From Candidatus Margulisiibacteriota bacterium (lineage in GTDB: Bacteria > Margulisbacteria > Riflemargulisbacteria > GWF2-35-9): 46,003 nt of DNA. Positions within the stretch are counted from its first letter, which is position 1; the number at the start of each line of letters is the position of its first letter. The notes beneath the pieces are model-generated. The model was not told the origin of the DNA. It saw only the letters and a program-made list of their open reading frames with translations, and did not search any database. Positions 1-46,003 of the stretch are shown one piece after another. The position numbers and the translations under genes are program-made. The stretch covers positions 1 to 46,003 of the forward strand of contig JAQURL010000013.1 of the NCBI GenBank assembly GCA_028715625.1, in the 5' to 3' direction.

Positions 1-43
1 CATAAATAGTAATAGTAAAACTCTAAGAAGGACTGAGGTTGGC

Positions 44-280
44 GGATTCGAAGCCAAGCGAACGCCCGCAAGGGAAGAGCGAACAGGATGTGAGCGGAAG
101 TGAGCAAGGCTGGCCCGGAATGAGCTGACAGGAGGTCTGCGAAAGCAGGGCGAATCCTTTAGTCGCCAAAGCCTTGGCGTCGGCTACCCCTCTCTCCGCC
201 AGTCTTCGCTTAACGACGAACGAAGTGAGGAGTATAGCGAAGACTGGCTCGGCGTAGCTTTAGCTAAGCCGGGCAGCGTA
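44..280. repeat. GC-rich intergenic block of nested hairpins
   Basis: No gene is visible in positions 1-496. The first 280 bases are much richer in G and C than the rest of the window and are full of inverted repeats. GGATTCG (44-50) pairs with CGAATCC (151-157) and encloses two GNRA-type tetraloop hairpins, CCC-GCAA-GGG (65-74) and CTGC-GAAA-GCAG (137-148). CGCCAA/TTGGCG forms a hairpin at 164-179. GCCAGTCTTCGCT (198-210) pairs perfectly with 236-248. CGGCGTAGC/GCTAAGCCG pair at 250-271 with one mismatch. TGAGC occurs three times (91, 101, 121). This could be a dispersed repeat family or a structured RNA. I do not recognise it and no coding frame spans it. Confidence 0.55.
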
Positions 281-363
281 AAAGTTAAGTGTTGTCTTTC
301 AACTCTTCGACTCGGCAAGTCAGCATAACGAAGCCATGCACCCTTTTTTTAACATAAAACCAG

Positions 364-392
364 TTGACTTTAGATTATTTCAGTAGGATATT
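364..392 (+). promoter_or_regulatory. Candidate promoter upstream of the zinc-ribbon gene
   Basis: TTGACT (364-369) lies 17 bases before GATATT (387-392), which matches the -10 consensus at four of six positions. It would give a leader of about 97 bases before the gene at 497. That leader (393-496) is GC-rich and could fold through GTTCGCGG and CCGCGGAAC with one bulge. The -10 is weak, so the assignment is tentative. Confidence 0.35.
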
Positions 393-496
393 GATTCAAT
401 CGGGAACGGCTTTGTTCGCGGCTCTCTGGCCTGCAAATACTGTAAGCAAAAAAAAATCGGCTGCCCCGCGGAACAGCTGTTTAATAAAAACAAAAA

Positions 497-688
497 ATGA
501 ACTGCACCTTGTGCAAGAAGCCTATCAGTGAGTATAACCCTGAGTTTAATCAGTTAAAAATTGATGAAGCTCACTGCGCGGACATTTGCGCGGAGTGTAT
601 TGATAAATTTGTTAAGTGGCAATGGAGCAAAAACGCGAAACTTTTTCCCACAAAAGCAGCCAAAAAGATGTTTGGCAGCAAAACGTGA
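497..688 (+). CDS. Small zinc-ribbon-like protein, 63 aa
   Basis: The protein has two CxxC pairs, C3/C6 and C31/C34, spaced as in a compact zinc ribbon. A conserved-looking aromatic and basic tail (KWQWSKNAKLFPTKAAKK) follows. No signal peptide or membrane segment is visible. The function is unknown. It lies 12 bases before a GGQ-domain release-factor-like gene, which hints at a ribosome- or RNA-linked role, but that is inference from position only. No Shine-Dalgarno sequence precedes the ATG. Its TGA stop lies inside the extended -10 motif proposed for the next gene. The Cys spacing and lysine-rich end argue against a chance ORF. Confidence 0.75.
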   Translation: MNCTLCKKPISEYNPEFNQLKIDEAHCADICAECIDKFVKWQWSKNAKLFPTKAAKKMFGSKT

Positions 689-694
689 TAAAAT
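686..694 (+). promoter_or_regulatory. Extended -10 box, possible leaderless start
   Basis: TGATAAAAT has the TGn extension followed by TAAAAT (689-694) and ends six bases before the ATG at 701. No Shine-Dalgarno sequence is present and no good -35 is visible. The spacing would put transcription start at or next to the start codon. Confidence 0.4.
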
Positions 695-700
695 AATTCT

Positions 701-1111
701 ATGGAAAAGACGTTAATCTTACCACAAAAACAACAAGAACTGGAAAACAGGATGAACGCGCTGGGCATAACAGAAGAAAATCTCGTTGAAAAGTTTATTC
801 TGGGCAGCGGCAAAGGCGGGCAAAAGATCAACAAAACTTTTTCCTGTGTTTATTTAAAGCATATCCCCACGGGTATTGAGGTGAAATGTCAGCAGGATCG
901 TTCCCGGGCCCTTAATCGGTTTATAGCCAGGCGGCTGCTTTGCGATAAAATTGAGTCTTTAATTTTTCAAAAAGAATCAAAAATACAGGCGGAACAAGCA
1001 AAAATACGCAAACAAAAGAAAAGACGTTCCCGCAAAACCAAAGAAAAAATACTGCGGGATAAAAAAATTATTTCCCGAAAAAAAGAATCCAGAAAGAATC
1101 CAACTGATTAA
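701..1111 (+). CDS. GGQ-domain peptide chain release factor-like protein (ArfB/PrfH type)
   Basis: This is a 136-residue protein with the class I release factor catalytic motif GSGKGGQ near residues 35-41. It is followed by the usual downstream block ([17 protein letters not shown]) and a highly basic tail of about 45 residues. It lacks the codon-recognition domains of RF1 and RF2. This layout is typical of ArfB/YaeJ-type peptidyl-tRNA hydrolases, which rescue stalled ribosomes; the basic tail enters the empty mRNA channel in that family. The GGQ glutamine is the catalytic residue. No SD precedes the ATG, and a -10-like box sits six bases upstream. The stop overlaps the convergent gene on the minus strand by four bases. 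Whether it is ArfB itself or a related GGQ family is not certain. Confidence 0.85.
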
Positions 1112-1719
1112 TAGAAAAGACGAAATTTATAATTCAGAAAATATACTGCGACAGCAATTTTATTAAACAGTCTGGAATTGTTAAGAGAATTTTGTATTGT
1201 CGGTATTGTTTCTGTCAGCAATTTGTGGTCAGGCAGGGATTCTTCTACCAGATGATCATTTAGAAGTAAGGCTATACGCAACAGTTCGGGCCTTAATTTG
1301 CGTTGATAGTTGAATTGCTCAAAAAATAAAGCAGGGAAACGTCCGGAAAATAGTGATTTAATCAGAAGCTCAAATTTTTTATTATATTCTATGGGGATTC
1401 CGCCGAACCGCATGCTTCCGGGTGAAACAACAAGACTAAAGTCGTCAGACCCTTTTTTTATTCTGAAACCGAACCAATTATTTTCCAGATTTTTTTTATT
1501 AAGCAGTAATTGATTGTTTTGTGCCAATAACTGGTGTGTAATATTTTTCCCCAATAATATTTTTTCGCTTCTGGCATTCCATAAACCTCTTATTGTAGGC
1601 CTTTCGGAAATCAGGGAGTTCATCAAGTTCAGATAAACAAAAGAAGAGTTATCATCAAAGAAGACCCCAGTGGCTTCAACTGGCAGGTAATTATTCGAGG
1701 AGATAATTTTGGTAAACAT
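1108..1719 (-). CDS. Hypothetical protein, about 203 aa
   Basis: I do not recognise this protein. It is a soluble-looking mixed alpha/beta sequence with no signal peptide, no membrane segment and no cysteine cluster. It has leucine- and asparagine-rich stretches and a central [14 protein letters not shown] segment. I chose the ATG at 1719. An in-frame TTG at 1755 would add twelve residues (HRVFFFNDNYI) and is the only alternative. Neither has a clear SD. It converges with the GGQ-domain gene (4-base overlap) and diverges from the DEAD-box helicase. It is placed as a gene because it is a long open frame filling a gap left by confident genes. Confidence 0.6.
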
Positions 1720-1807
1720 AATATAATTGTCGTTAAAAAAGAAAACCCGATGCAAAAAAATAGAAAATTTTAGTACAAATCTTGGTCTGTGTGTGGTTTT
1801 TTGAATA

Positions 1808-1816
1808 TGCTATACT
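1808..1816 (+). promoter_or_regulatory. Extended -10 promoter of the DEAD-box gene
   Basis: TGCTATACT (TGn plus TATACT at 1811-1816) lies about 92 bases before the helicase ATG. No good -35 is found at the right distance, as is common for extended -10 promoters. A leader of roughly 85 bases would result. Confidence 0.4.
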
Positions 1817-1907
1817 TAGGAACTGGAGAAGATAACAGATTAATTATACTGCCGACATATATTCCTGAAAAATTATCTGTAATTATAGAAAACAGAAGGT
1901 GTAAGAA

Positions 1908-3491
1908 ATGGAAAAACTTAGAGAATTCAAAGAATTGGGTGTATCGGAAAGAATGCTGCGGGCCCTTAAAAAAAAGGGTTTTGAAGCGCCTACTCCCATT
2001 CAGAAGAAGGTCATTCCCTTACTTTTGGAAGGCACAGGTGATATTATCGGTCAGGCGCAGACCGGCACAGGCAAGACAGCCGCTTTTGGCATACCACTTC
2101 TGGAAAAGCTGGTGGAAAATAGCGGTTTTACTCAGGCACTGGTACTGGTACCTACCAGAGAACTGGCCATACAGGTCTCGGAAGAATTAAATTCTATTAA
2201 AAACGATTCCGCGCTGGTTATTTTTCCTGTTTACGGCGGACAATCAATGGAAATACAGATAAACAAACTGCGTCGCAACGTGGATATTATTGTGGGCACT
2301 CCCGGACGTACGCTGGATTTAATCAGAAGAAAAAAAATAATTTTGAATAAAATATCATATTTAATACTGGATGAAGCTGATGAAATGCTGAGCATGGGTT
2401 TTATAGAAGATATTGAACTGATTATGAAGAATACCGCTCCGGAGAAAAAGACCCTGCTTTTTTCTGCGACAATACCGGCACCTATAAAAAAGATAGCACA
2501 AAAGTATATGCGTAATTCCACACATGTTTCAGTTAACAGCTCAGAAGTAACCACAGTTTTAACCGAACAGATTTACTTTGAAGTGCACTCCGCCGACAGG
2601 TTCGAGGCCCTATGCAGGATCATTGATGCTGAAACAGATATGTTCGGTATTATTTTTTGCCGCACCAAACTGGAAGTAGATGAGATTGCCATTAAATTAA
2701 AAGAACGAGGTTATAAGGCCGAGGGTTTGCATGGAGACATATCCCAGACCATGAGGGAAAAGATACTAAAGAAATTTCGCAGTCACAACACATCTATTTT
2801 GGTGGCAACCGATGTGGCCGCCAGAGGCATAGATATTACAGATTTAACACATGTTATAAATTACTCACTTCCGCAGGATCCTGATTCCTATATTCACCGT
2901 ATCGGCCGCACAGGCAGGGCAGGTAAAAAGGGAACTGCCATTACTTTTATTACATCTTCCGAATACAGACGGCTAAACTATATAAAAAATCTGATTAATG
3001 CCGATATTAGGAAAAAAAAGCTTCCAGCTATTGCGGAACTGATCACCGCAAAAAAAGCAAAAATCAAGCAGGAACTGGAGAGGATAATTATAGCCGGTGA
3101 ACATCAGGATTACCTGGATTTGGCATCGGAATTAACTGCTGAAAATGATCCCAAAAATATTGTAGCCGCGCTCATAGAGCACATTTATGATGATGAGTTC
3201 AAGGAAAGCAGCTACCGGGAAATTAATGATGTTTCAGTTGATATGCAGGGCAAAACCAGGCTTTTTGTAGCTTTGGGCAAGATGGACCGCATGACGCCGC
3301 AGAGCCTGGCGCAATTTCTGGCCCGCGAAGGCAACATAGAGCCTTTTTTAATAAAAGATATAAAGGTCTATGACAAGTTTTCCTTTGTTACAGTACCTTT
3401 TAATATCGCGGAAAAATTCCTGCAGGTTTCCAACTCCAGAGACAAGAAAAGACAACGGCCGTTAATAACCAAAGCCAGGCCAATGAAGTAG
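1908..3491 (+). CDS. deaD: DEAD-box ATP-dependent RNA helicase, DeaD/CsdA type
   Basis: The 527-residue protein has the full helicase motif set. It has a Q motif near residues 5-32, AQTGTGKT (50-57), PTREL (82-86), TPGR (131-134), DEAD (155-158), SAT (186-188), DVAARGID (302-309) and HRIGRTGR (330-337). After the two RecA-like domains, a C-terminal segment around residues 445-510 (KTRLFVALGKMDRM and following) resembles the DbpA/CsdA RNA-binding fold. These enzymes unwind short RNA duplexes and act in ribosome assembly, mRNA turnover and cold adaptation. The start has an AAGGTG ribosome site seven bases upstream. The gene appears monocistronic and is followed by a palindromic repeat. The long basic tail of E. 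coli CsdA is mostly missing. Confidence 0.95.
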   Translation: MEKLREFKELGVSERMLRALKKKGFEAPTPIQKKVIPLLLEGTGDIIGQAQTGTGKTAAFGIPLLEKLVENSGFTQALVLVPTRELAIQVSEELNSIKNDSALVIFPVYGGQSMEIQINKLRRNVDIIVGTPGRTLDLIRRKKIILNKISYLILDEADEMLSMGFIEDIELIMKNTAPEKKTLLFSATIPAPIKKIAQKYMRNSTHVSVNSSEVTTVLTEQIYFEVHSADRFEALCRIIDAETDMFGIIFCRTKLEVDEIAIKLKERGYKAEGLHGDISQTMREKILKKFRSHNTSILVATDVAARGIDITDLTHVINYSLPQDPDSYIHRIGRTGRAGKKGTAITFITSSEYRRLNYIKNLINADIRKKKLPAIAELITAKKAKIKQELERIIIAGEHQDYLDLASELTAENDPKNIVAALIEHIYDDEFKESSYREINDVSVDMQGKTRLFVALGKMDRMTPQSLAQFLAREGNIEPFLIKDIKVYDKFSFVTVPFNIAEKFLQVSNSRDKKRQRPLITKARPMK

Positions 3492-3530
3492 GAAAAGTCT
3501 TGCGCATTCAACTATTTCAGGCTTACTTCT

Positions 3531-3566
3531 GTCATGCTGAGCCTGCTGAGCCTGTCGAAGCATGAC
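3531..3566. repeat. REP-like palindromic element after the helicase gene
   Basis: GTCATGCT (3531-3538) and AGCATGAC (3559-3566) form a perfect inverted repeat. Between them TGAGCCTGC and TGAGCCTGT (3538-3555) form a near-perfect tandem duplication. The core resembles palindromic repeats scattered between genes in many environmental genomes. It lies 40 bases after the helicase stop and could also act as an RNA 3' hairpin, though no T-run follows. Confidence 0.55.
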
Positions 3567-3620
3567 ACTTAATCTCTTAGTAACAACATAAAAATAAATT
3601 AAAAACAAACAATATTCCAA

Positions 3621-3649
3621 CTGTCAATTTATACTAAATTTGCTATTAT
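3621..3649 (+). promoter_or_regulatory. Promoter of the aminotransferase gene
   Basis: CTGTCA (3621-3626), a 17-base spacer and TATTAT (3644-3649) preceded by TGC form a plausible sigma-70-type promoter with an extended -10. It gives a leader of about 20 bases that carries a strong SD. Confidence 0.55.
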
Positions 3650-3676
3650 ATTAATAAACCTAAAAGGAGAGGAAGC

Positions 3677-4969
3677 ATGAACCCACTGGCACTTGAATTA
3701 AATGAAGTTATAGAGAGAACATCAAAGACTGTTTTTTCTTTGCTGAGCCATAAAGGCAAGCAGATTTATTTCCCCAAAAAAGGAATTCTTGCCCAATCCG
3801 CAGACGCGGCAAGCAAAAAAATTAATGCGACCATTGGAACAGCCGTTGAAGACGACGGTTCTCCTATGCGTCTTATGTCTATTGCCAAAGAAATCAATAT
3901 CAGTCCGGCTGGGGCTTTTCCTTATGCGGCAAGCTATGGTCGTCCGGATATCAGGGAAAAATGGAAAACCATGCTTTTTGAAAAAAATCCTTCGCTTGCA
4001 GGGAAAGAAGTAAGTCAGCCGGTGGTGACCAGTGCTCTGACGCATGGTTTAAGCATGGTAAGCTATATGTTTGTGGAGCCGGGTGATGAAGTGGCTGTCT
4101 CGGATCTGTGCTGGGATAATTATAGTTTGATTTTTGAAAACGCCAGCGGCGGGCATATTATCACTTATCAATTATTTAAAAATGGCGGATTTGATATGGA
4201 ATCGATGGAAAAAGTATGTTTTAACGGTAAAATCGGGAAAAAAATTTTGCTTTTAAATTTTCCCAACAACCCTGCCGGATATACCCCGACAACGGATGAA
4301 GTGCAGAAAATAGTGGCAGTAATTAAAAAAGCTGCTGATAAAGGAAATAAAATTCTGGTTATTATCGATGACGCTTATTTTGGCCTTGTTTATGAAGATG
4401 GTATTGAAAAAGAATCTGTTTTTTCTTATCTTGCAGATTGTCATGAAAATGTTCTGGCCATAAAGGTAGACGGCCCTACAAAAGAGGATTATGTGTGGGG
4501 CTTCAGGGTAGGTTTTCTGACCTTTGGTATAAAAGGTGCGACAAAAGAACTTTACAATGTACTTGAGGCCAAAACAGCCGGAGCAATAAGGGGGAATGTT
4601 TCAAATTGTTCCAATCTTTCACAGTCTTTGCTGCTCGCCGCCTATAAATCCGCTGAATACGAAAACGAGAAACAGCAGAAATATGAACTTCTCAAGTCTC
4701 GTTATGAAGCTGTAAAACAGACATTAAAAGACAATCCGCAATATCAGGATTATTTTGAGGCCATCCCGTTTAATTCGGGATATTTTATGTGTTTGGAATT
4801 AAAACATGGCCTGGATGGTGAGAAAGTCAGACAGATTTTATTAAATGATTACGATACCGGCGTTATCTTTATATCCGGGGTAATTCGTGTTGCTTTTTCC
4901 TCTGTAAGCAAAGATAAAATACCTCTGCTTTTCGGCAACATTTATGAAGCTTGTAAAAAGGCAAAATAA
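3677..4969 (+). CDS. PLP-dependent class I/II aminotransferase
   Basis: This 430-residue protein has the fold-type I aminotransferase landmarks: NFPNNPAG (194-201), DDAYFG (231-236) with the cofactor-binding Asp and Tyr, Lys269 in GPTKEDYVWGFRVGF as the probable Schiff-base lysine, and Arg277. It should be a cytosolic enzyme moving an amino group between an amino acid and a 2-oxo acid. The substrate cannot be read from sequence; the long N-terminal part before PYAASYGRPDIRE differs from typical aspartate aminotransferases. The start is well supported by AAAGGAGAGG before the ATG. The gene has its own promoter and ends exactly where the convergent aldo/keto reductase gene ends. Confidence 0.88.
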   Translation: MNPLALELNEVIERTSKTVFSLLSHKGKQIYFPKKGILAQSADAASKKINATIGTAVEDDGSPMRLMSIAKEINISPAGAFPYAASYGRPDIREKWKTMLFEKNPSLAGKEVSQPVVTSALTHGLSMVSYMFVEPGDEVAVSDLCWDNYSLIFENASGGHIITYQLFKNGGFDMESMEKVCFNGKIGKKILLLNFPNNPAGYTPTTDEVQKIVAVIKKAADKGNKILVIIDDAYFGLVYEDGIEKESVFSYLADCHENVLAIKVDGPTKEDYVWGFRVGFLTFGIKGATKELYNVLEAKTAGAIRGNVSNCSNLSQSLLLAAYKSAEYENEKQQKYELLKSRYEAVKQTLKDNPQYQDYFEAIPFNSGYFMCLELKHGLDGEKVRQILLNDYDTGVIFISGVIRVAFSSVSKDKIPLLFGNIYEACKKAK

Positions 4970-5842
4970 TTAAAATAAACCTTTAAGGTTGTCAGCAAGC
5001 TGTTTCAGATTACGCATACCGGTCAGGGCACAGGTTATGCCTGGCTGTTGTATTGTCCAGCAAAGCACTTCGGAGGCAATACTGCGTTTGCTCATTTCAG
5101 CCCTGGATTTTAAATCGGCAACCAGTTCGACGCTTTTATTCCAGATTTGATCATTCATAAACTGATAAAAGAATACCTTTGCTTCTTTACGCGAAACATC
5201 AGGTTTGGTTTTATATTTCCCGGTTAAAAGTCCGCCATGCAGGGGGCCATAAGCCAGAACACCGATTTTATTTTTTAAAGCGAATTGGACAATTTCATTT
5301 TCTATGGTTCGGTCCAGCAGGGAATACTGATGCTGAACGCTGACAAGCTCGCCCAGTGTCAGTGCTTTCTCCAACAAAGAGACCTGATGGTTGCAAAAAC
5401 CGATATGACGAATAAGGCCTTTATCCTGCAGAATAAGCAGAGCTTCCATAGTCTCTTGAATATCAACCCGTGGATCAGGCCAATGCGGTTGATAAAGATC
5501 TATATATTCGGTTTGCAGCCTGCGCAGAGAATCTTCTATTTCTTTAAAAATCTGTTTTTTGGAAAGGTCATGAATAAAACCTTCTTTTAAGCCGCACTTG
5601 GTGGCCAGAATAACTTTATCCCGGAAAGGTTTAATGGTTTTACCCACCACAGATTCGGCGTGACCGTTACCGTAGATTGGAGCGGTATCAATAAAATTTA
5701 TACCATTTTCCAAAGCTGTTTTTATAACAGCTTCAGACTCGCTGTCTTTAACATCGTGCCAGCCTGTTCTGCCTGTTATCCATGACCCCAGTCCGATAAC
5801 AGAAATGTTGAGGTCAGAGTTTCCTAATTTGCGATACCGCAC
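4970..5842 (-). CDS. Aldo/keto reductase family oxidoreductase
   Basis: The 290-residue protein carries the catalytic tetrad in order: Asp52 and Tyr57 (DTAPIYGNGHAE), Lys82 (TKCG) and His120 (LYQPHWPD). The barrel continues with GFCNHQ and ALTGMRNLKQL, which match the strand-4 and cofactor-binding regions of the family. These enzymes reduce carbonyl compounds with NAD(P)H. The substrate is unknown; the sequence resembles the broad YajO/Tas-like group. The start is GTG at 5842 with AAAGGAG about ten bases upstream. It is the last gene of a leftward operon. The preceding radical SAM stop lies six bases upstream, so translation is probably coupled. Confidence 0.92.
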   Translation of the reverse strand: MRYRKLGNSDLNISVIGLGSWITGRTGWHDVKDSESEAVIKTALENGINFIDTAPIYGNGHAESVVGKTIKPFRDKVILATKCGLKEGFIHDLSKKQIFKEIEDSLRRLQTEYIDLYQPHWPDPRVDIQETMEALLILQDKGLIRHIGFCNHQVSLLEKALTLGELVSVQHQYSLLDRTIENEIVQFALKNKIGVLAYGPLHGGLLTGKYKTKPDVSRKEAKVFFYQFMNDQIWNKSVELVADLKSRAEMSKRSIASEVLCWTIQQPGITCALTGMRNLKQLADNLKGLF

Positions 5843-5848
5843 AACACA

Positions 5849-6925
5849 TCAGCTCCTTTGTTTTTCAAAAACATGATCATTAAACCATTTTTCAAAATCT
5901 TCATTAGTCTCAAAGGAAAAACCGAAAACCTGTTTCCATACTGTCTGCGACTCCATGCATAGATAAATAAATTGTTCGGGATTATATTTTTTTATCCGGC
6001 CGGTTATTGTTTTATAGGCCCGTACCCTTCTGGGACGCAGATAACGAAGTTTGTTATCATCGCCGACAATAAATTCATCTATAAAGCCGGGGGATTTTTT
6101 AAAAAAGGACTGCATAAGACCTTTAGTAAAACGCAAGCAGCCCAGACTTATCCAGCTTATTTTTTCCGCGGGCACATAACGATAAATTAAGTCGATGACT
6201 TTTTTATAATCCTTTTCCATTTCTTCATAAAAAATAATCGGATCGAAATGAAAAGATAATTTATAACCGGCTTGTGCCAGTTTTTGAGCTGCTTCCAGAC
6301 GTTTTAGCAGGGAAGGAGTATTTCTTTCCACTTTTTGAATTATCTTATCAGTGTTTACAGACCAGCCGACAATAATGTTTCCCGGTGGAGTAATAGTCAG
6401 CAGATTGCCGACATTCAGCGATTTGGTTTTAAGCTCCAGCAGGATATGGGGATAATCTTTAAAAAAAGAAATCAGCTTTAAAGATATCCCGGAAATATTA
6501 TCAAGGGCCAGGCTGTCGGTAAACTCGCCGGTCCCAATCCTCATTTTTTCTTTATTAAGCTTTTTCAGCTGTCGTGGCAAATGTAATAACAATTCATCAA
6601 TATCGGTATAGATAACATGTGCTTTCAGCTCGAAATAATCTTGCAAAATACAGTAGGAACAGGAAAAAGGGCAGTTAATCTCGGTATTCAAAATATAATA
6701 ATTACAGCAACTATACTCGGTTGTTCCAGGACATTTTTTAAGAAAAGATCCCTTCAATCCTGTTAAAAGCAATACATCCGCCCTGTTGAATTTTTTAATA
6801 ATATTTTGTTCTTCCGCCGGTTTAAAAAAAGCAACAGGGATATTTTTAAAATGTTTTATTATAGATTTTGTAAAAGGCAGAGCTTTGATTTGTTCATTGA
6901 CCAGTAAATTTTTAAACGCCCTCAC
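5849..6925 (-). CDS. Radical SAM protein of the spore photoproduct lyase-like (SPL) family
   Basis: The 358-residue protein has the radical SAM cluster C85xxxC89xxC92 (CPFSCSYC) with the SPL family spacing. It also has GTGEFTDSLALDN (131-143), ELKTKS, GWSVNT and SFHFDPI. True spore photoproduct lyase repairs UV thymine dimers in spores and uses an extra cysteine about 45 residues after the cluster. Here that region reads GTGEFTDS with no cysteine, and nothing else in the window suggests sporulation. It is therefore more likely a non-spore SPL-family enzyme of unknown substrate, possibly acting on nucleic acid. The start is GTG with GGAG upstream. It overlaps the upstream unknown gene by 14 bases, which indicates tight coupling. 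Confidence 0.88.
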   Translation of the reverse strand: MRAFKNLLVNEQIKALPFTKSIIKHFKNIPVAFFKPAEEQNIIKKFNRADVLLLTGLKGSFLKKCPGTTEYSCCNYYILNTEINCPFSCSYCILQDYFELKAHVIYTDIDELLLHLPRQLKKLNKEKMRIGTGEFTDSLALDNISGISLKLISFFKDYPHILLELKTKSLNVGNLLTITPPGNIIVGWSVNTDKIIQKVERNTPSLLKRLEAAQKLAQAGYKLSFHFDPIIFYEEMEKDYKKVIDLIYRYVPAEKISWISLGCLRFTKGLMQSFFKKSPGFIDEFIVGDDNKLRYLRPRRVRAYKTITGRIKKYNPEQFIYLCMESQTVWKQVFGFSFETNEDFEKWFNDHVFEKQRS

Positions 6926-7526
6926 CGATTATCTCCAGAAGGTTTTCTATTTCAGCTTTTTTCTTTTTCAGTTCCAGGCAAATCTTATCAATATCAGCAG
7001 GATTTTTAAGCGAAATACAAAGGTCCAGGCAGTTACTTTCAAAATTATCTTTATAGCTGGCCTTCAGGGTGGAGCTGTTAATTTTTTTTAAAGATTGTTC
7101 CAGCTTTTCCTTAAGATCCATATATTGAGGGTATCGCAGTTTGCGCAGGTAACGCATGAATTCCTCTGATCTTTTTGAAGATTTAGGCTCAAAATTTTCC
7201 AGCAGAGCAAATTTAAAATTTTTGTTTTTTTGTAACTGCAATTCGTAAAGAAGCTGCACAAATTCATAGCTTTGATTGGCATTGAGCCTGAAATTATCGA
7301 TGATTTCTAATATTTTTTGCTTGTCAGTATTTAAATGTTTTTTTATATAACCAAGAGTTTTCTGAAATTCCAGTTGTTCGGAAAGCCCCAGATTGTTTAA
7401 GGTGGAAAAGTTATTCTTTTTTAGATTATTTACACTCACAAAAAAATAAACCAGACGATTAGTTCTGCCTCCTGTTTTGGCTTGACAAAATAAATCAATT
7501 AAATAACTATAGACTGATATTATCAT
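6912..7526 (-). CDS. Hypothetical protein coupled to the SPL-family gene
   Basis: I do not recognise this protein. Residues from about 45 onward are strongly helical, rich in Lys, Glu and Leu, and look like a small coiled-coil or helical-bundle protein. The start is uncertain. The longest frame begins at an ATG that overlaps the ATG of the divergent gene (shared CATG at 7524-7527), which leaves no room for a promoter. A strong AGGAGG site lies at 7473-7468 on this strand. It suggests initiation further in, perhaps at a non-ATG codon near residue 25 (CTG) or 30 (GTG). The stop overlaps the start of the radical SAM gene by 14 bases, so the two proteins probably work together. Confidence 0.65.
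   Translation of the reverse strand: MIISVYSYLIDLFCQAKTGGRTNRLVYFFVSVNNLKKNNFSTLNNLGLSEQLEFQKTLGYIKKHLNTDKQKILEIIDNFRLNANQSYEFVQLLYELQLQKNKNFKFALLENFEPKSSKRSEEFMRYLRKLRYPQYMDLKEKLEQSLKKINSSTLKASYKDNFESNCLDLCISLKNPADIDKICLELKKKKAEIENLLEIIGEGV
7482..7513 (+). promoter_or_regulatory. Candidate promoter of the membrane glycosyltransferase gene
   Basis: A perfect TTGACA (7482-7487) is followed by TATAGA (7508-7513) at a 20-base spacing, longer than ideal, 11 bases before the ATG at 7525. It lies inside the longest version of the divergent frame. This supports a shorter start for that gene. Confidence 0.3.
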
Positions 7527-9159
7527 GCCACAAGATAAGATAAAACAGTTTTTTCGACATGAACTAATTTTGATTGTTCCTGTACTTCTTTTTTTGTTTT
7601 TTTGCAGTTTTCATTTGCAGGATATGTTTGTGTATGACGAGCCTGCATTCGTAGTTTCTTCAATTCCGGTGGATGTTCAGCCTCCCTTATATCAGTCATT
7701 GCTTTTATTTTACAGCAGAATGCTGGGTAATACTGAATGGGTTTTCCGCAGTTTCGGGGTGATTTGCAATTTGCTTTCAGCTTTTTTCCTTTACCTGATC
7801 GGTGAAAGAATTTATAAGAATATGGGAAAGATGGCAGTGTTTCTATATTTGCTTTTACCGGTAGTTATACAGGGCAGTTTATTGCCCGATATCGACAACT
7901 CCTTGCTGACCATGTTCATGCTTCTTTTTACCTTTATATATCTGTGGACATCTGCTACGCTTCAGCGACAGCTCGGTTTTGCTATATTTTTCTTTATACT
8001 GCTTTGGACAAAAAACACGACCCCCTATCTTTATCTCATCATCATACCTGTTATGGAATGGTTTCAAACCAAAAAATTATGGTCAGCCGGTCTATCCCTG
8101 ATTTTGGGACTAATTACAACCGGATTATTTTATATAAGTTTATATTGCTTTTCATTATTTTCACCTGCAAATTATTATGCGGGCGCAATCGGCCATAACA
8201 ACTCATATTTTTTAGCCGGGCTAAACCAGTTGTTTAGATTAAAAACCATTTTGTTTGTGCTCTATAATATCAATACTTTTGTTTTATGGTGCGGTCCGGT
8301 TCTAATTATTCTCGGTTTTTTTTCTATTATGTTTATCAGAAAAGAAAGTTCGCGTCAGAATAAAGGAGCACTGGTGTTTCTATATTTGCAAGCGGTTTTA
8401 GTGTCTGCCGGCTATTTTATTATCAAAACTACAGCTGCGGGTTTTCCTAAATATACCTTTCCAGCCTGCGCTTTCTTAAGTCTGTTAGTCGCATATGTTT
8501 TTGTGATAAATCATAAAAAATTGTTTGAGTTCAAAATTCGTGATTCAGTCCTTTTTTTGTCAGGCATGGCGGGATGGATTTTTTTTATTCGCGACCCGCT
8601 ATATTCAGGGCAGGTTTTAAGATTGGAACTTTTTTACATGCCTGGTTTTGCAAATATTGTTTTTCAGCAAATCACGCATTATTTGTTTTTGTATACAATG
8701 CTCACCATATTATTCCTGATTTTTTGGCTTATGCTGAAAAATAGTTTAAAAGCAGTTTTATTTTTTTTCCTTTTATATGCGCTAATGACCAATTTTTTCC
8801 AGGCCTTTGCATCTTATAATGTACGATATGCTTACGGCGAAAAAGGTTTTTCGGCAGCAACACGTTATTTACAGGCCGGGCATGTCCGTTATAATCAAAT
8901 TTTAAGCAGATATGACCTGCAATACTATTTATCTGACAGACGACAACTTTATGCCTCAGGCTATGAAACGGTTTTTTCGATAGTTTCTCCTGAAGTATTA
9001 AATGAAAGGCTGACCAAAGATAAAAATATAGGGTATTTGAGTTTTCCAGAGTCAGATATAAATGCCAATATTAATCGTGAAAAAGTTTTGGGAATTATTA
9101 AGAAACAAGGATTTTCACTGGATCGGAAGCTGGAAGATTATTTAATATATAAAAGATAA
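7525..9159 (+). CDS. Polytopic membrane glycosyltransferase, GT39/ArnT-like
   Basis: This is a 544-residue membrane protein with roughly ten or more hydrophobic segments. After the first one comes a periplasmic loop with YDEPAFVVSS and VDVQPPLYQSLLLFYSRMLGNTEWVFR. It matches the DE motif and PPLY...R pattern of the GT-C fold family that includes protein O-mannosyltransferases and ArnT. Such enzymes transfer a sugar from a polyprenyl-phosphate carrier to lipid, protein or glycan outside the inner membrane. The C-terminal 100 residues are soluble and end in ILSRYDLQYYLSDRRQLY and a short alpha/beta region, as in this family. The acceptor is unknown. No SD precedes the ATG. It stands alone, diverging from the SPL operon. 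Confidence 0.8.
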   Translation: MPQDKIKQFFRHELILIVPVLLFLFFCSFHLQDMFVYDEPAFVVSSIPVDVQPPLYQSLLLFYSRMLGNTEWVFRSFGVICNLLSAFFLYLIGERIYKNMGKMAVFLYLLLPVVIQGSLLPDIDNSLLTMFMLLFTFIYLWTSATLQRQLGFAIFFFILLWTKNTTPYLYLIIIPVMEWFQTKKLWSAGLSLILGLITTGLFYISLYCFSLFSPANYYAGAIGHNNSYFLAGLNQLFRLKTILFVLYNINTFVLWCGPVLIILGFFSIMFIRKESSRQNKGALVFLYLQAVLVSAGYFIIKTTAAGFPKYTFPACAFLSLLVAYVFVINHKKLFEFKIRDSVLFLSGMAGWIFFIRDPLYSGQVLRLELFYMPGFANIVFQQITHYLFLYTMLTILFLIFWLMLKNSLKAVLFFFLLYALMTNFFQAFASYNVRYAYGEKGFSAATRYLQAGHVRYNQILSRYDLQYYLSDRRQLYASGYETVFSIVSPEVLNERLTKDKNIGYLSFPESDINANINREKVLGIIKKQGFSLDRKLEDYLIYKR

Positions 9160-9191
9160 TAAGCACTTAATAGAAAAGAAACTAGAAATTA

Positions 9192-9221
9192 TTACCAGAA
9201 AATTACAAAAAGGTTTATAAT
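9192..9221 (+). promoter_or_regulatory. Promoter of the bactofilin-like membrane protein gene
   Basis: TTACCA (9192-9197), an 18-base spacer and TATAAT (9216-9221) form a reasonable promoter. Transcription would begin near 9228, downstream of the first in-frame ATG at 9226, which supports the later start at 9262. Confidence 0.55.
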
Positions 9222-9261
9222 TACCATGTTTAGGGGGGTAATTTTATTAAGGGGGCAAGAT

Positions 9262-10110
9262 ATGAGTAGAAAAATCAGCATTTTAATTATGGTAATGGTG
9301 CTTGCGGCAATAACCTTTGCGGCAGAAGCAAAAACAGTTGCGACATCGGCTCTGGATATAGTAAAAATTGGCAGCGGCATAGATATTAAGCAAGGGGAAA
9401 AAGCCAATAATGTCGTCGCTGTAGGTGGGAGTGTTTCCCTGAACGGCGAAGCGCAGCAGGATGTTGTTGCGGTTGGCGGGTCTGTTATTTTGGGCAGCAA
9501 GGCTGTAGTCGGAGGAAAAGTTGTATCTGTCGGTGGTTCTATTAATAAAGCCGAGGGCGCCCAAATAAAGGGCAATATGATAGAAACCAAAGCCATGGAT
9601 GTTTCGACGATTCTTTATGATTTACCCAATAAAAAATGGAAAAAAGTGGAGAAGATATTTAAGGGAGCTGCCTTTATAGGTTTTCTGGCACTTGCTTTAT
9701 TAATTGTCGCCTTATTTCCCAATCAAATCGGAAAGGTTTCCGTTATTATCGAGAAAAGCCCTGTTAAATCATTTTTGTGGGCAATACTTGGTGTGCTGCT
9801 GATCGTTCCTGTTGCCATTCTTCTGGCGATTTCTCTGGTGGGTATATTGTTAATACCTGTAGAATTGGTGCTGGTAGGACTATCAGTATTATTCGGTTAT
9901 ATTGCTACTGCCCAACTTCTAGGCAAGAAAGTAGCAGCAGCCTTAAGAAAAATGAATCTGCCTATCTTCTGGGAAACATTTTGGGGCATAATAGTACTTT
10001 GGCTTATAAGCTGGATTCCCTTTGTGGGCGGCTTCATCTGTATGATTGTTAGTCTGCTGGGTTTTGGCGGCGTGCTGAAGCATCTGCTTAACCTGAAAAA
10101 ATGTTGTTAA
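9262..10110 (+). CDS. Bactofilin-like/polymer-forming membrane protein with signal peptide
   Basis: I chose the ATG at 9262 because AGGGGG lies just upstream and the promoter makes the earlier ATG at 9226 unlikely. The protein starts with a signal peptide (MSRKISILIMVMVLAAITFAAEA). A short repeated beta-rich region follows, with copies of VVAVGGSV, VVAVGGSVI and VVSVGGSI spaced about 18-20 residues apart. This is the pattern of a right-handed beta-helix like bactofilins. The second half has about four membrane helices and ends at a cysteine pair. Proteins of this layout are common in uncharacterised membrane families; a role in envelope organisation is a guess. The stop is followed by a hairpin that terminates the convergent gene. 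Confidence 0.75.
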   Translation: MSRKISILIMVMVLAAITFAAEAKTVATSALDIVKIGSGIDIKQGEKANNVVAVGGSVSLNGEAQQDVVAVGGSVILGSKAVVGGKVVSVGGSINKAEGAQIKGNMIETKAMDVSTILYDLPNKKWKKVEKIFKGAAFIGFLALALLIVALFPNQIGKVSVIIEKSPVKSFLWAILGVLLIVPVAILLAISLVGILLIPVELVLVGLSVLFGYIATAQLLGKKVAAALRKMNLPIFWETFWGIIVLWLISWIPFVGGFICMIVSLLGFGGVLKHLLNLKKCC

Positions 10111-10133
10111 AAAAAGGACTCCAATTTTTGGAG
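10109..10133 (-). terminator. Intrinsic terminator of the leftward 130-aa gene
   Basis: CTCCAA (10119-10124) and TTGGAG (10128-10133) form a hairpin with a three-base loop. Read leftward it is followed by TCC and seven T residues (10115-10109), as expected of a terminator for the gene ending at 10145. Read rightward there is no T-run. Confidence 0.65.
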
Positions 10134-10144
10134 ACTATCAAATA

Positions 10145-10537
10145 TTATTTGACCGGATTTATTGAAAAGTTGATATAAGCTGTTCTTTTCGATTTAGCAA
10201 ATTCGTCCGGTGCATCATAAATAAGTTTTTGTGTAATTATGCCGGAAGTTTTCAGGTCAGTTTTAATTTTATCCAAAATACCGAACATTCTGTCGCCGTT
10301 AAAATTTGTCGGTACAAATAATTTTATTGACCCGTCAAATGCATCTTTTGCAGGATTAAGAGAATACTCCGGGTTTCCCTCCACAATTATACCGGTGTTG
10401 GTGAGATTATTTAAAACAACATTTTTGACCAACCCGTAAAGTTGTTCATCTGATAAAGGTTTCGTCTTATTTGTTATTCTTGTCGGAGTCATTTCTGCGC
10501 ACATATAAAATCCAACCTGTTTGTTTTCAACGCTCAT
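10145..10537 (-). CDS. Hypothetical protein, 130 aa
   Basis: I do not recognise the family. The protein is soluble, with no signal peptide and no metal motif. It shows a mixed alpha/beta pattern, with DGSIKLFVPTNFNGDRMFGILDKIKTDL in the middle written here only as positions 67-94. The start is secure: AAAGGAGG lies six bases before the ATG. It diverges from the NYN-domain gene across about 100 bases and has its own terminator at 10109-10133. It is therefore probably a single-gene unit. The strong SD and terminator make it a real gene despite the lack of a known domain. Confidence 0.7.
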   Translation of the reverse strand: MSVENKQVGFYMCAEMTPTRITNKTKPLSDEQLYGLVKNVVLNNLTNTGIIVEGNPEYSLNPAKDAFDGSIKLFVPTNFNGDRMFGILDKIKTDLKTSGIITQKLIYDAPDEFAKSKRTAYINFSINPVK

Positions 10538-10574
10538 TATTAGCCTCCTTTTTTAGGCCCGCAAAAGAATTTCT

Positions 10575-10604
10575 TTGGCAGGTTTGCATAAAATACATTA
10601 TAAT
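10575..10604 (+). promoter_or_regulatory. Promoter of the NYN-domain gene
   Basis: TTGGCA (10575-10580), an 18-base spacer and TATAAT (10599-10604) match the consensus at eleven of twelve positions. The leader would be about 27 bases and contains the SD GGAG. Confidence 0.7.
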
Positions 10605-10637
10605 AACTATTGAGAACATTAAATTTATCGGAGAAAA

Positions 10638-11267
10638 ATGAGTAAAGTTGCAATATTAGTTGATGGAGGTTATTACAAAGCCTGTTACTGGCAAAGGTAT
10701 AAAGAAAACCCCTTGCCAGAAGATCTGCTGAACCACTGCGATAAACTTCTGAACCAGAAAGCTCTGCTTAATTACGAACTGCTCAGAATTTATTATTACG
10801 ATTGTCTGCCTTATGATAAAGATGATGTTCATCCCGTAACCAAAGAAAAAATTTCTTATGCCGAAACTCCTCAGTTTGAACAAAACATGAAATTTTTAAA
10901 TGAACTTAAGGTCCAGCCGAATATAGCTTTTCGCAAGGGGATACTTAAACTGAACGGCTGGAAAATATCCAGCGAAGGTTTGCGGGATGTAATCAGTCAG
11001 CACAGAACGATAAGACCGCAGGATATAAGAGCTGATTTTAAACAAAAACGACTGGATATTAATATAGGACTGGATATTGCCTGGCTGGCAAGCAAACAGC
11101 TGGCGGACTGTATTGTTCTAATAACCGGCGATACCGACTTCATTCCTGCCCTGAAGTTTGCCCGTCGCGAAGGAGTCAAGGTTATCGTTAACCTGCTGGC
11201 CCCAAGTAACGCGGAGGATTTATATGAACATTCGGATCTGGTTATTAAACTGAAACCGCTTCTCTAA
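10638..11267 (+). CDS. NYN-domain (PIN-like) protein, LabA/DUF88 family
   Basis: The 209-residue protein has the acidic residues of the NYN ribonuclease fold. Asp9 is in the first strand (AILVDGGYY), KRLDINIGLDIAWLA carries the KxxD...D pattern near residues 135-149, and ITGDTDFIPALKFARREG provides the third acidic cluster near 162-179. NYN proteins are predicted metal-dependent RNA nucleases. Related LabA proteins affect cyanobacterial clock output, so a nuclease role is likely but not shown. An insert of about 60 residues after the first strand (YYYDCLPYDKDDVHPVTKEKISYAET in part) is typical of the DUF88 group. SD GGAG precedes the ATG. The stop overlaps the convergent lytic transglycosylase by four bases. 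Confidence 0.88.
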   Translation: MSKVAILVDGGYYKACYWQRYKENPLPEDLLNHCDKLLNQKALLNYELLRIYYYDCLPYDKDDVHPVTKEKISYAETPQFEQNMKFLNELKVQPNIAFRKGILKLNGWKISSEGLRDVISQHRTIRPQDIRADFKQKRLDINIGLDIAWLASKQLADCIVLITGDTDFIPALKFARREGVKVIVNLLAPSNAEDLYEHSDLVIKLKPLL

Positions 11268-12928
11268 AACATAATCGGATTTTTACTGTTCCTGTCATAT
11301 AAAAGTTTATATACCCAATAATTACCCAGGACTTTTTTTACATAACCGCGCGTCTGGCCGATTGGAATATTTTCCACATAAAGGTCAATATCATCGAAAT
11401 TATTAAAATTGCGGGTCATATTTCCGATACCGCAATTATAAACTGCTACACCTTTTATGACACCGATAGTTTTTAAGTAATATTTTAAATGCAACATGCC
11501 CATGGTGATATTATCTGACGGGTTTCGCAGACTATAATTTTCCAGCTTTATTTTAGAAGCGATAGCCGCGGCTGTGGCAGGCATTAATTGCATTAATCCC
11601 ACTGCTCCCGAATAGGATACAGCTTCAGGATTATAACTTGATTCGCCCCTGATTAGCGCCAGAACCAGATAAGGGTCCACTTCATCAGCGCTGATCCGTT
11701 GTTCGATAAGGTCCATATATACAAGAGGATATGCCAGATAATTATTTTTTATTCCTTCGTAAGAACGGTAAACATAATAATATTGTTTTTTCTGGATAGC
11801 CTGATTTGCGTAATATTCCCAGAGATTTCGGTTATTTTTTATATTATAATAAGAAGTCAGCTCATATATGGCATCATCAAAAGCTTCAGCTGCCAGAAGT
11901 TTTTTCAACCTTTGCGGAACATCCTCTGCAGGAATATCTGCCGGGCTGTATTTGATGTCGGAAATGTCGGGTATATATTCTGTTTGAAAAAATGCTCTGT
12001 AAGAATAATATGAGTATGGATATAAAGTTTGCAATCGCAACAAATATTGTCTGGAAATATCGGCTTTATCCAGCTTCTCCAAACATTTGGCCTGCCAATA
12101 GAGTGAGGCTTCCTGGTACACATCCGCTTCAGAATTTTTAAAAGCTTCGAGAGCTCCATAGTAATCATTCTGGGTGTAAAGCAAAATGCCGCGTTCGAAA
12201 TAGGTCATGTTTTTGTATTTCCCTGTTTTTTCTAAAAAATCCAGATACCTGAAAGCTTTTTCGAAATTTTTCTTTTTTTTGGCATCGGTATATAAATAAA
12301 AAGCAGCGTCGGAAGCCAGTGAACTTTCCGGATAATTCTCCAGAATTTGATCATACATGAACTTTTTTTCTTCTTCATCATGTAAAACCGCAGAATAATA
12401 AAATTTTTCAGCCGAATTAGGAAGTGCACTAAAAAGTTCGAGAGTTCTGTTTTTTGTGCCGATAACAAGGCTGCAACGCGCGACATATAAGGGAATGGAC
12501 GAATCAATTGAGGAAGTTGTGGGAATTGATTCAAAACATTTCACGGCTTCATTATAATTGCCTTGCTCAAAGAAGTGTTTGCCAAGCCAGATAAGTTGTT
12601 CGGGAGTTTGCGGCTCACCATGATAATAACTGATAATATTTTTCAGATTTTTTCTGGAAATGGAAAAAGGAAGCTTCTCGTTACTGGCTGGATAGATGTT
12701 GGCGCTGGCTGCTTCATTATAAAGTTTCCCTCGTAATGCGCAATAAGCCTCATAATAGCTGGAATAAGGATACAAGACAGAGCCTTCCCCGATATCATGA
12801 AAAGCTAAATACGCCTTTTGGTATTCCCCGGTTTTTAATAGTTGTTTACCATCTTTATAATTGGAAACATCAGAAGCCAGAATAACCGCAAAACATACAA
12901 ATAATACAAAAAAAATATTTTTTAGCAT
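11264..12928 (-). CDS. Soluble lytic murein transglycosylase, Slt70-like, with TPR-like repeats
   Basis: The 554-residue protein starts with a signal peptide (MLKNIFFVLFVCFAVILASD). About 350 residues of helical TPR-like repeats follow, such as EQGNYNEAVKCFESIP and QNDYYGALEAFKNSEADVY. The C-terminal GH23 domain has the catalytic Glu near residue 428 in LIRGESSYNP, then SGAVGLMQLMPATA, NPSDNITMGMLHLKYYL and AVYNCGIGNM. These enzymes cleave peptidoglycan glycan strands in the periplasm, forming 1,6-anhydro ends. The architecture (helical superhelix plus GH23) matches Slt70. AAGGGTG lies upstream of the ATG. It diverges from the MFS transporter gene. Confidence 0.93.
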   Translation of the reverse strand: MLKNIFFVLFVCFAVILASDVSNYKDGKQLLKTGEYQKAYLAFHDIGEGSVLYPYSSYYEAYCALRGKLYNEAASANIYPASNEKLPFSISRKNLKNIISYYHGEPQTPEQLIWLGKHFFEQGNYNEAVKCFESIPTTSSIDSSIPLYVARCSLVIGTKNRTLELFSALPNSAEKFYYSAVLHDEEEKKFMYDQILENYPESSLASDAAFYLYTDAKKKKNFEKAFRYLDFLEKTGKYKNMTYFERGILLYTQNDYYGALEAFKNSEADVYQEASLYWQAKCLEKLDKADISRQYLLRLQTLYPYSYYSYRAFFQTEYIPDISDIKYSPADIPAEDVPQRLKKLLAAEAFDDAIYELTSYYNIKNNRNLWEYYANQAIQKKQYYYVYRSYEGIKNNYLAYPLVYMDLIEQRISADEVDPYLVLALIRGESSYNPEAVSYSGAVGLMQLMPATAAAIASKIKLENYSLRNPSDNITMGMLHLKYYLKTIGVIKGVAVYNCGIGNMTRNFNNFDDIDLYVENIPIGQTRGYVKKVLGNYWVYKLLYDRNSKNPIMF

Positions 12929-12989
12929 ACTTTAATCACCCTTATTATTGTAAGTAAAATTAACAATAGTGCAACTGCTATCTTCGATA

Positions 12990-13018
12990 TTGTTTATTGT
13001 CGGGAATTCGTTTATTAT
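12990..13018 (+). promoter_or_regulatory. Candidate promoter of the MFS transporter gene
   Basis: TTGTTT (12990-12995), 17 bases and TATTAT (13013-13018) give a plausible promoter with a leader of about 17 bases that contains AGGAG. Confidence 0.4.
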
Positions 13019-13041
13019 CGAAAAACGACAGGAGTTTTTAA

Positions 13042-14289
13042 ATGGATTTTGTTAAGAAGATTTTCCGTACACTGAAGTATAAAAATTACCGTATTTTTTT
13101 TACAACACAAATTGTTTCCCTGATCGGGATATGGATGCAGCAGATTGCTATGATCTGGTTAATTTACAGGCTTACAAATTCTTTGATTTTACTTGGACTG
13201 ATGGGTTTTTTGAGCCAGATACCATCTCTGTTTATATCGCCTGTTGCCGGTGTTTTTGCAGACAGACACGATAAAAAAAGGTTGCTTATTTTCACCCAGA
13301 TATTGTTCGCGGTGATTGCCTTGTTTTTCGCTTATCTGGTTTATAGAAACGAGCTGCATATTCATTATTTCTTGATATTGGGACTGATTTTTGGATTTAT
13401 TAATGCCTTTGATATCCCAGTACGCCAGTCTTTTTTTATAGAGTTGATAGACAATAAAAAAGATGTTACCAATGCCGTAGCCTTGAACTCTGTGGCCTTT
13501 CACGGGGCAAGATTAATCGGACCGGCCATCGCGGGATTTATTATTAAATGGTTAGGTGAAGACATTTGTTTTTTATTAAACGGACTGAGCTACATCCCGG
13601 TTATTCTGGCATTGATGTTTATGATAAAGATACCCGCTATAGCGCTGGAGAAACAAAAAAAGGTAACAATATATTTCCATTTTCAGGAAGGTATTCAATA
13701 TATCATTAAGAGCAGAGTGATATTGCCAATTATTACTCTTGTGGGGATTATAAGTCTTATGGGTATGTCTTATGTTGTATTATTGCCTGCCTTTGTAAAG
13801 GAAGTCTATCATGGTGATTCTGCATTGTTGGGTTTTTTTATGAGCGCTGCTGGAGCCGGGGCACTAACTGGGGCCATATATCTGGCTTCCAGAGAAAAAG
13901 TAACAAACCTGGTTTATTTAATGGTCATAACTTCCGGTATTCTGGGGTTCAGCCTGGTTACTTTTTCCATAGCTCATAACGTTTATCTTTCTTTAATCAT
14001 GCTCATTTGTGTGGGATTCAGTATGATGATGCAGCTCGGTGGCAGCAATGTTTTACTGCAGACTATAACCGAGAACAAATTGCGCGGGCGAATAATGAGT
14101 ATATATTCAATTGCCTTTGCCGGCACGGTGCCAATCGGCAATTTGCTGGCGGGTTTTATTTCGCACAATATCGGCATCCGGCTTACGCTTTCCCTGGGGG
14201 GCTTATGTTGTTTGTTGGCAGGGATATGGTTTAACACGCACATTCCCGGAGTGAGAGAAACTGTCAGAAAAATCTATTCTGAGTTTTGA
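13042..14289 (+). CDS. MFS transporter, EntS-like (MFS_3) family
   Basis: The 415-residue protein has about twelve hydrophobic segments and the MFS loop 2-3 signature in GVFADRHDKKRLLI (near residues 70-83). The opening KNYRIFFTTQIVSLIGIWMQ is typical of the EntS/MFS_3 exporters, which move siderophores, drugs or other small molecules out of the cell. The substrate cannot be predicted. AGGAG lies seven bases before the ATG. The C-terminal end overlaps the convergent pth gene by 16 bases, so no terminator can sit between them. Confidence 0.9.
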   Translation: MDFVKKIFRTLKYKNYRIFFTTQIVSLIGIWMQQIAMIWLIYRLTNSLILLGLMGFLSQIPSLFISPVAGVFADRHDKKRLLIFTQILFAVIALFFAYLVYRNELHIHYFLILGLIFGFINAFDIPVRQSFFIELIDNKKDVTNAVALNSVAFHGARLIGPAIAGFIIKWLGEDICFLLNGLSYIPVILALMFMIKIPAIALEKQKKVTIYFHFQEGIQYIIKSRVILPIITLVGIISLMGMSYVVLLPAFVKEVYHGDSALLGFFMSAAGAGALTGAIYLASREKVTNLVYLMVITSGILGFSLVTFSIAHNVYLSLIMLICVGFSMMMQLGGSNVLLQTITENKLRGRIMSIYSIAFAGTVPIGNLLAGFISHNIGIRLTLSLGGLCCLLAGIWFNTHIPGVRETVRKIYSEF

Positions 14290-14885
14290 CCATTTATTTT
14301 TGGAACCTTTGCATTAAAGAGGTTCATGGCTTTTTCAAATCCTTCTGCTACAATAGTTTTAATAATATCCGGCATCTGCTTCAGGCTGTGATAAATAACT
14401 GTTGATTCTTCCGGAGTAAAGTTGTTTAAAACAAAATTATGCAGACTGTAGATAGGATCAGCGCTTTTTATTCCAATCCGTATTCTACCGAAATTGTCAC
14501 TAATCTGGGAGATTATTGATTCTACACCGTTGTGCCCGCCCGATGAACCTTTTTTTCTGATACGGATTTGCCCGCAGGGCAGGGCAATATCATCATAAAT
14601 TATAATAATATGGGCTTCAGGAATTTTAAAAAATGATTTGATCCAAATCGCAGCTGTTCCGCTGTTATTCATAAAAGTAGTAGGCTTAACCAGATAAATT
14701 CTGGCTCCCTTTTGCTGGGTGAGAACATAAGAACATAATTTTTTCTCCTGCTTGAACTTGCCTGTGTTCCAGGCTTTTGTAAGAGCATCGATAGCCATAA
14801 ATCCGGCGTTATGACGGGTATGTTCATATTCAGGGCCTGGGTTGCCAAGTCCGATAACAGCATAAATATTTTGATCATTTGCCAT
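14274..14885 (-). CDS. pth: Peptidyl-tRNA hydrolase
   Basis: The 203-residue protein begins with VIGLGNPGPEYEHTRHNAGF, which contains the conserved Asn15 and the catalytic His25. TTFMNNSG and YDDIALPCGQIRIRKKGSSGGHNG complete the active site. Pth releases tRNA from peptidyl-tRNA that drops off the ribosome and is essential in most bacteria. Its length is normal for the family. AAAGGATAG precedes the ATG. It lies two bases after the stop of the small Smr-domain gene, so the two form an operon. Confidence 0.97.
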   Translation of the reverse strand: MANDQNIYAVIGLGNPGPEYEHTRHNAGFMAIDALTKAWNTGKFKQEKKLCSYVLTQQKGARIYLVKPTTFMNNSGTAAIWIKSFFKIPEAHIIIIYDDIALPCGQIRIRKKGSSGGHNGVESIISQISDNFGRIRIGIKSADPIYSLHNFVLNNFTPEESTVIYHSLKQMPDIIKTIVAEGFEKAMNLFNAKVPKINGQNSE

Positions 14886-14887
14886 AA

Positions 14888-15148
14888 CTATCCTTTAAAC
14901 TTAAAATGTACGAAAATCCTGCCGAAATTTTTGTCGTCTTTTTCCAGCCGATGATAGAGCTTTTTTATTTCCGGACGGTTAAGAAAGCGCAGCACGCTTT
15001 TTTTAAGTTGCCCACTACCTTTGCCCGGAATAATTTCCACCAGTTCTATTTTTTTCCCCAGTGCCTCATCAATAAGCTCGTTTAATTCTTTTTCTATAAG
15101 AGCTCCTTTGTTAAAAATGTCATGCAGGTCAAGTTTTAGTTTGGCCAT
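14888..15148 (-). CDS. Small Smr-domain protein, 86 aa
   Basis: The whole protein is a Smr domain: LDLHD at residues 6-10, then IIPGKGSGQLKKSVLRFL (39-56) with the GxGxG turn, and a beta strand near the end (GRIFVHFKF). Smr domains occur at the C-terminus of MutS2 and as stand-alone proteins; several nick DNA or cleave RNA, with MutS2/SmrB acting on collided ribosomes. Here it stands alone and is paired with pth, so a role in translation rescue is plausible. That is inference from context. No SD is present, and a TATACT box lies nine bases before the ATG. Confidence 0.85.
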   Translation of the reverse strand: MAKLKLDLHDIFNKGALIEKELNELIDEALGKKIELVEIIPGKGSGQLKKSVLRFLNRPEIKKLYHRLEKDDKNFGRIFVHFKFKG

Positions 15149-15157
15149 TACTTAAAA

Positions 15158-15166
15158 AGTATAACA
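15158..15166 (-). promoter_or_regulatory. Extended -10 box of the Smr-pth operon
   Basis: On the minus strand TGTTATACT has the TGn extension before TATACT (15163 to 15158). Nine bases separate it from the ATG at 15148, so the message would have at most two or three untranslated bases. No SD is present. Confidence 0.45.
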
Positions 15167-15205
15167 AAGAGGGTCCAATTATTCTAGAAGCATATATATT
15201 ACAAT

Positions 15206-15988
15206 CTACAGAACAACAGGCACATCCCTTTTTTCCCAGTATCTGCTTCCATAGTTAAAAAGTATTTGAGAATTTTGGTTTATTCTGCGGTTACTTATGC
15301 ACACAATTCTCCACATGCCTGATTTTTCATGAAAAAAAAGTATTCGCGAGGCATTTGGCCTATAGGAGTGATTTGCGTAACGGGCGTAGTTGCCGGCCGG
15401 CTCGGCGTCCACATCAGTGCGAAAAAGGGTTTTAACAGATTCTGCGGGTATATCCCTAAAAGGCGTCCTGTTATGGAGATAGGCACTTTCAGGGTTTTGA
15501 TTTGATGGGATAATGATGCCGGTATATTCAATAAAGGGGGTTAACGGCGGTATTGCTTGGTCTCTGGCAAAAAGTCCGAATCCGATTTCATTATTTATGT
15601 GTTTGATATATAAAGGAACATTAAACCCGTTATCCAGGGCGCACTTACATTTGTTTAACAACCATGCTTTTTTATAACTATAGGGGCTAAAGGGGTTAAA
15701 TCTTTTTTTAGGTATGGTTTTATACAGTTGTCGTTCCTGATCAAGCAGGTTGACAGTGATGTCCGGGTGAACAAGCGGTTTATTGGTCCAGGCGACATTA
15801 TATTCGGAAAGAAATACTAGAGGAGTAAGAGCGTTTATTCTTTTTCCGGAATAAACATGAATTCTTTCCTGCGGATCAATGAATCTGCAAAACACGGAGT
15901 AATCCCGGATATTGAACGATTTTTGAAGAGAAATAGTTTTAAGTTTTAGCAAATAAATCCACCATAAATTTATCGTGAAAAAAAACAT
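15206..15988 (-). CDS. SET-domain protein (putative protein lysine methyltransferase)
   Basis: The C-terminal half of this 260-residue protein is a SET domain. GFGLFARDQ at 136-144 is the SAM-binding GxG region, and IEYTGIII at 153-160 follows. NYARYANHSYRPNA at 200-213 is the NHS motif, and ILFNYGSRYW at 242-251 is the tyrosine-containing end. SET enzymes methylate lysines using S-adenosylmethionine and are uncommon in bacteria. The first 125 residues show no known domain and no clear signal peptide beyond a hydrophobic start. The target is unknown; ribosomal or DNA-associated proteins are possible. No SD precedes the ATG at 15988, so a later start is possible. It diverges from the TerB/J-domain gene. 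Confidence 0.85.
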   Translation of the reverse strand: MFFFTINLWWIYLLKLKTISLQKSFNIRDYSVFCRFIDPQERIHVYSGKRINALTPLVFLSEYNVAWTNKPLVHPDITVNLLDQERQLYKTIPKKRFNPFSPYSYKKAWLLNKCKCALDNGFNVPLYIKHINNEIGFGLFARDQAIPPLTPFIEYTGIIIPSNQNPESAYLHNRTPFRDIPAESVKTLFRTDVDAEPAGNYARYANHSYRPNASRILFFHEKSGMWRIVCISNRRINQNSQILFNYGSRYWEKRDVPVVL

Positions 15989-16036
15989 TTCAGTTCAAAA
16001 AATATTGTCCAAAAATACGCTTTCCTGGAAATAGTG

Positions 16037-16042
16037 TATAAT
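16037..16042 (+). promoter_or_regulatory. -10 box of the TerB/J-domain gene, decides the start
   Basis: TATAAT (16037-16042) ends one base before the first in-frame ATG at 16044. Transcription from this box would begin near 16049, after that ATG, so translation must start at the second ATG (16059). Confidence 0.55.
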
Positions 16043-16058
16043 AATGCCGGGAAATATT

Positions 16059-16871
16059 ATGCGCTATCAATCATACAATAATCGGGGAAATTACTTCTGG
16101 CTGATAATGATGCTTATCCTTATTTTCGGGGGAGCCAGGTTCTTCATGTTATTCTTGGGGATTGTTTTCCTTCTTTTTCCTTTGCTGATATTTATTTTTG
16201 TACTTTTTACCCTTTTTAATATTATTAATAAAAACAGTCATATATATACCTATACCAGCACACAAACTCCCGAGCATAATAAATTTGTGGAGCTTCTGGC
16301 CAGGATATCCGCGCATCTGATGAACGCAGACGGCAAGGTTGAGCCCATAGAAATTCAAACATTCAAAAATTTTTTTGTAACCAGACTGGGTTTTTCCAAT
16401 AACGCACTGCTGCTTGTAGAAGATTTGCTGAAAAAAGAGTTGAAAAAAGAACACAATCTGAACGAGCTGGCAGATGAGATTAATCACCAGTTTAATTATG
16501 ACTTGAAATGTGTAATGCTGGATTTGCTGTACCAAATAGCCTATTGCGATTTTGAACTTCACGACACAGAAGAAAAAATGCTGCACGAGATAGCCAGTCT
16601 TCTGCAAATCAGTTATGAAGACGTAAACTTTATAATCAGACGTTATCAAAGAGCATCATCAGGCGTAGCAAGTTCAGAGGAAGAAGATAGATATTTCAGG
16701 ATATTGGGATTGCAGCGCGGGGCTACGCAGGAGGAAATACGTGACACATACAGAATCCTGGTAAAGAAATTTCATCCGGACGTTGTAAGTCATTTGGGAG
16801 AGGAGTTTAAAAAAGCCAATGAAACCAAGCTTAAAGAAATCACCGAGGCGTATCAGAAATTAAAAAAATGA
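16059..16871 (+). CDS. DjlA-like membrane J-domain protein with TerB domain
   Basis: The start at 16059 gives 270 residues beginning MRYQSYNN. Two hydrophobic segments lie near residues 13-50. An acidic helical TerB-like domain follows (FVELLARISAHLMNADGKVEPIEIQ to about residue 190). A C-terminal J domain carries the HPD motif near residue 239 (KKFHPDVV). This is the DjlA arrangement: a membrane-anchored co-chaperone that stimulates DnaK. In DjlA the single N-terminal helix dimerises; here the hydrophobic region is longer. The earlier ATG at 16044 is unlikely because a TATAAT sits directly against it. No SD is visible. Confidence 0.85.
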   Translation: MRYQSYNNRGNYFWLIMMLILIFGGARFFMLFLGIVFLLFPLLIFIFVLFTLFNIINKNSHIYTYTSTQTPEHNKFVELLARISAHLMNADGKVEPIEIQTFKNFFVTRLGFSNNALLLVEDLLKKELKKEHNLNELADEINHQFNYDLKCVMLDLLYQIAYCDFELHDTEEKMLHEIASLLQISYEDVNFIIRRYQRASSGVASSEEEDRYFRILGLQRGATQEEIRDTYRILVKKFHPDVVSHLGEEFKKANETKLKEITEAYQKLKK

Positions 16872-16956
16872 TAGCCCAAAAAAAAGAAATGTTGTAAACT
16901 TTATCTCTTGTTAAATATTTGTTAAGTAAGGAAAATTTTTGTAAAGGAGAGAGTAT

Positions 16957-17835
16957 ATGAAAAAAGTATGGTTAGTTTTAGTTGTAGTGCTGTCGTTTTT
17001 CCTTTTTATGGGATTGAAGCTTAATCTGGCAGGCAGCGATAAAGTTATCCTTAAGGTTGGCGATACAAAGCTTACGCAGGATGAGATTAATGAGAAGCTG
17101 AACACTATGCCTCCTCAATATAAGGAGTATTATAGTAGTCCCGAAGGGAAAAAGCTGCTTATTGATAACCTGAAAAAAGAAATGCTGGTTTATGAAATGG
17201 CCAAGAAAGATAATTATTCCAACAACAAAGATGTGCTGGATCAGATGGAAAAAGTGAAAAGACAGGTAATAGTTGCTATTTATTTAAGAGATAAAATAGA
17301 TAAAAAAAGTGAAGTTACCGAAGCTGATGTTAAGAAGTATTTCAAAGACCATAAAGATGAATTCAAAAGCAAGGACCAGGTTAAGGCCAAACATATTTTG
17401 GTGAAAACCGAAGAAGAGGCCAAAGGTCTTATCGCCAAATTAAATAAAGGCGAAGATTTCGGTAAACTGGCTACCGAGTATTCTCTTGACCCGTCCGGAA
17501 AAACCAATCAGGGTGACTTGGGCTGGTTTTCCAAGGGACAAATGGTAAAGCCATTTGAAACAGCCGCTTTCGCTCTGGAAAAAGGCGCTTATACAAAAGA
17601 ACCCGTTCAAACCCAGTACGGCTGGCATATCATTCTGGTCGAAGACAAGAAGCCGGCCCAGGACCTGGTTTATGATGACGTCAAGGAAGATGTTAAAGTT
17701 TTTCTAACTCAGAAGAAACAAAAGGAAATGCTGGACGAACTGGTCATGAACGCCGAAAAGAAAATCAAAGTTGAAGATCATTCTGAACAATTACTGTTAA
17801 AAGTAGAACCACCAAAAGAAACTACAAAGAAGTAA
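16957..17835 (+). CDS. Parvulin-type peptidylprolyl isomerase, PrsA/SurA-like
   Basis: The 292-residue protein begins with a signal anchor or signal peptide (MKKVWLVLVVVLSFFLFMG). A SurA_N-like helical region follows, opening with VILKVGDTKLTQDEIN. The rotamase domain at about 120-215 has VKAKHILVKTEEEAK, GEDFGKLATEYSLDPSG, GDLGWFSKGQMVKPFE and QYGWHIILVE. A lysine-rich tail ends the protein. It should assist folding of exported proteins in the periplasm or at the membrane. AAAGGAGAG lies seven bases before the ATG. It is followed by a strong terminator. Confidence 0.93.
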   Translation: MKKVWLVLVVVLSFFLFMGLKLNLAGSDKVILKVGDTKLTQDEINEKLNTMPPQYKEYYSSPEGKKLLIDNLKKEMLVYEMAKKDNYSNNKDVLDQMEKVKRQVIVAIYLRDKIDKKSEVTEADVKKYFKDHKDEFKSKDQVKAKHILVKTEEEAKGLIAKLNKGEDFGKLATEYSLDPSGKTNQGDLGWFSKGQMVKPFETAAFALEKGAYTKEPVQTQYGWHIILVEDKKPAQDLVYDDVKEDVKVFLTQKKQKEMLDELVMNAEKKIKVEDHSEQLLLKVEPPKETTKK

Positions 17836-17860
17836 AAAAATTTTTGAAAATGAATTTAAA

Positions 17861-17889
17861 AACAGCCTCTGCCCGGAGGCTGTTTTTTT
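17861..17889 (+). terminator. Strong intrinsic terminator after the parvulin gene
   Basis: AACAGCCTC (17861-17869) and GAGGCTGTT (17876-17884) form a perfect nine-base stem with a six-base loop, followed by a run of T residues to 17889. The flanking A and T runs can extend the stem to about twelve pairs. It ends only six bases before the ispE start codon. Confidence 0.9.
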
Positions 17890-17895
17890 CTTACC

Positions 17896-18777
17896 ATGAA
17901 TAATCGACCCTTAATCGCCTGCAAATCATATGCCAAAATAAACCTGTTCCTGGATATCCTGGGCAGAGACGACGGAATGCATAATCTGCTGATGGTTATG
18001 CAGTCTGTGTCTTTGCATGATATTTTAGAGTTCTTTCTGGAAAAACGACCAGGCATTTTTATAGAAAGTAATAATCGAGATATTCTGGAAAATAATATAA
18101 TCCAAAAAGTGTATGAACGTATGCGGAAAGATTATCCCGGAAAGATTACAAATGGTTTTAGAATAAAGATTCAAAAAAATATTCCTCTTGGGGCTGGCCT
18201 GGGCGGTGGGAGCTCAAATGCCGCGGCTGCCATAGAAGTATTTAACAAGTTTTATAAGTTGGGATTAAAAGGGGAAGAGCTGACGAAATTTAATTACTCC
18301 ATAGGGTCGGATGTAAATTTTTGTTATAGCGGCGGAACAAAATGCGTGTCTGGTAAAGGAGAACAAATGACCGGTTTTTATTCTCCCTATAAATATTTTT
18401 TGCTCGTGAACCCGGATATTCATATTTCCACGAAAGAAGCTTATCGACTGTGGGATACTCAACAAAAAAAATACCAGCCGTTATATAAAAGCGCGGAAGA
18501 AATTGGAGAATTGAAAACTCTGTATAATGCTTTTGAGTCTATAATACTGCCCATGTACCCGGAAATTGGGAGGGTTAAGGAAAAATTATTGGCCGCCGGA
18601 GCAACCCATGCACTTATGACCGGATCTGGTTCTACGGTATTTGGAATATTTGATAATAAAAATTCTTTAAAAAGTGCTTTTGTCAGCATAAAAAAAACCT
18701 ATAAAAACGCTGTAATGGCAAGGAGAATTAATAAAGGAAAATCTTTTTTAAAAAACAGCGTTTTTTTTGTTGACTGA
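17896..18777 (+). CDS. ispE: 4-diphosphocytidyl-2-C-methyl-D-erythritol kinase
   Basis: The 293-residue GHMP kinase has SYAKINLFLDILGRDDG near the N-terminus (with Lys14), the ATP-binding PLGAGLGGGSSNAA (97-110), a GSDVNFCYSGG block carrying the catalytic Asp near 137, and the third motif MTGSGSTVFGIF. IspE phosphorylates CDP-ME in the non-mevalonate (MEP) route to isoprenoids. The start is supported by the family N-terminus. A strong terminator ends six bases upstream, leaving no space for a separate promoter or SD, so expression depends on read-through or on a promoter within the hairpin or the parvulin gene. The last codons overlap the -35 of the rRNA promoter. Confidence 0.96.
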   Translation: MNNRPLIACKSYAKINLFLDILGRDDGMHNLLMVMQSVSLHDILEFFLEKRPGIFIESNNRDILENNIIQKVYERMRKDYPGKITNGFRIKIQKNIPLGAGLGGGSSNAAAAIEVFNKFYKLGLKGEELTKFNYSIGSDVNFCYSGGTKCVSGKGEQMTGFYSPYKYFLLVNPDIHISTKEAYRLWDTQQKKYQPLYKSAEEIGELKTLYNAFESIILPMYPEIGRVKEKLLAAGATHALMTGSGSTVFGIFDNKNSLKSAFVSIKKTYKNAVMARRINKGKSFLKNSVFFVD

Positions 18778-18798
18778 CCCAGAACATTACGGTACAAT
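18770..18798 (+). promoter_or_regulatory. rRNA operon promoter with A/T-rich upstream tract
   Basis: TTGACT (18770-18775), a 17-base spacer and TACAAT (18793-18798) form a near-consensus promoter about 85 bases before 16S. The -35 overlaps the last codons and stop of ispE. The preceding 30 bases are A and T tracts (18747-18769) and could act as an UP element. Confidence 0.8.
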
Positions 18799-18818
18799 TC
18801 CATCCTGCCACTTTAACG

Positions 18819-18852
18819 GCATAGGAAATTGAAAATTGAATAGCAAACCCTT
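18819..18852 (+). other. 5' arm of the 16S pre-rRNA processing stem
   Basis: This segment is complementary, with a few mismatches, to 20455-20488 downstream of 16S. Both ends are exact: GCATAGGAAA pairs with TTTCCTATGC and TTGAATAGCAAACCCTT pairs with AAGGGTTTGCTATTCAA. The two arms would form a long duplex bracketing 16S, the usual RNase III substrate. Confidence 0.85.
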
Positions 18853-18884
18853 CAATTCGTTTTGTTTAACTAAAAAAACTTTCT

Positions 18885-20412
<1,528 letters not shown>

Positions 20413-20454
20413 TAAGGAGAACCATTTTTGTATCTCACGTACAAAATAGGCCGA

Positions 20455-20488
20455 AAGGGTTTGCTATTCAACTTTGAGTTTCCTATGC
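20455..20488 (+). other. 3' arm of the 16S pre-rRNA processing stem
   Basis: Pairs with 18819-18852. The match is nearly continuous over 34 bases, with mismatches only in the central AT-rich part. Confidence 0.85.
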
Positions 20489-20514
20489 TATAGGCATTGC
20501 AAATTGTTGATTAA

Positions 20515-20592
20515 GGGCTTATAGCTCAGGTGGTTTAGAGCGCACGCCTGATAAGCGTGAGGTCCCTGGTTCAAGTCCAGGTAGGCCCACCA
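20515..20592 (+). tRNA. tRNA-Ile (GAT)
   Basis: A cloverleaf is visible: acceptor GGGCTTA (20515-20521) pairs with TAGGCCC (20582-20588), and the anticodon stem CACGC/GCGTG encloses CTGATAA with anticodon GAT at 20550-20552. The T arm has GGTTCAAGTCC and the CCA end is encoded. It lies in the 16S-23S spacer, the standard position for tRNA-Ile. Confidence 0.97.
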
Positions 20593-20771
20593 TACTACGC
20601 TCTCGTCACTCGAGCTTCGTTTGGCAAGCCATAGAAATTATGGTTTTCCGGCGCGGTTAAGTGTAGCATAACAGATTAAACTGTTATAACTACCCTGAGT
20701 ATAAGAGTGAACGGGCTGCCAGGATTTAGATAAGGCAAAGGGAGTATGCTCTCCTAAGCTTTGGCGTAGGA
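20593..20771 (+). other. Spacer between tRNA-Ile and tRNA-Ala
   Basis: The 179 bases hold no gene but two clean hairpins: CCATA/TATGG near 20625-20645 and the perfect seven-base ATAACAG/CTGTTAT (20668-20687) with the six-base loop ATTAAA. They are probably processing structures of the pre-rRNA. Confidence 0.6.
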
Positions 20772-20847
20772 GGGGGTGTAGCTCAGTTGGTAGAGCGACT
20801 GCCTTGCACGCAGTAGGTCATCGGTTCGATTCCGTTCACCTCCACCA
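20772..20847 (+). tRNA. tRNA-Ala (TGC)
   Basis: Acceptor GGGGGTG (20772-20778) pairs with CACCTCC (20837-20843) through one G-U pair. The anticodon stem ACTGC/GCAGT encloses CTTGCAC with anticodon TGC at 20805-20807. The T loop GGTTCGATTCC and encoded CCA are present. It is the second spacer tRNA of the operon. Confidence 0.97.
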
Positions 20848-20985
20848 AGTATCGTTAATCAACGATATGCGGATTTAAATAATAACTGCCACTATGGCGA
20901 AATTTAGTTTGTTATTACTTTAAAAATCATTCTCTGCAAAGAGATTTGATAGGCTTCTCGATTACGAGATAGCAAATTGATAATT

Positions 20986-21058
20986 TAGTGTTTCTTCAAA
21001 TTAAGGGTAAAAAAATATACCAATTTATCTCAAGCCTTTATTGTGAATCGAGCGAATA
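20986..21058 (+). other. 5' arm of the 23S pre-rRNA processing stem
   Basis: Blocks of this segment are complementary to blocks after 23S (24041-24107). TTCAAATTAA, AAAATATACC, CCTTTATTGT and GAATAGG have counterparts in the same order on the opposite strand. They would form a long interrupted duplex that brings the two 23S ends together for RNase III. Confidence 0.8.
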
Positions 21059-24040
<2,982 letters not shown>

Positions 24041-24043
<3 letters not shown>

Positions 24044-24107
24044 ATTCTTTCTCGGTTTACAATAAAGGATTGTGCAGGTATATTTTATTAATTTGAAAAA
24101 CACGAAA
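24041..24107 (+). other. 3' arm of the 23S pre-rRNA processing stem
   Basis: Pairs in blocks with the segment just before 23S (20986-21060): CCTATTC, ACAATAAAGG, GGTATATTTT and TTAATTTGAA are complementary to the 5' arm in reverse order. Confidence 0.8.
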
Positions 24108-24130
24108 TTATTAAGCAAGTATGTAAAAGC

Positions 24131-24250
24131 TTGCTGGTGACTATAGCGAAGGTGAAACACCTGTTCCCATCCCGAACACAGAAGTTAAGCCCTTCAGCGC
24201 TGATGGTACTGCATGGGAAACTTTGTGGGAGAGTAAGTCGTTGCCAGCAA
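24131..24250 (+). rRNA. rrf: 5S ribosomal RNA
   Basis: The 5' end TTGCTGGTGAC pairs with the 3' end GTTGCCAGCAA (helix I). The internal block CACCTGTTCCCATCCCGAACACAGAAGTTAAG, recognised by its central CCCGAACAC, is the loop B/C signature. About 120 bases, the normal size. It closes the rRNA operon. Helix I can be extended by GC on each side (24129-24252), and a T-run follows immediately. Confidence 0.96.
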
Positions 24251-24259
24251 GCTTTTTTT
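24240..24259 (+). terminator. T-run after 5S rRNA, probable rRNA operon terminator
   Basis: The extended 5S helix I ends in CCAGCAAGC (24244-24252) and is followed directly by seven T residues (24253-24259). The partner strand lies 115 bases upstream, so the hairpin is the 5S fold itself rather than a short stem-loop. Confidence 0.5.
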
Positions 24260-24265
24260 GTTTCT

Positions 24266-24376
24266 ATTAAAATCAAGACGCTAACTTTGTTGTCTTCGTC
24301 AGAAGCTCTTCCCCGTACGTTTCAGTACTGTCTCATCGCTTCTTCCTCGACGCCTCGTTATCGCCATGATTTTAAT
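24266..24376. repeat. Structured 111-base element with 20-base imperfect terminal inverted repeats
   Basis: ATTAAAATCA (24266-24275) pairs perfectly with TGATTTTAAT (24367-24376). The pairing continues inward with few mismatches (GACGCTAAC against GTTATCGCC). Inside, CGTCAGAAGC (24297-24306) pairs with GCTTCT (24338-24343) and, after a five-base bulge, GACG (24349-24352). A central hairpin GTAC-gtttca-GTAC lies at 24315-24328. The interior is more GC-rich than its surroundings. No gene is encoded. It may be a miniature mobile element or repeat inserted after the rRNA operon, or a structured RNA. Confidence 0.6.
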
Positions 24377-24502
24377 GAAACATAGAGCAGCTTATTCAGA
24401 GCGTAGTAGAGTAATATAAAAGATTAAAACCATAAACCAATTTTATGCGAGAAAAGAATTTAGCTAATTCGTTTATCTTTGTACTGCGATATATAAAAGT
24501 TA

Positions 24503-24508
24503 TATAAT
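24503..24508 (+). promoter_or_regulatory. -10 box of the PPP phosphatase gene, leaderless spacing
   Basis: TATAAT (24503-24508) ends seven bases before the ATG at 24516. TTGTAC (24479-24484) at an 18-base spacing is a weak -35. No SD is present, so the message probably begins at the start codon. Confidence 0.6.
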
Positions 24509-24515
24509 CCTCAAC

Positions 24516-25151
24516 ATGAAAACAATCTATGCTATCGGTGATATACATGGCCAGCTGGAAATGCTCACTGCGCTTATCAAGAAAATAAATTTAAAACCCG
24601 ATGACCTTTTAATTTTTCTGGGAGATTATATCGACAGAGGGCCTGATCCTCGTGGTGTTATTGATTATCTTCTTGGTTTGGCCGAAACACAGGAGTGCAT
24701 ATTCCTGAAAGGCAATCATGAGGACATGATGCTCAGGGCTTTGGCCGGAGATGCTTCTTATTATCAAATGTGGATGTTAAATGGCGGAGAAAAAACAATA
24801 AACAGTTATGGTCGCGAAACAGAAATTATAAGATTACATGGGAAATTTTTTCAAACGCTTCTGCCTTATTATTCAACAGACAAATATTTTTTTGTACACG
24901 CCGGCATTAATCCCAATAAACCTTTAAATAAACAAACGGAACATGACCTGCTCTGGATAAGGGAGGAGTTTATCAATAACCCTACTCATATTGATAAAAA
25001 AGTAATTTTCGGTCATACGCATTACAACGAACCGTTAGTTTTAAAGGATAAAATCGGCATCGATACCAGCGCGGCCTGGGGAGGGCCTTTAACAGCGATA
25101 ATGCTGCCCGCAGAGAGGTTTATCTGCGTAAAAAATAATTTGCCACATTAG
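24516..25151 (+). CDS. PPP-family metallophosphoesterase (serine/threonine phosphatase-like)
   Basis: The 211-residue protein has all five metal-binding blocks of the PPP fold: GDIHG (8-12), GDYIDRG (36-42), GNHED (66-70), HAG near 126 and GHTH near 165. It should bind two metal ions and hydrolyse phosphate esters. Relatives include bacterial serine/threonine phosphatases (PrpA type, lambda phosphatase), symmetrical Ap4A hydrolase and PrpE. The compact size and FGHTHYNEP segment fit the PrpA/lambda group best. Substrate unknown. It is likely leaderless (TATAAT seven bases before ATG). The -35 of the folD promoter lies inside its last codons. Confidence 0.9.
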   Translation: MKTIYAIGDIHGQLEMLTALIKKINLKPDDLLIFLGDYIDRGPDPRGVIDYLLGLAETQECIFLKGNHEDMMLRALAGDASYYQMWMLNGGEKTINSYGRETEIIRLHGKFFQTLLPYYSTDKYFFVHAGINPNKPLNKQTEHDLLWIREEFINNPTHIDKKVIFGHTHYNEPLVLKDKIGIDTSAAWGGPLTAIMLPAERFICVKNNLPH

Positions 25152-25168
25152 CCTCGGCTCAATATAAT
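25140..25168 (+). promoter_or_regulatory. folD promoter, leaderless spacing
   Basis: TTGCCA (25140-25145), exactly 17 bases, and TATAAT (25163-25168) match consensus at eleven of twelve positions. Only seven bases separate the -10 from the folD ATG and no SD exists. Transcription should start on or next to the A of the start codon. Confidence 0.8.
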
Positions 25169-25175
25169 TGAGTCT

Positions 25176-26045
25176 ATGGATAACAAATTTTCAAAAAAAA
25201 TAATTGATGGAAAGCTTGCAGCGGCTCAAATAAAGCAGGAAGTTATTAAACAGGTAAAAGGGCTGAAAAAAAGGGGGATTACTCCCGGGCTTACAGTTAT
25301 TATTGTTGGTGAAAATCAGGCTTCTCAGGTATATGTGCGCAATAAGGAAAAAGACGCATCTGAAGTCGGTTTCAAGTCTGAAGTTATAAAACTGGATAAA
25401 GATATCAGTGAACAGAAATTATTGCAATTAATAAAAAAATTAAACAGCGACAAAACCGTACACGGCCTTCTGGTGCAGCTGCCGTTACCTCGGCACATTA
25501 ATGAATCCAAAGTGATAAATACAATAAGTCCGGAAAAAGATGTTGACGGCTTTCATCCCATAAATATCGGTAAACTGGTAACCGGAGACGAAACCGGCTT
25601 TGTCTCCTGCACACCTGGCGGCATAATCTGGTTGCTTAAAAGTGCAGGCATTGATTTGGAAGGAAAAGAGGCAGTCATTGTAGGCCGCAGCAACATAGTC
25701 GGCAAGCCAATGATTCATTTGTTGTTACGTGAAAACGCTACTGTAACGGTTTGTCATTCCCGCACTGTTAATTTGGCCGAAGTTTGCAAACGGGCTGATG
25801 TGCTTATTGCCGCAGTAGGAAAAAGCAGGTTGATAAAAAAAGAATTTGTAAAAAAAGGCGCCGTAGTTGTGGATGTGGGTATTAACCGTGAAGAAAAAGG
25901 TTTATGCGGAGATGTGGATTGCGAAGAGGTAATGCCGTTTGTATCCAGGATCACACCTGTGCCCGGCGGGGTTGGCCCAATGACCAGGGCGATGCTGCTT
26001 CTTAATACCATAAAAGCAGTAAAACTACAAAATGGCCTCGAGTGA
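25176..26045 (+). CDS. folD: Bifunctional methylenetetrahydrofolate dehydrogenase/cyclohydrolase
   Basis: The 289-residue protein has YVRNKEK (53-59) with the catalytic lysine, VQLPLP (100-105), KDVDGFHPINIGKL, the Rossmann segment VIVGRSNIVGKP near 168-179, and the terminal TPVPGGVGPMT. FolD interconverts 5,10-methylene-THF and 10-formyl-THF, supplying one-carbon units for purines and initiator tRNA. The length is normal. The start is fixed by a near-consensus promoter seven bases upstream, with no SD. The 3' end overlaps the next gene (MGMT family) by 14 bases, so the two are co-translated. Confidence 0.97.
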   Translation: MDNKFSKKIIDGKLAAAQIKQEVIKQVKGLKKRGITPGLTVIIVGENQASQVYVRNKEKDASEVGFKSEVIKLDKDISEQKLLQLIKKLNSDKTVHGLLVQLPLPRHINESKVINTISPEKDVDGFHPINIGKLVTGDETGFVSCTPGGIIWLLKSAGIDLEGKEAVIVGRSNIVGKPMIHLLLRENATVTVCHSRTVNLAEVCKRADVLIAAVGKSRLIKKEFVKKGAVVVDVGINREEKGLCGDVDCEEVMPFVSRITPVPGGVGPMTRAMLLLNTIKAVKLQNGLE

Positions 26046-26343
26046 GCTCTTTGAGCAAATTTACAAAATTGTTAGAAAAATTCCCAAAGGTAAAGTGACG
26101 AGTTACGGAGTAATCGCCAAGATACTAGGTGTTAACCCCAGAGTGGTAGGCTATGCATTGCATCGGAATCCCTCAGCAGAGAAAACACCATGCCACAGGG
26201 TGGTTTTTAAAGACGGCTCTTTGACTCCCGGTTATGTGTTCGGCGGAGAGGGAGCGCAAAGGGAACTGCTTCAAAAAGAAGGAGTTAAATTTAATAAATC
26301 AGGCCAGGTAGACCAAAAATATTTGTGGAACATCCGGATTTAG
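26032..26343 (+). CDS. MGMT-family DNA alkyltransferase domain protein, 103 aa
   Basis: The protein is a minimal C-terminal domain of O6-alkylguanine-DNA alkyltransferase, with IPKGKVTSYGVIAK, the helix-turn-helix NPRVVGYALHRNP and PCHRV at 53-57. The acceptor cysteine (C54) is kept, unlike alkyltransferase-like (ATL) proteins that have Trp there. It therefore could remove alkyl groups from guanine by a suicide reaction, though the N-terminal domain of full-length Ogt/Ada is missing. It overlaps folD by 14 bases and converges with an unknown gene (4-base overlap). Confidence 0.9.
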   Translation: MASSELFEQIYKIVRKIPKGKVTSYGVIAKILGVNPRVVGYALHRNPSAEKTPCHRVVFKDGSLTPGYVFGGEGAQRELLQKEGVKFNKSGQVDQKYLWNIRI

Positions 26344-27050
26344 CTGTTTTTTCCCAAACTTTGTACATATTTTTGTAGTTCATATAGCCTGATTAGCTTT
26401 TCCTGCGATGTTAAGTCTGTTATTCTTTCTCTGATTTTTTCGGCATTGATGTCTTGCCTGAATTCAAAAAAATTACCGGCACAGCATTTTATTTCTTTGC
26501 CAGCAATCCCGAATATTTTTTTTATATCTGTATGACTGGGCAACATTGATTCTGCTTGGGTTTCAGATATTACACCCCATTTAGGGAAAAAGTAATTATT
26601 AAGAGCAATTTCCCAAAACATAGTCGGATTAAGGTCATCATCAAATGTTCGGGCAATTTTAACAAGAAGCTCATATTGTCTCTTTTCCAATAATAAATTT
26701 ATAAAATCCCTGCTTGTACAGCCGGCCAAATGAAAATTTACAAACATATAGGCAGTCTCCCATTTCTCAAACCATTTTTGCATTAAGTTAAAAACCCTGA
26801 ATTGCTGGGTTTCGACCTTTATCAGATATGTTAAGATTTCGTTTATCAAGCGTCTGCAGGAGATGGAGTCTTTATCCCGATAAAAGAAGTCACCCATCAT
26901 TCCGGCTTCACCTCTTTGGAACAATTCCTGTATGACTTTAGTGTCTAGAGTTTCCAGCGCTCCCATAATCGTTAAATAATATTTTTGTCTAATGCCTTCA
27001 AATGCGTCGATGAAAACTTTTCTTTTGTCTGCGATTATTTTCTTTTTCAT
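26340..27050 (-). CDS. Hypothetical protein divergent from the LacI-type regulator
   Basis: I do not recognise the family. With the ATG at 27050 the protein has 236 residues. It is helix-rich, with many Phe, Trp and Lys residues (for example FEKWETAYMFVNFHLAG), and has no signal peptide or membrane segment. I preferred 27050 to the upstream ATG at 27062 because GGAGG lies five bases before it and overlaps that first ATG. The gene shares a 99-base divergent intergenic region with the LacI-type regulator, which contains a perfect 23-base palindrome and a further half-site. It is therefore probably a target of that regulator. Confidence 0.65.
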   Translation of the reverse strand: MKKKIIADKRKVFIDAFEGIRQKYYLTIMGALETLDTKVIQELFQRGEAGMMGDFFYRDKDSISCRRLINEILTYLIKVETQQFRVFNLMQKWFEKWETAYMFVNFHLAGCTSRDFINLLLEKRQYELLVKIARTFDDDLNPTMFWEIALNNYFFPKWGVISETQAESMLPSHTDIKKIFGIAGKEIKCCAGNFFEFRQDINAEKIRERITDLTSQEKLIRLYELQKYVQSLGKNS

Positions 27051-27091
27051 GCTAACCTCCATTTTTATTAATAATGATATTTCGCATTATG

Positions 27092-27134
27092 TTTGTAGAA
27101 AATTCACTATATTTTTGTAGAATTTCTACAAAAA
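27092..27134. promoter_or_regulatory. Palindromic operator plus half-site between divergent genes
   Basis: TTTTTGTAGAA (27112-27122), one central base and TTCTACAAAAA (27124-27134) form a perfect 11+1+11 palindrome. A second TTTGTAGAA lies at 27092-27100, 20 bases upstream. The palindrome covers the -35 position of the LacI-type gene and sits upstream of the divergent unknown gene. It fits an operator for autoregulation and control of the divergent gene. It lacks the central CG common in LacI-family sites. Confidence 0.7.
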
Positions 27135-27143
27135 TGTTATGAT
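27135..27143 (+). promoter_or_regulatory. Extended -10 of the LacI-type gene
   Basis: TGTTATGAT has the TGn extension before TATGAT (27138-27143). Six bases separate it from the GTG start at 27150. TTGTAG (27115-27120), inside the palindrome, is at the 17-base position for a -35. No SD is seen. Confidence 0.55.
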
Positions 27144-27149
27144 TATATT

Positions 27150-28133
27150 GTGATTACGCAAAAAGAGCTGGCTAAAAAATGTGGAGTATCGGTGTCTGCG
27201 GTATCCGCAGCCTTTAAAAGACCACAGCATTTATCCAGAGAAGTGCGAGAAAAGATTCTTGCCGCAGCACTTGATATGGGCTATTTCTCCGCAAAAACTG
27301 AAGTGAAAAACATAGGCTTATTATTTAACAATTTCCACGATCATTTTTTTGGTGAATATTATAATGAAATTATTTATGGAATTATGGAGAGGCTTTCGCA
27401 GCTTAACCTGCGTTGCCAGATTTTTAACAAAGTACCGGAAAAATATGCCGACATCTGTGAGTTACATGGTTTTCTGGTTGTTGGCAATAATACGGTTTCT
27501 ATAGCTAAGCCCCTGCTGGATTTCAAAATGCCGACAGTTCTGGTGGAATGTACAAAAAAAGAAGCTGAAACATTCTCCCGGATTTATTTTGATAATTATA
27601 GCGGAGTAAAGCAGCTCACAGATTATTTACTGTATTGCGGGCATCACAATATAGCCGTTCTTAACGGCGAAACCGATCCGGAAGACTTTTTCTGGAAGAA
27701 TTTTCAAAAGGCTATCCTGGATTCTTTTGCTGAAAATAATGTTAGCAGCACTCACATGAAATTTTATCAGGCGGATTATTCTAACATTCAAACTGTTGAG
27801 TTAAATATTAACAAAATATTATCCACCAACAAAAATGTAAGTTGCATCATGTGCTCCAACGATCTGTTTGCTTATCAAACTTTAAAAATTTTATCAGGAT
27901 ATGGAATAAAAGTTCCCGAACAGATATCTTTGACTGGGTTTGATGGTATTAATCTGCCCTTTTACTTAAATGAACCAGAGGTTAAGCTGACTACAGTGTT
28001 TGCCGACAGAACAGATATTAGCAAACAGGCGGTAGATCTTTTGCTGCAAGTTATTCCTGATAAAAAAATGCGTATTGTAAAAATGGAAACCAAACTGCTT
28101 ATAGGTAAGTCTGTTAAAAGGTTAAGAGTTTAA
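27150..28133 (+). CDS. LacI/GalR-family transcription regulator
   Basis: The 327-residue protein begins with a LacI-type helix-turn-helix (ITQKELAKKCGVSVSAVSAAF, residues 2-22) and the hinge helix region up to residue 48. A periplasmic-binding-protein-like ligand domain follows, with NIGLLFNN, TVLVECTKK, IYFDNYSG, VSCIMCSNDLFAYQTLKIL and ISLTGFDGI. Such regulators usually bind a sugar or nucleoside and leave DNA or change affinity. The effector is unknown, and no transport or sugar gene lies next to it. The start is GTG, consistent with a leaderless message. The 23-base palindrome just upstream suggests it represses itself and the divergent gene. Confidence 0.9.
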   Translation: MITQKELAKKCGVSVSAVSAAFKRPQHLSREVREKILAAALDMGYFSAKTEVKNIGLLFNNFHDHFFGEYYNEIIYGIMERLSQLNLRCQIFNKVPEKYADICELHGFLVVGNNTVSIAKPLLDFKMPTVLVECTKKEAETFSRIYFDNYSGVKQLTDYLLYCGHHNIAVLNGETDPEDFFWKNFQKAILDSFAENNVSSTHMKFYQADYSNIQTVELNINKILSTNKNVSCIMCSNDLFAYQTLKILSGYGIKVPEQISLTGFDGINLPFYLNEPEVKLTTVFADRTDISKQAVDLLLQVIPDKKMRIVKMETKLLIGKSVKRLRV

Positions 28134-28142
28134 AAATAATTT

Positions 28143-28769
28143 TCAGTTTAGAATTTTATATCGGGAATGGATCGCTTTTTCTTTTCCGATGGTCGAACTA
28201 TTGCCATGCCCGGGGTAAATAATATAATCATCCGGTAGCAAAAAAAGTTTGTTTTTTATGGAGTTTACGATTTGCTCCTGCGAGCCGCCCCAGAGATCTG
28301 TCCGGCCGACTGCACCGCCCGCGAAGAGGGTGTCGCCCGAGAAAACACAGTTTTCAATTACAAAAGACAGCGAACCCGGAGAATGCCCCGGTGTGTATAT
28401 TACATTAACAGTCAATTCATCCAGTTCAAGTGTATCACCGTCTTTTAACAAATGATCGGCTGCAGATACATTGGCAAAATTGCGCCCCAGGAGCAGGCTC
28501 CAGATTTCAGGTTTCAAAAGTTTTTGATCCTCTTCGCTAACATAGACCGGCAGTTGATATTTTTGTCTGAGAACATTTATCGCTTCTATATGGTCGTAAT
28601 GTCCATGTGTTAAGAGAATAAACTTTGGAACGATCTTTTTTTGCTCAATAAAACTAGTTATTTTATCCGGTTCCGCCCCAGGATCGATAATTATGGACTG
28701 GTTTTGCGCAGTTGTTATGATATAACAAATTGTGTCGATTGCGCCAACCCGAATACGCTGGACCTGCAT
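28143..28769 (-). CDS. Metallo-beta-lactamase-fold hydrolase, glyoxalase II-like
   Basis: The 208-residue protein has the HxHxDH metal motif (HGHYDH, 55-60), IIIDPGAE near 27-34, YTPGHSPGSLSF with the next histidine, SGDTLFAGGAVGRTDLWGG with the bridging Asp, and a terminal YPGHG histidine. This set matches small glyoxalase II-like (YcbL-type) hydrolases, which are shorter than true glutathione-dependent GloB. It may hydrolyse thioesters or related metabolites. It follows the PEGA-protein gene after three bases in one leftward operon; no clear SD is present, so translation is probably coupled. Confidence 0.92.
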   Translation of the reverse strand: MQVQRIRVGAIDTICYIITTAQNQSIIIDPGAEPDKITSFIEQKKIVPKFILLTHGHYDHIEAINVLRQKYQLPVYVSEEDQKLLKPEIWSLLLGRNFANVSAADHLLKDGDTLELDELTVNVIYTPGHSPGSLSFVIENCVFSGDTLFAGGAVGRTDLWGGSQEQIVNSIKNKLFLLPDDYIIYPGHGNSSTIGKEKAIHSRYKILN

Positions 28770-28772
28770 GTA

Positions 28773-29624
28773 TTAAAAGTAAAAAAACAGCCCTGTGCTG
28801 AATTTTACACCCTCATAACGCAAGTTATTATTTATCATCATTCTTTCTATTCCGATTTCTACATCAATATAAGCATTTTCAAAAAAACTAAGAGCTAAAC
28901 CACCGGCTCCCACTGCGGAAGCCATAATGTTGGAATCGCGGTCATGATAAGCGCTGGAAGTTGAAGATAACGGAATCCCCACAATTGCGCCGCTGAATTC
29001 AAAGCCCAGCACTGCCTCCAGGAGTTCTCCGGTTTCTTTGGGAGAAACGTAAGTGGATGCGCGGCTGGCGCTGCCTAGAGCAAAATATAAACTCATGGGC
29101 CGATTAAAAGCTATTGTATTTACCAGTGTAAATACCGGCCTTATTTCCAGGCTTGTAAGGCTGCTGTCAGGATTAGAAGCCCACCAACCCATAGCCTGGA
29201 ACCCTATATCTTTAAAAGGGAACCATTTCATGCTTAAGCCCGAGCTGATATCTCCGAGATAAAATCCAAGGGCAAGATCACCTTTAGCCTCTCTGATCCT
29301 TTCAGCTTCCTGAATTTTCGCTCCTTTATTGGCCATATCGGTTTTGATATCGACAAAATGAGTGGTGTTAATGCTTTTTGTTTTGCCATATTCTACTTCT
29401 ACAATTTGAGAAAAAACAGTATTGCCCTGAAGAACCACTCGCACATGATGAGAGCCGGGTGTTACATTAAGATTATAGGCAGCTTCCTTGCCTACCATGA
29501 CCCCGTCCAGATAAATTTCGGCTTCGGGATTTTCATTTATAATATTTAAATTTTCTGCCCATAAATAACTGAACGACATCAGGATAAAAAAAGTAACTGT
29601 TATAAAAAACCTTGTTTTGCTCAT
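28773..29624 (-). CDS. Secreted PEGA-domain protein with beta-barrel-like C-terminus
   Basis: The 283-residue protein starts with a signal peptide (residues 1-22, ending SYLWAEN). A PEGA domain follows at about residues 25-95 (NPEAEIYLDGVMVGKEAAYNL and TPGSHHVRV). After a short helical linker, the last 170 residues alternate polar and hydrophobic residues and end in a phenylalanine (GLFFYF). This is the pattern of an outer-membrane beta-barrel recognised by the BAM machinery. It suggests the cell has an outer membrane. GAGGTGAT lies before the ATG. It forms an operon with the downstream hydrolase and diverges from the SurA-like gene. Confidence 0.72.
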   Translation of the reverse strand: MSKTRFFITVTFFILMSFSYLWAENLNIINENPEAEIYLDGVMVGKEAAYNLNVTPGSHHVRVVLQGNTVFSQIVEVEYGKTKSINTTHFVDIKTDMANKGAKIQEAERIREAKGDLALGFYLGDISSGLSMKWFPFKDIGFQAMGWWASNPDSSLTSLEIRPVFTLVNTIAFNRPMSLYFALGSASRASTYVSPKETGELLEAVLGFEFSGAIVGIPLSSTSSAYHDRDSNIMASAVGAGGLALSFFENAYIDVEIGIERMMINNNLRYEGVKFSTGLFFYF

Positions 29625-29690
29625 ATAATTATCACCTCGAAAGTTTTCCTAATTATATCATAAAGCCTATTAAGTCTTTATTTCAGAACA

Positions 29691-29699
29691 TGTTATAAT
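29691..29699 (+). promoter_or_regulatory. Extended -10 of the SurA-like gene
   Basis: TGTTATAAT is a perfect extended -10 (TATAAT at 29694-29699) that ends eight bases before the ATG at 29708. No SD and no good -35 are seen. Confidence 0.6.
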
Positions 29700-29707
29700 A
29701 TTAGCCA

Positions 29708-30706
29708 ATGAAAAAGGTCTTTATAAGCATAATTTTCTTTATAGCAACATTGGCCATGGCCGATCAATACGTAGCCGTTGTAGATGGCGTTACCATTAAC
29801 TTTAAAACATTTAACAAAATGGTGCAGGATTCTGTTTCGGAATATAAAAAAAATTTATTCCTGGCCAGTGATGCCAAATTGAGCGACGAGGAAATAGACA
29901 GCATCAAACAATCAGTTCTGAGCACACTAATTGAAGACACCATGTTGGCTAGTTATGCCGGGAAAGAAAGAATCACTATAAATGAAACAGAAATAAAAAA
30001 GCGCATCAATGATCTGGAAAAAGGTTTTCCTTCCAGAGAAGAATTTCTAAAAACACTCAAAAACCAACATATAACAACTGATAATTTAAAAAGCAATATA
30101 AAAAAACAAATAACCAAGGATAAAATTATGGCCTCAATTTATCACGATTATGAAGAAATAAGCTCGCAGGATATATTGTTTTATCTCAAAAAAAATATGC
30201 TGATCAATATGGCTGTTCAATATAACTTGACCTTGCTGGTTACCGATGATGCACTTTATCTGGAAAGATTAAAAGATTTTTCCATTACATCGGAAAATTG
30301 GGAGTCTTTAAAAATCGATAAGGCCTTGTCCTATTTTTCAAAGAATATATCTGATGAAGAATTACCGATTACTATTAAGGATATGATAGTTGTCAGCGAA
30401 TTAAAGAAATATTCAACCATAGATACGCTGGAAGACAACCATTATTTTATGATAATGGTAAATCACATCGAGAACATTTCGCTGGTAGATACAAACAGTA
30501 TTTCGGCTTCTGTGCGTAATGCCCTGAAGGCTGAAAAAAGGAATAGATACTTTAATCAATGGATTGAAGATCAAAAAGCTAAAAGCAAGATTTTAATTAA
30601 CCAGGAGCTAATAAAAAAGGAACAACAGCAATCGAAACCTAAATATTTATTCCAGGATTTTTGGTCACCTTTCAAAAAGAAAACATCTGAGGTAGACTCT
30701 AAATAA
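29708..30706 (+). CDS. SurA N-terminal-like periplasmic chaperone
   Basis: The 332-residue protein has a signal peptide (MKKVFISIIFFIATLAMAD). A SurA_N-type helical domain follows, opening with VAVVDGVTINFKTFNKMV and containing SVLSTLIEDTMLASYA, INETEIKKRIND and LKSNIKKQITKDKIM. The middle region (about 160-260) is where SurA has its first parvulin domain. The usual HIL and GW.. motifs are missing, so the isomerase part is degenerate or absent. The C-terminal helix AEKRNRYFNQWIEDQKAKSKI matches the SurA return segment. It probably helps fold outer-membrane proteins. It is co-transcribed with mazG one base downstream. Confidence 0.75.
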   Translation: MKKVFISIIFFIATLAMADQYVAVVDGVTINFKTFNKMVQDSVSEYKKNLFLASDAKLSDEEIDSIKQSVLSTLIEDTMLASYAGKERITINETEIKKRINDLEKGFPSREEFLKTLKNQHITTDNLKSNIKKQITKDKIMASIYHDYEEISSQDILFYLKKNMLINMAVQYNLTLLVTDDALYLERLKDFSITSENWESLKIDKALSYFSKNISDEELPITIKDMIVVSELKKYSTIDTLEDNHYFMIMVNHIENISLVDTNSISASVRNALKAEKRNRYFNQWIEDQKAKSKILINQELIKKEQQQSKPKYLFQDFWSPFKKKTSEVDSK

Positions 30707-30707
30707 C

Positions 30708-31508
30708 ATGCATGATTATTTGTTAAAATATCAGGAACTGACCGATATTGTAAAAAAACTATTATCTCCCGAAGGCTGCCCCTGGGACCGGGAACAAACT
30801 CATGAGACATTAAAAAATTATCTAATTGAAGAAGCTTACGAATTTGTTGAGGCTGTGGAAGAGAATGACTATCTGAAAATGGAAGAAGAGCTGGGGGATC
30901 TGTTGTTCCATGTGGTTATTCATTCTGTTATCGCGGAACAAAACAACAAATTTTCCTTACAATCCGTTGCCGAGAAAATCTCTCAAAAGATGATACGTAG
31001 GCATCCACATGTATTCGGGGATGGAAAAGTTTCTTCAGTTGATGAGGTTTGGAAAAACTGGGACAGTATCAAAAGAAAAGAAAAAAAAGAAAAGTCAGAT
31101 AACAATAAAGCAGAATCCATGCTGCATAATGTGCCGAAAAATTTGCCGGCCTTGCTGCGAGCGGAAAAAATTCAAAAACGTGTAGCCAGAGTCGGTTTTG
31201 ACTGGGCAGACGTAAGTAAGGTCTGGAACAAGGTTCATGAGGAATTGCAGGAACTGAAAGACGCGGTAAAAGAAGATAGTAAAGAACATATTCGGGAGGA
31301 AGTCGGTGACTTGCTGTTTTCGGTTGTTAATTTGTGCCGCAAGCTGGATATTGATCCGGAGGATGCACTGCAACATTCCAATAAAAAATTTATCAGCCGG
31401 TTTTCTTATTTGGAAAACAAGTTCATAGAAAAAAAGAAAGATATCAGCGAATCATCCCTTGAAGAAATGGATTTTCTCTGGAATGAGGCCAAGCGCGCAA
31501 AACAGTAA
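30708..31508 (+). CDS. mazG: Nucleoside triphosphate pyrophosphohydrolase
   Basis: The 266-residue protein has two MazG domains. The first has CPWDREQTHETLKNYLIEEAYE and EEELGDLLFHVVIH, with the metal-binding ExxE and ExxD residues. The second has VGFDWADVSKVWNKVHEELQE and REEVGDLLFSVVNLCRKL. Full-length bacterial MazG hydrolyses NTPs and dNTPs to monophosphates, clearing abnormal nucleotides and affecting ppGpp. The start follows the SurA-like stop by one base, so it is translated in the same operon. Length and domain order match E. coli MazG. Confidence 0.96.
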   Translation: MHDYLLKYQELTDIVKKLLSPEGCPWDREQTHETLKNYLIEEAYEFVEAVEENDYLKMEEELGDLLFHVVIHSVIAEQNNKFSLQSVAEKISQKMIRRHPHVFGDGKVSSVDEVWKNWDSIKRKEKKEKSDNNKAESMLHNVPKNLPALLRAEKIQKRVARVGFDWADVSKVWNKVHEELQELKDAVKEDSKEHIREEVGDLLFSVVNLCRKLDIDPEDALQHSNKKFISRFSYLENKFIEKKKDISESSLEEMDFLWNEAKRAKQ

Positions 31509-31514
31509 AAGATG

Positions 31515-31543
31515 TTTACAGCATTTCCGGGAATTACTATAAT
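31515..31543 (+). promoter_or_regulatory. eno promoter
   Basis: TTTACA (31515-31520), exactly 17 bases and a perfect TATAAT (31538-31543) lie between the mazG stop and eno. The leader of about 43 bases includes an AT-only palindrome (31565-31580) directly before the SD. Confidence 0.8.
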
Positions 31544-31592
31544 AAGAAGGCTGTCAAAAATCAATTAATTATTTAATTAAGGAGGAGCATAA

Positions 31593-32882
<1,290 letters not shown>

Positions 32883-32902
32883 TTGTTTGAGTTTGGGAAC
32901 TT

Positions 32903-33184
32903 TTGAGAAAAAAAATATTTATATACGTTCTGGGGTTTGTTATCATATACTTGACGTATATAAATGTGAAGGTGCTGTATTTTAATATCAAATACAGCTT
33001 TGAGATAAACAGGATCAAGAAAGAAATTGTAAAAGAAAAAGTCTTGCAAGATGACTTGAAGGATAAGATAAAGGATACAAAGAAAGAGAGTTATATTGAG
33101 GAGAAAGCAAGAACAATCCTCGGGCTTGTGAAAAAAGGGGAAGTTGCTTATCAAATCATAAACAAAAAGGGTGATCGCGATTAA
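32903..33184 (+). CDS. FtsB/DivIC-family septum formation protein, 93 aa
   Basis: The protein has a short basic N-terminus and one membrane helix (IFIYVLGFVIIYLTYINV). A coiled coil follows from about residue 33 to 65 (INRIKKEIVKEKVLQDDLKDKI), then IEEKARTILGLVKKGEVAYQII, which matches the conserved ARxxLGxVKPGE pattern of FtsB/DivIC. These proteins form the FtsQLB/DivIB-FtsL-DivIC divisome core. The start is TTG at 32903; no ATG is available upstream and the SD is weak. The position after eno matches the eno-ftsB pairing seen in many bacteria. The end overlaps the S1-domain gene by 14 bases. Confidence 0.88.
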   Translation: MRKKIFIYVLGFVIIYLTYINVKVLYFNIKYSFEINRIKKEIVKEKVLQDDLKDKIKDTKKESYIEEKARTILGLVKKGEVAYQIINKKGDRD

Positions 33185-33644
33185 TAACAGTGAAGAACAG
33201 CCGCTAGAGATTGGCAGTATTGTAGAAGGAACAATCTCGGGCATAACAAGTTTCGGTGCTTTTGTAAAACTTCCGGGTAGAGTTGAGGGCCTGATACACA
33301 TTTCCGAAATTGCCAATGAATATGTTACCAACATAGAAAATTATGTAAGCCTGGGTAATACCGTCAAGATTAAAGTGTTGGGGTTGAATAAGAAAAACAA
33401 GTATGATTTATCTTTGAAACAAGCCAATACAGATACTCAAAAAGGTACTGATGATTCCAGAAAAGTTGGAATGAATTCCTCTAACAACAAGATGGTGGGC
33501 AAATATCGCAAGGTAGATAAAGATACACTTAATCCTTTTGAAGAAAAAATTATGGATTTCCTTAAAAGAAGCGAGGAAAAGCAGATAGACTTAAAAAAGA
33601 ATATTCAGTTAAAACAGGGCGTTAAGAAGCGTAAAAAAAAATAG
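33171..33644 (+). CDS. S1 RNA-binding domain protein, YabR/GSP13-like
   Basis: The 157-residue protein has one S1 domain near its N-terminus (IGSIVEGTISGITSFGAFVKL, then VEGLIHISEIANEYV and GNTVKIKVLGLNKKNKYDLSLKQA). A low-complexity tail rich in Lys, Asn and Asp follows. Single S1 proteins of this kind bind ribosomes or mRNA (B. subtilis YabR and GSP13). A neighbouring DivIC and S1 pair is also the arrangement in Bacillus (divIC-yabR), which supports both assignments. The start is unclear: GTG at 33171 has AAAAAGG directly against it, while ATT at 33180 has better SD spacing. Confidence 0.85.
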   Translation: MIAINNSEEQPLEIGSIVEGTISGITSFGAFVKLPGRVEGLIHISEIANEYVTNIENYVSLGNTVKIKVLGLNKKNKYDLSLKQANTDTQKGTDDSRKVGMNSSNNKMVGKYRKVDKDTLNPFEEKIMDFLKRSEEKQIDLKKNIQLKQGVKKRKKK

Positions 33645-33652
33645 CTCACGAC

Positions 33653-35101
33653 TCACAAAATAGGTGAAAATAATCTTGCCACAGATTCAGCGGTTTTTTG
33701 AATAATATTTTTCTTTTTTATATCGATTGAATTTATTTTGGTGCTGTTTTTAATATCCTCAAGAAAGTCCATGTTCAACTTGTTGACGACCTGACTATTA
33801 TAAATCAATGCGTTTATCTCAAAATTGATATTCATGCTGCGCTGGTCCACATTGGCACTTCCGATAGTGGCAAAAACTCCGTCTACTGTTATTACTTTGG
33901 AGTGTATAAACCTGTGCGGATTATATACATAAAATTCCACACCGGCTTCCATTACTTCTTCCACAAACGAAAAAGTTGCCAGATAAACGATCATATTATC
34001 AGGTTTGCCGGGTATAAGTATCTTTACATCACAACCGCCTAGCGCAGCTGTTTTCAGAGCCATAAGCAGAGCCTCATCAGGTATGAAATAAGGAGTAGTA
34101 ATATATAATGTTTTCTCGGCGGAAGCGATTGCTTCAAAATAAAGCTGCGCTATAGTATCCCATTTTTCATGAGGGGAGCTGGGCATAATTTGTACTGCAC
34201 AATCGCCAAAAGCCTGGTCAGCCAAATCAGGAAAGAAGTAACTGTTACGTTGAAGTTTCTTTTTGGTTGTAAAAAACCAGTCCTGAAAAAAAATAGCCTG
34301 CATACTTAACACTGCATCACCCGAGACTTTTGCAACCGTATCGCGCCAGTAGCCGAAGCGTAAATCTTTTCCCAGATATTCATTGCCGATATTCATGCCC
34401 CCCAGATAGCCGATAGTACCGTCAATAATCACTATTTTGCGGTGATTCCTATGGTTCGCGGAAAGGTTTAGCAGAAAAAAAGGATGAAAAAGAGAAATTT
34501 CAATATTGGGATGATGTAAGTCTTTTAAAAGGCCATGGTCCAAACCCTTTTTTGAGCCAAGAGCGTCCAGGATCAGCTTGATTTTAACCTTTTCTTTTGC
34601 TTTATTGAGCAGAAGATTTTTAAAAAGTTTGCCGGTTTCGTCATTTTGAAAAATATAATATTCCAGATGTATATGGTGTTTGGCCTGAGAGATATCAAAG
34701 AGAATAGCCTGAAAAGCATCATCTGTGTCATTAAATAGTTGTATGGAATTATTCCAGCTTACCGGCAAATGGGTAGTAAAGGTGGCGATATTTATAATGG
34801 CGCGTTTTTTGGTGGCTTCCATACTGGCTGCGATTTGCTGCTCCAGAGCCTGTTTTGGGGGCAATTCTTTTAATGTCTGAAAATAACTTGATTCTGATAC
34901 TCGAGCCTGAATTACACGTTTACGCCAGTTAATTCCAAAGAAAAGATAGAGCACAAAACCTATTGGTGGTATGAAATATAATACCAATAGCCAGCTGATT
35001 ATTTTTGTCGGATTTTTTTTAGAAAATAAAACAATGATGATAAAAATAAAATTGATATTTAAAAAAAAGGTGTAAATATGAGATAAAATTTCAGCTGTCA
35101 T
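33653..35101 (-). CDS. cls: Cardiolipin synthase, phospholipase D type
   Basis: The 482-residue protein has two N-terminal membrane helices (FFLNINFIFIIIVLF and PTKIISWLLVLYFIPPIGFVLYL in part). Two HKD phospholipase D motifs follow: NHRNHRKIVIIDG near residue 218 and RFIHSKVITVDG near 393. Bacterial Cls joins two phosphatidylglycerol molecules into cardiolipin and glycerol. The length and spacing match ClsA. The ATG overlaps the plsC stop (35098-35101), so lipid synthesis genes are coupled in one leftward operon. Confidence 0.95.
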   Translation of the reverse strand: MTAEILSHIYTFFLNINFIFIIIVLFSKKNPTKIISWLLVLYFIPPIGFVLYLFFGINWRKRVIQARVSESSYFQTLKELPPKQALEQQIAASMEATKKRAIINIATFTTHLPVSWNNSIQLFNDTDDAFQAILFDISQAKHHIHLEYYIFQNDETGKLFKNLLLNKAKEKVKIKLILDALGSKKGLDHGLLKDLHHPNIEISLFHPFFLLNLSANHRNHRKIVIIDGTIGYLGGMNIGNEYLGKDLRFGYWRDTVAKVSGDAVLSMQAIFFQDWFFTTKKKLQRNSYFFPDLADQAFGDCAVQIMPSSPHEKWDTIAQLYFEAIASAEKTLYITTPYFIPDEALLMALKTAALGGCDVKILIPGKPDNMIVYLATFSFVEEVMEAGVEFYVYNPHRFIHSKVITVDGVFATIGSANVDQRSMNINFEINALIYNSQVVNKLNMDFLEDIKNSTKINSIDIKKKNIIQKTAESVARLFSPIL

Positions 35102-35835
35102 TTTATTTTTGCAAGCATCTCACTAAGAATTTTTTCGATGTTCTCAGCGGTTTTGATGCTATATTCCCTGCTTCTGTTTGTCCAATCAAAAACCAGAGGA
35201 TGACCGAACACAAGACGTATTGGTTGACGTTTTAAAAAAAGTGAACCCTTGGGCATAACTTTGTAGGCTGGATTAAGGACCACCGGGAGCAAGGGAGTTT
35301 CAGTATCAAAAGCGATCATAATGGTACCGCGTTTAACAGTACCGAGCTTTCCTGTCCGGCTACGTGTTCCTTCTGGAAAAATTAAAATAGAAGTACCTTT
35401 TCTGACCATTTCGTTTATCTGTTCGATAGTTTCACGGGCTTTTTTGGTATTCTTGCGGTTTATTGCTATATAACCGCACTTTTTCATTGAGCTGCCTAAC
35501 AAGGGGATATTAAATAGTTCCTCTTTGGCAATGAATAAAAACCCCGGAGGCAGCACTGCCAGAGCAATAAGTATATCCAACTGGCTTTGGTGATTAAAAA
35601 TATAGATATATGATTTTCCGGCATCAGACATTCTGCCTGTGATTTTGGGATAAAGACCGCAGAGAAAAAGAATTGTTCTGGCCCAGGCCCTGGCAAACAC
35701 AGAGTAATAATAATGCTTTTTCCTCCCCAGAAAAGGGTAGGTAATAAAAATCGGAATTGAGAATAAAAAATACAGAAAAAAACTGATAAAAATAAAATAC
35801 AGGGAATAAAGCAAATTTAAGAAAACACCGAACAT
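35098..35835 (-). CDS. plsC: 1-acyl-sn-glycerol-3-phosphate acyltransferase
   Basis: The 245-residue protein has an N-terminal membrane segment, the catalytic HX4D motif in NHQSQLD (near residues 82-88), and the substrate-binding FPEGTRS near 153. A KRGTIMIAFD segment and VVLNPAYKVMPKG follow. PlsC makes phosphatidic acid from lysophosphatidic acid at the inner membrane. It is the first gene of a two-gene operon with cls. The promoter TTGTCA-17-TATAAT lies just upstream, with only six bases between the -10 and the ATG. Confidence 0.95.
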   Translation of the reverse strand: MFGVFLNLLYSLYFIFISFFLYFLFSIPIFITYPFLGRKKHYYYSVFARAWARTILFLCGLYPKITGRMSDAGKSYIYIFNHQSQLDILIALAVLPPGFLFIAKEELFNIPLLGSSMKKCGYIAINRKNTKKARETIEQINEMVRKGTSILIFPEGTRSRTGKLGTVKRGTIMIAFDTETPLLPVVLNPAYKVMPKGSLFLKRQPIRLVFGHPLVFDWTNRSREYSIKTAENIEKILSEMLAKIK

Positions 35836-35841
35836 AGCCTT

Positions 35842-35870
35842 ATTATAACGAAGGGCAATGGTTTTGACAA
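35842..35870 (-). promoter_or_regulatory. plsC-cls promoter, leaderless spacing
   Basis: On the minus strand TTGTCA (35870 to 35865), a 17-base spacer and TATAAT (35847 to 35842) match consensus at eleven of twelve positions. Six bases separate the -10 from the plsC ATG at 35835. The message would begin at or immediately after the start codon. Confidence 0.75.
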
Positions 35871-35901
35871 AACAAGCCGAACTAACTTTTTAAAATTATA
35901 A

Positions 35902-36165
35902 TTAACTTAGATTACGAATTTTTGTTTTCAGATAATAGATTTGGTCTACCAGGCCCAGAATGATGGGCACTGCCTCATCATTGGCCCCCATCTCATTTAT
36001 AAGGTCATTTATTAACAGCAGGCGCGCAATATCTTCCTGGTCAAAGATTGAGCCTTCGTTGTCAAAAGGAACAATCCACTCATTTTCTATACAGCTTAAA
36101 ACAAAAGTTTTACTAACTTTGCAGATTTTAATTATTTCTTTTAATTGATAATGCTTTTTTTTCAT
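35902..36165 (-). CDS. cbpM: CbpM-like chaperone modulator, MerR-like helix-turn-helix, 87 aa
   Basis: The protein is a MerR-type winged helix, with YQLKEIIKICKVSKTFVLSCIENEWIVP and the wing FDNEGSIFDQEDIARLLLIN given as positions 34-53. A C-terminal helix with VPIILGLVDQIYYLKTKI follows. This is the layout of CbpM, which binds CbpA's J domain and inhibits its co-chaperone and DNA-binding activity. The assignment rests on both the sequence pattern and its position four bases after cbpA, the same gene order as in E. coli. No SD was analysed further. Confidence 0.82.
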   Translation of the reverse strand: MKKKHYQLKEIIKICKVSKTFVLSCIENEWIVPFDNEGSIFDQEDIARLLLINDLINEMGANDEAVPIILGLVDQIYYLKTKIRNLS

Positions 36166-36169
36166 GGCC

Positions 36170-37099
36170 TTACTCCTGAAAATTTAAATGGCTTCTGGGG
36201 TTGTAAGAATGTTTTTTACTCCAGTTTTCAAAAAAAGTTTTTAATTCAGGGTCAATTTTTTCCGGCAAGACAATTTTAATTACAACAATTTGGTCCCCTT
36301 TATTTTTTGTTGACCTTAAGTAATACCCCTTGCCTTTCATGCGGAGCTTTGTGCCACTATTCACGCCGGCAGGTATGGTTAAAAGGACCTTGCCTTCTAT
36401 TGTGGGGACTTCAATTTTTGCACCGTTTATAGCTTCATTAATTGTTACTGGCACTTCCAGTACCAGATTGGCTCCCTCTTTTCTAAAGGTCGGAGAATTT
36501 TTTACACGCACTTCCACATATGCGTCTCCGGACTTGCTTCTACCCATACCCTTGGAGCCGTGGCCTTTGAAGCGAAGTTTGGTCCCGGATTCTATGCCTG
36601 CTGGAATTTTAACTTTCAGATGTTTTCCTTTAGCCAGAATAATTTCTTTTTCTACACCCAACACGGCTTCCTTAAACGTAATTTCCATTGAATACTGTAT
36701 GTCTTGCCCAGGGAATTCGACCTGGTCTTCGAAATTTCCTGAAAAACCACGTGTTGTACTGCCCTTAAATAAGGTATCAAAAAAATCTTCATAATCTCCT
36801 TGTGCGTAATTACCATATCTGGAACCGGGTGTTTGAGTTTCATAATAGAATGGCCCCTGACGCCCTGCTTGCGCATAATCCTGATAATTAGGTTGTGCAT
36901 TTTCCTGTTCAAGTCTGTCACGTGCTTCTTTGTTTTTTATTAGTTCATAAGCATTATTTATTTCTTTAAATTTTTTTTCAGCATCCTTATTCCCGGCATT
37001 CAAGTCCGGATGATATTTTTTGGAAAGCTTGCGAAAAGCCGCTTTAATTTCAGTATCAGACGAAGTTTTGCTCACACCTAATATTTTATAAGGGTCCAT
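36170..37099 (-). CDS. cbpA: CbpA-type DnaJ co-chaperone
   Basis: I chose the ATG at 37099 because the J domain (MDPYKILGVSKTSS) begins there, and the 21 upstream residues are hydrophobic noise. The protein has about 309 residues. It has a J domain with HPD near residue 33, a G/F/Y-rich linker, and two C-terminal substrate-binding domains (KIPAGIESGTKLRFKGHG and TIPAGVNSGTKLRMKGKG). The zinc-finger CxxCxGxG repeats of DnaJ are absent, which makes it a class B (CbpA) protein. It works with DnaK in protein folding. TGCTACATT lies nine bases before the ATG. It is followed by the cbpM-like gene. Confidence 0.93.
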   Translation of the reverse strand: MDPYKILGVSKTSSDTEIKAAFRKLSKKYHPDLNAGNKDAEKKFKEINNAYELIKNKEARDRLEQENAQPNYQDYAQAGRQGPFYYETQTPGSRYGNYAQGDYEDFFDTLFKGSTTRGFSGNFEDQVEFPGQDIQYSMEITFKEAVLGVEKEIILAKGKHLKVKIPAGIESGTKLRFKGHGSKGMGRSKSGDAYVEVRVKNSPTFRKEGANLVLEVPVTINEAINGAKIEVPTIEGKVLLTIPAGVNSGTKLRMKGKGYYLRSTKNKGDQIVVIKIVLPEKIDPELKTFFENWSKKHSYNPRSHLNFQE

Positions 37100-37159
37100 A
37101 ATATTATTAATGTAGCATAAATTTAAAAAATTAAAAGAAAAATTTTGCAAGAAACAGTT

Positions 37160-37196
37160 CAAGGAGAGGCCGGTAATGCTTTCCAGCCTCTCCTTG
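37160..37196 (-). terminator. Hairpin after the glutamate synthase-like gene
   Basis: CAAGGAGAGGC (37160-37170) and GCCTCTCCTTG (37186-37196) form a perfect 11-base stem with a 15-base loop. It is 15 bases past the stop of the leftward gene ending at 37211. The sequence beyond it is only moderately T-rich (AACTGTTTCTT), so it may be an mRNA-stabilising hairpin instead. Confidence 0.65.
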
Positions 37197-37210
37197 CTAA
37201 AAAAAAGAAA

Positions 37211-38851
37211 CTAAGAATTCAGTATCTTTTTTGCACACTCATCCATTACATCGGTAATAAAGGGAATTTTTGTTTCTTTTTCAGTTTCTCTGTTCGCGGA
37301 AAAAATATCCTCACGTGCAATCTGGTTTAGTGTAAATTTTCTTGCCCCGGCCATTAGTTGCTGTAGTCCGGCGGAGAGTTTATCGCAGAGAGTCCAGATA
37401 GCTATTGCGCCGTATGGAATATGTTTCATTTCACTTTTGCCGACCTTTTTCTCGACATCATAGTATCCGGCAAAAATTTCTTCAGCGCTTGAACCAAGTT
37501 CCGCAATATTTTTAGGCAGGCTGTCCCAATTGCCGTTGACTTTAGCTTTGTTTTTGGGATTGAGTACACCTTCCACATTAGAACCCAGATATCCCGGAAT
37601 CATTACTGACCGGCCCATACAAATAAGTTTGGTATAGGGAGCACCCAGTGCCAGAGCCTTGAAGATTTGGTCTTCTCTTGCCAGTCCTCCTGCAAAAGCC
37701 ATATCTACAACCTTTTGGCCTTTGGCTGCCAGAATGGCTGCATATTCATATGCCTTGGAATGTAATAGGATGGAGGGGACACCCCAGCTTTCCATCATGT
37801 TCCATGGGCTCATGCCTGTCCCGCCACCTGAACCGTCAATGGTTAGCAGGTCAAGCTTTGCTTCAGAAGCAAATTTTATAGACATGGCTAATGCTTCCAT
37901 ACCATAAGAACCTGTTTTTAATGAAATTCTATCGAAACCTATTTTTCTCAAATAAGCGACTGAATCCATAAAGTTTTCTCGTACAGCATCCCAGGAAGTT
38001 AAATCTGTGTAGCCAAGACGGCTGTGACGGGCAAAAGATTTGATAGACCTATGTTTGAATGCTTCCTGCACTTCTTTTTTAGTGGGATCAGGGTCAACTA
38101 CATAGCCGCGTTCCTTTAAGAAAATAGCATAATCCAGACTTGTAACCTGAATTTCTCCGCCGATATCCTTGGCTCCCTGTCCCCATTTCAACTCGATAAT
38201 TGCTTTGTTGCCATATTTATTAACAACATATTCGGCAACGCCGTTACGAGTATCTTCCACGTTCATCTGCACAATAATAGCACCATAACCGTCATAATAT
38301 TTCAGAAAAGTATCGATTCTGCGGTCTAGTTCAGGAGCTTTTTTGATTTTGCCATTTTTAATTTCAGATTTTTTATCAACACCGACTACATTTTCTCCGA
38401 CTACAATCGGAATACCCACTAACGCTGCGCCTACAGCGAAAGATTCCCAATACTTGGCCGCTACAAAAGTAGAGCCAAGAGCGCCGGTCATGACTGGGAT
38501 TTTGCATTTTGTTTTAATTTTCGTACCGAACGAAGTTTCCAGGCTGACATTAGGGAAAATACAGTCGTCAGCCGATGTGGAAAGACCTTTGGGCAGACCG
38601 TGAACACCATAGTTATAACCCTGAATGCGTAATGAGTTATAAGCGACCCCTATATGTGTAGTATTTCCACTGCCGGCGGTTACTGACCCGAATTCTCTGG
38701 GATAAAGCATCTTTCTGCCTTTTATACTGGACAACCAGGTTTCACATTTTCCAGAACAATCTGCCATACACAGCGTACAAAGTCCGGATTCGGTCGGATT
38801 TCCTCTATTAACGCTTCCGATAACATCATTACTTTTTGACCATTGCAACAT
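37211..38851 (-). CDS. FMN-binding glutamate synthase-like protein without the usual Fe-S motif
   Basis: The 546-residue protein has the glutamate synthase FMN barrel, with KWGQGAKDIGGEI, DGSGGGTGMSPW near residues 337-348, GGLAREDQIFKALALGA, and an opening cysteine group CTLCMADCSGKC (residues 25-36). It lacks the cysteine cluster CxxxxxCxxxxCP that binds the 3Fe-4S centre of true GltB, and has no glutaminase or GXGXG domain. It is therefore a paralogue of the GltB2 domain with unknown reaction. AGGAGGGTG precedes the ATG. It lies 96 bases after the GAF-ANTAR regulator, in the same direction, so it is likely regulated by it. Confidence 0.8.
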   Translation of the reverse strand: MLQWSKSNDVIGSVNRGNPTESGLCTLCMADCSGKCETWLSSIKGRKMLYPREFGSVTAGSGNTTHIGVAYNSLRIQGYNYGVHGLPKGLSTSADDCIFPNVSLETSFGTKIKTKCKIPVMTGALGSTFVAAKYWESFAVGAALVGIPIVVGENVVGVDKKSEIKNGKIKKAPELDRRIDTFLKYYDGYGAIIVQMNVEDTRNGVAEYVVNKYGNKAIIELKWGQGAKDIGGEIQVTSLDYAIFLKERGYVVDPDPTKKEVQEAFKHRSIKSFARHSRLGYTDLTSWDAVRENFMDSVAYLRKIGFDRISLKTGSYGMEALAMSIKFASEAKLDLLTIDGSGGGTGMSPWNMMESWGVPSILLHSKAYEYAAILAAKGQKVVDMAFAGGLAREDQIFKALALGAPYTKLICMGRSVMIPGYLGSNVEGVLNPKNKAKVNGNWDSLPKNIAELGSSAEEIFAGYYDVEKKVGKSEMKHIPYGAIAIWTLCDKLSAGLQQLMAGARKFTLNQIAREDIFSANRETEKETKIPFITDVMDECAKKILNS

Positions 38852-38913
38852 AAAGCACCCTCCTCATCAATTTTTGAGATAAGAATCAACGACATTGTTT
38901 ATTCAATTAATAA

Positions 38914-38943
38914 CGTCTGCGTGACAACTTCGGCATGCAGACG
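38914..38943 (-). promoter_or_regulatory. Hairpin between the ANTAR gene and the glutamate synthase-like gene
   Basis: CGTCTGC and GCAGACG form a perfect seven-base stem four bases after the ANTAR stop codon, possibly extended by two pairs past one mismatch. On the minus strand no T-run follows. On the plus strand it is followed by GGTTTTATTTATTTATTTT, so it could terminate antisense transcripts. It may also be a control site for the ANTAR protein, but the loop is not the classical hexaloop. Confidence 0.45.
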
Positions 38944-38947
38944 GGTT

Positions 38948-39661
38948 TTATTTATTTATTTTATACGACTTAATCTCTTCAGCAGTGATAATGAGATTAG
39001 CCACATCCTGCATGGATATTCTGTGGTCCATGGCATAGTTTTTAATTTTTAAATAGGCGTCTTCTTCCGAGATGTTTGTATCTTTTTGGATTATTCCTTT
39101 GGCGCGTTCTATTTTTTTGCGTGTTTCCAGCTCTTCCTGAATTAATTTGCTTTTTAAAATAAGATTCGTGTTTTCAATGGCCATTGCTGCCTGGTTGGCA
39201 ATAGTGGTAAGAATATGTATCTCATTTTTGGTAAAGCTATGCACTTCTGAGGTGTAGCAGTTTATCACACCGATAACCCTGCCTTTAACAGCCATGGGCA
39301 CTGAAAGTAGAGATTTTAAGCCTTCTTTTGTGGCGATATCTCGATATTTGTAATCTTTTTCGCTGGTTACATCTTTAATTACCATGAGTTTGTTAGTTTG
39401 AGCTACTTTTCCAGCAATACCTTCACCGAGTTTCAGGGGCGGCTTTTTAATATATTCGTCACTTATGCTTTGGGTTGCCTTTATTTTAAGCACATGACTT
39501 TCTTCATCATAAAGCATCAATGAACAAATATTGGATTTCATAAGTTCGGCAGTGACAACAACAATCAGCTTAAGAATATCGTCCAGATAACCTTCAGATG
39601 TTATTGCCTGGCTTATTTTTGATAAAGCTTTTAGTAAATCATTATTGGATGCTCGTTGCAT
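38948..39661 (-). CDS. GAF-ANTAR RNA-binding antitermination regulator
   Basis: The 237-residue protein has an N-terminal GAF sensor domain at about residues 17-165 (LKLIVVVTAELMKSNICSLMLYDEE, GEGIAGKVAQTN, LLSVPMAVKGRVIGVINCYT). The C-terminal ANTAR domain at about 178-232 contains LETRKKIERAKGIIQKDTNISEEDAY in part. ANTAR proteins bind paired RNA hairpins and prevent early termination; many control nitrogen genes (NasR, AmiR families). The GAF domain probably senses a small ligand, or light or redox state. It sits between two glutamate synthase-type units, 214 bases from the divergent gene at 39876. TATAAT lies 11 bases before its ATG. Confidence 0.92.
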   Translation of the reverse strand: MQRASNNDLLKALSKISQAITSEGYLDDILKLIVVVTAELMKSNICSLMLYDEESHVLKIKATQSISDEYIKKPPLKLGEGIAGKVAQTNKLMVIKDVTSEKDYKYRDIATKEGLKSLLSVPMAVKGRVIGVINCYTSEVHSFTKNEIHILTTIANQAAMAIENTNLILKSKLIQEELETRKKIERAKGIIQKDTNISEEDAYLKIKNYAMDHRISMQDVANLIITAEEIKSYKINK

Positions 39662-39731
39662 TTTCGTATTAAATTATACCACAAATTGTTCGGATTAAAA
39701 TCATTGAATGCCAGATATTATAAGGCTTTCA

Positions 39732-39777
39732 GCTTGTTTTTGCCTGTAAACGACAAGCGGATTTTTTAGATTTACAG
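39732..39777 (+). promoter_or_regulatory. Competing hairpins upstream of the glutamate synthase operon
   Basis: GCTTGT (39732-39737) pairs with ACAAGC (39753-39758), followed by GGATTTTTT, which looks like a weak terminator. CTGTAAA (39744-39750) pairs with TTTACAG (39771-39777). The two stems interlock and cannot both form as simple hairpins, so they could be alternative structures if this stretch is transcribed. The likely promoter is further downstream, so this may be only DNA-level symmetry. Confidence 0.35.
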
Positions 39778-39837
39778 TAAAAAATTTATAATCAAATTGA
39801 AAATACAATGAAATAAGTTTTTATGAAAGCTATGCTA

Positions 39838-39866
39838 TTGACCTTTGATGTAATTTATAGCAAAAT
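39838..39866 (+). promoter_or_regulatory. Candidate promoter of the split glutamate synthase operon
   Basis: TTGACC (39838-39843), 17 bases and CAAAAT (39861-39866) match consensus at nine of twelve positions, nine bases before the ATG at 39876. A second TATAAT lies at 39787-39792 without a good -35. No SD precedes the gene. Confidence 0.5.
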
Positions 39867-39875
39867 TACTGAACG

Positions 39876-40988
39876 ATGTGTAGAATTGGTTGTATTAAAA
39901 GTATTGAACCGTTTCATCCTTCCAAAGCATTGTATTTAATGCTTCCCCAGCAGGAGGGACATGACAATTCGGGATTTGCTATAGTAATGAAAGACTTATA
40001 TGGCATTTTTGAGCCGTATAAGGAACTTCCCCTGCTTTCCTTTTCCTGTACCAATAAAGGCAAAGAAATCATCAGTAACTTCATGCTAAAAAAGGGATTC
40101 AGTAAAAAAATATTCACCTGGGAGCCGGATTTCGTTGAAAAAGAGCACTATGATTTTGCCAAAATGGACTTTTACGGTTTTGATGTTTTTAACTATCCGG
40201 AATCTATTTTAAAAGGAAGTGTTAAAGAAAAAGAAGAAATTCTTCTCAACACCAGGCTGGAACTTAGGAAGTTACTGGAAAAAACCGCGGACGGTTATGT
40301 GTTTTCTTTCTGGCCCGATACATTAACCATTAAGGAAATAGGCAACCCTAATGATATAGGAGAGTATTTTAATTTATGGAAAGAAAACAAGGATATTTTG
40401 GCAAAGAATATTATGATTCAATATCGGCAGAATACCAATTATGAAATTGTACGTTATGCCGCGCATCCCTTTTTTCTTCAGGGCTACACGCTTTGTGCCA
40501 ATGGAGAAAATACATTTTACGTAAAAAACAAGGAATATCAGCAAAGCCTGCATAAAGGTTATATAGGTTTTGAATCGGATTCCCAATGTTTTTTGTATAC
40601 CCTGCATTATCTGCATCATGAACTAAAATGGCCTTTCGCTTACTACAAGCACGTGATAACTCCTCTGCCTTTTGAAGAAATAGAAGAACATCCCGACAAG
40701 CAAATACTATACAAGATCAGAGAGTCGTTGGCCCATCTGGAAATTAACGGGCCCAATACCGTAATAGGTCTGTTGCCGGATAATACAATGTTTACGGTTT
40801 GTGATTCCAAGAAGTTAAGACCTGTTGTCGTAGGCGCTGACAATAAAATAGTTGCTATTACTTCTGAAGTGAACGGGCTGAATGTGATTTTGCCCGACCG
40901 TGATAAAACAAAGGATGTTTACCCTAACGAGAGGGAAACGGTTGTTGTGACAAACGAATTAAGGATTGAACGATGGAAGCAAATATAA
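39876..40988 (+). CDS. Glutamate synthase glutaminase-domain subunit (GltB1-like)
   Basis: The 370-residue protein begins MCRIGC, with Cys2 in position to become the N-terminal nucleophile of a class II (Ntn) glutamine amidotransferase. DNSGFAIVMKDL, VRYAAHPFFLQGYTLCANGENTFY and GYIGFESDSQCFLYTLHYL match the glutaminase domain of archaeal-type split glutamate synthase. It should release ammonia from glutamine and pass it to the FMN subunit encoded next. In classical GltB these domains are fused; here they are separate genes. The gene overlaps the FMN subunit by 16 bases. No SD is visible and the promoter is close, so it is probably leaderless. Confidence 0.88.
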   Translation: MCRIGCIKSIEPFHPSKALYLMLPQQEGHDNSGFAIVMKDLYGIFEPYKELPLLSFSCTNKGKEIISNFMLKKGFSKKIFTWEPDFVEKEHYDFAKMDFYGFDVFNYPESILKGSVKEKEEILLNTRLELRKLLEKTADGYVFSFWPDTLTIKEIGNPNDIGEYFNLWKENKDILAKNIMIQYRQNTNYEIVRYAAHPFFLQGYTLCANGENTFYVKNKEYQQSLHKGYIGFESDSQCFLYTLHYLHHELKWPFAYYKHVITPLPFEEIEEHPDKQILYKIRESLAHLEINGPNTVIGLLPDNTMFTVCDSKKLRPVVVGADNKIVAITSEVNGLNVILPDRDKTKDVYPNERETVVVTNELRIERWKQI

Positions 40989-42610
40989 AAATTAATGATA
41001 TAACCGAGAATGACCTTAACTGGAAAGTAGAATATGACAATACTCGTTGCACCAGATGTGGAAGATGTATTTCCACCTGTACTTTTCATGCCCTGGAAAT
41101 GAAAGTTGAACGCAGGGCTTATACTGTTTCGGATACAAAAGTACCTGCTCCCAAAAGAGTATTCAGCACAATACCTGTAGTCAAGCAAATAGCTACAATT
41201 AAACAAAAGTGTGTTGGTTGCGGTATGTGTGAAAAAGTTTGCCCGAATCAGGCAATTAAACCGGTTAGAAATATTGATACAAGGGAAAATCTTTTAAATC
41301 ATGAACTGGGCAGCCCTATTAAAAGAGGCGGAAGGACCAACTTAAGCATTGAGCGTACGCTCGACCGGATTAAAGTCGGCCGTATATCCCAGATGACAGA
41401 CCCCTCGCTGGATGCGCAGCGCCATACATTTGATATGCTTAGTCCTTTCGGAAGGGTGCTTGGCCCCGAAGAACTTCCTTTTAAAATAGAAAACGATGAA
41501 CTAAAAATAAAAGGTTCAATACCTCCCGTACACTGGATATACCCAATAATATTCGCGGATATGTCTATAGGCGCGCTTTCCACCAGAGCCTGGGAAGCAA
41601 TTTGTATAGCAACTGCTATATTAAATGAAAAATATAATATGCCGGTGCGGATGTGTTCTGGTGAGGGCGGCATGCCGATAAAGCTGATGCAGTCCAAATA
41701 TTTAAAATATATGATATTGCAGATTGCCTCGGGGCACTTTGGCTGGAACAGAATAATAAAAGCCATGCCGCAGATGACAGAGGATCCGGCTGGTATTCTT
41801 ATCAAGATCGGACAGGGCGCAAAACCCGGTGACGGAGGCCTTCTCATGGCTGCCAAAGTTGCTCGTCATATTCAGGAAATCCGTGGTGTGCCAAGGTCTG
41901 ACCTGTTATCTCCCCCAAATCATCAGGGTTTGTATAGTATTGAAGAATCAGTGCAGAAAATGTTTTTGTCATTTAATGCCGCCTTTCAATTCAGAGTCCC
42001 GGTTGCTATCAAAGTAGCTGCTTCTTCTTCATCGGTATCCGTATATAACAATTTGCTGCGTGATCCGTACCACATAGTCGGAGGATTTTTTCTGGATGGT
42101 ATTCAGGGTGGAACAGGAGCCGCGCATGAGGTTTCTCTGGATCATACCGGACACCCCGTAGTTTCAAAAGTAAGAGACGCATACATAGCCGCGGTCAATC
42201 AGGGTAAACAGGGCCGAATTCCTTTATGGGGCGGTGGTGGTGTAGGATTGACAGGAACCATGGCCGCAGACGCTTTCAAGATGATTTGCCTTGGTGCAAA
42301 CGGAGTATTTACAGGTAAAATTTTGATTCAATTGCTCGGTTGTATTGGTAATGAAAACGGTCGCTGTAATCAATGCAACACAGGTTTATGCCCTACAGGA
42401 GTTACTACTCAGGATTATCGGTTGGTACAAAGACTGGATATAGATAAAGCAGCGGAAACGTTAGTGAATTATATGTTGTCGGTAGATACAGAATTTAGGA
42501 AATTAATGGCACCAATAGGAAACAGTTCATTGCCCGTGGGACGTAGTGATGCCTTGGTCTCTGTGGATAAGGGAATTGCGGATAAACTGCAAATTCCATA
42601 TGCCTGTTAA
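40973..42610 (+). CDS. Glutamate synthase FMN subunit with N-terminal ferredoxin domain (GltB2-like)
   Basis: The 545-residue protein has two 4Fe-4S motifs at its N-terminus (C26, C29, C32, C36 and C80, C83, C86, C90). The glutamate synthase FMN barrel follows, with CSGEGGMPIKL, KIGQGAKPGDGGLL, GGTGAAHEVSLDH near 379 and GGGGVGLTG near 415. The cysteine cluster CIGNENGRCNQCNTGLCPTG near 460 would bind the extra Fe-S centre. It performs the 2-oxoglutarate amination step with ammonia from the glutaminase subunit. The ferredoxin part should bring in electrons. It overlaps its upstream partner by 16 bases. This is the archaeal/anaerobe-type split enzyme. Confidence 0.93.
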   Translation: MEANIKINDITENDLNWKVEYDNTRCTRCGRCISTCTFHALEMKVERRAYTVSDTKVPAPKRVFSTIPVVKQIATIKQKCVGCGMCEKVCPNQAIKPVRNIDTRENLLNHELGSPIKRGGRTNLSIERTLDRIKVGRISQMTDPSLDAQRHTFDMLSPFGRVLGPEELPFKIENDELKIKGSIPPVHWIYPIIFADMSIGALSTRAWEAICIATAILNEKYNMPVRMCSGEGGMPIKLMQSKYLKYMILQIASGHFGWNRIIKAMPQMTEDPAGILIKIGQGAKPGDGGLLMAAKVARHIQEIRGVPRSDLLSPPNHQGLYSIEESVQKMFLSFNAAFQFRVPVAIKVAASSSSVSVYNNLLRDPYHIVGGFFLDGIQGGTGAAHEVSLDHTGHPVVSKVRDAYIAAVNQGKQGRIPLWGGGGVGLTGTMAADAFKMICLGANGVFTGKILIQLLGCIGNENGRCNQCNTGLCPTGVTTQDYRLVQRLDIDKAAETLVNYMLSVDTEFRKLMAPIGNSSLPVGRSDALVSVDKGIADKLQIPYAC

Positions 42611-42622
42611 GAAGGAATAAAG

Positions 42623-44932
42623 ATGGTAAAAGTTATACATTCAATAAAAAAACATGACAGAATGTCCACTCAGGACCTTTTGCAACAGATAAACCAGGCG
42701 ATTGCTGCCGGAGAAACAGACTTTGAGATATATGCCTGCGGTCAGCATGATATTGGCGGTCCCCTGTGGAACAAGGACGGGAAAACATTAAAATTTCTTT
42801 TACATGATCCGGGACAGCGGGCGGGCTCTATGTGTATGGAAAATACAGAAATCATTATCGAGGGACCAGCCCCTGCGGATGTAGGATGGCTTAATGCCGG
42901 CGGAATCATAACAATAAAAGGTGATAGCGGCGACACAACCGCTCATTGTGCTGCAGCTGGAAAAATATATGCCAGCGGGCGAGTGGGAACGCGTTCCGGC
43001 TCGCTTATGAAGCATGATCCCAGATACGAGCCCCCTGAGTTTTGGGTCCTTAAAAACACAGGAAGCTTCCCCTTTGAGTTTATGGGAGGAGGTATAGGTG
43101 TAGTTTGCGGTTATGACTGCCAGGAATTTGATTCTGTTTTAGGTGACAGAGCCTGTGTTGGTATGGTCGGCGGCCTGGTATATGTAAGAGGCAATATTTC
43201 CGGAGTATCCGGCGAGGTTCGCCTTTATCCTCTGGAAGAACAGGATAAGGAGTTTTTAAGCAAAGGACTGAAACCTTTTTTAAAAGCCATTGGCAAAGAG
43301 AAACTGGAAAAAGAGCTTTCCAATTGGAAAGACTGGCAGAAAATTGTTCCCAAGAATTATAAGGAACGTCATTACTACGAAATTATTAGTCCGCAGCAGT
43401 TTAGGCTGAATGATTGGGTAAAGGATGGTATTTTTTCTGACGTTTATCCTGACGAAGGGAAAGTTTTAGGGCTGGTTAATACTGGCGACAATCGTTTGCG
43501 TTATCCCCAGTGGGAAAATATCAAACATTGCGCCCCCTGTGAATACAAGTGCCCCATTTCTGTGCCAACCCAGCAGCGCTATAATTTGATCCGCGAAGGA
43601 AAAATCAGGGAAGCGCTGGAACTTATTTACCAATATAACCCCTTCCCTCGTACTGTTTGTGGGGAAGTTTGCCCTAACCTTTGTATGGAAAGTTGTACCC
43701 GCGGCGACGTAGACCAGCCTATTGATGTAAAAGGTCTGGGTTCTGTATCTGAAACCACTGTAAAGTTAAATGCAGCGGAAAAGCCGCAGAAAGTAGCTAT
43801 TGTCGGAGGAGGAGTCGGTGGATTGTCTGCAGCCTGGCATCTTCGGCACATGGGATATCAGGTTACCGTTTATGAAAAGGGTTCACAAATCGGTGGCAAG
43901 CTTTTCCATGCGGTTTCCAGGGATCGTTTATCTACCGAATCTCTGAGCAGAGATCTGGATAATTTTAAAAAAATCGGTATTGATTATAAATTAAATACAG
44001 CTGTGGACGAAAAATTATACAATGAGTTAAAGAAAAAGTTTGACGCTGTTATATTAGCTACTGGTGCTTATGAGCCGAAAATTCCCAATTGGCCGGGCAA
44101 GGAAAAATTGCTGATTTCTCTTGATTTTCTGGCAAAAGTAAATAAAGGCGAAAAAGTAAACCTTGGTAAAAAGGTAGTGGTTATCGGAGCCGGGAATACA
44201 GGCATGGATGTGGTTTATGGCGCTTACACCTGCGGAGCCAAAGAAGTAACCGCAATTGACGTACAAAAGCCCAGCGCTTTCCCCAAAGAGTTGGAACATG
44301 CCCGGAACCTGGGTGCTAAAATTTTATGGCCGGTATTTACCAAGGAAATTACTGATAAAGGCGTAGTTTTAACTGACGGCAGGCTTCTTGAAGCGGACTC
44401 TGTAATTCTGGCAATCGGCGAAGTGCCGGTACTGGATTATATAAACGACGAAGTGGAAAATATCCGGGGGTATCTTAAGGTAGAAAAAGATTATCAGCTG
44501 ATGGATAATGTTTATTCCATAGGAGATATGACCAGGCTAGGGCTTCTGGCTGATTCTATAGGTCATGGCCGCGAAGTTGCCTTGGTATTAGATGCCAGGT
44601 TCAACAATCGTACTTACGAACCTAAAGTAAAGGATCTGATAAATAAAAACCGTATTGTGACTGCTTATTTTGATACGGTCCATGAAGAATGTATTGATGG
44701 CATCTGTAAGGATGTTGATCGTTGTATAAGTTGCGGTACCTGCCGCGATTGCCGGCTTTGCAAGGAATCCTGTCCTGAACTTGCCATCTATCGGGTTCAG
44801 CATGATGAAAAGAATTACGAATATATCGCCGACCCGGAAAAATGTATCGGCTGCGGAATTTGCGCGGCTGTTTGTCCTTGCGGTATTTGGCAGATGTATG
44901 TAAACAAACCTTCGTTTCCCGGCGAAGAGTAG
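42623..44932 (+). CDS. Fused glutamate synthase GXGXG domain, GltD-like oxidoreductase and ferredoxin
   Basis: The 769-residue protein joins three parts. Residues about 35-215 form the GltB3-type beta-helix (NAGGIITIKGDSG, GGGIGVVCGYDC, GMVGGLVYVRGNISG). From about 303 the GltD/NADPH oxidoreductase follows: Fe-S cysteines CAPCEYKCPISVP and VCGEVCPNLCMESC, FAD motif GGGVGGLSAAW near 394, and the second nucleotide-binding motif GAGNTGMD near 520. The C-terminal 80 residues carry ferredoxin motifs (CISCGTCRDCRLCKESCP and CIGCGICAAVCP). Electrons from NAD(P)H or ferredoxin should reach the FMN subunit. The fusion of GltB3 with GltD is unusual. It follows the FMN subunit after 12 bases. Confidence 0.92.
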   Translation: MVKVIHSIKKHDRMSTQDLLQQINQAIAAGETDFEIYACGQHDIGGPLWNKDGKTLKFLLHDPGQRAGSMCMENTEIIIEGPAPADVGWLNAGGIITIKGDSGDTTAHCAAAGKIYASGRVGTRSGSLMKHDPRYEPPEFWVLKNTGSFPFEFMGGGIGVVCGYDCQEFDSVLGDRACVGMVGGLVYVRGNISGVSGEVRLYPLEEQDKEFLSKGLKPFLKAIGKEKLEKELSNWKDWQKIVPKNYKERHYYEIISPQQFRLNDWVKDGIFSDVYPDEGKVLGLVNTGDNRLRYPQWENIKHCAPCEYKCPISVPTQQRYNLIREGKIREALELIYQYNPFPRTVCGEVCPNLCMESCTRGDVDQPIDVKGLGSVSETTVKLNAAEKPQKVAIVGGGVGGLSAAWHLRHMGYQVTVYEKGSQIGGKLFHAVSRDRLSTESLSRDLDNFKKIGIDYKLNTAVDEKLYNELKKKFDAVILATGAYEPKIPNWPGKEKLLISLDFLAKVNKGEKVNLGKKVVVIGAGNTGMDVVYGAYTCGAKEVTAIDVQKPSAFPKELEHARNLGAKILWPVFTKEITDKGVVLTDGRLLEADSVILAIGEVPVLDYINDEVENIRGYLKVEKDYQLMDNVYSIGDMTRLGLLADSIGHGREVALVLDARFNNRTYEPKVKDLINKNRIVTAYFDTVHEECIDGICKDVDRCISCGTCRDCRLCKESCPELAIYRVQHDEKNYEYIADPEKCIGCGICAAVCPCGIWQMYVNKPSFPGEE

Positions 44933-45027
44933 ACTCACACATTTTAGTTTGGCTTTTCTAAAAGTTTTATGAGGAAAAAAGTCAGTTAAAAGCTGCGTAA
45001 AAGCATTAAATAAATAGCTCCTTTTTT

Positions 45028-45033
45028 TATAAT
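45028..45033 (+). promoter_or_regulatory. -10 box of the 2-oxoacid oxidoreductase gene
   Basis: TATAAT (45028-45033) lies 38 bases before the ATG and ahead of the SD AAAAAGGAG. No good -35 is found. A weak TTTTAG/CTAAAA hairpin (44942-44963) follows the preceding gene. Confidence 0.45.
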
Positions 45034-45071
45034 AAAGACATATCAAACTGTATTCAAAAAGGAGACTAAAG

Positions 45072-46003
45072 ATGGCATATGATTTTCCTGAAGAGGTTAG
45101 AAACATCGTATTTTCAGGTGAAGCTGGGCAAGGGCTGAATTTTGTAGCCGATATACTTATCAAAGCTTTCAAAAAGAATGGTTATCATGTGCATGGCTCT
45201 CAGGAGTTTATGTCGAGGGTGCGAGGTGGCAATAATTCTCTGACCGTGAGAATAGCTGAATTTCCTGTTAAGGCAAACCTGAGCAGGATTGATATCTTCA
45301 TACCATTTAACGCTAATGCCAGTGAAAGATTCCTGGAACGCATCACACCTGAAACACTGGTACTTACCGATGATACATTTATAGATAAATTACTGCAAGA
45401 AAAAAATGTAAACGAAATAAAAATTCCTTTACAGAAAATGGCAACAGAAGCAGGAGGAATACTGTTCATAAATAGTGTACTGATTGGTGTTTTAGCTGGA
45501 GTTTTCAGCTTAAATCTTGAGAATATCATAGATGATGTTTTAAAAAAATTTGCCGATAAAGACGAAAGCGTTCGCGAAAAAAACAGAAAAGCCTTAAAAA
45601 ACGGCTATAATACCGGCAAAGAACTGCTTGCCGGGAAGCTGTCCGGGTTACCTTTAAAGGTTACCGAGAGCATAAAAAAAGATTTTTTGATTAATGGTTC
45701 AAGAGCTGTTGGAATTGGCGCGCTGCTTGGTGGGTGCAATTTTATGTCCGCATATCCTATGTCTCCCTCAACTGATGTCTTTACATTTTTGGCTGAAAGA
45801 GCCGGTCAACTAGGCCTGGTCGTAGAGCAAGCAGAAGACGAGATTGCGGCAATAAATATGGCAATCGGAGCCTGGTACGCAGGTGCCAGAGCAATGGTAA
45901 ATACTGCTGGCGGTGGATTTGCTCTGATGACTGAGGGCCTAAGCTTGGCCGGAGCAATTGAGTCACCTTTGGTTATTCATTTGGCACAGCGCCCGGCACC
46001 TGC
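45072..46003 (+). CDS. 2-oxoacid:acceptor oxidoreductase, fused gamma-alpha subunit (partial, runs off the window)
   Basis: The frame is open from the ATG at 45072 to the end of the window, giving the first 310 residues. Residues about 10-185 are the gamma domain (VFSGEAGQGLNFVADIL, GSQEFMSRVRGGNNSLTVRI). From about 208 the alpha (pyrimidine/core) domain begins, with NGSRAVGIGALLGGCNFMSAYPMSPSTDVF, then EQAEDEIAAINMAIGAWYAGARAMVNTAGGGF, cited here only by position 254-286. It matches KorA-type subunits that oxidise 2-oxoglutarate, pyruvate or other 2-oxo acids with ferredoxin. The beta subunit is presumably beyond the edge. Its neighbourhood suggests 2-oxoglutarate. AAAAAGGAG precedes the ATG. 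Confidence 0.93.
   Translation, partial: MAYDFPEEVRNIVFSGEAGQGLNFVADILIKAFKKNGYHVHGSQEFMSRVRGGNNSLTVRIAEFPVKANLSRIDIFIPFNANASERFLERITPETLVLTDDTFIDKLLQEKNVNEIKIPLQKMATEAGGILFINSVLIGVLAGVFSLNLENIIDDVLKKFADKDESVREKNRKALKNGYNTGKELLAGKLSGLPLKVTESIKKDFLINGSRAVGIGALLGGCNFMSAYPMSPSTDVFTFLAERAGQLGLVVEQAEDEIAAINMAIGAWYAGARAMVNTAGGGFALMTEGLSLAGAIESPLVIHLAQRPAP

Follow-up and report, generated by a model that had tools for sequence, protein, structure and literature searches.

The start of folD in this genome raises the question of how translation is initiated on messages whose promoter appears to lie directly against the start codon. A TATAAT hexamer (25163..25168, + strand) ends seven bases before the ATG of the gene (25176..26045, +), and TTGCCA (25140..25145, +) stands 17 bp from it as a candidate -35 element, inside the last codons of the same-strand gene that lies 24 bp ahead of folD. 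That upstream gene (24516..25151, +), a metallophosphoesterase by domain match (PF00149, calcineurin-like phosphoesterase) with only distant relatives in the genomes compared, shows a similar start: on re-reading, TATAAT occupies 24503..24508 (+), seven bases before ATG 24516, and there is no Shine-Dalgarno (SD) sequence. Both genes are predicted to be leaderless. The window, i.e. the whole stretch of DNA analysed, comprises 46,003 bases at the start of contig 13 of a genome of 2.63 Mb (127 contigs, an estimated ~97% complete, 38% GC). It carries a single rRNA operon (16S, tRNA-Ile, tRNA-Ala, 23S and 5S), and the anti-SD at the 3' end of the 16S rRNA (20400..20413, +) is intact and reads ATCACCTCCTTTCT. 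A 16S probe for Omnitrophota gave no match.

Further starts in the window show the same arrangement. The initial annotation had listed nine -10-like hexamers, all of which were found at their positions and spacings when the sequence was re-read. Besides the two described above, plsC (35098..35835, minus strand), an acyltransferase (PF01553) also predicted to be leaderless, has TATAAT at 35842..35847 (minus), six bases before ATG 35835, and on re-reading TTGTCA at 35865..35870 (minus) as a putative -35 element 17 bp from the -10. TATAAT is also found eight bases before the SurA-like gene at 29708 (29694..29699, +), where 7 of 11 orthologues have a start-adjacent -10. The remaining hexamers are -10-like, and the weaker ones of the window are, taken singly, not significant from one genome. 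TATACT (15158..15163, minus), nine bases before the Smr-domain gene at 15148, and TATGAT (27138..27143, +), six bases before the GTG of a LacI-type regulator at 27150, were re-read in the window only. TACATT (37109..37114, minus), nine bases before the cbpA start at 37099, has partial support from orthologues, with TACAAT at 6-7 bases in two of five genomes and weaker hexamers in two. CAAAAT (39861..39866, +), nine bases before ATG 39876, is seemingly the weakest case listed; it is preceded by TTGACC (39838..39843, +) as a candidate -35 element that aligns among genomes of the order, and TTGACN-17-nAAAAT-9-ATG is aligned in each of the six genomes of the order in which the gene is present. TAAAAT (689..694, +), six bases before the start at 701, gives a mixed picture, with a -10 at the start in 5 of 12 orthologues. 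The 136-aa protein encoded there (701-1111) consists of a release-factor catalytic domain only (peptidyl-tRNA hydrolase-like, resembling ArfB/prfH-type proteins) and is 58-81% identical across the class, and its start signal varies among relatives.

Strong SD sites had also been claimed for enolase (31593) and for the genes at 3677, 10145 and 16957, and AAGGAG-type sites are indeed present at all four. Enolase, with the SD AAGGAGGAG at 31579..31587 (+), serves as the control for the SD mode, since an SD is found in 22 of 24 orthologues. Its name rests on the earlier annotation together with its length and conservation (82-86% identity over 427 residues within the order). The gene at 3677, another SD control, encodes a protein resembling PLP-dependent aminotransferases.

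Statistics were based on forty 20-kb stretches of the genome plus the window (846 kb, about one third of the genome), containing 642 genes with upstream sequence, of which 157 are leading (transcript-first) genes without an SD. Start codons were called with a simple home-made script based on codon usage, which is blind to upstream signals. A hexamer counted as a match if it differed from TATAAT at no more than one position and ended 4-9 bases ahead of the start; one expectation was taken from positions 16-60 and a second from 200 dinucleotide shuffles. An SD was present in ~51% of the 642 genes, compared with a chance level of 18% in a shifted control region.

The initial annotation had proposed looking for a TATAAT peak near the starts of genes lacking an SD, and in these 846 kb the peak was found. 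Among the 157 leading genes without an SD there were 52 matches versus 21.9 expected (~26 by shuffling), and exact TATAAT occurred 13 times versus 2.1 expected (p = 4e-7). No such peak was found in leading genes with an SD, which had 5 matches versus 26.8 expected and no exact TATAAT versus 3.2. When the window itself was excluded, the leading genes without an SD still gave 45 matches versus 22.1±3.9 in the 200 shuffles (maximum 34), and 10 exact hexamers versus 2.1. Genes lying 10-59 bp behind a same-strand gene, as folD does, gave 20-21 matches versus 7.6 and 9 exact hexamers versus 0.7-0.8, and for neither these nor the leading genes did any shuffle reach the observed count. Genes overlapping their neighbour or lying less than 10 bp behind it, in contrast, showed no excess (10 versus 9.5, exact 0). 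An excess in leading and gap 10-59 genes together with none in tight packing is what leaderless genes should show, since each needs its own promoter. When all hexamers were ranked by their enrichment at the start-adjacent place in genes without an SD, TATAAT came third, outranked only by two G-runs that both look like variant SDs. Among 52 cases classed as leaderless-type by a model, 49 start with ATG. The spacing among model-classed cases in this genome is broad (3-12 bases), so that short leaders of a few bases may be present on some messages.

Other searches were less informative or were set aside. A whole-genome search for exact TTGACA-16/18-TATAAT-4/9-ATG gave no match (one in the reversed control), the pattern being too strict to inform. 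De novo expectation maximisation without a seed settled on a weak GC-rich motif that had no constant position, and seeded models took its place. A three-class mixture left free put 30% of leading genes in a -10 class and was dropped as an estimate, with shifted controls at 1-15% and the control at shift 20, where the ordinary promoters of SD genes lie, also at 30%.

The nature of the hexamers was examined by comparing 102 start-adjacent ones, pooled from five samples, with 10,919 equal hexamers in coding regions. An extended -10 (TG one base upstream, TGn) accompanied 33% of the start-adjacent hexamers versus 5% of the coding controls (p = 2e-18). The corresponding figures for a -35-like site at 16-18 bp were 37% versus 13% (p = 1.7e-9), with the maximum of the -35 score at exactly 17 bp. 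Neither feature had entered the selection of the hexamers. The other sigma-70 elements are thus found in register with the start-adjacent hexamers, which identifies these, as far as sequence can, as putative promoter elements. Sigma-70 polymerase starts transcription about seven bases after the -10. With a spacer of 6-8 bases, the first transcribed base would consequently fall at the start codon or within two bases of it.

Conservation was followed most closely at folD and plsC. In the order to which the window belongs, folD has TATAAT 6-9 bases before its ATG and no SD in seven of seven genomes; among the other 23 relatives an SD is present in 18 and a start-adjacent -10 in none. In a scan of named genomes the folD matches were all distant. 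For plsC, 16 of 30 genomes, representing six or more families, have a -10 with at least five of six matches and no SD, and six more have a weaker one, compared with 0-7% at shifted places. At both genes all seven genomes of the order share the hexamer exactly, against an identity of the 40 bases upstream of 38% at folD and 30% at plsC, with hexamer identity somewhat favoured because the best hexamer in the allowed range was chosen.

The surroundings of folD differ across the phylum. In 12 relatives of other families (L129-L131, L133-L139, L142, L144) folD lies directly behind mnmE, and in most of these loci the folD start is directly preceded by one or two DnaA boxes (TTWTCCACA), the pairs being 12-13 bp apart; several also have an exact parS site (TGTTTCACGTGAAACA) close by. 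Because of these DnaA boxes and parS sites, the mnmE-folD locus is probably situated next to the replication origin. The boxes overlap the SD region of folD, which in these loci is mostly SD-led. The order of the window lacks this arrangement, and there folD has other neighbours and a start-adjacent promoter.

The peak is not confined to one genome. Another genome of the same order (G005) gave 21 matches versus 4.3 expected, and genomes from other families of the phylum gave 20 versus 3.3 (G014, 46% GC) and 10 versus 3.5 (G011, 52% GC). In a genome of the same class (G007, 58 leading genes), where an SD is present in 69% of leading genes, no significant peak was found. The small samples from G001 and G003 contained few but positive cases, with little or no significance alone. 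No peak was seen when 36 low-GC loci from named genomes, Bacillota for the most part, were pooled (5 versus 3.2). Expressed as a share of all genes, the leaderless-type excess over shuffles was 5.8% in the genome of the window, 8.7% in G005 and 10.0% in G014, all of which are lower bounds, as the one-mismatch rule misses weaker -10s and at plsC catches 16 of ~22. For the genome of the window a share of 10-15% is plausible, an estimate that stays below 20%. The initial annotation had regarded leaderless translation as a major mode in this lineage; it was right as to the kind of initiation and overstated its extent for this genome, since SD sites are present in ~51% of genes and the leaderless-type layout in between ~6% (the lower bound) and 10-15%. 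The leaderless-type genes are a substantial minority.

A further third or more of the genes, including about half of the tightly packed operon genes, have neither an SD nor a -10, and some of these will be products of start-calling error. As about half of the operon-internal genes show neither signal, absence of an SD says nothing by itself. Among genes separated by less than 10 bp from a same-strand gene ahead of them, 105 of 200 have no SD and no above-chance -10, compared with 10% without an SD in the named low-GC loci; such genes may represent a third, coupling-dependent mode or, again, errors in start calling.

The position of the hexamers, their promoter identity by independent marks, their conservation and their mutual exclusivity with SD sites are direct observations. 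With the intact anti-SD, the peak, the promoter marks and the conservation across genomes give strong support to the mixed initiation that had been proposed. It is very probable that two initiation layouts, SD and leaderless-type, exist side by side in this genome, the transcript start and the leaderless translation being what we infer. Leaderless-type genes would mostly be the first of their transcript or would follow closely on another gene with a promoter of their own. This promoter, of the sigma-70 type, often TGnTATAAT and accompanied in some cases by a -35 at 17 bp, would end 5-9 bases before the start, so that RNA polymerase would begin at, or a few bases from, the A of the ATG, and on the resulting leaderless message the ribosome would start without SD pairing. 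The layout appears to be inherited gene by gene, for plsC across much of the phylum and for folD in one order.

Three other explanations of the start-adjacent hexamers have to be weighed. AT-rich start regions could contain TATAAT-like hexamers by chance, with the real promoters further upstream; the genome has 38% GC, and several of the weak sites listed in the window could indeed have arisen in this way. As an account of the whole pattern this is extremely unlikely, because none of the 200 shuffles reaches the excess, the hexamers carry -35 and TGn marks, the higher-GC genomes G011 and G014 show the peak too, and TATAAT is kept at folD in seven of seven order genomes and at plsC amid flanks that are only 30-38% identical. 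Alternatively, the promoters could be real and the start codons wrong, with translation beginning at a downstream in-frame codon that has an SD and the messages carrying ordinary leaders. The starts do come from the caller alone, which sometimes misplaces those of membrane proteins. However, genes with an adjacent -10 have a further in-frame start behind a strong SD in the next 30 codons no more often (9.8% of 102) than SD genes do (8.3% of 216), and orthologues of plsC and folD align from residue ~3-9, with mostly one possible start in the order, at a shared position. We therefore regard misplaced starts as a very unlikely general explanation.

The near promoters might also be secondary, in which case the main messages would be leadered transcripts from further upstream, translated independently of SD sites through low structure, and the near -10 would yield a minor leaderless form. 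It agrees with this that folD, with 24 bp to the same-strand gene ahead of it, could also receive read-through transcription, and that many genes without an SD are also without any -10. On the other hand, conservation has preserved the -10 and a spacing that sets the start, amid diverging sequence further upstream, and the near -10 and an SD exclude each other. A secondary role is thus very unlikely as a general account, although the near promoter may be a minor one at single genes such as folD. The coexistence of SD and leaderless-type starts, each with its own layout, accordingly remains the preferred reading.

As judged from the DNA, this layout appears to be the known bacterial 'TA-led' leaderless class in an additional lineage, what is new being the lineage, together with evidence for a mode that follows the gene. 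TA-led genes have a TANNNT or -10-like signal ~10-12 bp upstream of the start and no SD, in numbers above shuffled controls; they coexist with SD genes, are rarer inside operons, and contribute to leaderless shares of ~20% in Actinobacteria and around 40% in Deinococcus-Thermus (Zheng et al. 2011, PMC3160421). Apart from the shares, these features are found here too: a hexamer at a fixed short distance (~10-13 bp) upstream of the start occurs above shuffles, the genes lack an SD in spite of the intact anti-SD, and they lead transcripts and are absent from tight operon-internal positions. In contrast to that work, the share appears to be lower, with lower bounds of 5.8% in the genome of the window and 10.0% in G014 against more than 20% in the Actinobacteria and Deinococcus-Thermus lineages, and gene-by-gene conservation was traced for several loci. 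In Deinococcus-Thermus, a -10 directly before the ORF with an optional -35 was described for about one third of genes, with expression and mutation tests (Zhong et al. 2025, PMC12340547). The position of the -10, the optional -35 and a leaderless mRNA, inferred or shown, are common to both systems, but here the evidence is from sequence, the share appears smaller and a TGn extension is often present. According to the StartLink paper (PMC9581028), GeneMarkS-2 predicts that 21.6% of bacterial species transcribe some of their genes without leaders, and these mixed genomes resemble the present one in combining a leaderless part with SD sites for other genes, here classed by a simple script.

These observations add a lineage to a mode that is best documented in Actinobacteria and Deinococcus-Thermus. 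They also matter for annotation, since tools that chiefly seek SD sites are often used to place gene starts in genomes of this kind, and up to a tenth of the genes are at risk of wrong starts. With a -10 kept across deep branches at plsC and the other mode of folD in one order, the two genes offer a natural series for asking why genes become or stay leaderless. Initiation mode might even be a stable, selected property of each gene in the phylum, with plsC leaderless in much of it and conserved there just in its -10 box and the distance from box to start, enolase SD-led and folD switching with its neighbourhood; this is a tentative proposal that we consider possible, though somewhat doubtful. 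If true, leaderlessness could serve regulation, for example by adjusting membrane lipid synthesis to changes in initiation factors or ribosome state.

Two minor observations concern other genes. The protein encoded at 5849-6925 on the minus strand of the window is distantly related to spore photoproduct lyase, its score against NCBIfam TIGR04070 (103 bits) falling short of the cut-off of 400. In the sampled stretches of this genome, two divergent gene pairs are only 43 bp (L106:6091-6133) and 31 bp (upstream of L105:534-1691, minus) apart, leaving little room for ordinary leaders, and have predicted -10 boxes beside both or one of their start codons.

What the first reader, a model, noticed from the sequence alone, without database searches (positions are those of the whole stretch)
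42623..44932. Three-part fusion GltB3-GltD-ferredoxin in one polypeptide
The GXGXG domain of the large subunit is fused to the small-subunit-type NAD(P)H oxidoreductase, with two more 4Fe-4S motifs at the C-terminus. Normally GXGXG is part of GltB or a separate protein and GltD is separate. The fusion would fix the stoichiometry and may allow both NAD(P)H and ferredoxin as donors, perhaps electron confurcation.
Basis: partly seen in the sequence, partly recalled or inferred. Interest (0 to 1): 0.55.

Follow-up and report, generated by a model that had tools for sequence, protein, structure and literature searches.

The report
Fused electron-input subunit of glutamate synthase
The gene is real and makes the electron-supplying half of a three-gene glutamate synthase, the enzyme that puts ammonia nitrogen into amino acids; the fusion is common in anaerobic bacteria rather than freakish, but its iron-sulphur wiring differs from the textbook enzyme in a testable way.

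Summary
ORF 42623-44932 (769 aa) is one open frame with a GXGXG beta-helix, an N-terminal Fe-S domain, a FAD/NAD(P) reductase and a C-terminal 4Fe-4S pair. It is no assembly error: relatives occur in the same phylum, in 77 of 198 genomes of a second phylum and 25 of 50 of a third. Wherever the contig continues (16 of 20 stretches) it follows a glutaminase and an FMN-synthase gene, as here. It is the genome's only GXGXG protein; the genome has one glutamine synthetase and no detected glutamate dehydrogenase, so this is most likely its GOGAT. It is better called a two-part fusion: GXGXG joined to a PRK12771/DsrL-type reductase, whose ferredoxin tail is native to that family. The NADP 'YRR' motif is replaced by an invariant Asp, so NADH is the predicted donor; the tail probably exchanges electrons with ferredoxin. 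New detail: two GltD cluster cysteines are missing, while two cysteines (C162, C178) appear in GXGXG in 54 of 54 fused proteins and in none of 8 separate GltB3 or 30 conventional GltB proteins read at both sites. A [4Fe-4S] cluster bridging the two domains would explain the fusion. Confurcation is unsupported but not excluded.

The parts
39876..40988 (+). GltB1-like class II glutaminase subunit, 370 aa
   Evidence: Cys2 (nucleophile position) invariant in 17 of 17 aligned relatives, GHD.SG motif; no Pfam or NCBIfam hit; same position upstream in 16 of 16 uncut loci
40973..42610 (+). GltB2 FMN-synthase subunit with N-terminal 2x[4Fe-4S] domain, 545 aa
   Evidence: PF01645 200.9 bits; 8 N-terminal Cys plus C457, C465, C468, C473 and the C-terminal residue C545 invariant in 18 of 18; overlaps the GltB1 gene by 16 bases
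42623..44932 (+). GXGXG / NADH-type FAD reductase / ferredoxin fusion, 769 aa
42665..43357 (+). GXGXG beta-helix domain (residues 15-245)
   Evidence: VIA alignment to 1ofd 1245-1498, Z 24.1
43106..43108 (+). Cys162 codon, proposed cluster ligand in the GXGXG domain
   Evidence: Cys in 54 of 54 fused proteins; L or N in 8 of 8 separate GltB3
43154..43156 (+). Cys178 codon, proposed cluster ligand in the GXGXG domain
   Evidence: Cys in 54 of 54 fused proteins; A, S or G in 8 of 8 separate GltB3
43511..43744 (+). Fer4_20-like N-terminal Fe-S helical domain (about residues 297-374) with C306, C310, C346, C350, C354, C358
   Evidence: six Cys invariant in 54 of 54, equivalents of NfnB Cys39/Cys42/Glu117 absent
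43781..44617 (+). FAD- and NAD(H)-binding domains (about residues 387-665); R435 and D546 invariant
44711..44893 (+). C-terminal ferredoxin-like dicluster domain (about residues 697-757), 10 invariant Cys plus C753 in 53 of 54

Best explanation
The three-gene operon 39876-44932 encodes a split glutamate synthase (GOGAT). GltB1 releases ammonia from glutamine, GltB2 reduces 2-iminoglutarate at FMN, and the 769-aa fusion is the electron-input subunit. NADH reduces the FAD (inferred from the lost YRR motif); electrons pass singly through two [4Fe-4S] clusters in the N-terminal Fe-S domain to the Fe-S cluster and FMN of GltB2 (inferred by homology with GltBD). I propose that the outer of these clusters is shared: C306 and C358 of the reductase plus C162 and C178 of the GXGXG helix, which would make permanent contact of the two parts, and so their fusion, useful; C346 would replace the usual Glu/Lys ligand of the inner cluster (inferred; separate probability about 0.5). 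The C-terminal dicluster, inherited from the PRK12771-type reductase, is a low-potential port that exchanges electrons with ferredoxin, so the enzyme can be fed from NADH or ferredoxin and may equilibrate the two, without flavin-based bifurcation.
For: Domains and fold. Operon kept in 16 of 16 uncut loci out of 20 fetched. Within the phylum GXGXG occurs once per genome, in a conventional GltB or in this fusion, never both (46 of 74 genomes with a match). Own genome: one GXGXG, Glu_synthase matches only in this window, one glutamine synthetase match, no ELFV glutamate dehydrogenase (the same search rang in 14 of 14 control genomes). YRR replaced by D546-(V/I)-Q, D546 in 54 of 54; in DsrL, the YRR protein used NADP(H) and those without it preferred or required NAD(H) (PMC7596348, abstract and passages). 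Cys pattern. Ferredoxin exchange precedent: purified GltAB of C. [quoted passage not shown] Unfused PRK12771 relatives L118 and L119 lie next to nifJ.
Against: I found no activity measured for this family. GltB1 reaches no Pfam or NCBIfam model, so its identity rests on motif, position and conservation. Asp546 suggests but does not prove NADH; I recall that some bacterial NADPH-GltD also lack a strict YRR (not tested). Only 8 of 45 genomes with a non-fused GXGXG match had loci to check. C162 and C178 could instead be structural.
Confidence: 0.72

Rival explanations
1. Electron-bifurcating or confurcating glutamate synthase: the FAD splits the two NADH electrons between GltB2/FMN (high potential) and ferredoxin via the C-terminal dicluster (low potential), or runs in reverse as confurcation.
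For: The reductase fold is closest to bifurcating complexes by structure (9bov, 9n5v, 5jfc) and the position of the Nfn N5-arginine R201 is R435 in 54 of 54. A ferredoxin-like exit is present. By recalled midpoint potentials bifurcation would be feasible; confurcation would not be needed.
Against: The same Arg in StnC (R239) sits about 6 A from N5 and that FAD is described as the non-bifurcating flavin (PMC10482914, section 9). Unfused PRK12771 proteins and the own-genome paralogue also have this Arg. The Glu ligand of Nfn's proximal cluster is an invariant Gly here (G373). No NfnA-like partner among the six neighbouring proteins scanned.
Confidence: 0.07
2. Ferredoxin-dependent GOGAT in vivo: reduced ferredoxin is the main donor through the C-terminal dicluster or GltB2's own N-terminal dicluster, and the FAD/NAD domain mainly returns surplus electrons to NAD+.
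For: Two separate ferredoxin-like domains, in GltB2 (8 invariant Cys) and in the fusion tail (10 invariant Cys); PRK12771 relatives pair with nifJ; a 2-oxoacid:ferredoxin oxidoreductase gene follows at 45072, though it has no match in the neighbour loci.
Against: The NAD and FAD sites are strictly conserved across phyla, which fits a main rather than a minor role; in C. acetobutylicum the GltAB complex with such activity was mainly NADH/NAD+ dependent and its inactivation did not change the product profile (PMC9365771, passages).
Confidence: 0.14
3. Not a GOGAT but a related amidotransferase-like complex, for example N-methylglutamate synthase (MgsABC), which also uses split GltB1, GltB3 and GltB2-like proteins.
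For: NMGS subunits are annotated as GltB1, GltB3 and GltB2 (PMC6237917, passage); GltB1 here matches no curated model.
Against: NMGS as listed there has no reductase subunit; here the GXGXG protein is fused to one, and in the phylum the fusion and a conventional GltB exclude each other. No other GOGAT and no GDH found in the genome.
Confidence: 0.04
4. Frameshift or assembly error joining two genes.
For: The window lies in a 127-contig draft.
Against: 53 relatives from other assemblies carry the same frame; positions between the domains (W238, P295, W297, N299) are invariant in the 44-member alignment.
Confidence: 0.01

Closest known systems
Split (archaeal-type) glutamate synthase: separate GltB1, GltB2 and GltB3
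   Same: Glutaminase, FMN-synthase and GXGXG parts on different chains; 40 of 45 non-fused matches to the GXGXG part lie in frames of 248-306 aa
   Different: Here GXGXG is fused to the reductase and carries C162/C178; GltB2 is only about 30% identical to the GltB2-like neighbours of separate GltB3 genes
Eukaryotic NADH-GOGAT (single chain)
   Same: Alpha and beta parts joined and NADH as donor (PMC8097209, section 10 part 1); the GXGXG-to-GltD junction is the same by domain order (recalled)
   Different: Glutaminase and FMN domains are on separate chains here; extra ferredoxin domains on GltB2 and at the C-terminus
PRK12771 / DsrL-type NAD(P)H reductase with C-terminal ferredoxin
   Same: Fer4_20, FAD/NAD domain and Cys-rich tail in the same order (190 bits to L118; PRK12771 288.5 bits; DsrL layout from PMC7596348 passages)
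   Different: Below the family cut-off of 516 bits; GXGXG added; Glu ligand replaced by Gly, extra C346
Nfn / Stn electron-bifurcating transhydrogenases
   Same: GltD-like fold (Z 37.7-42.0), R435 at the N5-Arg position
   Different: No YRR, no Glu or Lys ligand, no NfnA-like partner seen in the neighbourhood scanned
C. acetobutylicum GltAB
   Same: NADH-GOGAT able to exchange electrons with ferredoxin both ways (PMC9365771, passages)
   Different: Two-subunit enzyme; its sequence was not compared here
Ignicoccus GltS (Igni408)
   Same: Another rearranged GOGAT, with GXGXG fused to ferredoxin (PMC2614490, passages)
   Different: There the order is GXGXG, ferredoxin, FMN domain, without a reductase

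Membership tests
Glutamate synthase (GOGAT) complex | FMN synthase domain (PF01645) | tested here: met
   200.9 bits in the 40973 product
Glutamate synthase (GOGAT) complex | GXGXG beta-helix | tested here: met
   38 bits over cut-off 32.5; Z 24.1 to 1ofd
Glutamate synthase (GOGAT) complex | Class II glutaminase with N-terminal Cys | tested here: inconclusive
   Cys2 in 17 of 17 but no Pfam or NCBIfam hit
Glutamate synthase (GOGAT) complex | [3Fe-4S] motif C-x5-C-x4-C beside FMN (as in the control GltB L120; name of motif recalled) | tested here: not met
   C457-x7-C465-x2-C468-x4-C473 instead, 18 of 18; a four-Cys site, cluster type unknown; so 'works like GOGAT' rather than a textbook GltB
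Glutamate synthase (GOGAT) complex | Glutamine:2-oxoglutarate aminotransfer activity | not testable with these tools
   needs an enzyme assay
GltD (NADPH-GOGAT small subunit) | C-x2-C-x4-C-x3-C Fe-S motif | tested here: not met
   only the last two Cys (C306, C310) are present; the L120 GltD has all four
GltD (NADPH-GOGAT small subunit) | YRR motif for the NADP phosphate | tested here: not met
   D546-V547-Q548 at that place
PRK12771 (NF009410) | curated cut-off 516 bits | tested here: not met
   288.5 bits, residues 298-760; matched by 44 of 44 members, with the lowest best E-value of the families listed
Nfn-type bifurcating reductase | Arg at the FAD N5 position | tested here: met
   R435 aligned with P. 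furiosus R201 and StnC R239, 54 of 54; not diagnostic, see StnC
Nfn-type bifurcating reductase | Glu ligand of the proximal cluster | tested here: not met
   G373, 54 of 54
Nfn-type bifurcating reductase | NfnA-type second flavin subunit in the complex | tested here: inconclusive
   none among the six neighbouring proteins scanned; a partner encoded elsewhere was not sought
Eukaryotic-type NADH-GOGAT | all domains on one chain | tested here: not met
   three genes

The most novel reading that the evidence does not exclude
An electron-bifurcating glutamate synthase: NADH oxidation at the PRK12771-type FAD sends one electron through a GXGXG-bridged [4Fe-4S] cluster to FMN and 2-iminoglutarate and the other through the C-terminal dicluster to ferredoxin, so that ammonia assimilation in these anaerobes yields reduced ferredoxin. 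The bridging cluster alone (C162, C178, C306, C358) is much likelier, about 0.5.
Probability: 0.07. Interest if true: 0.75.

Novelty: new variant of a known kind. Interest (0 to 1): 0.3.

Why it matters
It shows that a large share of some bacterial phyla probably assimilate ammonia with a GOGAT that is wired differently from the textbook GltBD enzyme: another reductase family, probably NADH, a ferredoxin port, and probably all-cysteine clusters with one shared between two domains. No NCBIfam model listed for it covers the full fusion, so annotation of these genes is likely vague. The cysteine swap gives a concrete reason for the fusion that mutagenesis or a structure can test. If ferredoxin exchange or bifurcation were shown, nitrogen assimilation would have to be counted in the redox budget of such cells.

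Tried and rejected
Assembly error: rejected. A structured leader that an ANTAR protein might read upstream of 39876: no Rfam match there and fold z-score -0.81; dropped. A plasmid-borne annotated copy of the fusion: 0 of 215 matching plasmid records covered 80% of the query. Measuring Cys-Cys distances in the model: not possible, no coordinates in the box. Literature: seven searches bearing on this GOGAT fusion listed no paper that I could see on this GXGXG-reductase fusion; one search found 0 papers with the phrase 'iron-sulfur cluster-binding subunit'; one search was a search on the phylum. Desulfovibrio DVU1821-1823, which I recall as a GOGAT operon, is listed as a target of a nitrogen-metabolism regulator (PMC4641369, passage), but its sequence was not tested. 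The GltD part fills most of the structure list, so other matches for GXGXG and the tail may be hidden; of the rows shown only 1ofd and 1ofe cover GXGXG.

Rows dropped before counts: L029 (same record as L006); contig-cut fragments L017-L021 from the 54-sequence count, and those matches for which no locus was returned (102 matching genomes, 40 listed with loci). Alignment A1 holds 44 of the 54 (left out: L016, L054, L059, L069, L071, L072, L074, L075, L078, L084); the tree holds 34 of 54. L117 has ambiguous bases at the C162 position, so 29 of 30 conventional-type GltB proteins of the phylum are read there (L or I) and 30 of 30 at the C178 position (A or G); with the Persicobacter GltB, 30 proteins are read at both sites.

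Full report
WHAT IS THERE. The ORF at 42623-44932 (+) is 769 aa with no stop. It holds a GXGXG domain, a Fer4_20 Fe-S domain, a FAD/NAD(P) reductase and a C-terminal 4Fe-4S pair. AlphaFold2 on 44 sequences gave mean pLDDT 83 and pTM 0.60. The model aligns 15-245 with the beta-helix of Synechocystis glutamate synthase (1ofd, Z 24.1, rmsd 2.1, 214 residues) and 302-703 with the GltD-like part of NfnABC (9bov, Z 42.0, rmsd 2.1, 386 residues). Upstream lie a 370-aa protein starting MCRIG (Cys2 invariant in 17 of 17) and a 545-aa protein with 8 N-terminal Fe-S cysteines and an FMN-synthase domain. The domain order GltB1-GltB2-GltB3-GltD of single-chain GOGAT (order recalled) is thus kept along the operon, cut into three genes.

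NOT AN ARTEFACT, AND NOT RARE. Fifteen of 74 genomes of the phylum match at E <= 1e-60, some as contig-cut pieces. The only named relative is a Marinamargulisbacteria MAG, 69% identical over residues 1-768. In a spread of 383 genomes, 22 match, 7 of them outside the phylum and nearly full length. In the phylum of G333, 77 of 198 genomes match at E <= 1e-100, in that of G184, 25 of 50. All 44 aligned members carry the same domains. Of 20 fetched stretches, 16 show GltB1 and GltB2 directly upstream in the same order and the other 4 are cut by a contig end. A tree of 34 sequences has two deep clades, and its seven groups need 6 changes, the least possible; the own class is not recovered as one clade.

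IT IS PROBABLY THE CELL'S GOGAT. In the phylum, 46 of 74 genomes have a GXGXG match, one each. Thirty match the family strongly (25 of them in frames of 1450-1545 aa, so conventional GltB; 5 in shorter frames), 14 are fusion-type, and 2 are something else (G003, G024); none has two. The window's genome (97% complete) has this single GXGXG, Glu_synthase matches only at this locus and at its neighbour 37211-38851, one glutamine synthetase match, in a 711-aa frame, and no glutamate dehydrogenase at E <= 0.001, while the same search rang in 14 of 14 control genomes.

WHICH REDUCTASE. The best curated family is PRK12771, an NAD(P)-binding protein whose own layout includes the Cys-rich tail (288.5 bits, below the 516 cut-off; GltD models 119-132 bits). 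Directly compared, residues 286-769 score 190 and 183 bits to two unfused PRK12771 proteins over nearly their whole length and 95 bits to a true GltD. Those two PRK12771 genes sit next to nifJ, and DsrL has the same layout (PMC7596348, passages). No NCBIfam family listed covers the whole.

DONOR. NfnB binds the NADP phosphate with Y310-R311-R312; DsrL-2, which has YRR, was active with NADP(H) and not NAD(H), while the two DsrL-1 enzymes tested, which lack it, strongly preferred NAD(H) or were inactive with NADP(H) (PMC7596348, abstract and passages). Here the aligned residues are D546-V547-Q548; D546 is invariant in 54 of 54, V or I at 547, Q548 in 52 of 54. I therefore predict NADH. In the own-genome paralogue on contig 34 (StnC/Nfn-like) YRR is kept.

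CLUSTERS. In NfnB the distal cluster uses Cys39, Cys42, Cys47, Cys100 and the proximal one Cys51, Cys90, Cys96, Glu117 (PMC7596348, passages). By alignment, C306=Cys47, C310=Cys51, C350=Cys90, C354=Cys96, C358=Cys100; the residues at the places of Cys39 and Cys42 (298 and 301 by spacing) show no Cys among the commonest letters of 54 sequences, and Glu117 (Lys170 in StnC) is an invariant Gly, G373. C306 and C358 would be pointless without their cluster, yet are invariant. Three further invariant cysteines appear: C346, and C162 and C178 inside GXGXG (54 of 54). Eight separate GltB3 proteins have L or N and A, S or G there (8 of 8); conventional-type GltB proteins of the phylum have L or I (29 of 30 readable) and A or G (30 of 30). 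A further hit, L145 (G170), has both Cys and runs to a contig end, so its fusion state is open. The economical reading is two all-cysteine clusters from eight cysteines, the distal one shared between GXGXG and the reductase. This is inference from conservation; no distance was measured, because the box held no coordinates. The 54 sequences are related and are not 54 independent events.

MECHANISM. Shown: domains, operon, conservation. Inferred: NADH to FAD to two clusters to GltB2's four-Cys site (C457, C465, C468, C473, 18 of 18) to FMN, as in GltBD (PMC8097209, section 10 part 1); ammonia from GltB1. The tail and GltB2's own dicluster are candidate ferredoxin ports. Precedent: purified C. 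[quoted passage not shown] Confurcation: R435 aligns with the Nfn N5-arginine R201 and with StnC R239, but in StnC that flavin is described as non-bifurcating (PMC10482914, section 9), unfused PRK12771 and the paralogue have it too, and Nfn's Glu ligand is missing. From recalled potentials, 2-oxoglutarate amination by NADH alone runs downhill, so confurcation would serve no purpose; bifurcation to ferredoxin would be possible.

VERDICT. Observation confirmed; interpretation partly supported; a frequent variant of split GOGAT, for which I found no curated family name, with an unusual cluster arrangement. Papers: I read passages or sections as stated; the searches for this fusion listed no description of it that I could see, in a library that lacks most subscription journals.

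Noticed in passing
window 37211-38851 (-): Second Glu_synthase-family protein (546 aa, PF01645 60 bits) next to the operon; an 83.7% identical copy lies beside the same operon in L030 and a 50.5% one in L042 (another phylum). Function unknown.
   Followed up: partly
window 38948-39661 (-): GAF-ANTAR regulator between the two GOGAT-type genes, also beside the operon in L030 (61.9%); ANTAR proteins act on RNA (recalled), but no significant structure was found in the leader 39700-39875.
   Followed up: partly
window 45072-46003 (+): 2-oxoacid:ferredoxin oxidoreductase with gamma and alpha parts fused, cut by the window end; no match in the neighbour loci that were compared.
   Followed up: partly
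L122 (G003, own phylum, 55% complete MAG): Odd GOGAT: a 1076-aa frame with the glutamate synthase central domain and a Pyr_redox_2 part and, by eye, a [2Fe-2S] ferredoxin-like tail, followed by a 701-aa FMN-synthase + GXGXG frame. Another way of wiring GOGAT.
   Followed up: partly
L121 (G024): 408-aa GXGXG-type protein behind a GltB2-like frame, unlike both the fusion and the conventional GltB.
   Followed up: no
window 42605-42607, GltB2 C-terminus: The last residue of GltB2 is Cys545, invariant in 18 of 18 relatives; its role is unknown.
   Followed up: no
L002/L123 (own genome, contig 34): StnC/Nfn-like paralogue with YRR, so the genome also has a reductase of this kind that looks NADPH-linked.
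   Followed up: partly
L016/L038 (G037): Copy of the fusion with a repetitive insert (six TTVGEQ units) between the reductase and the ferredoxin tail, which suggests a flexible tether.
   Followed up: no
window 18887-24249 (+): Complete rRNA operon with two tRNAs in the spacer.
   Followed up: no
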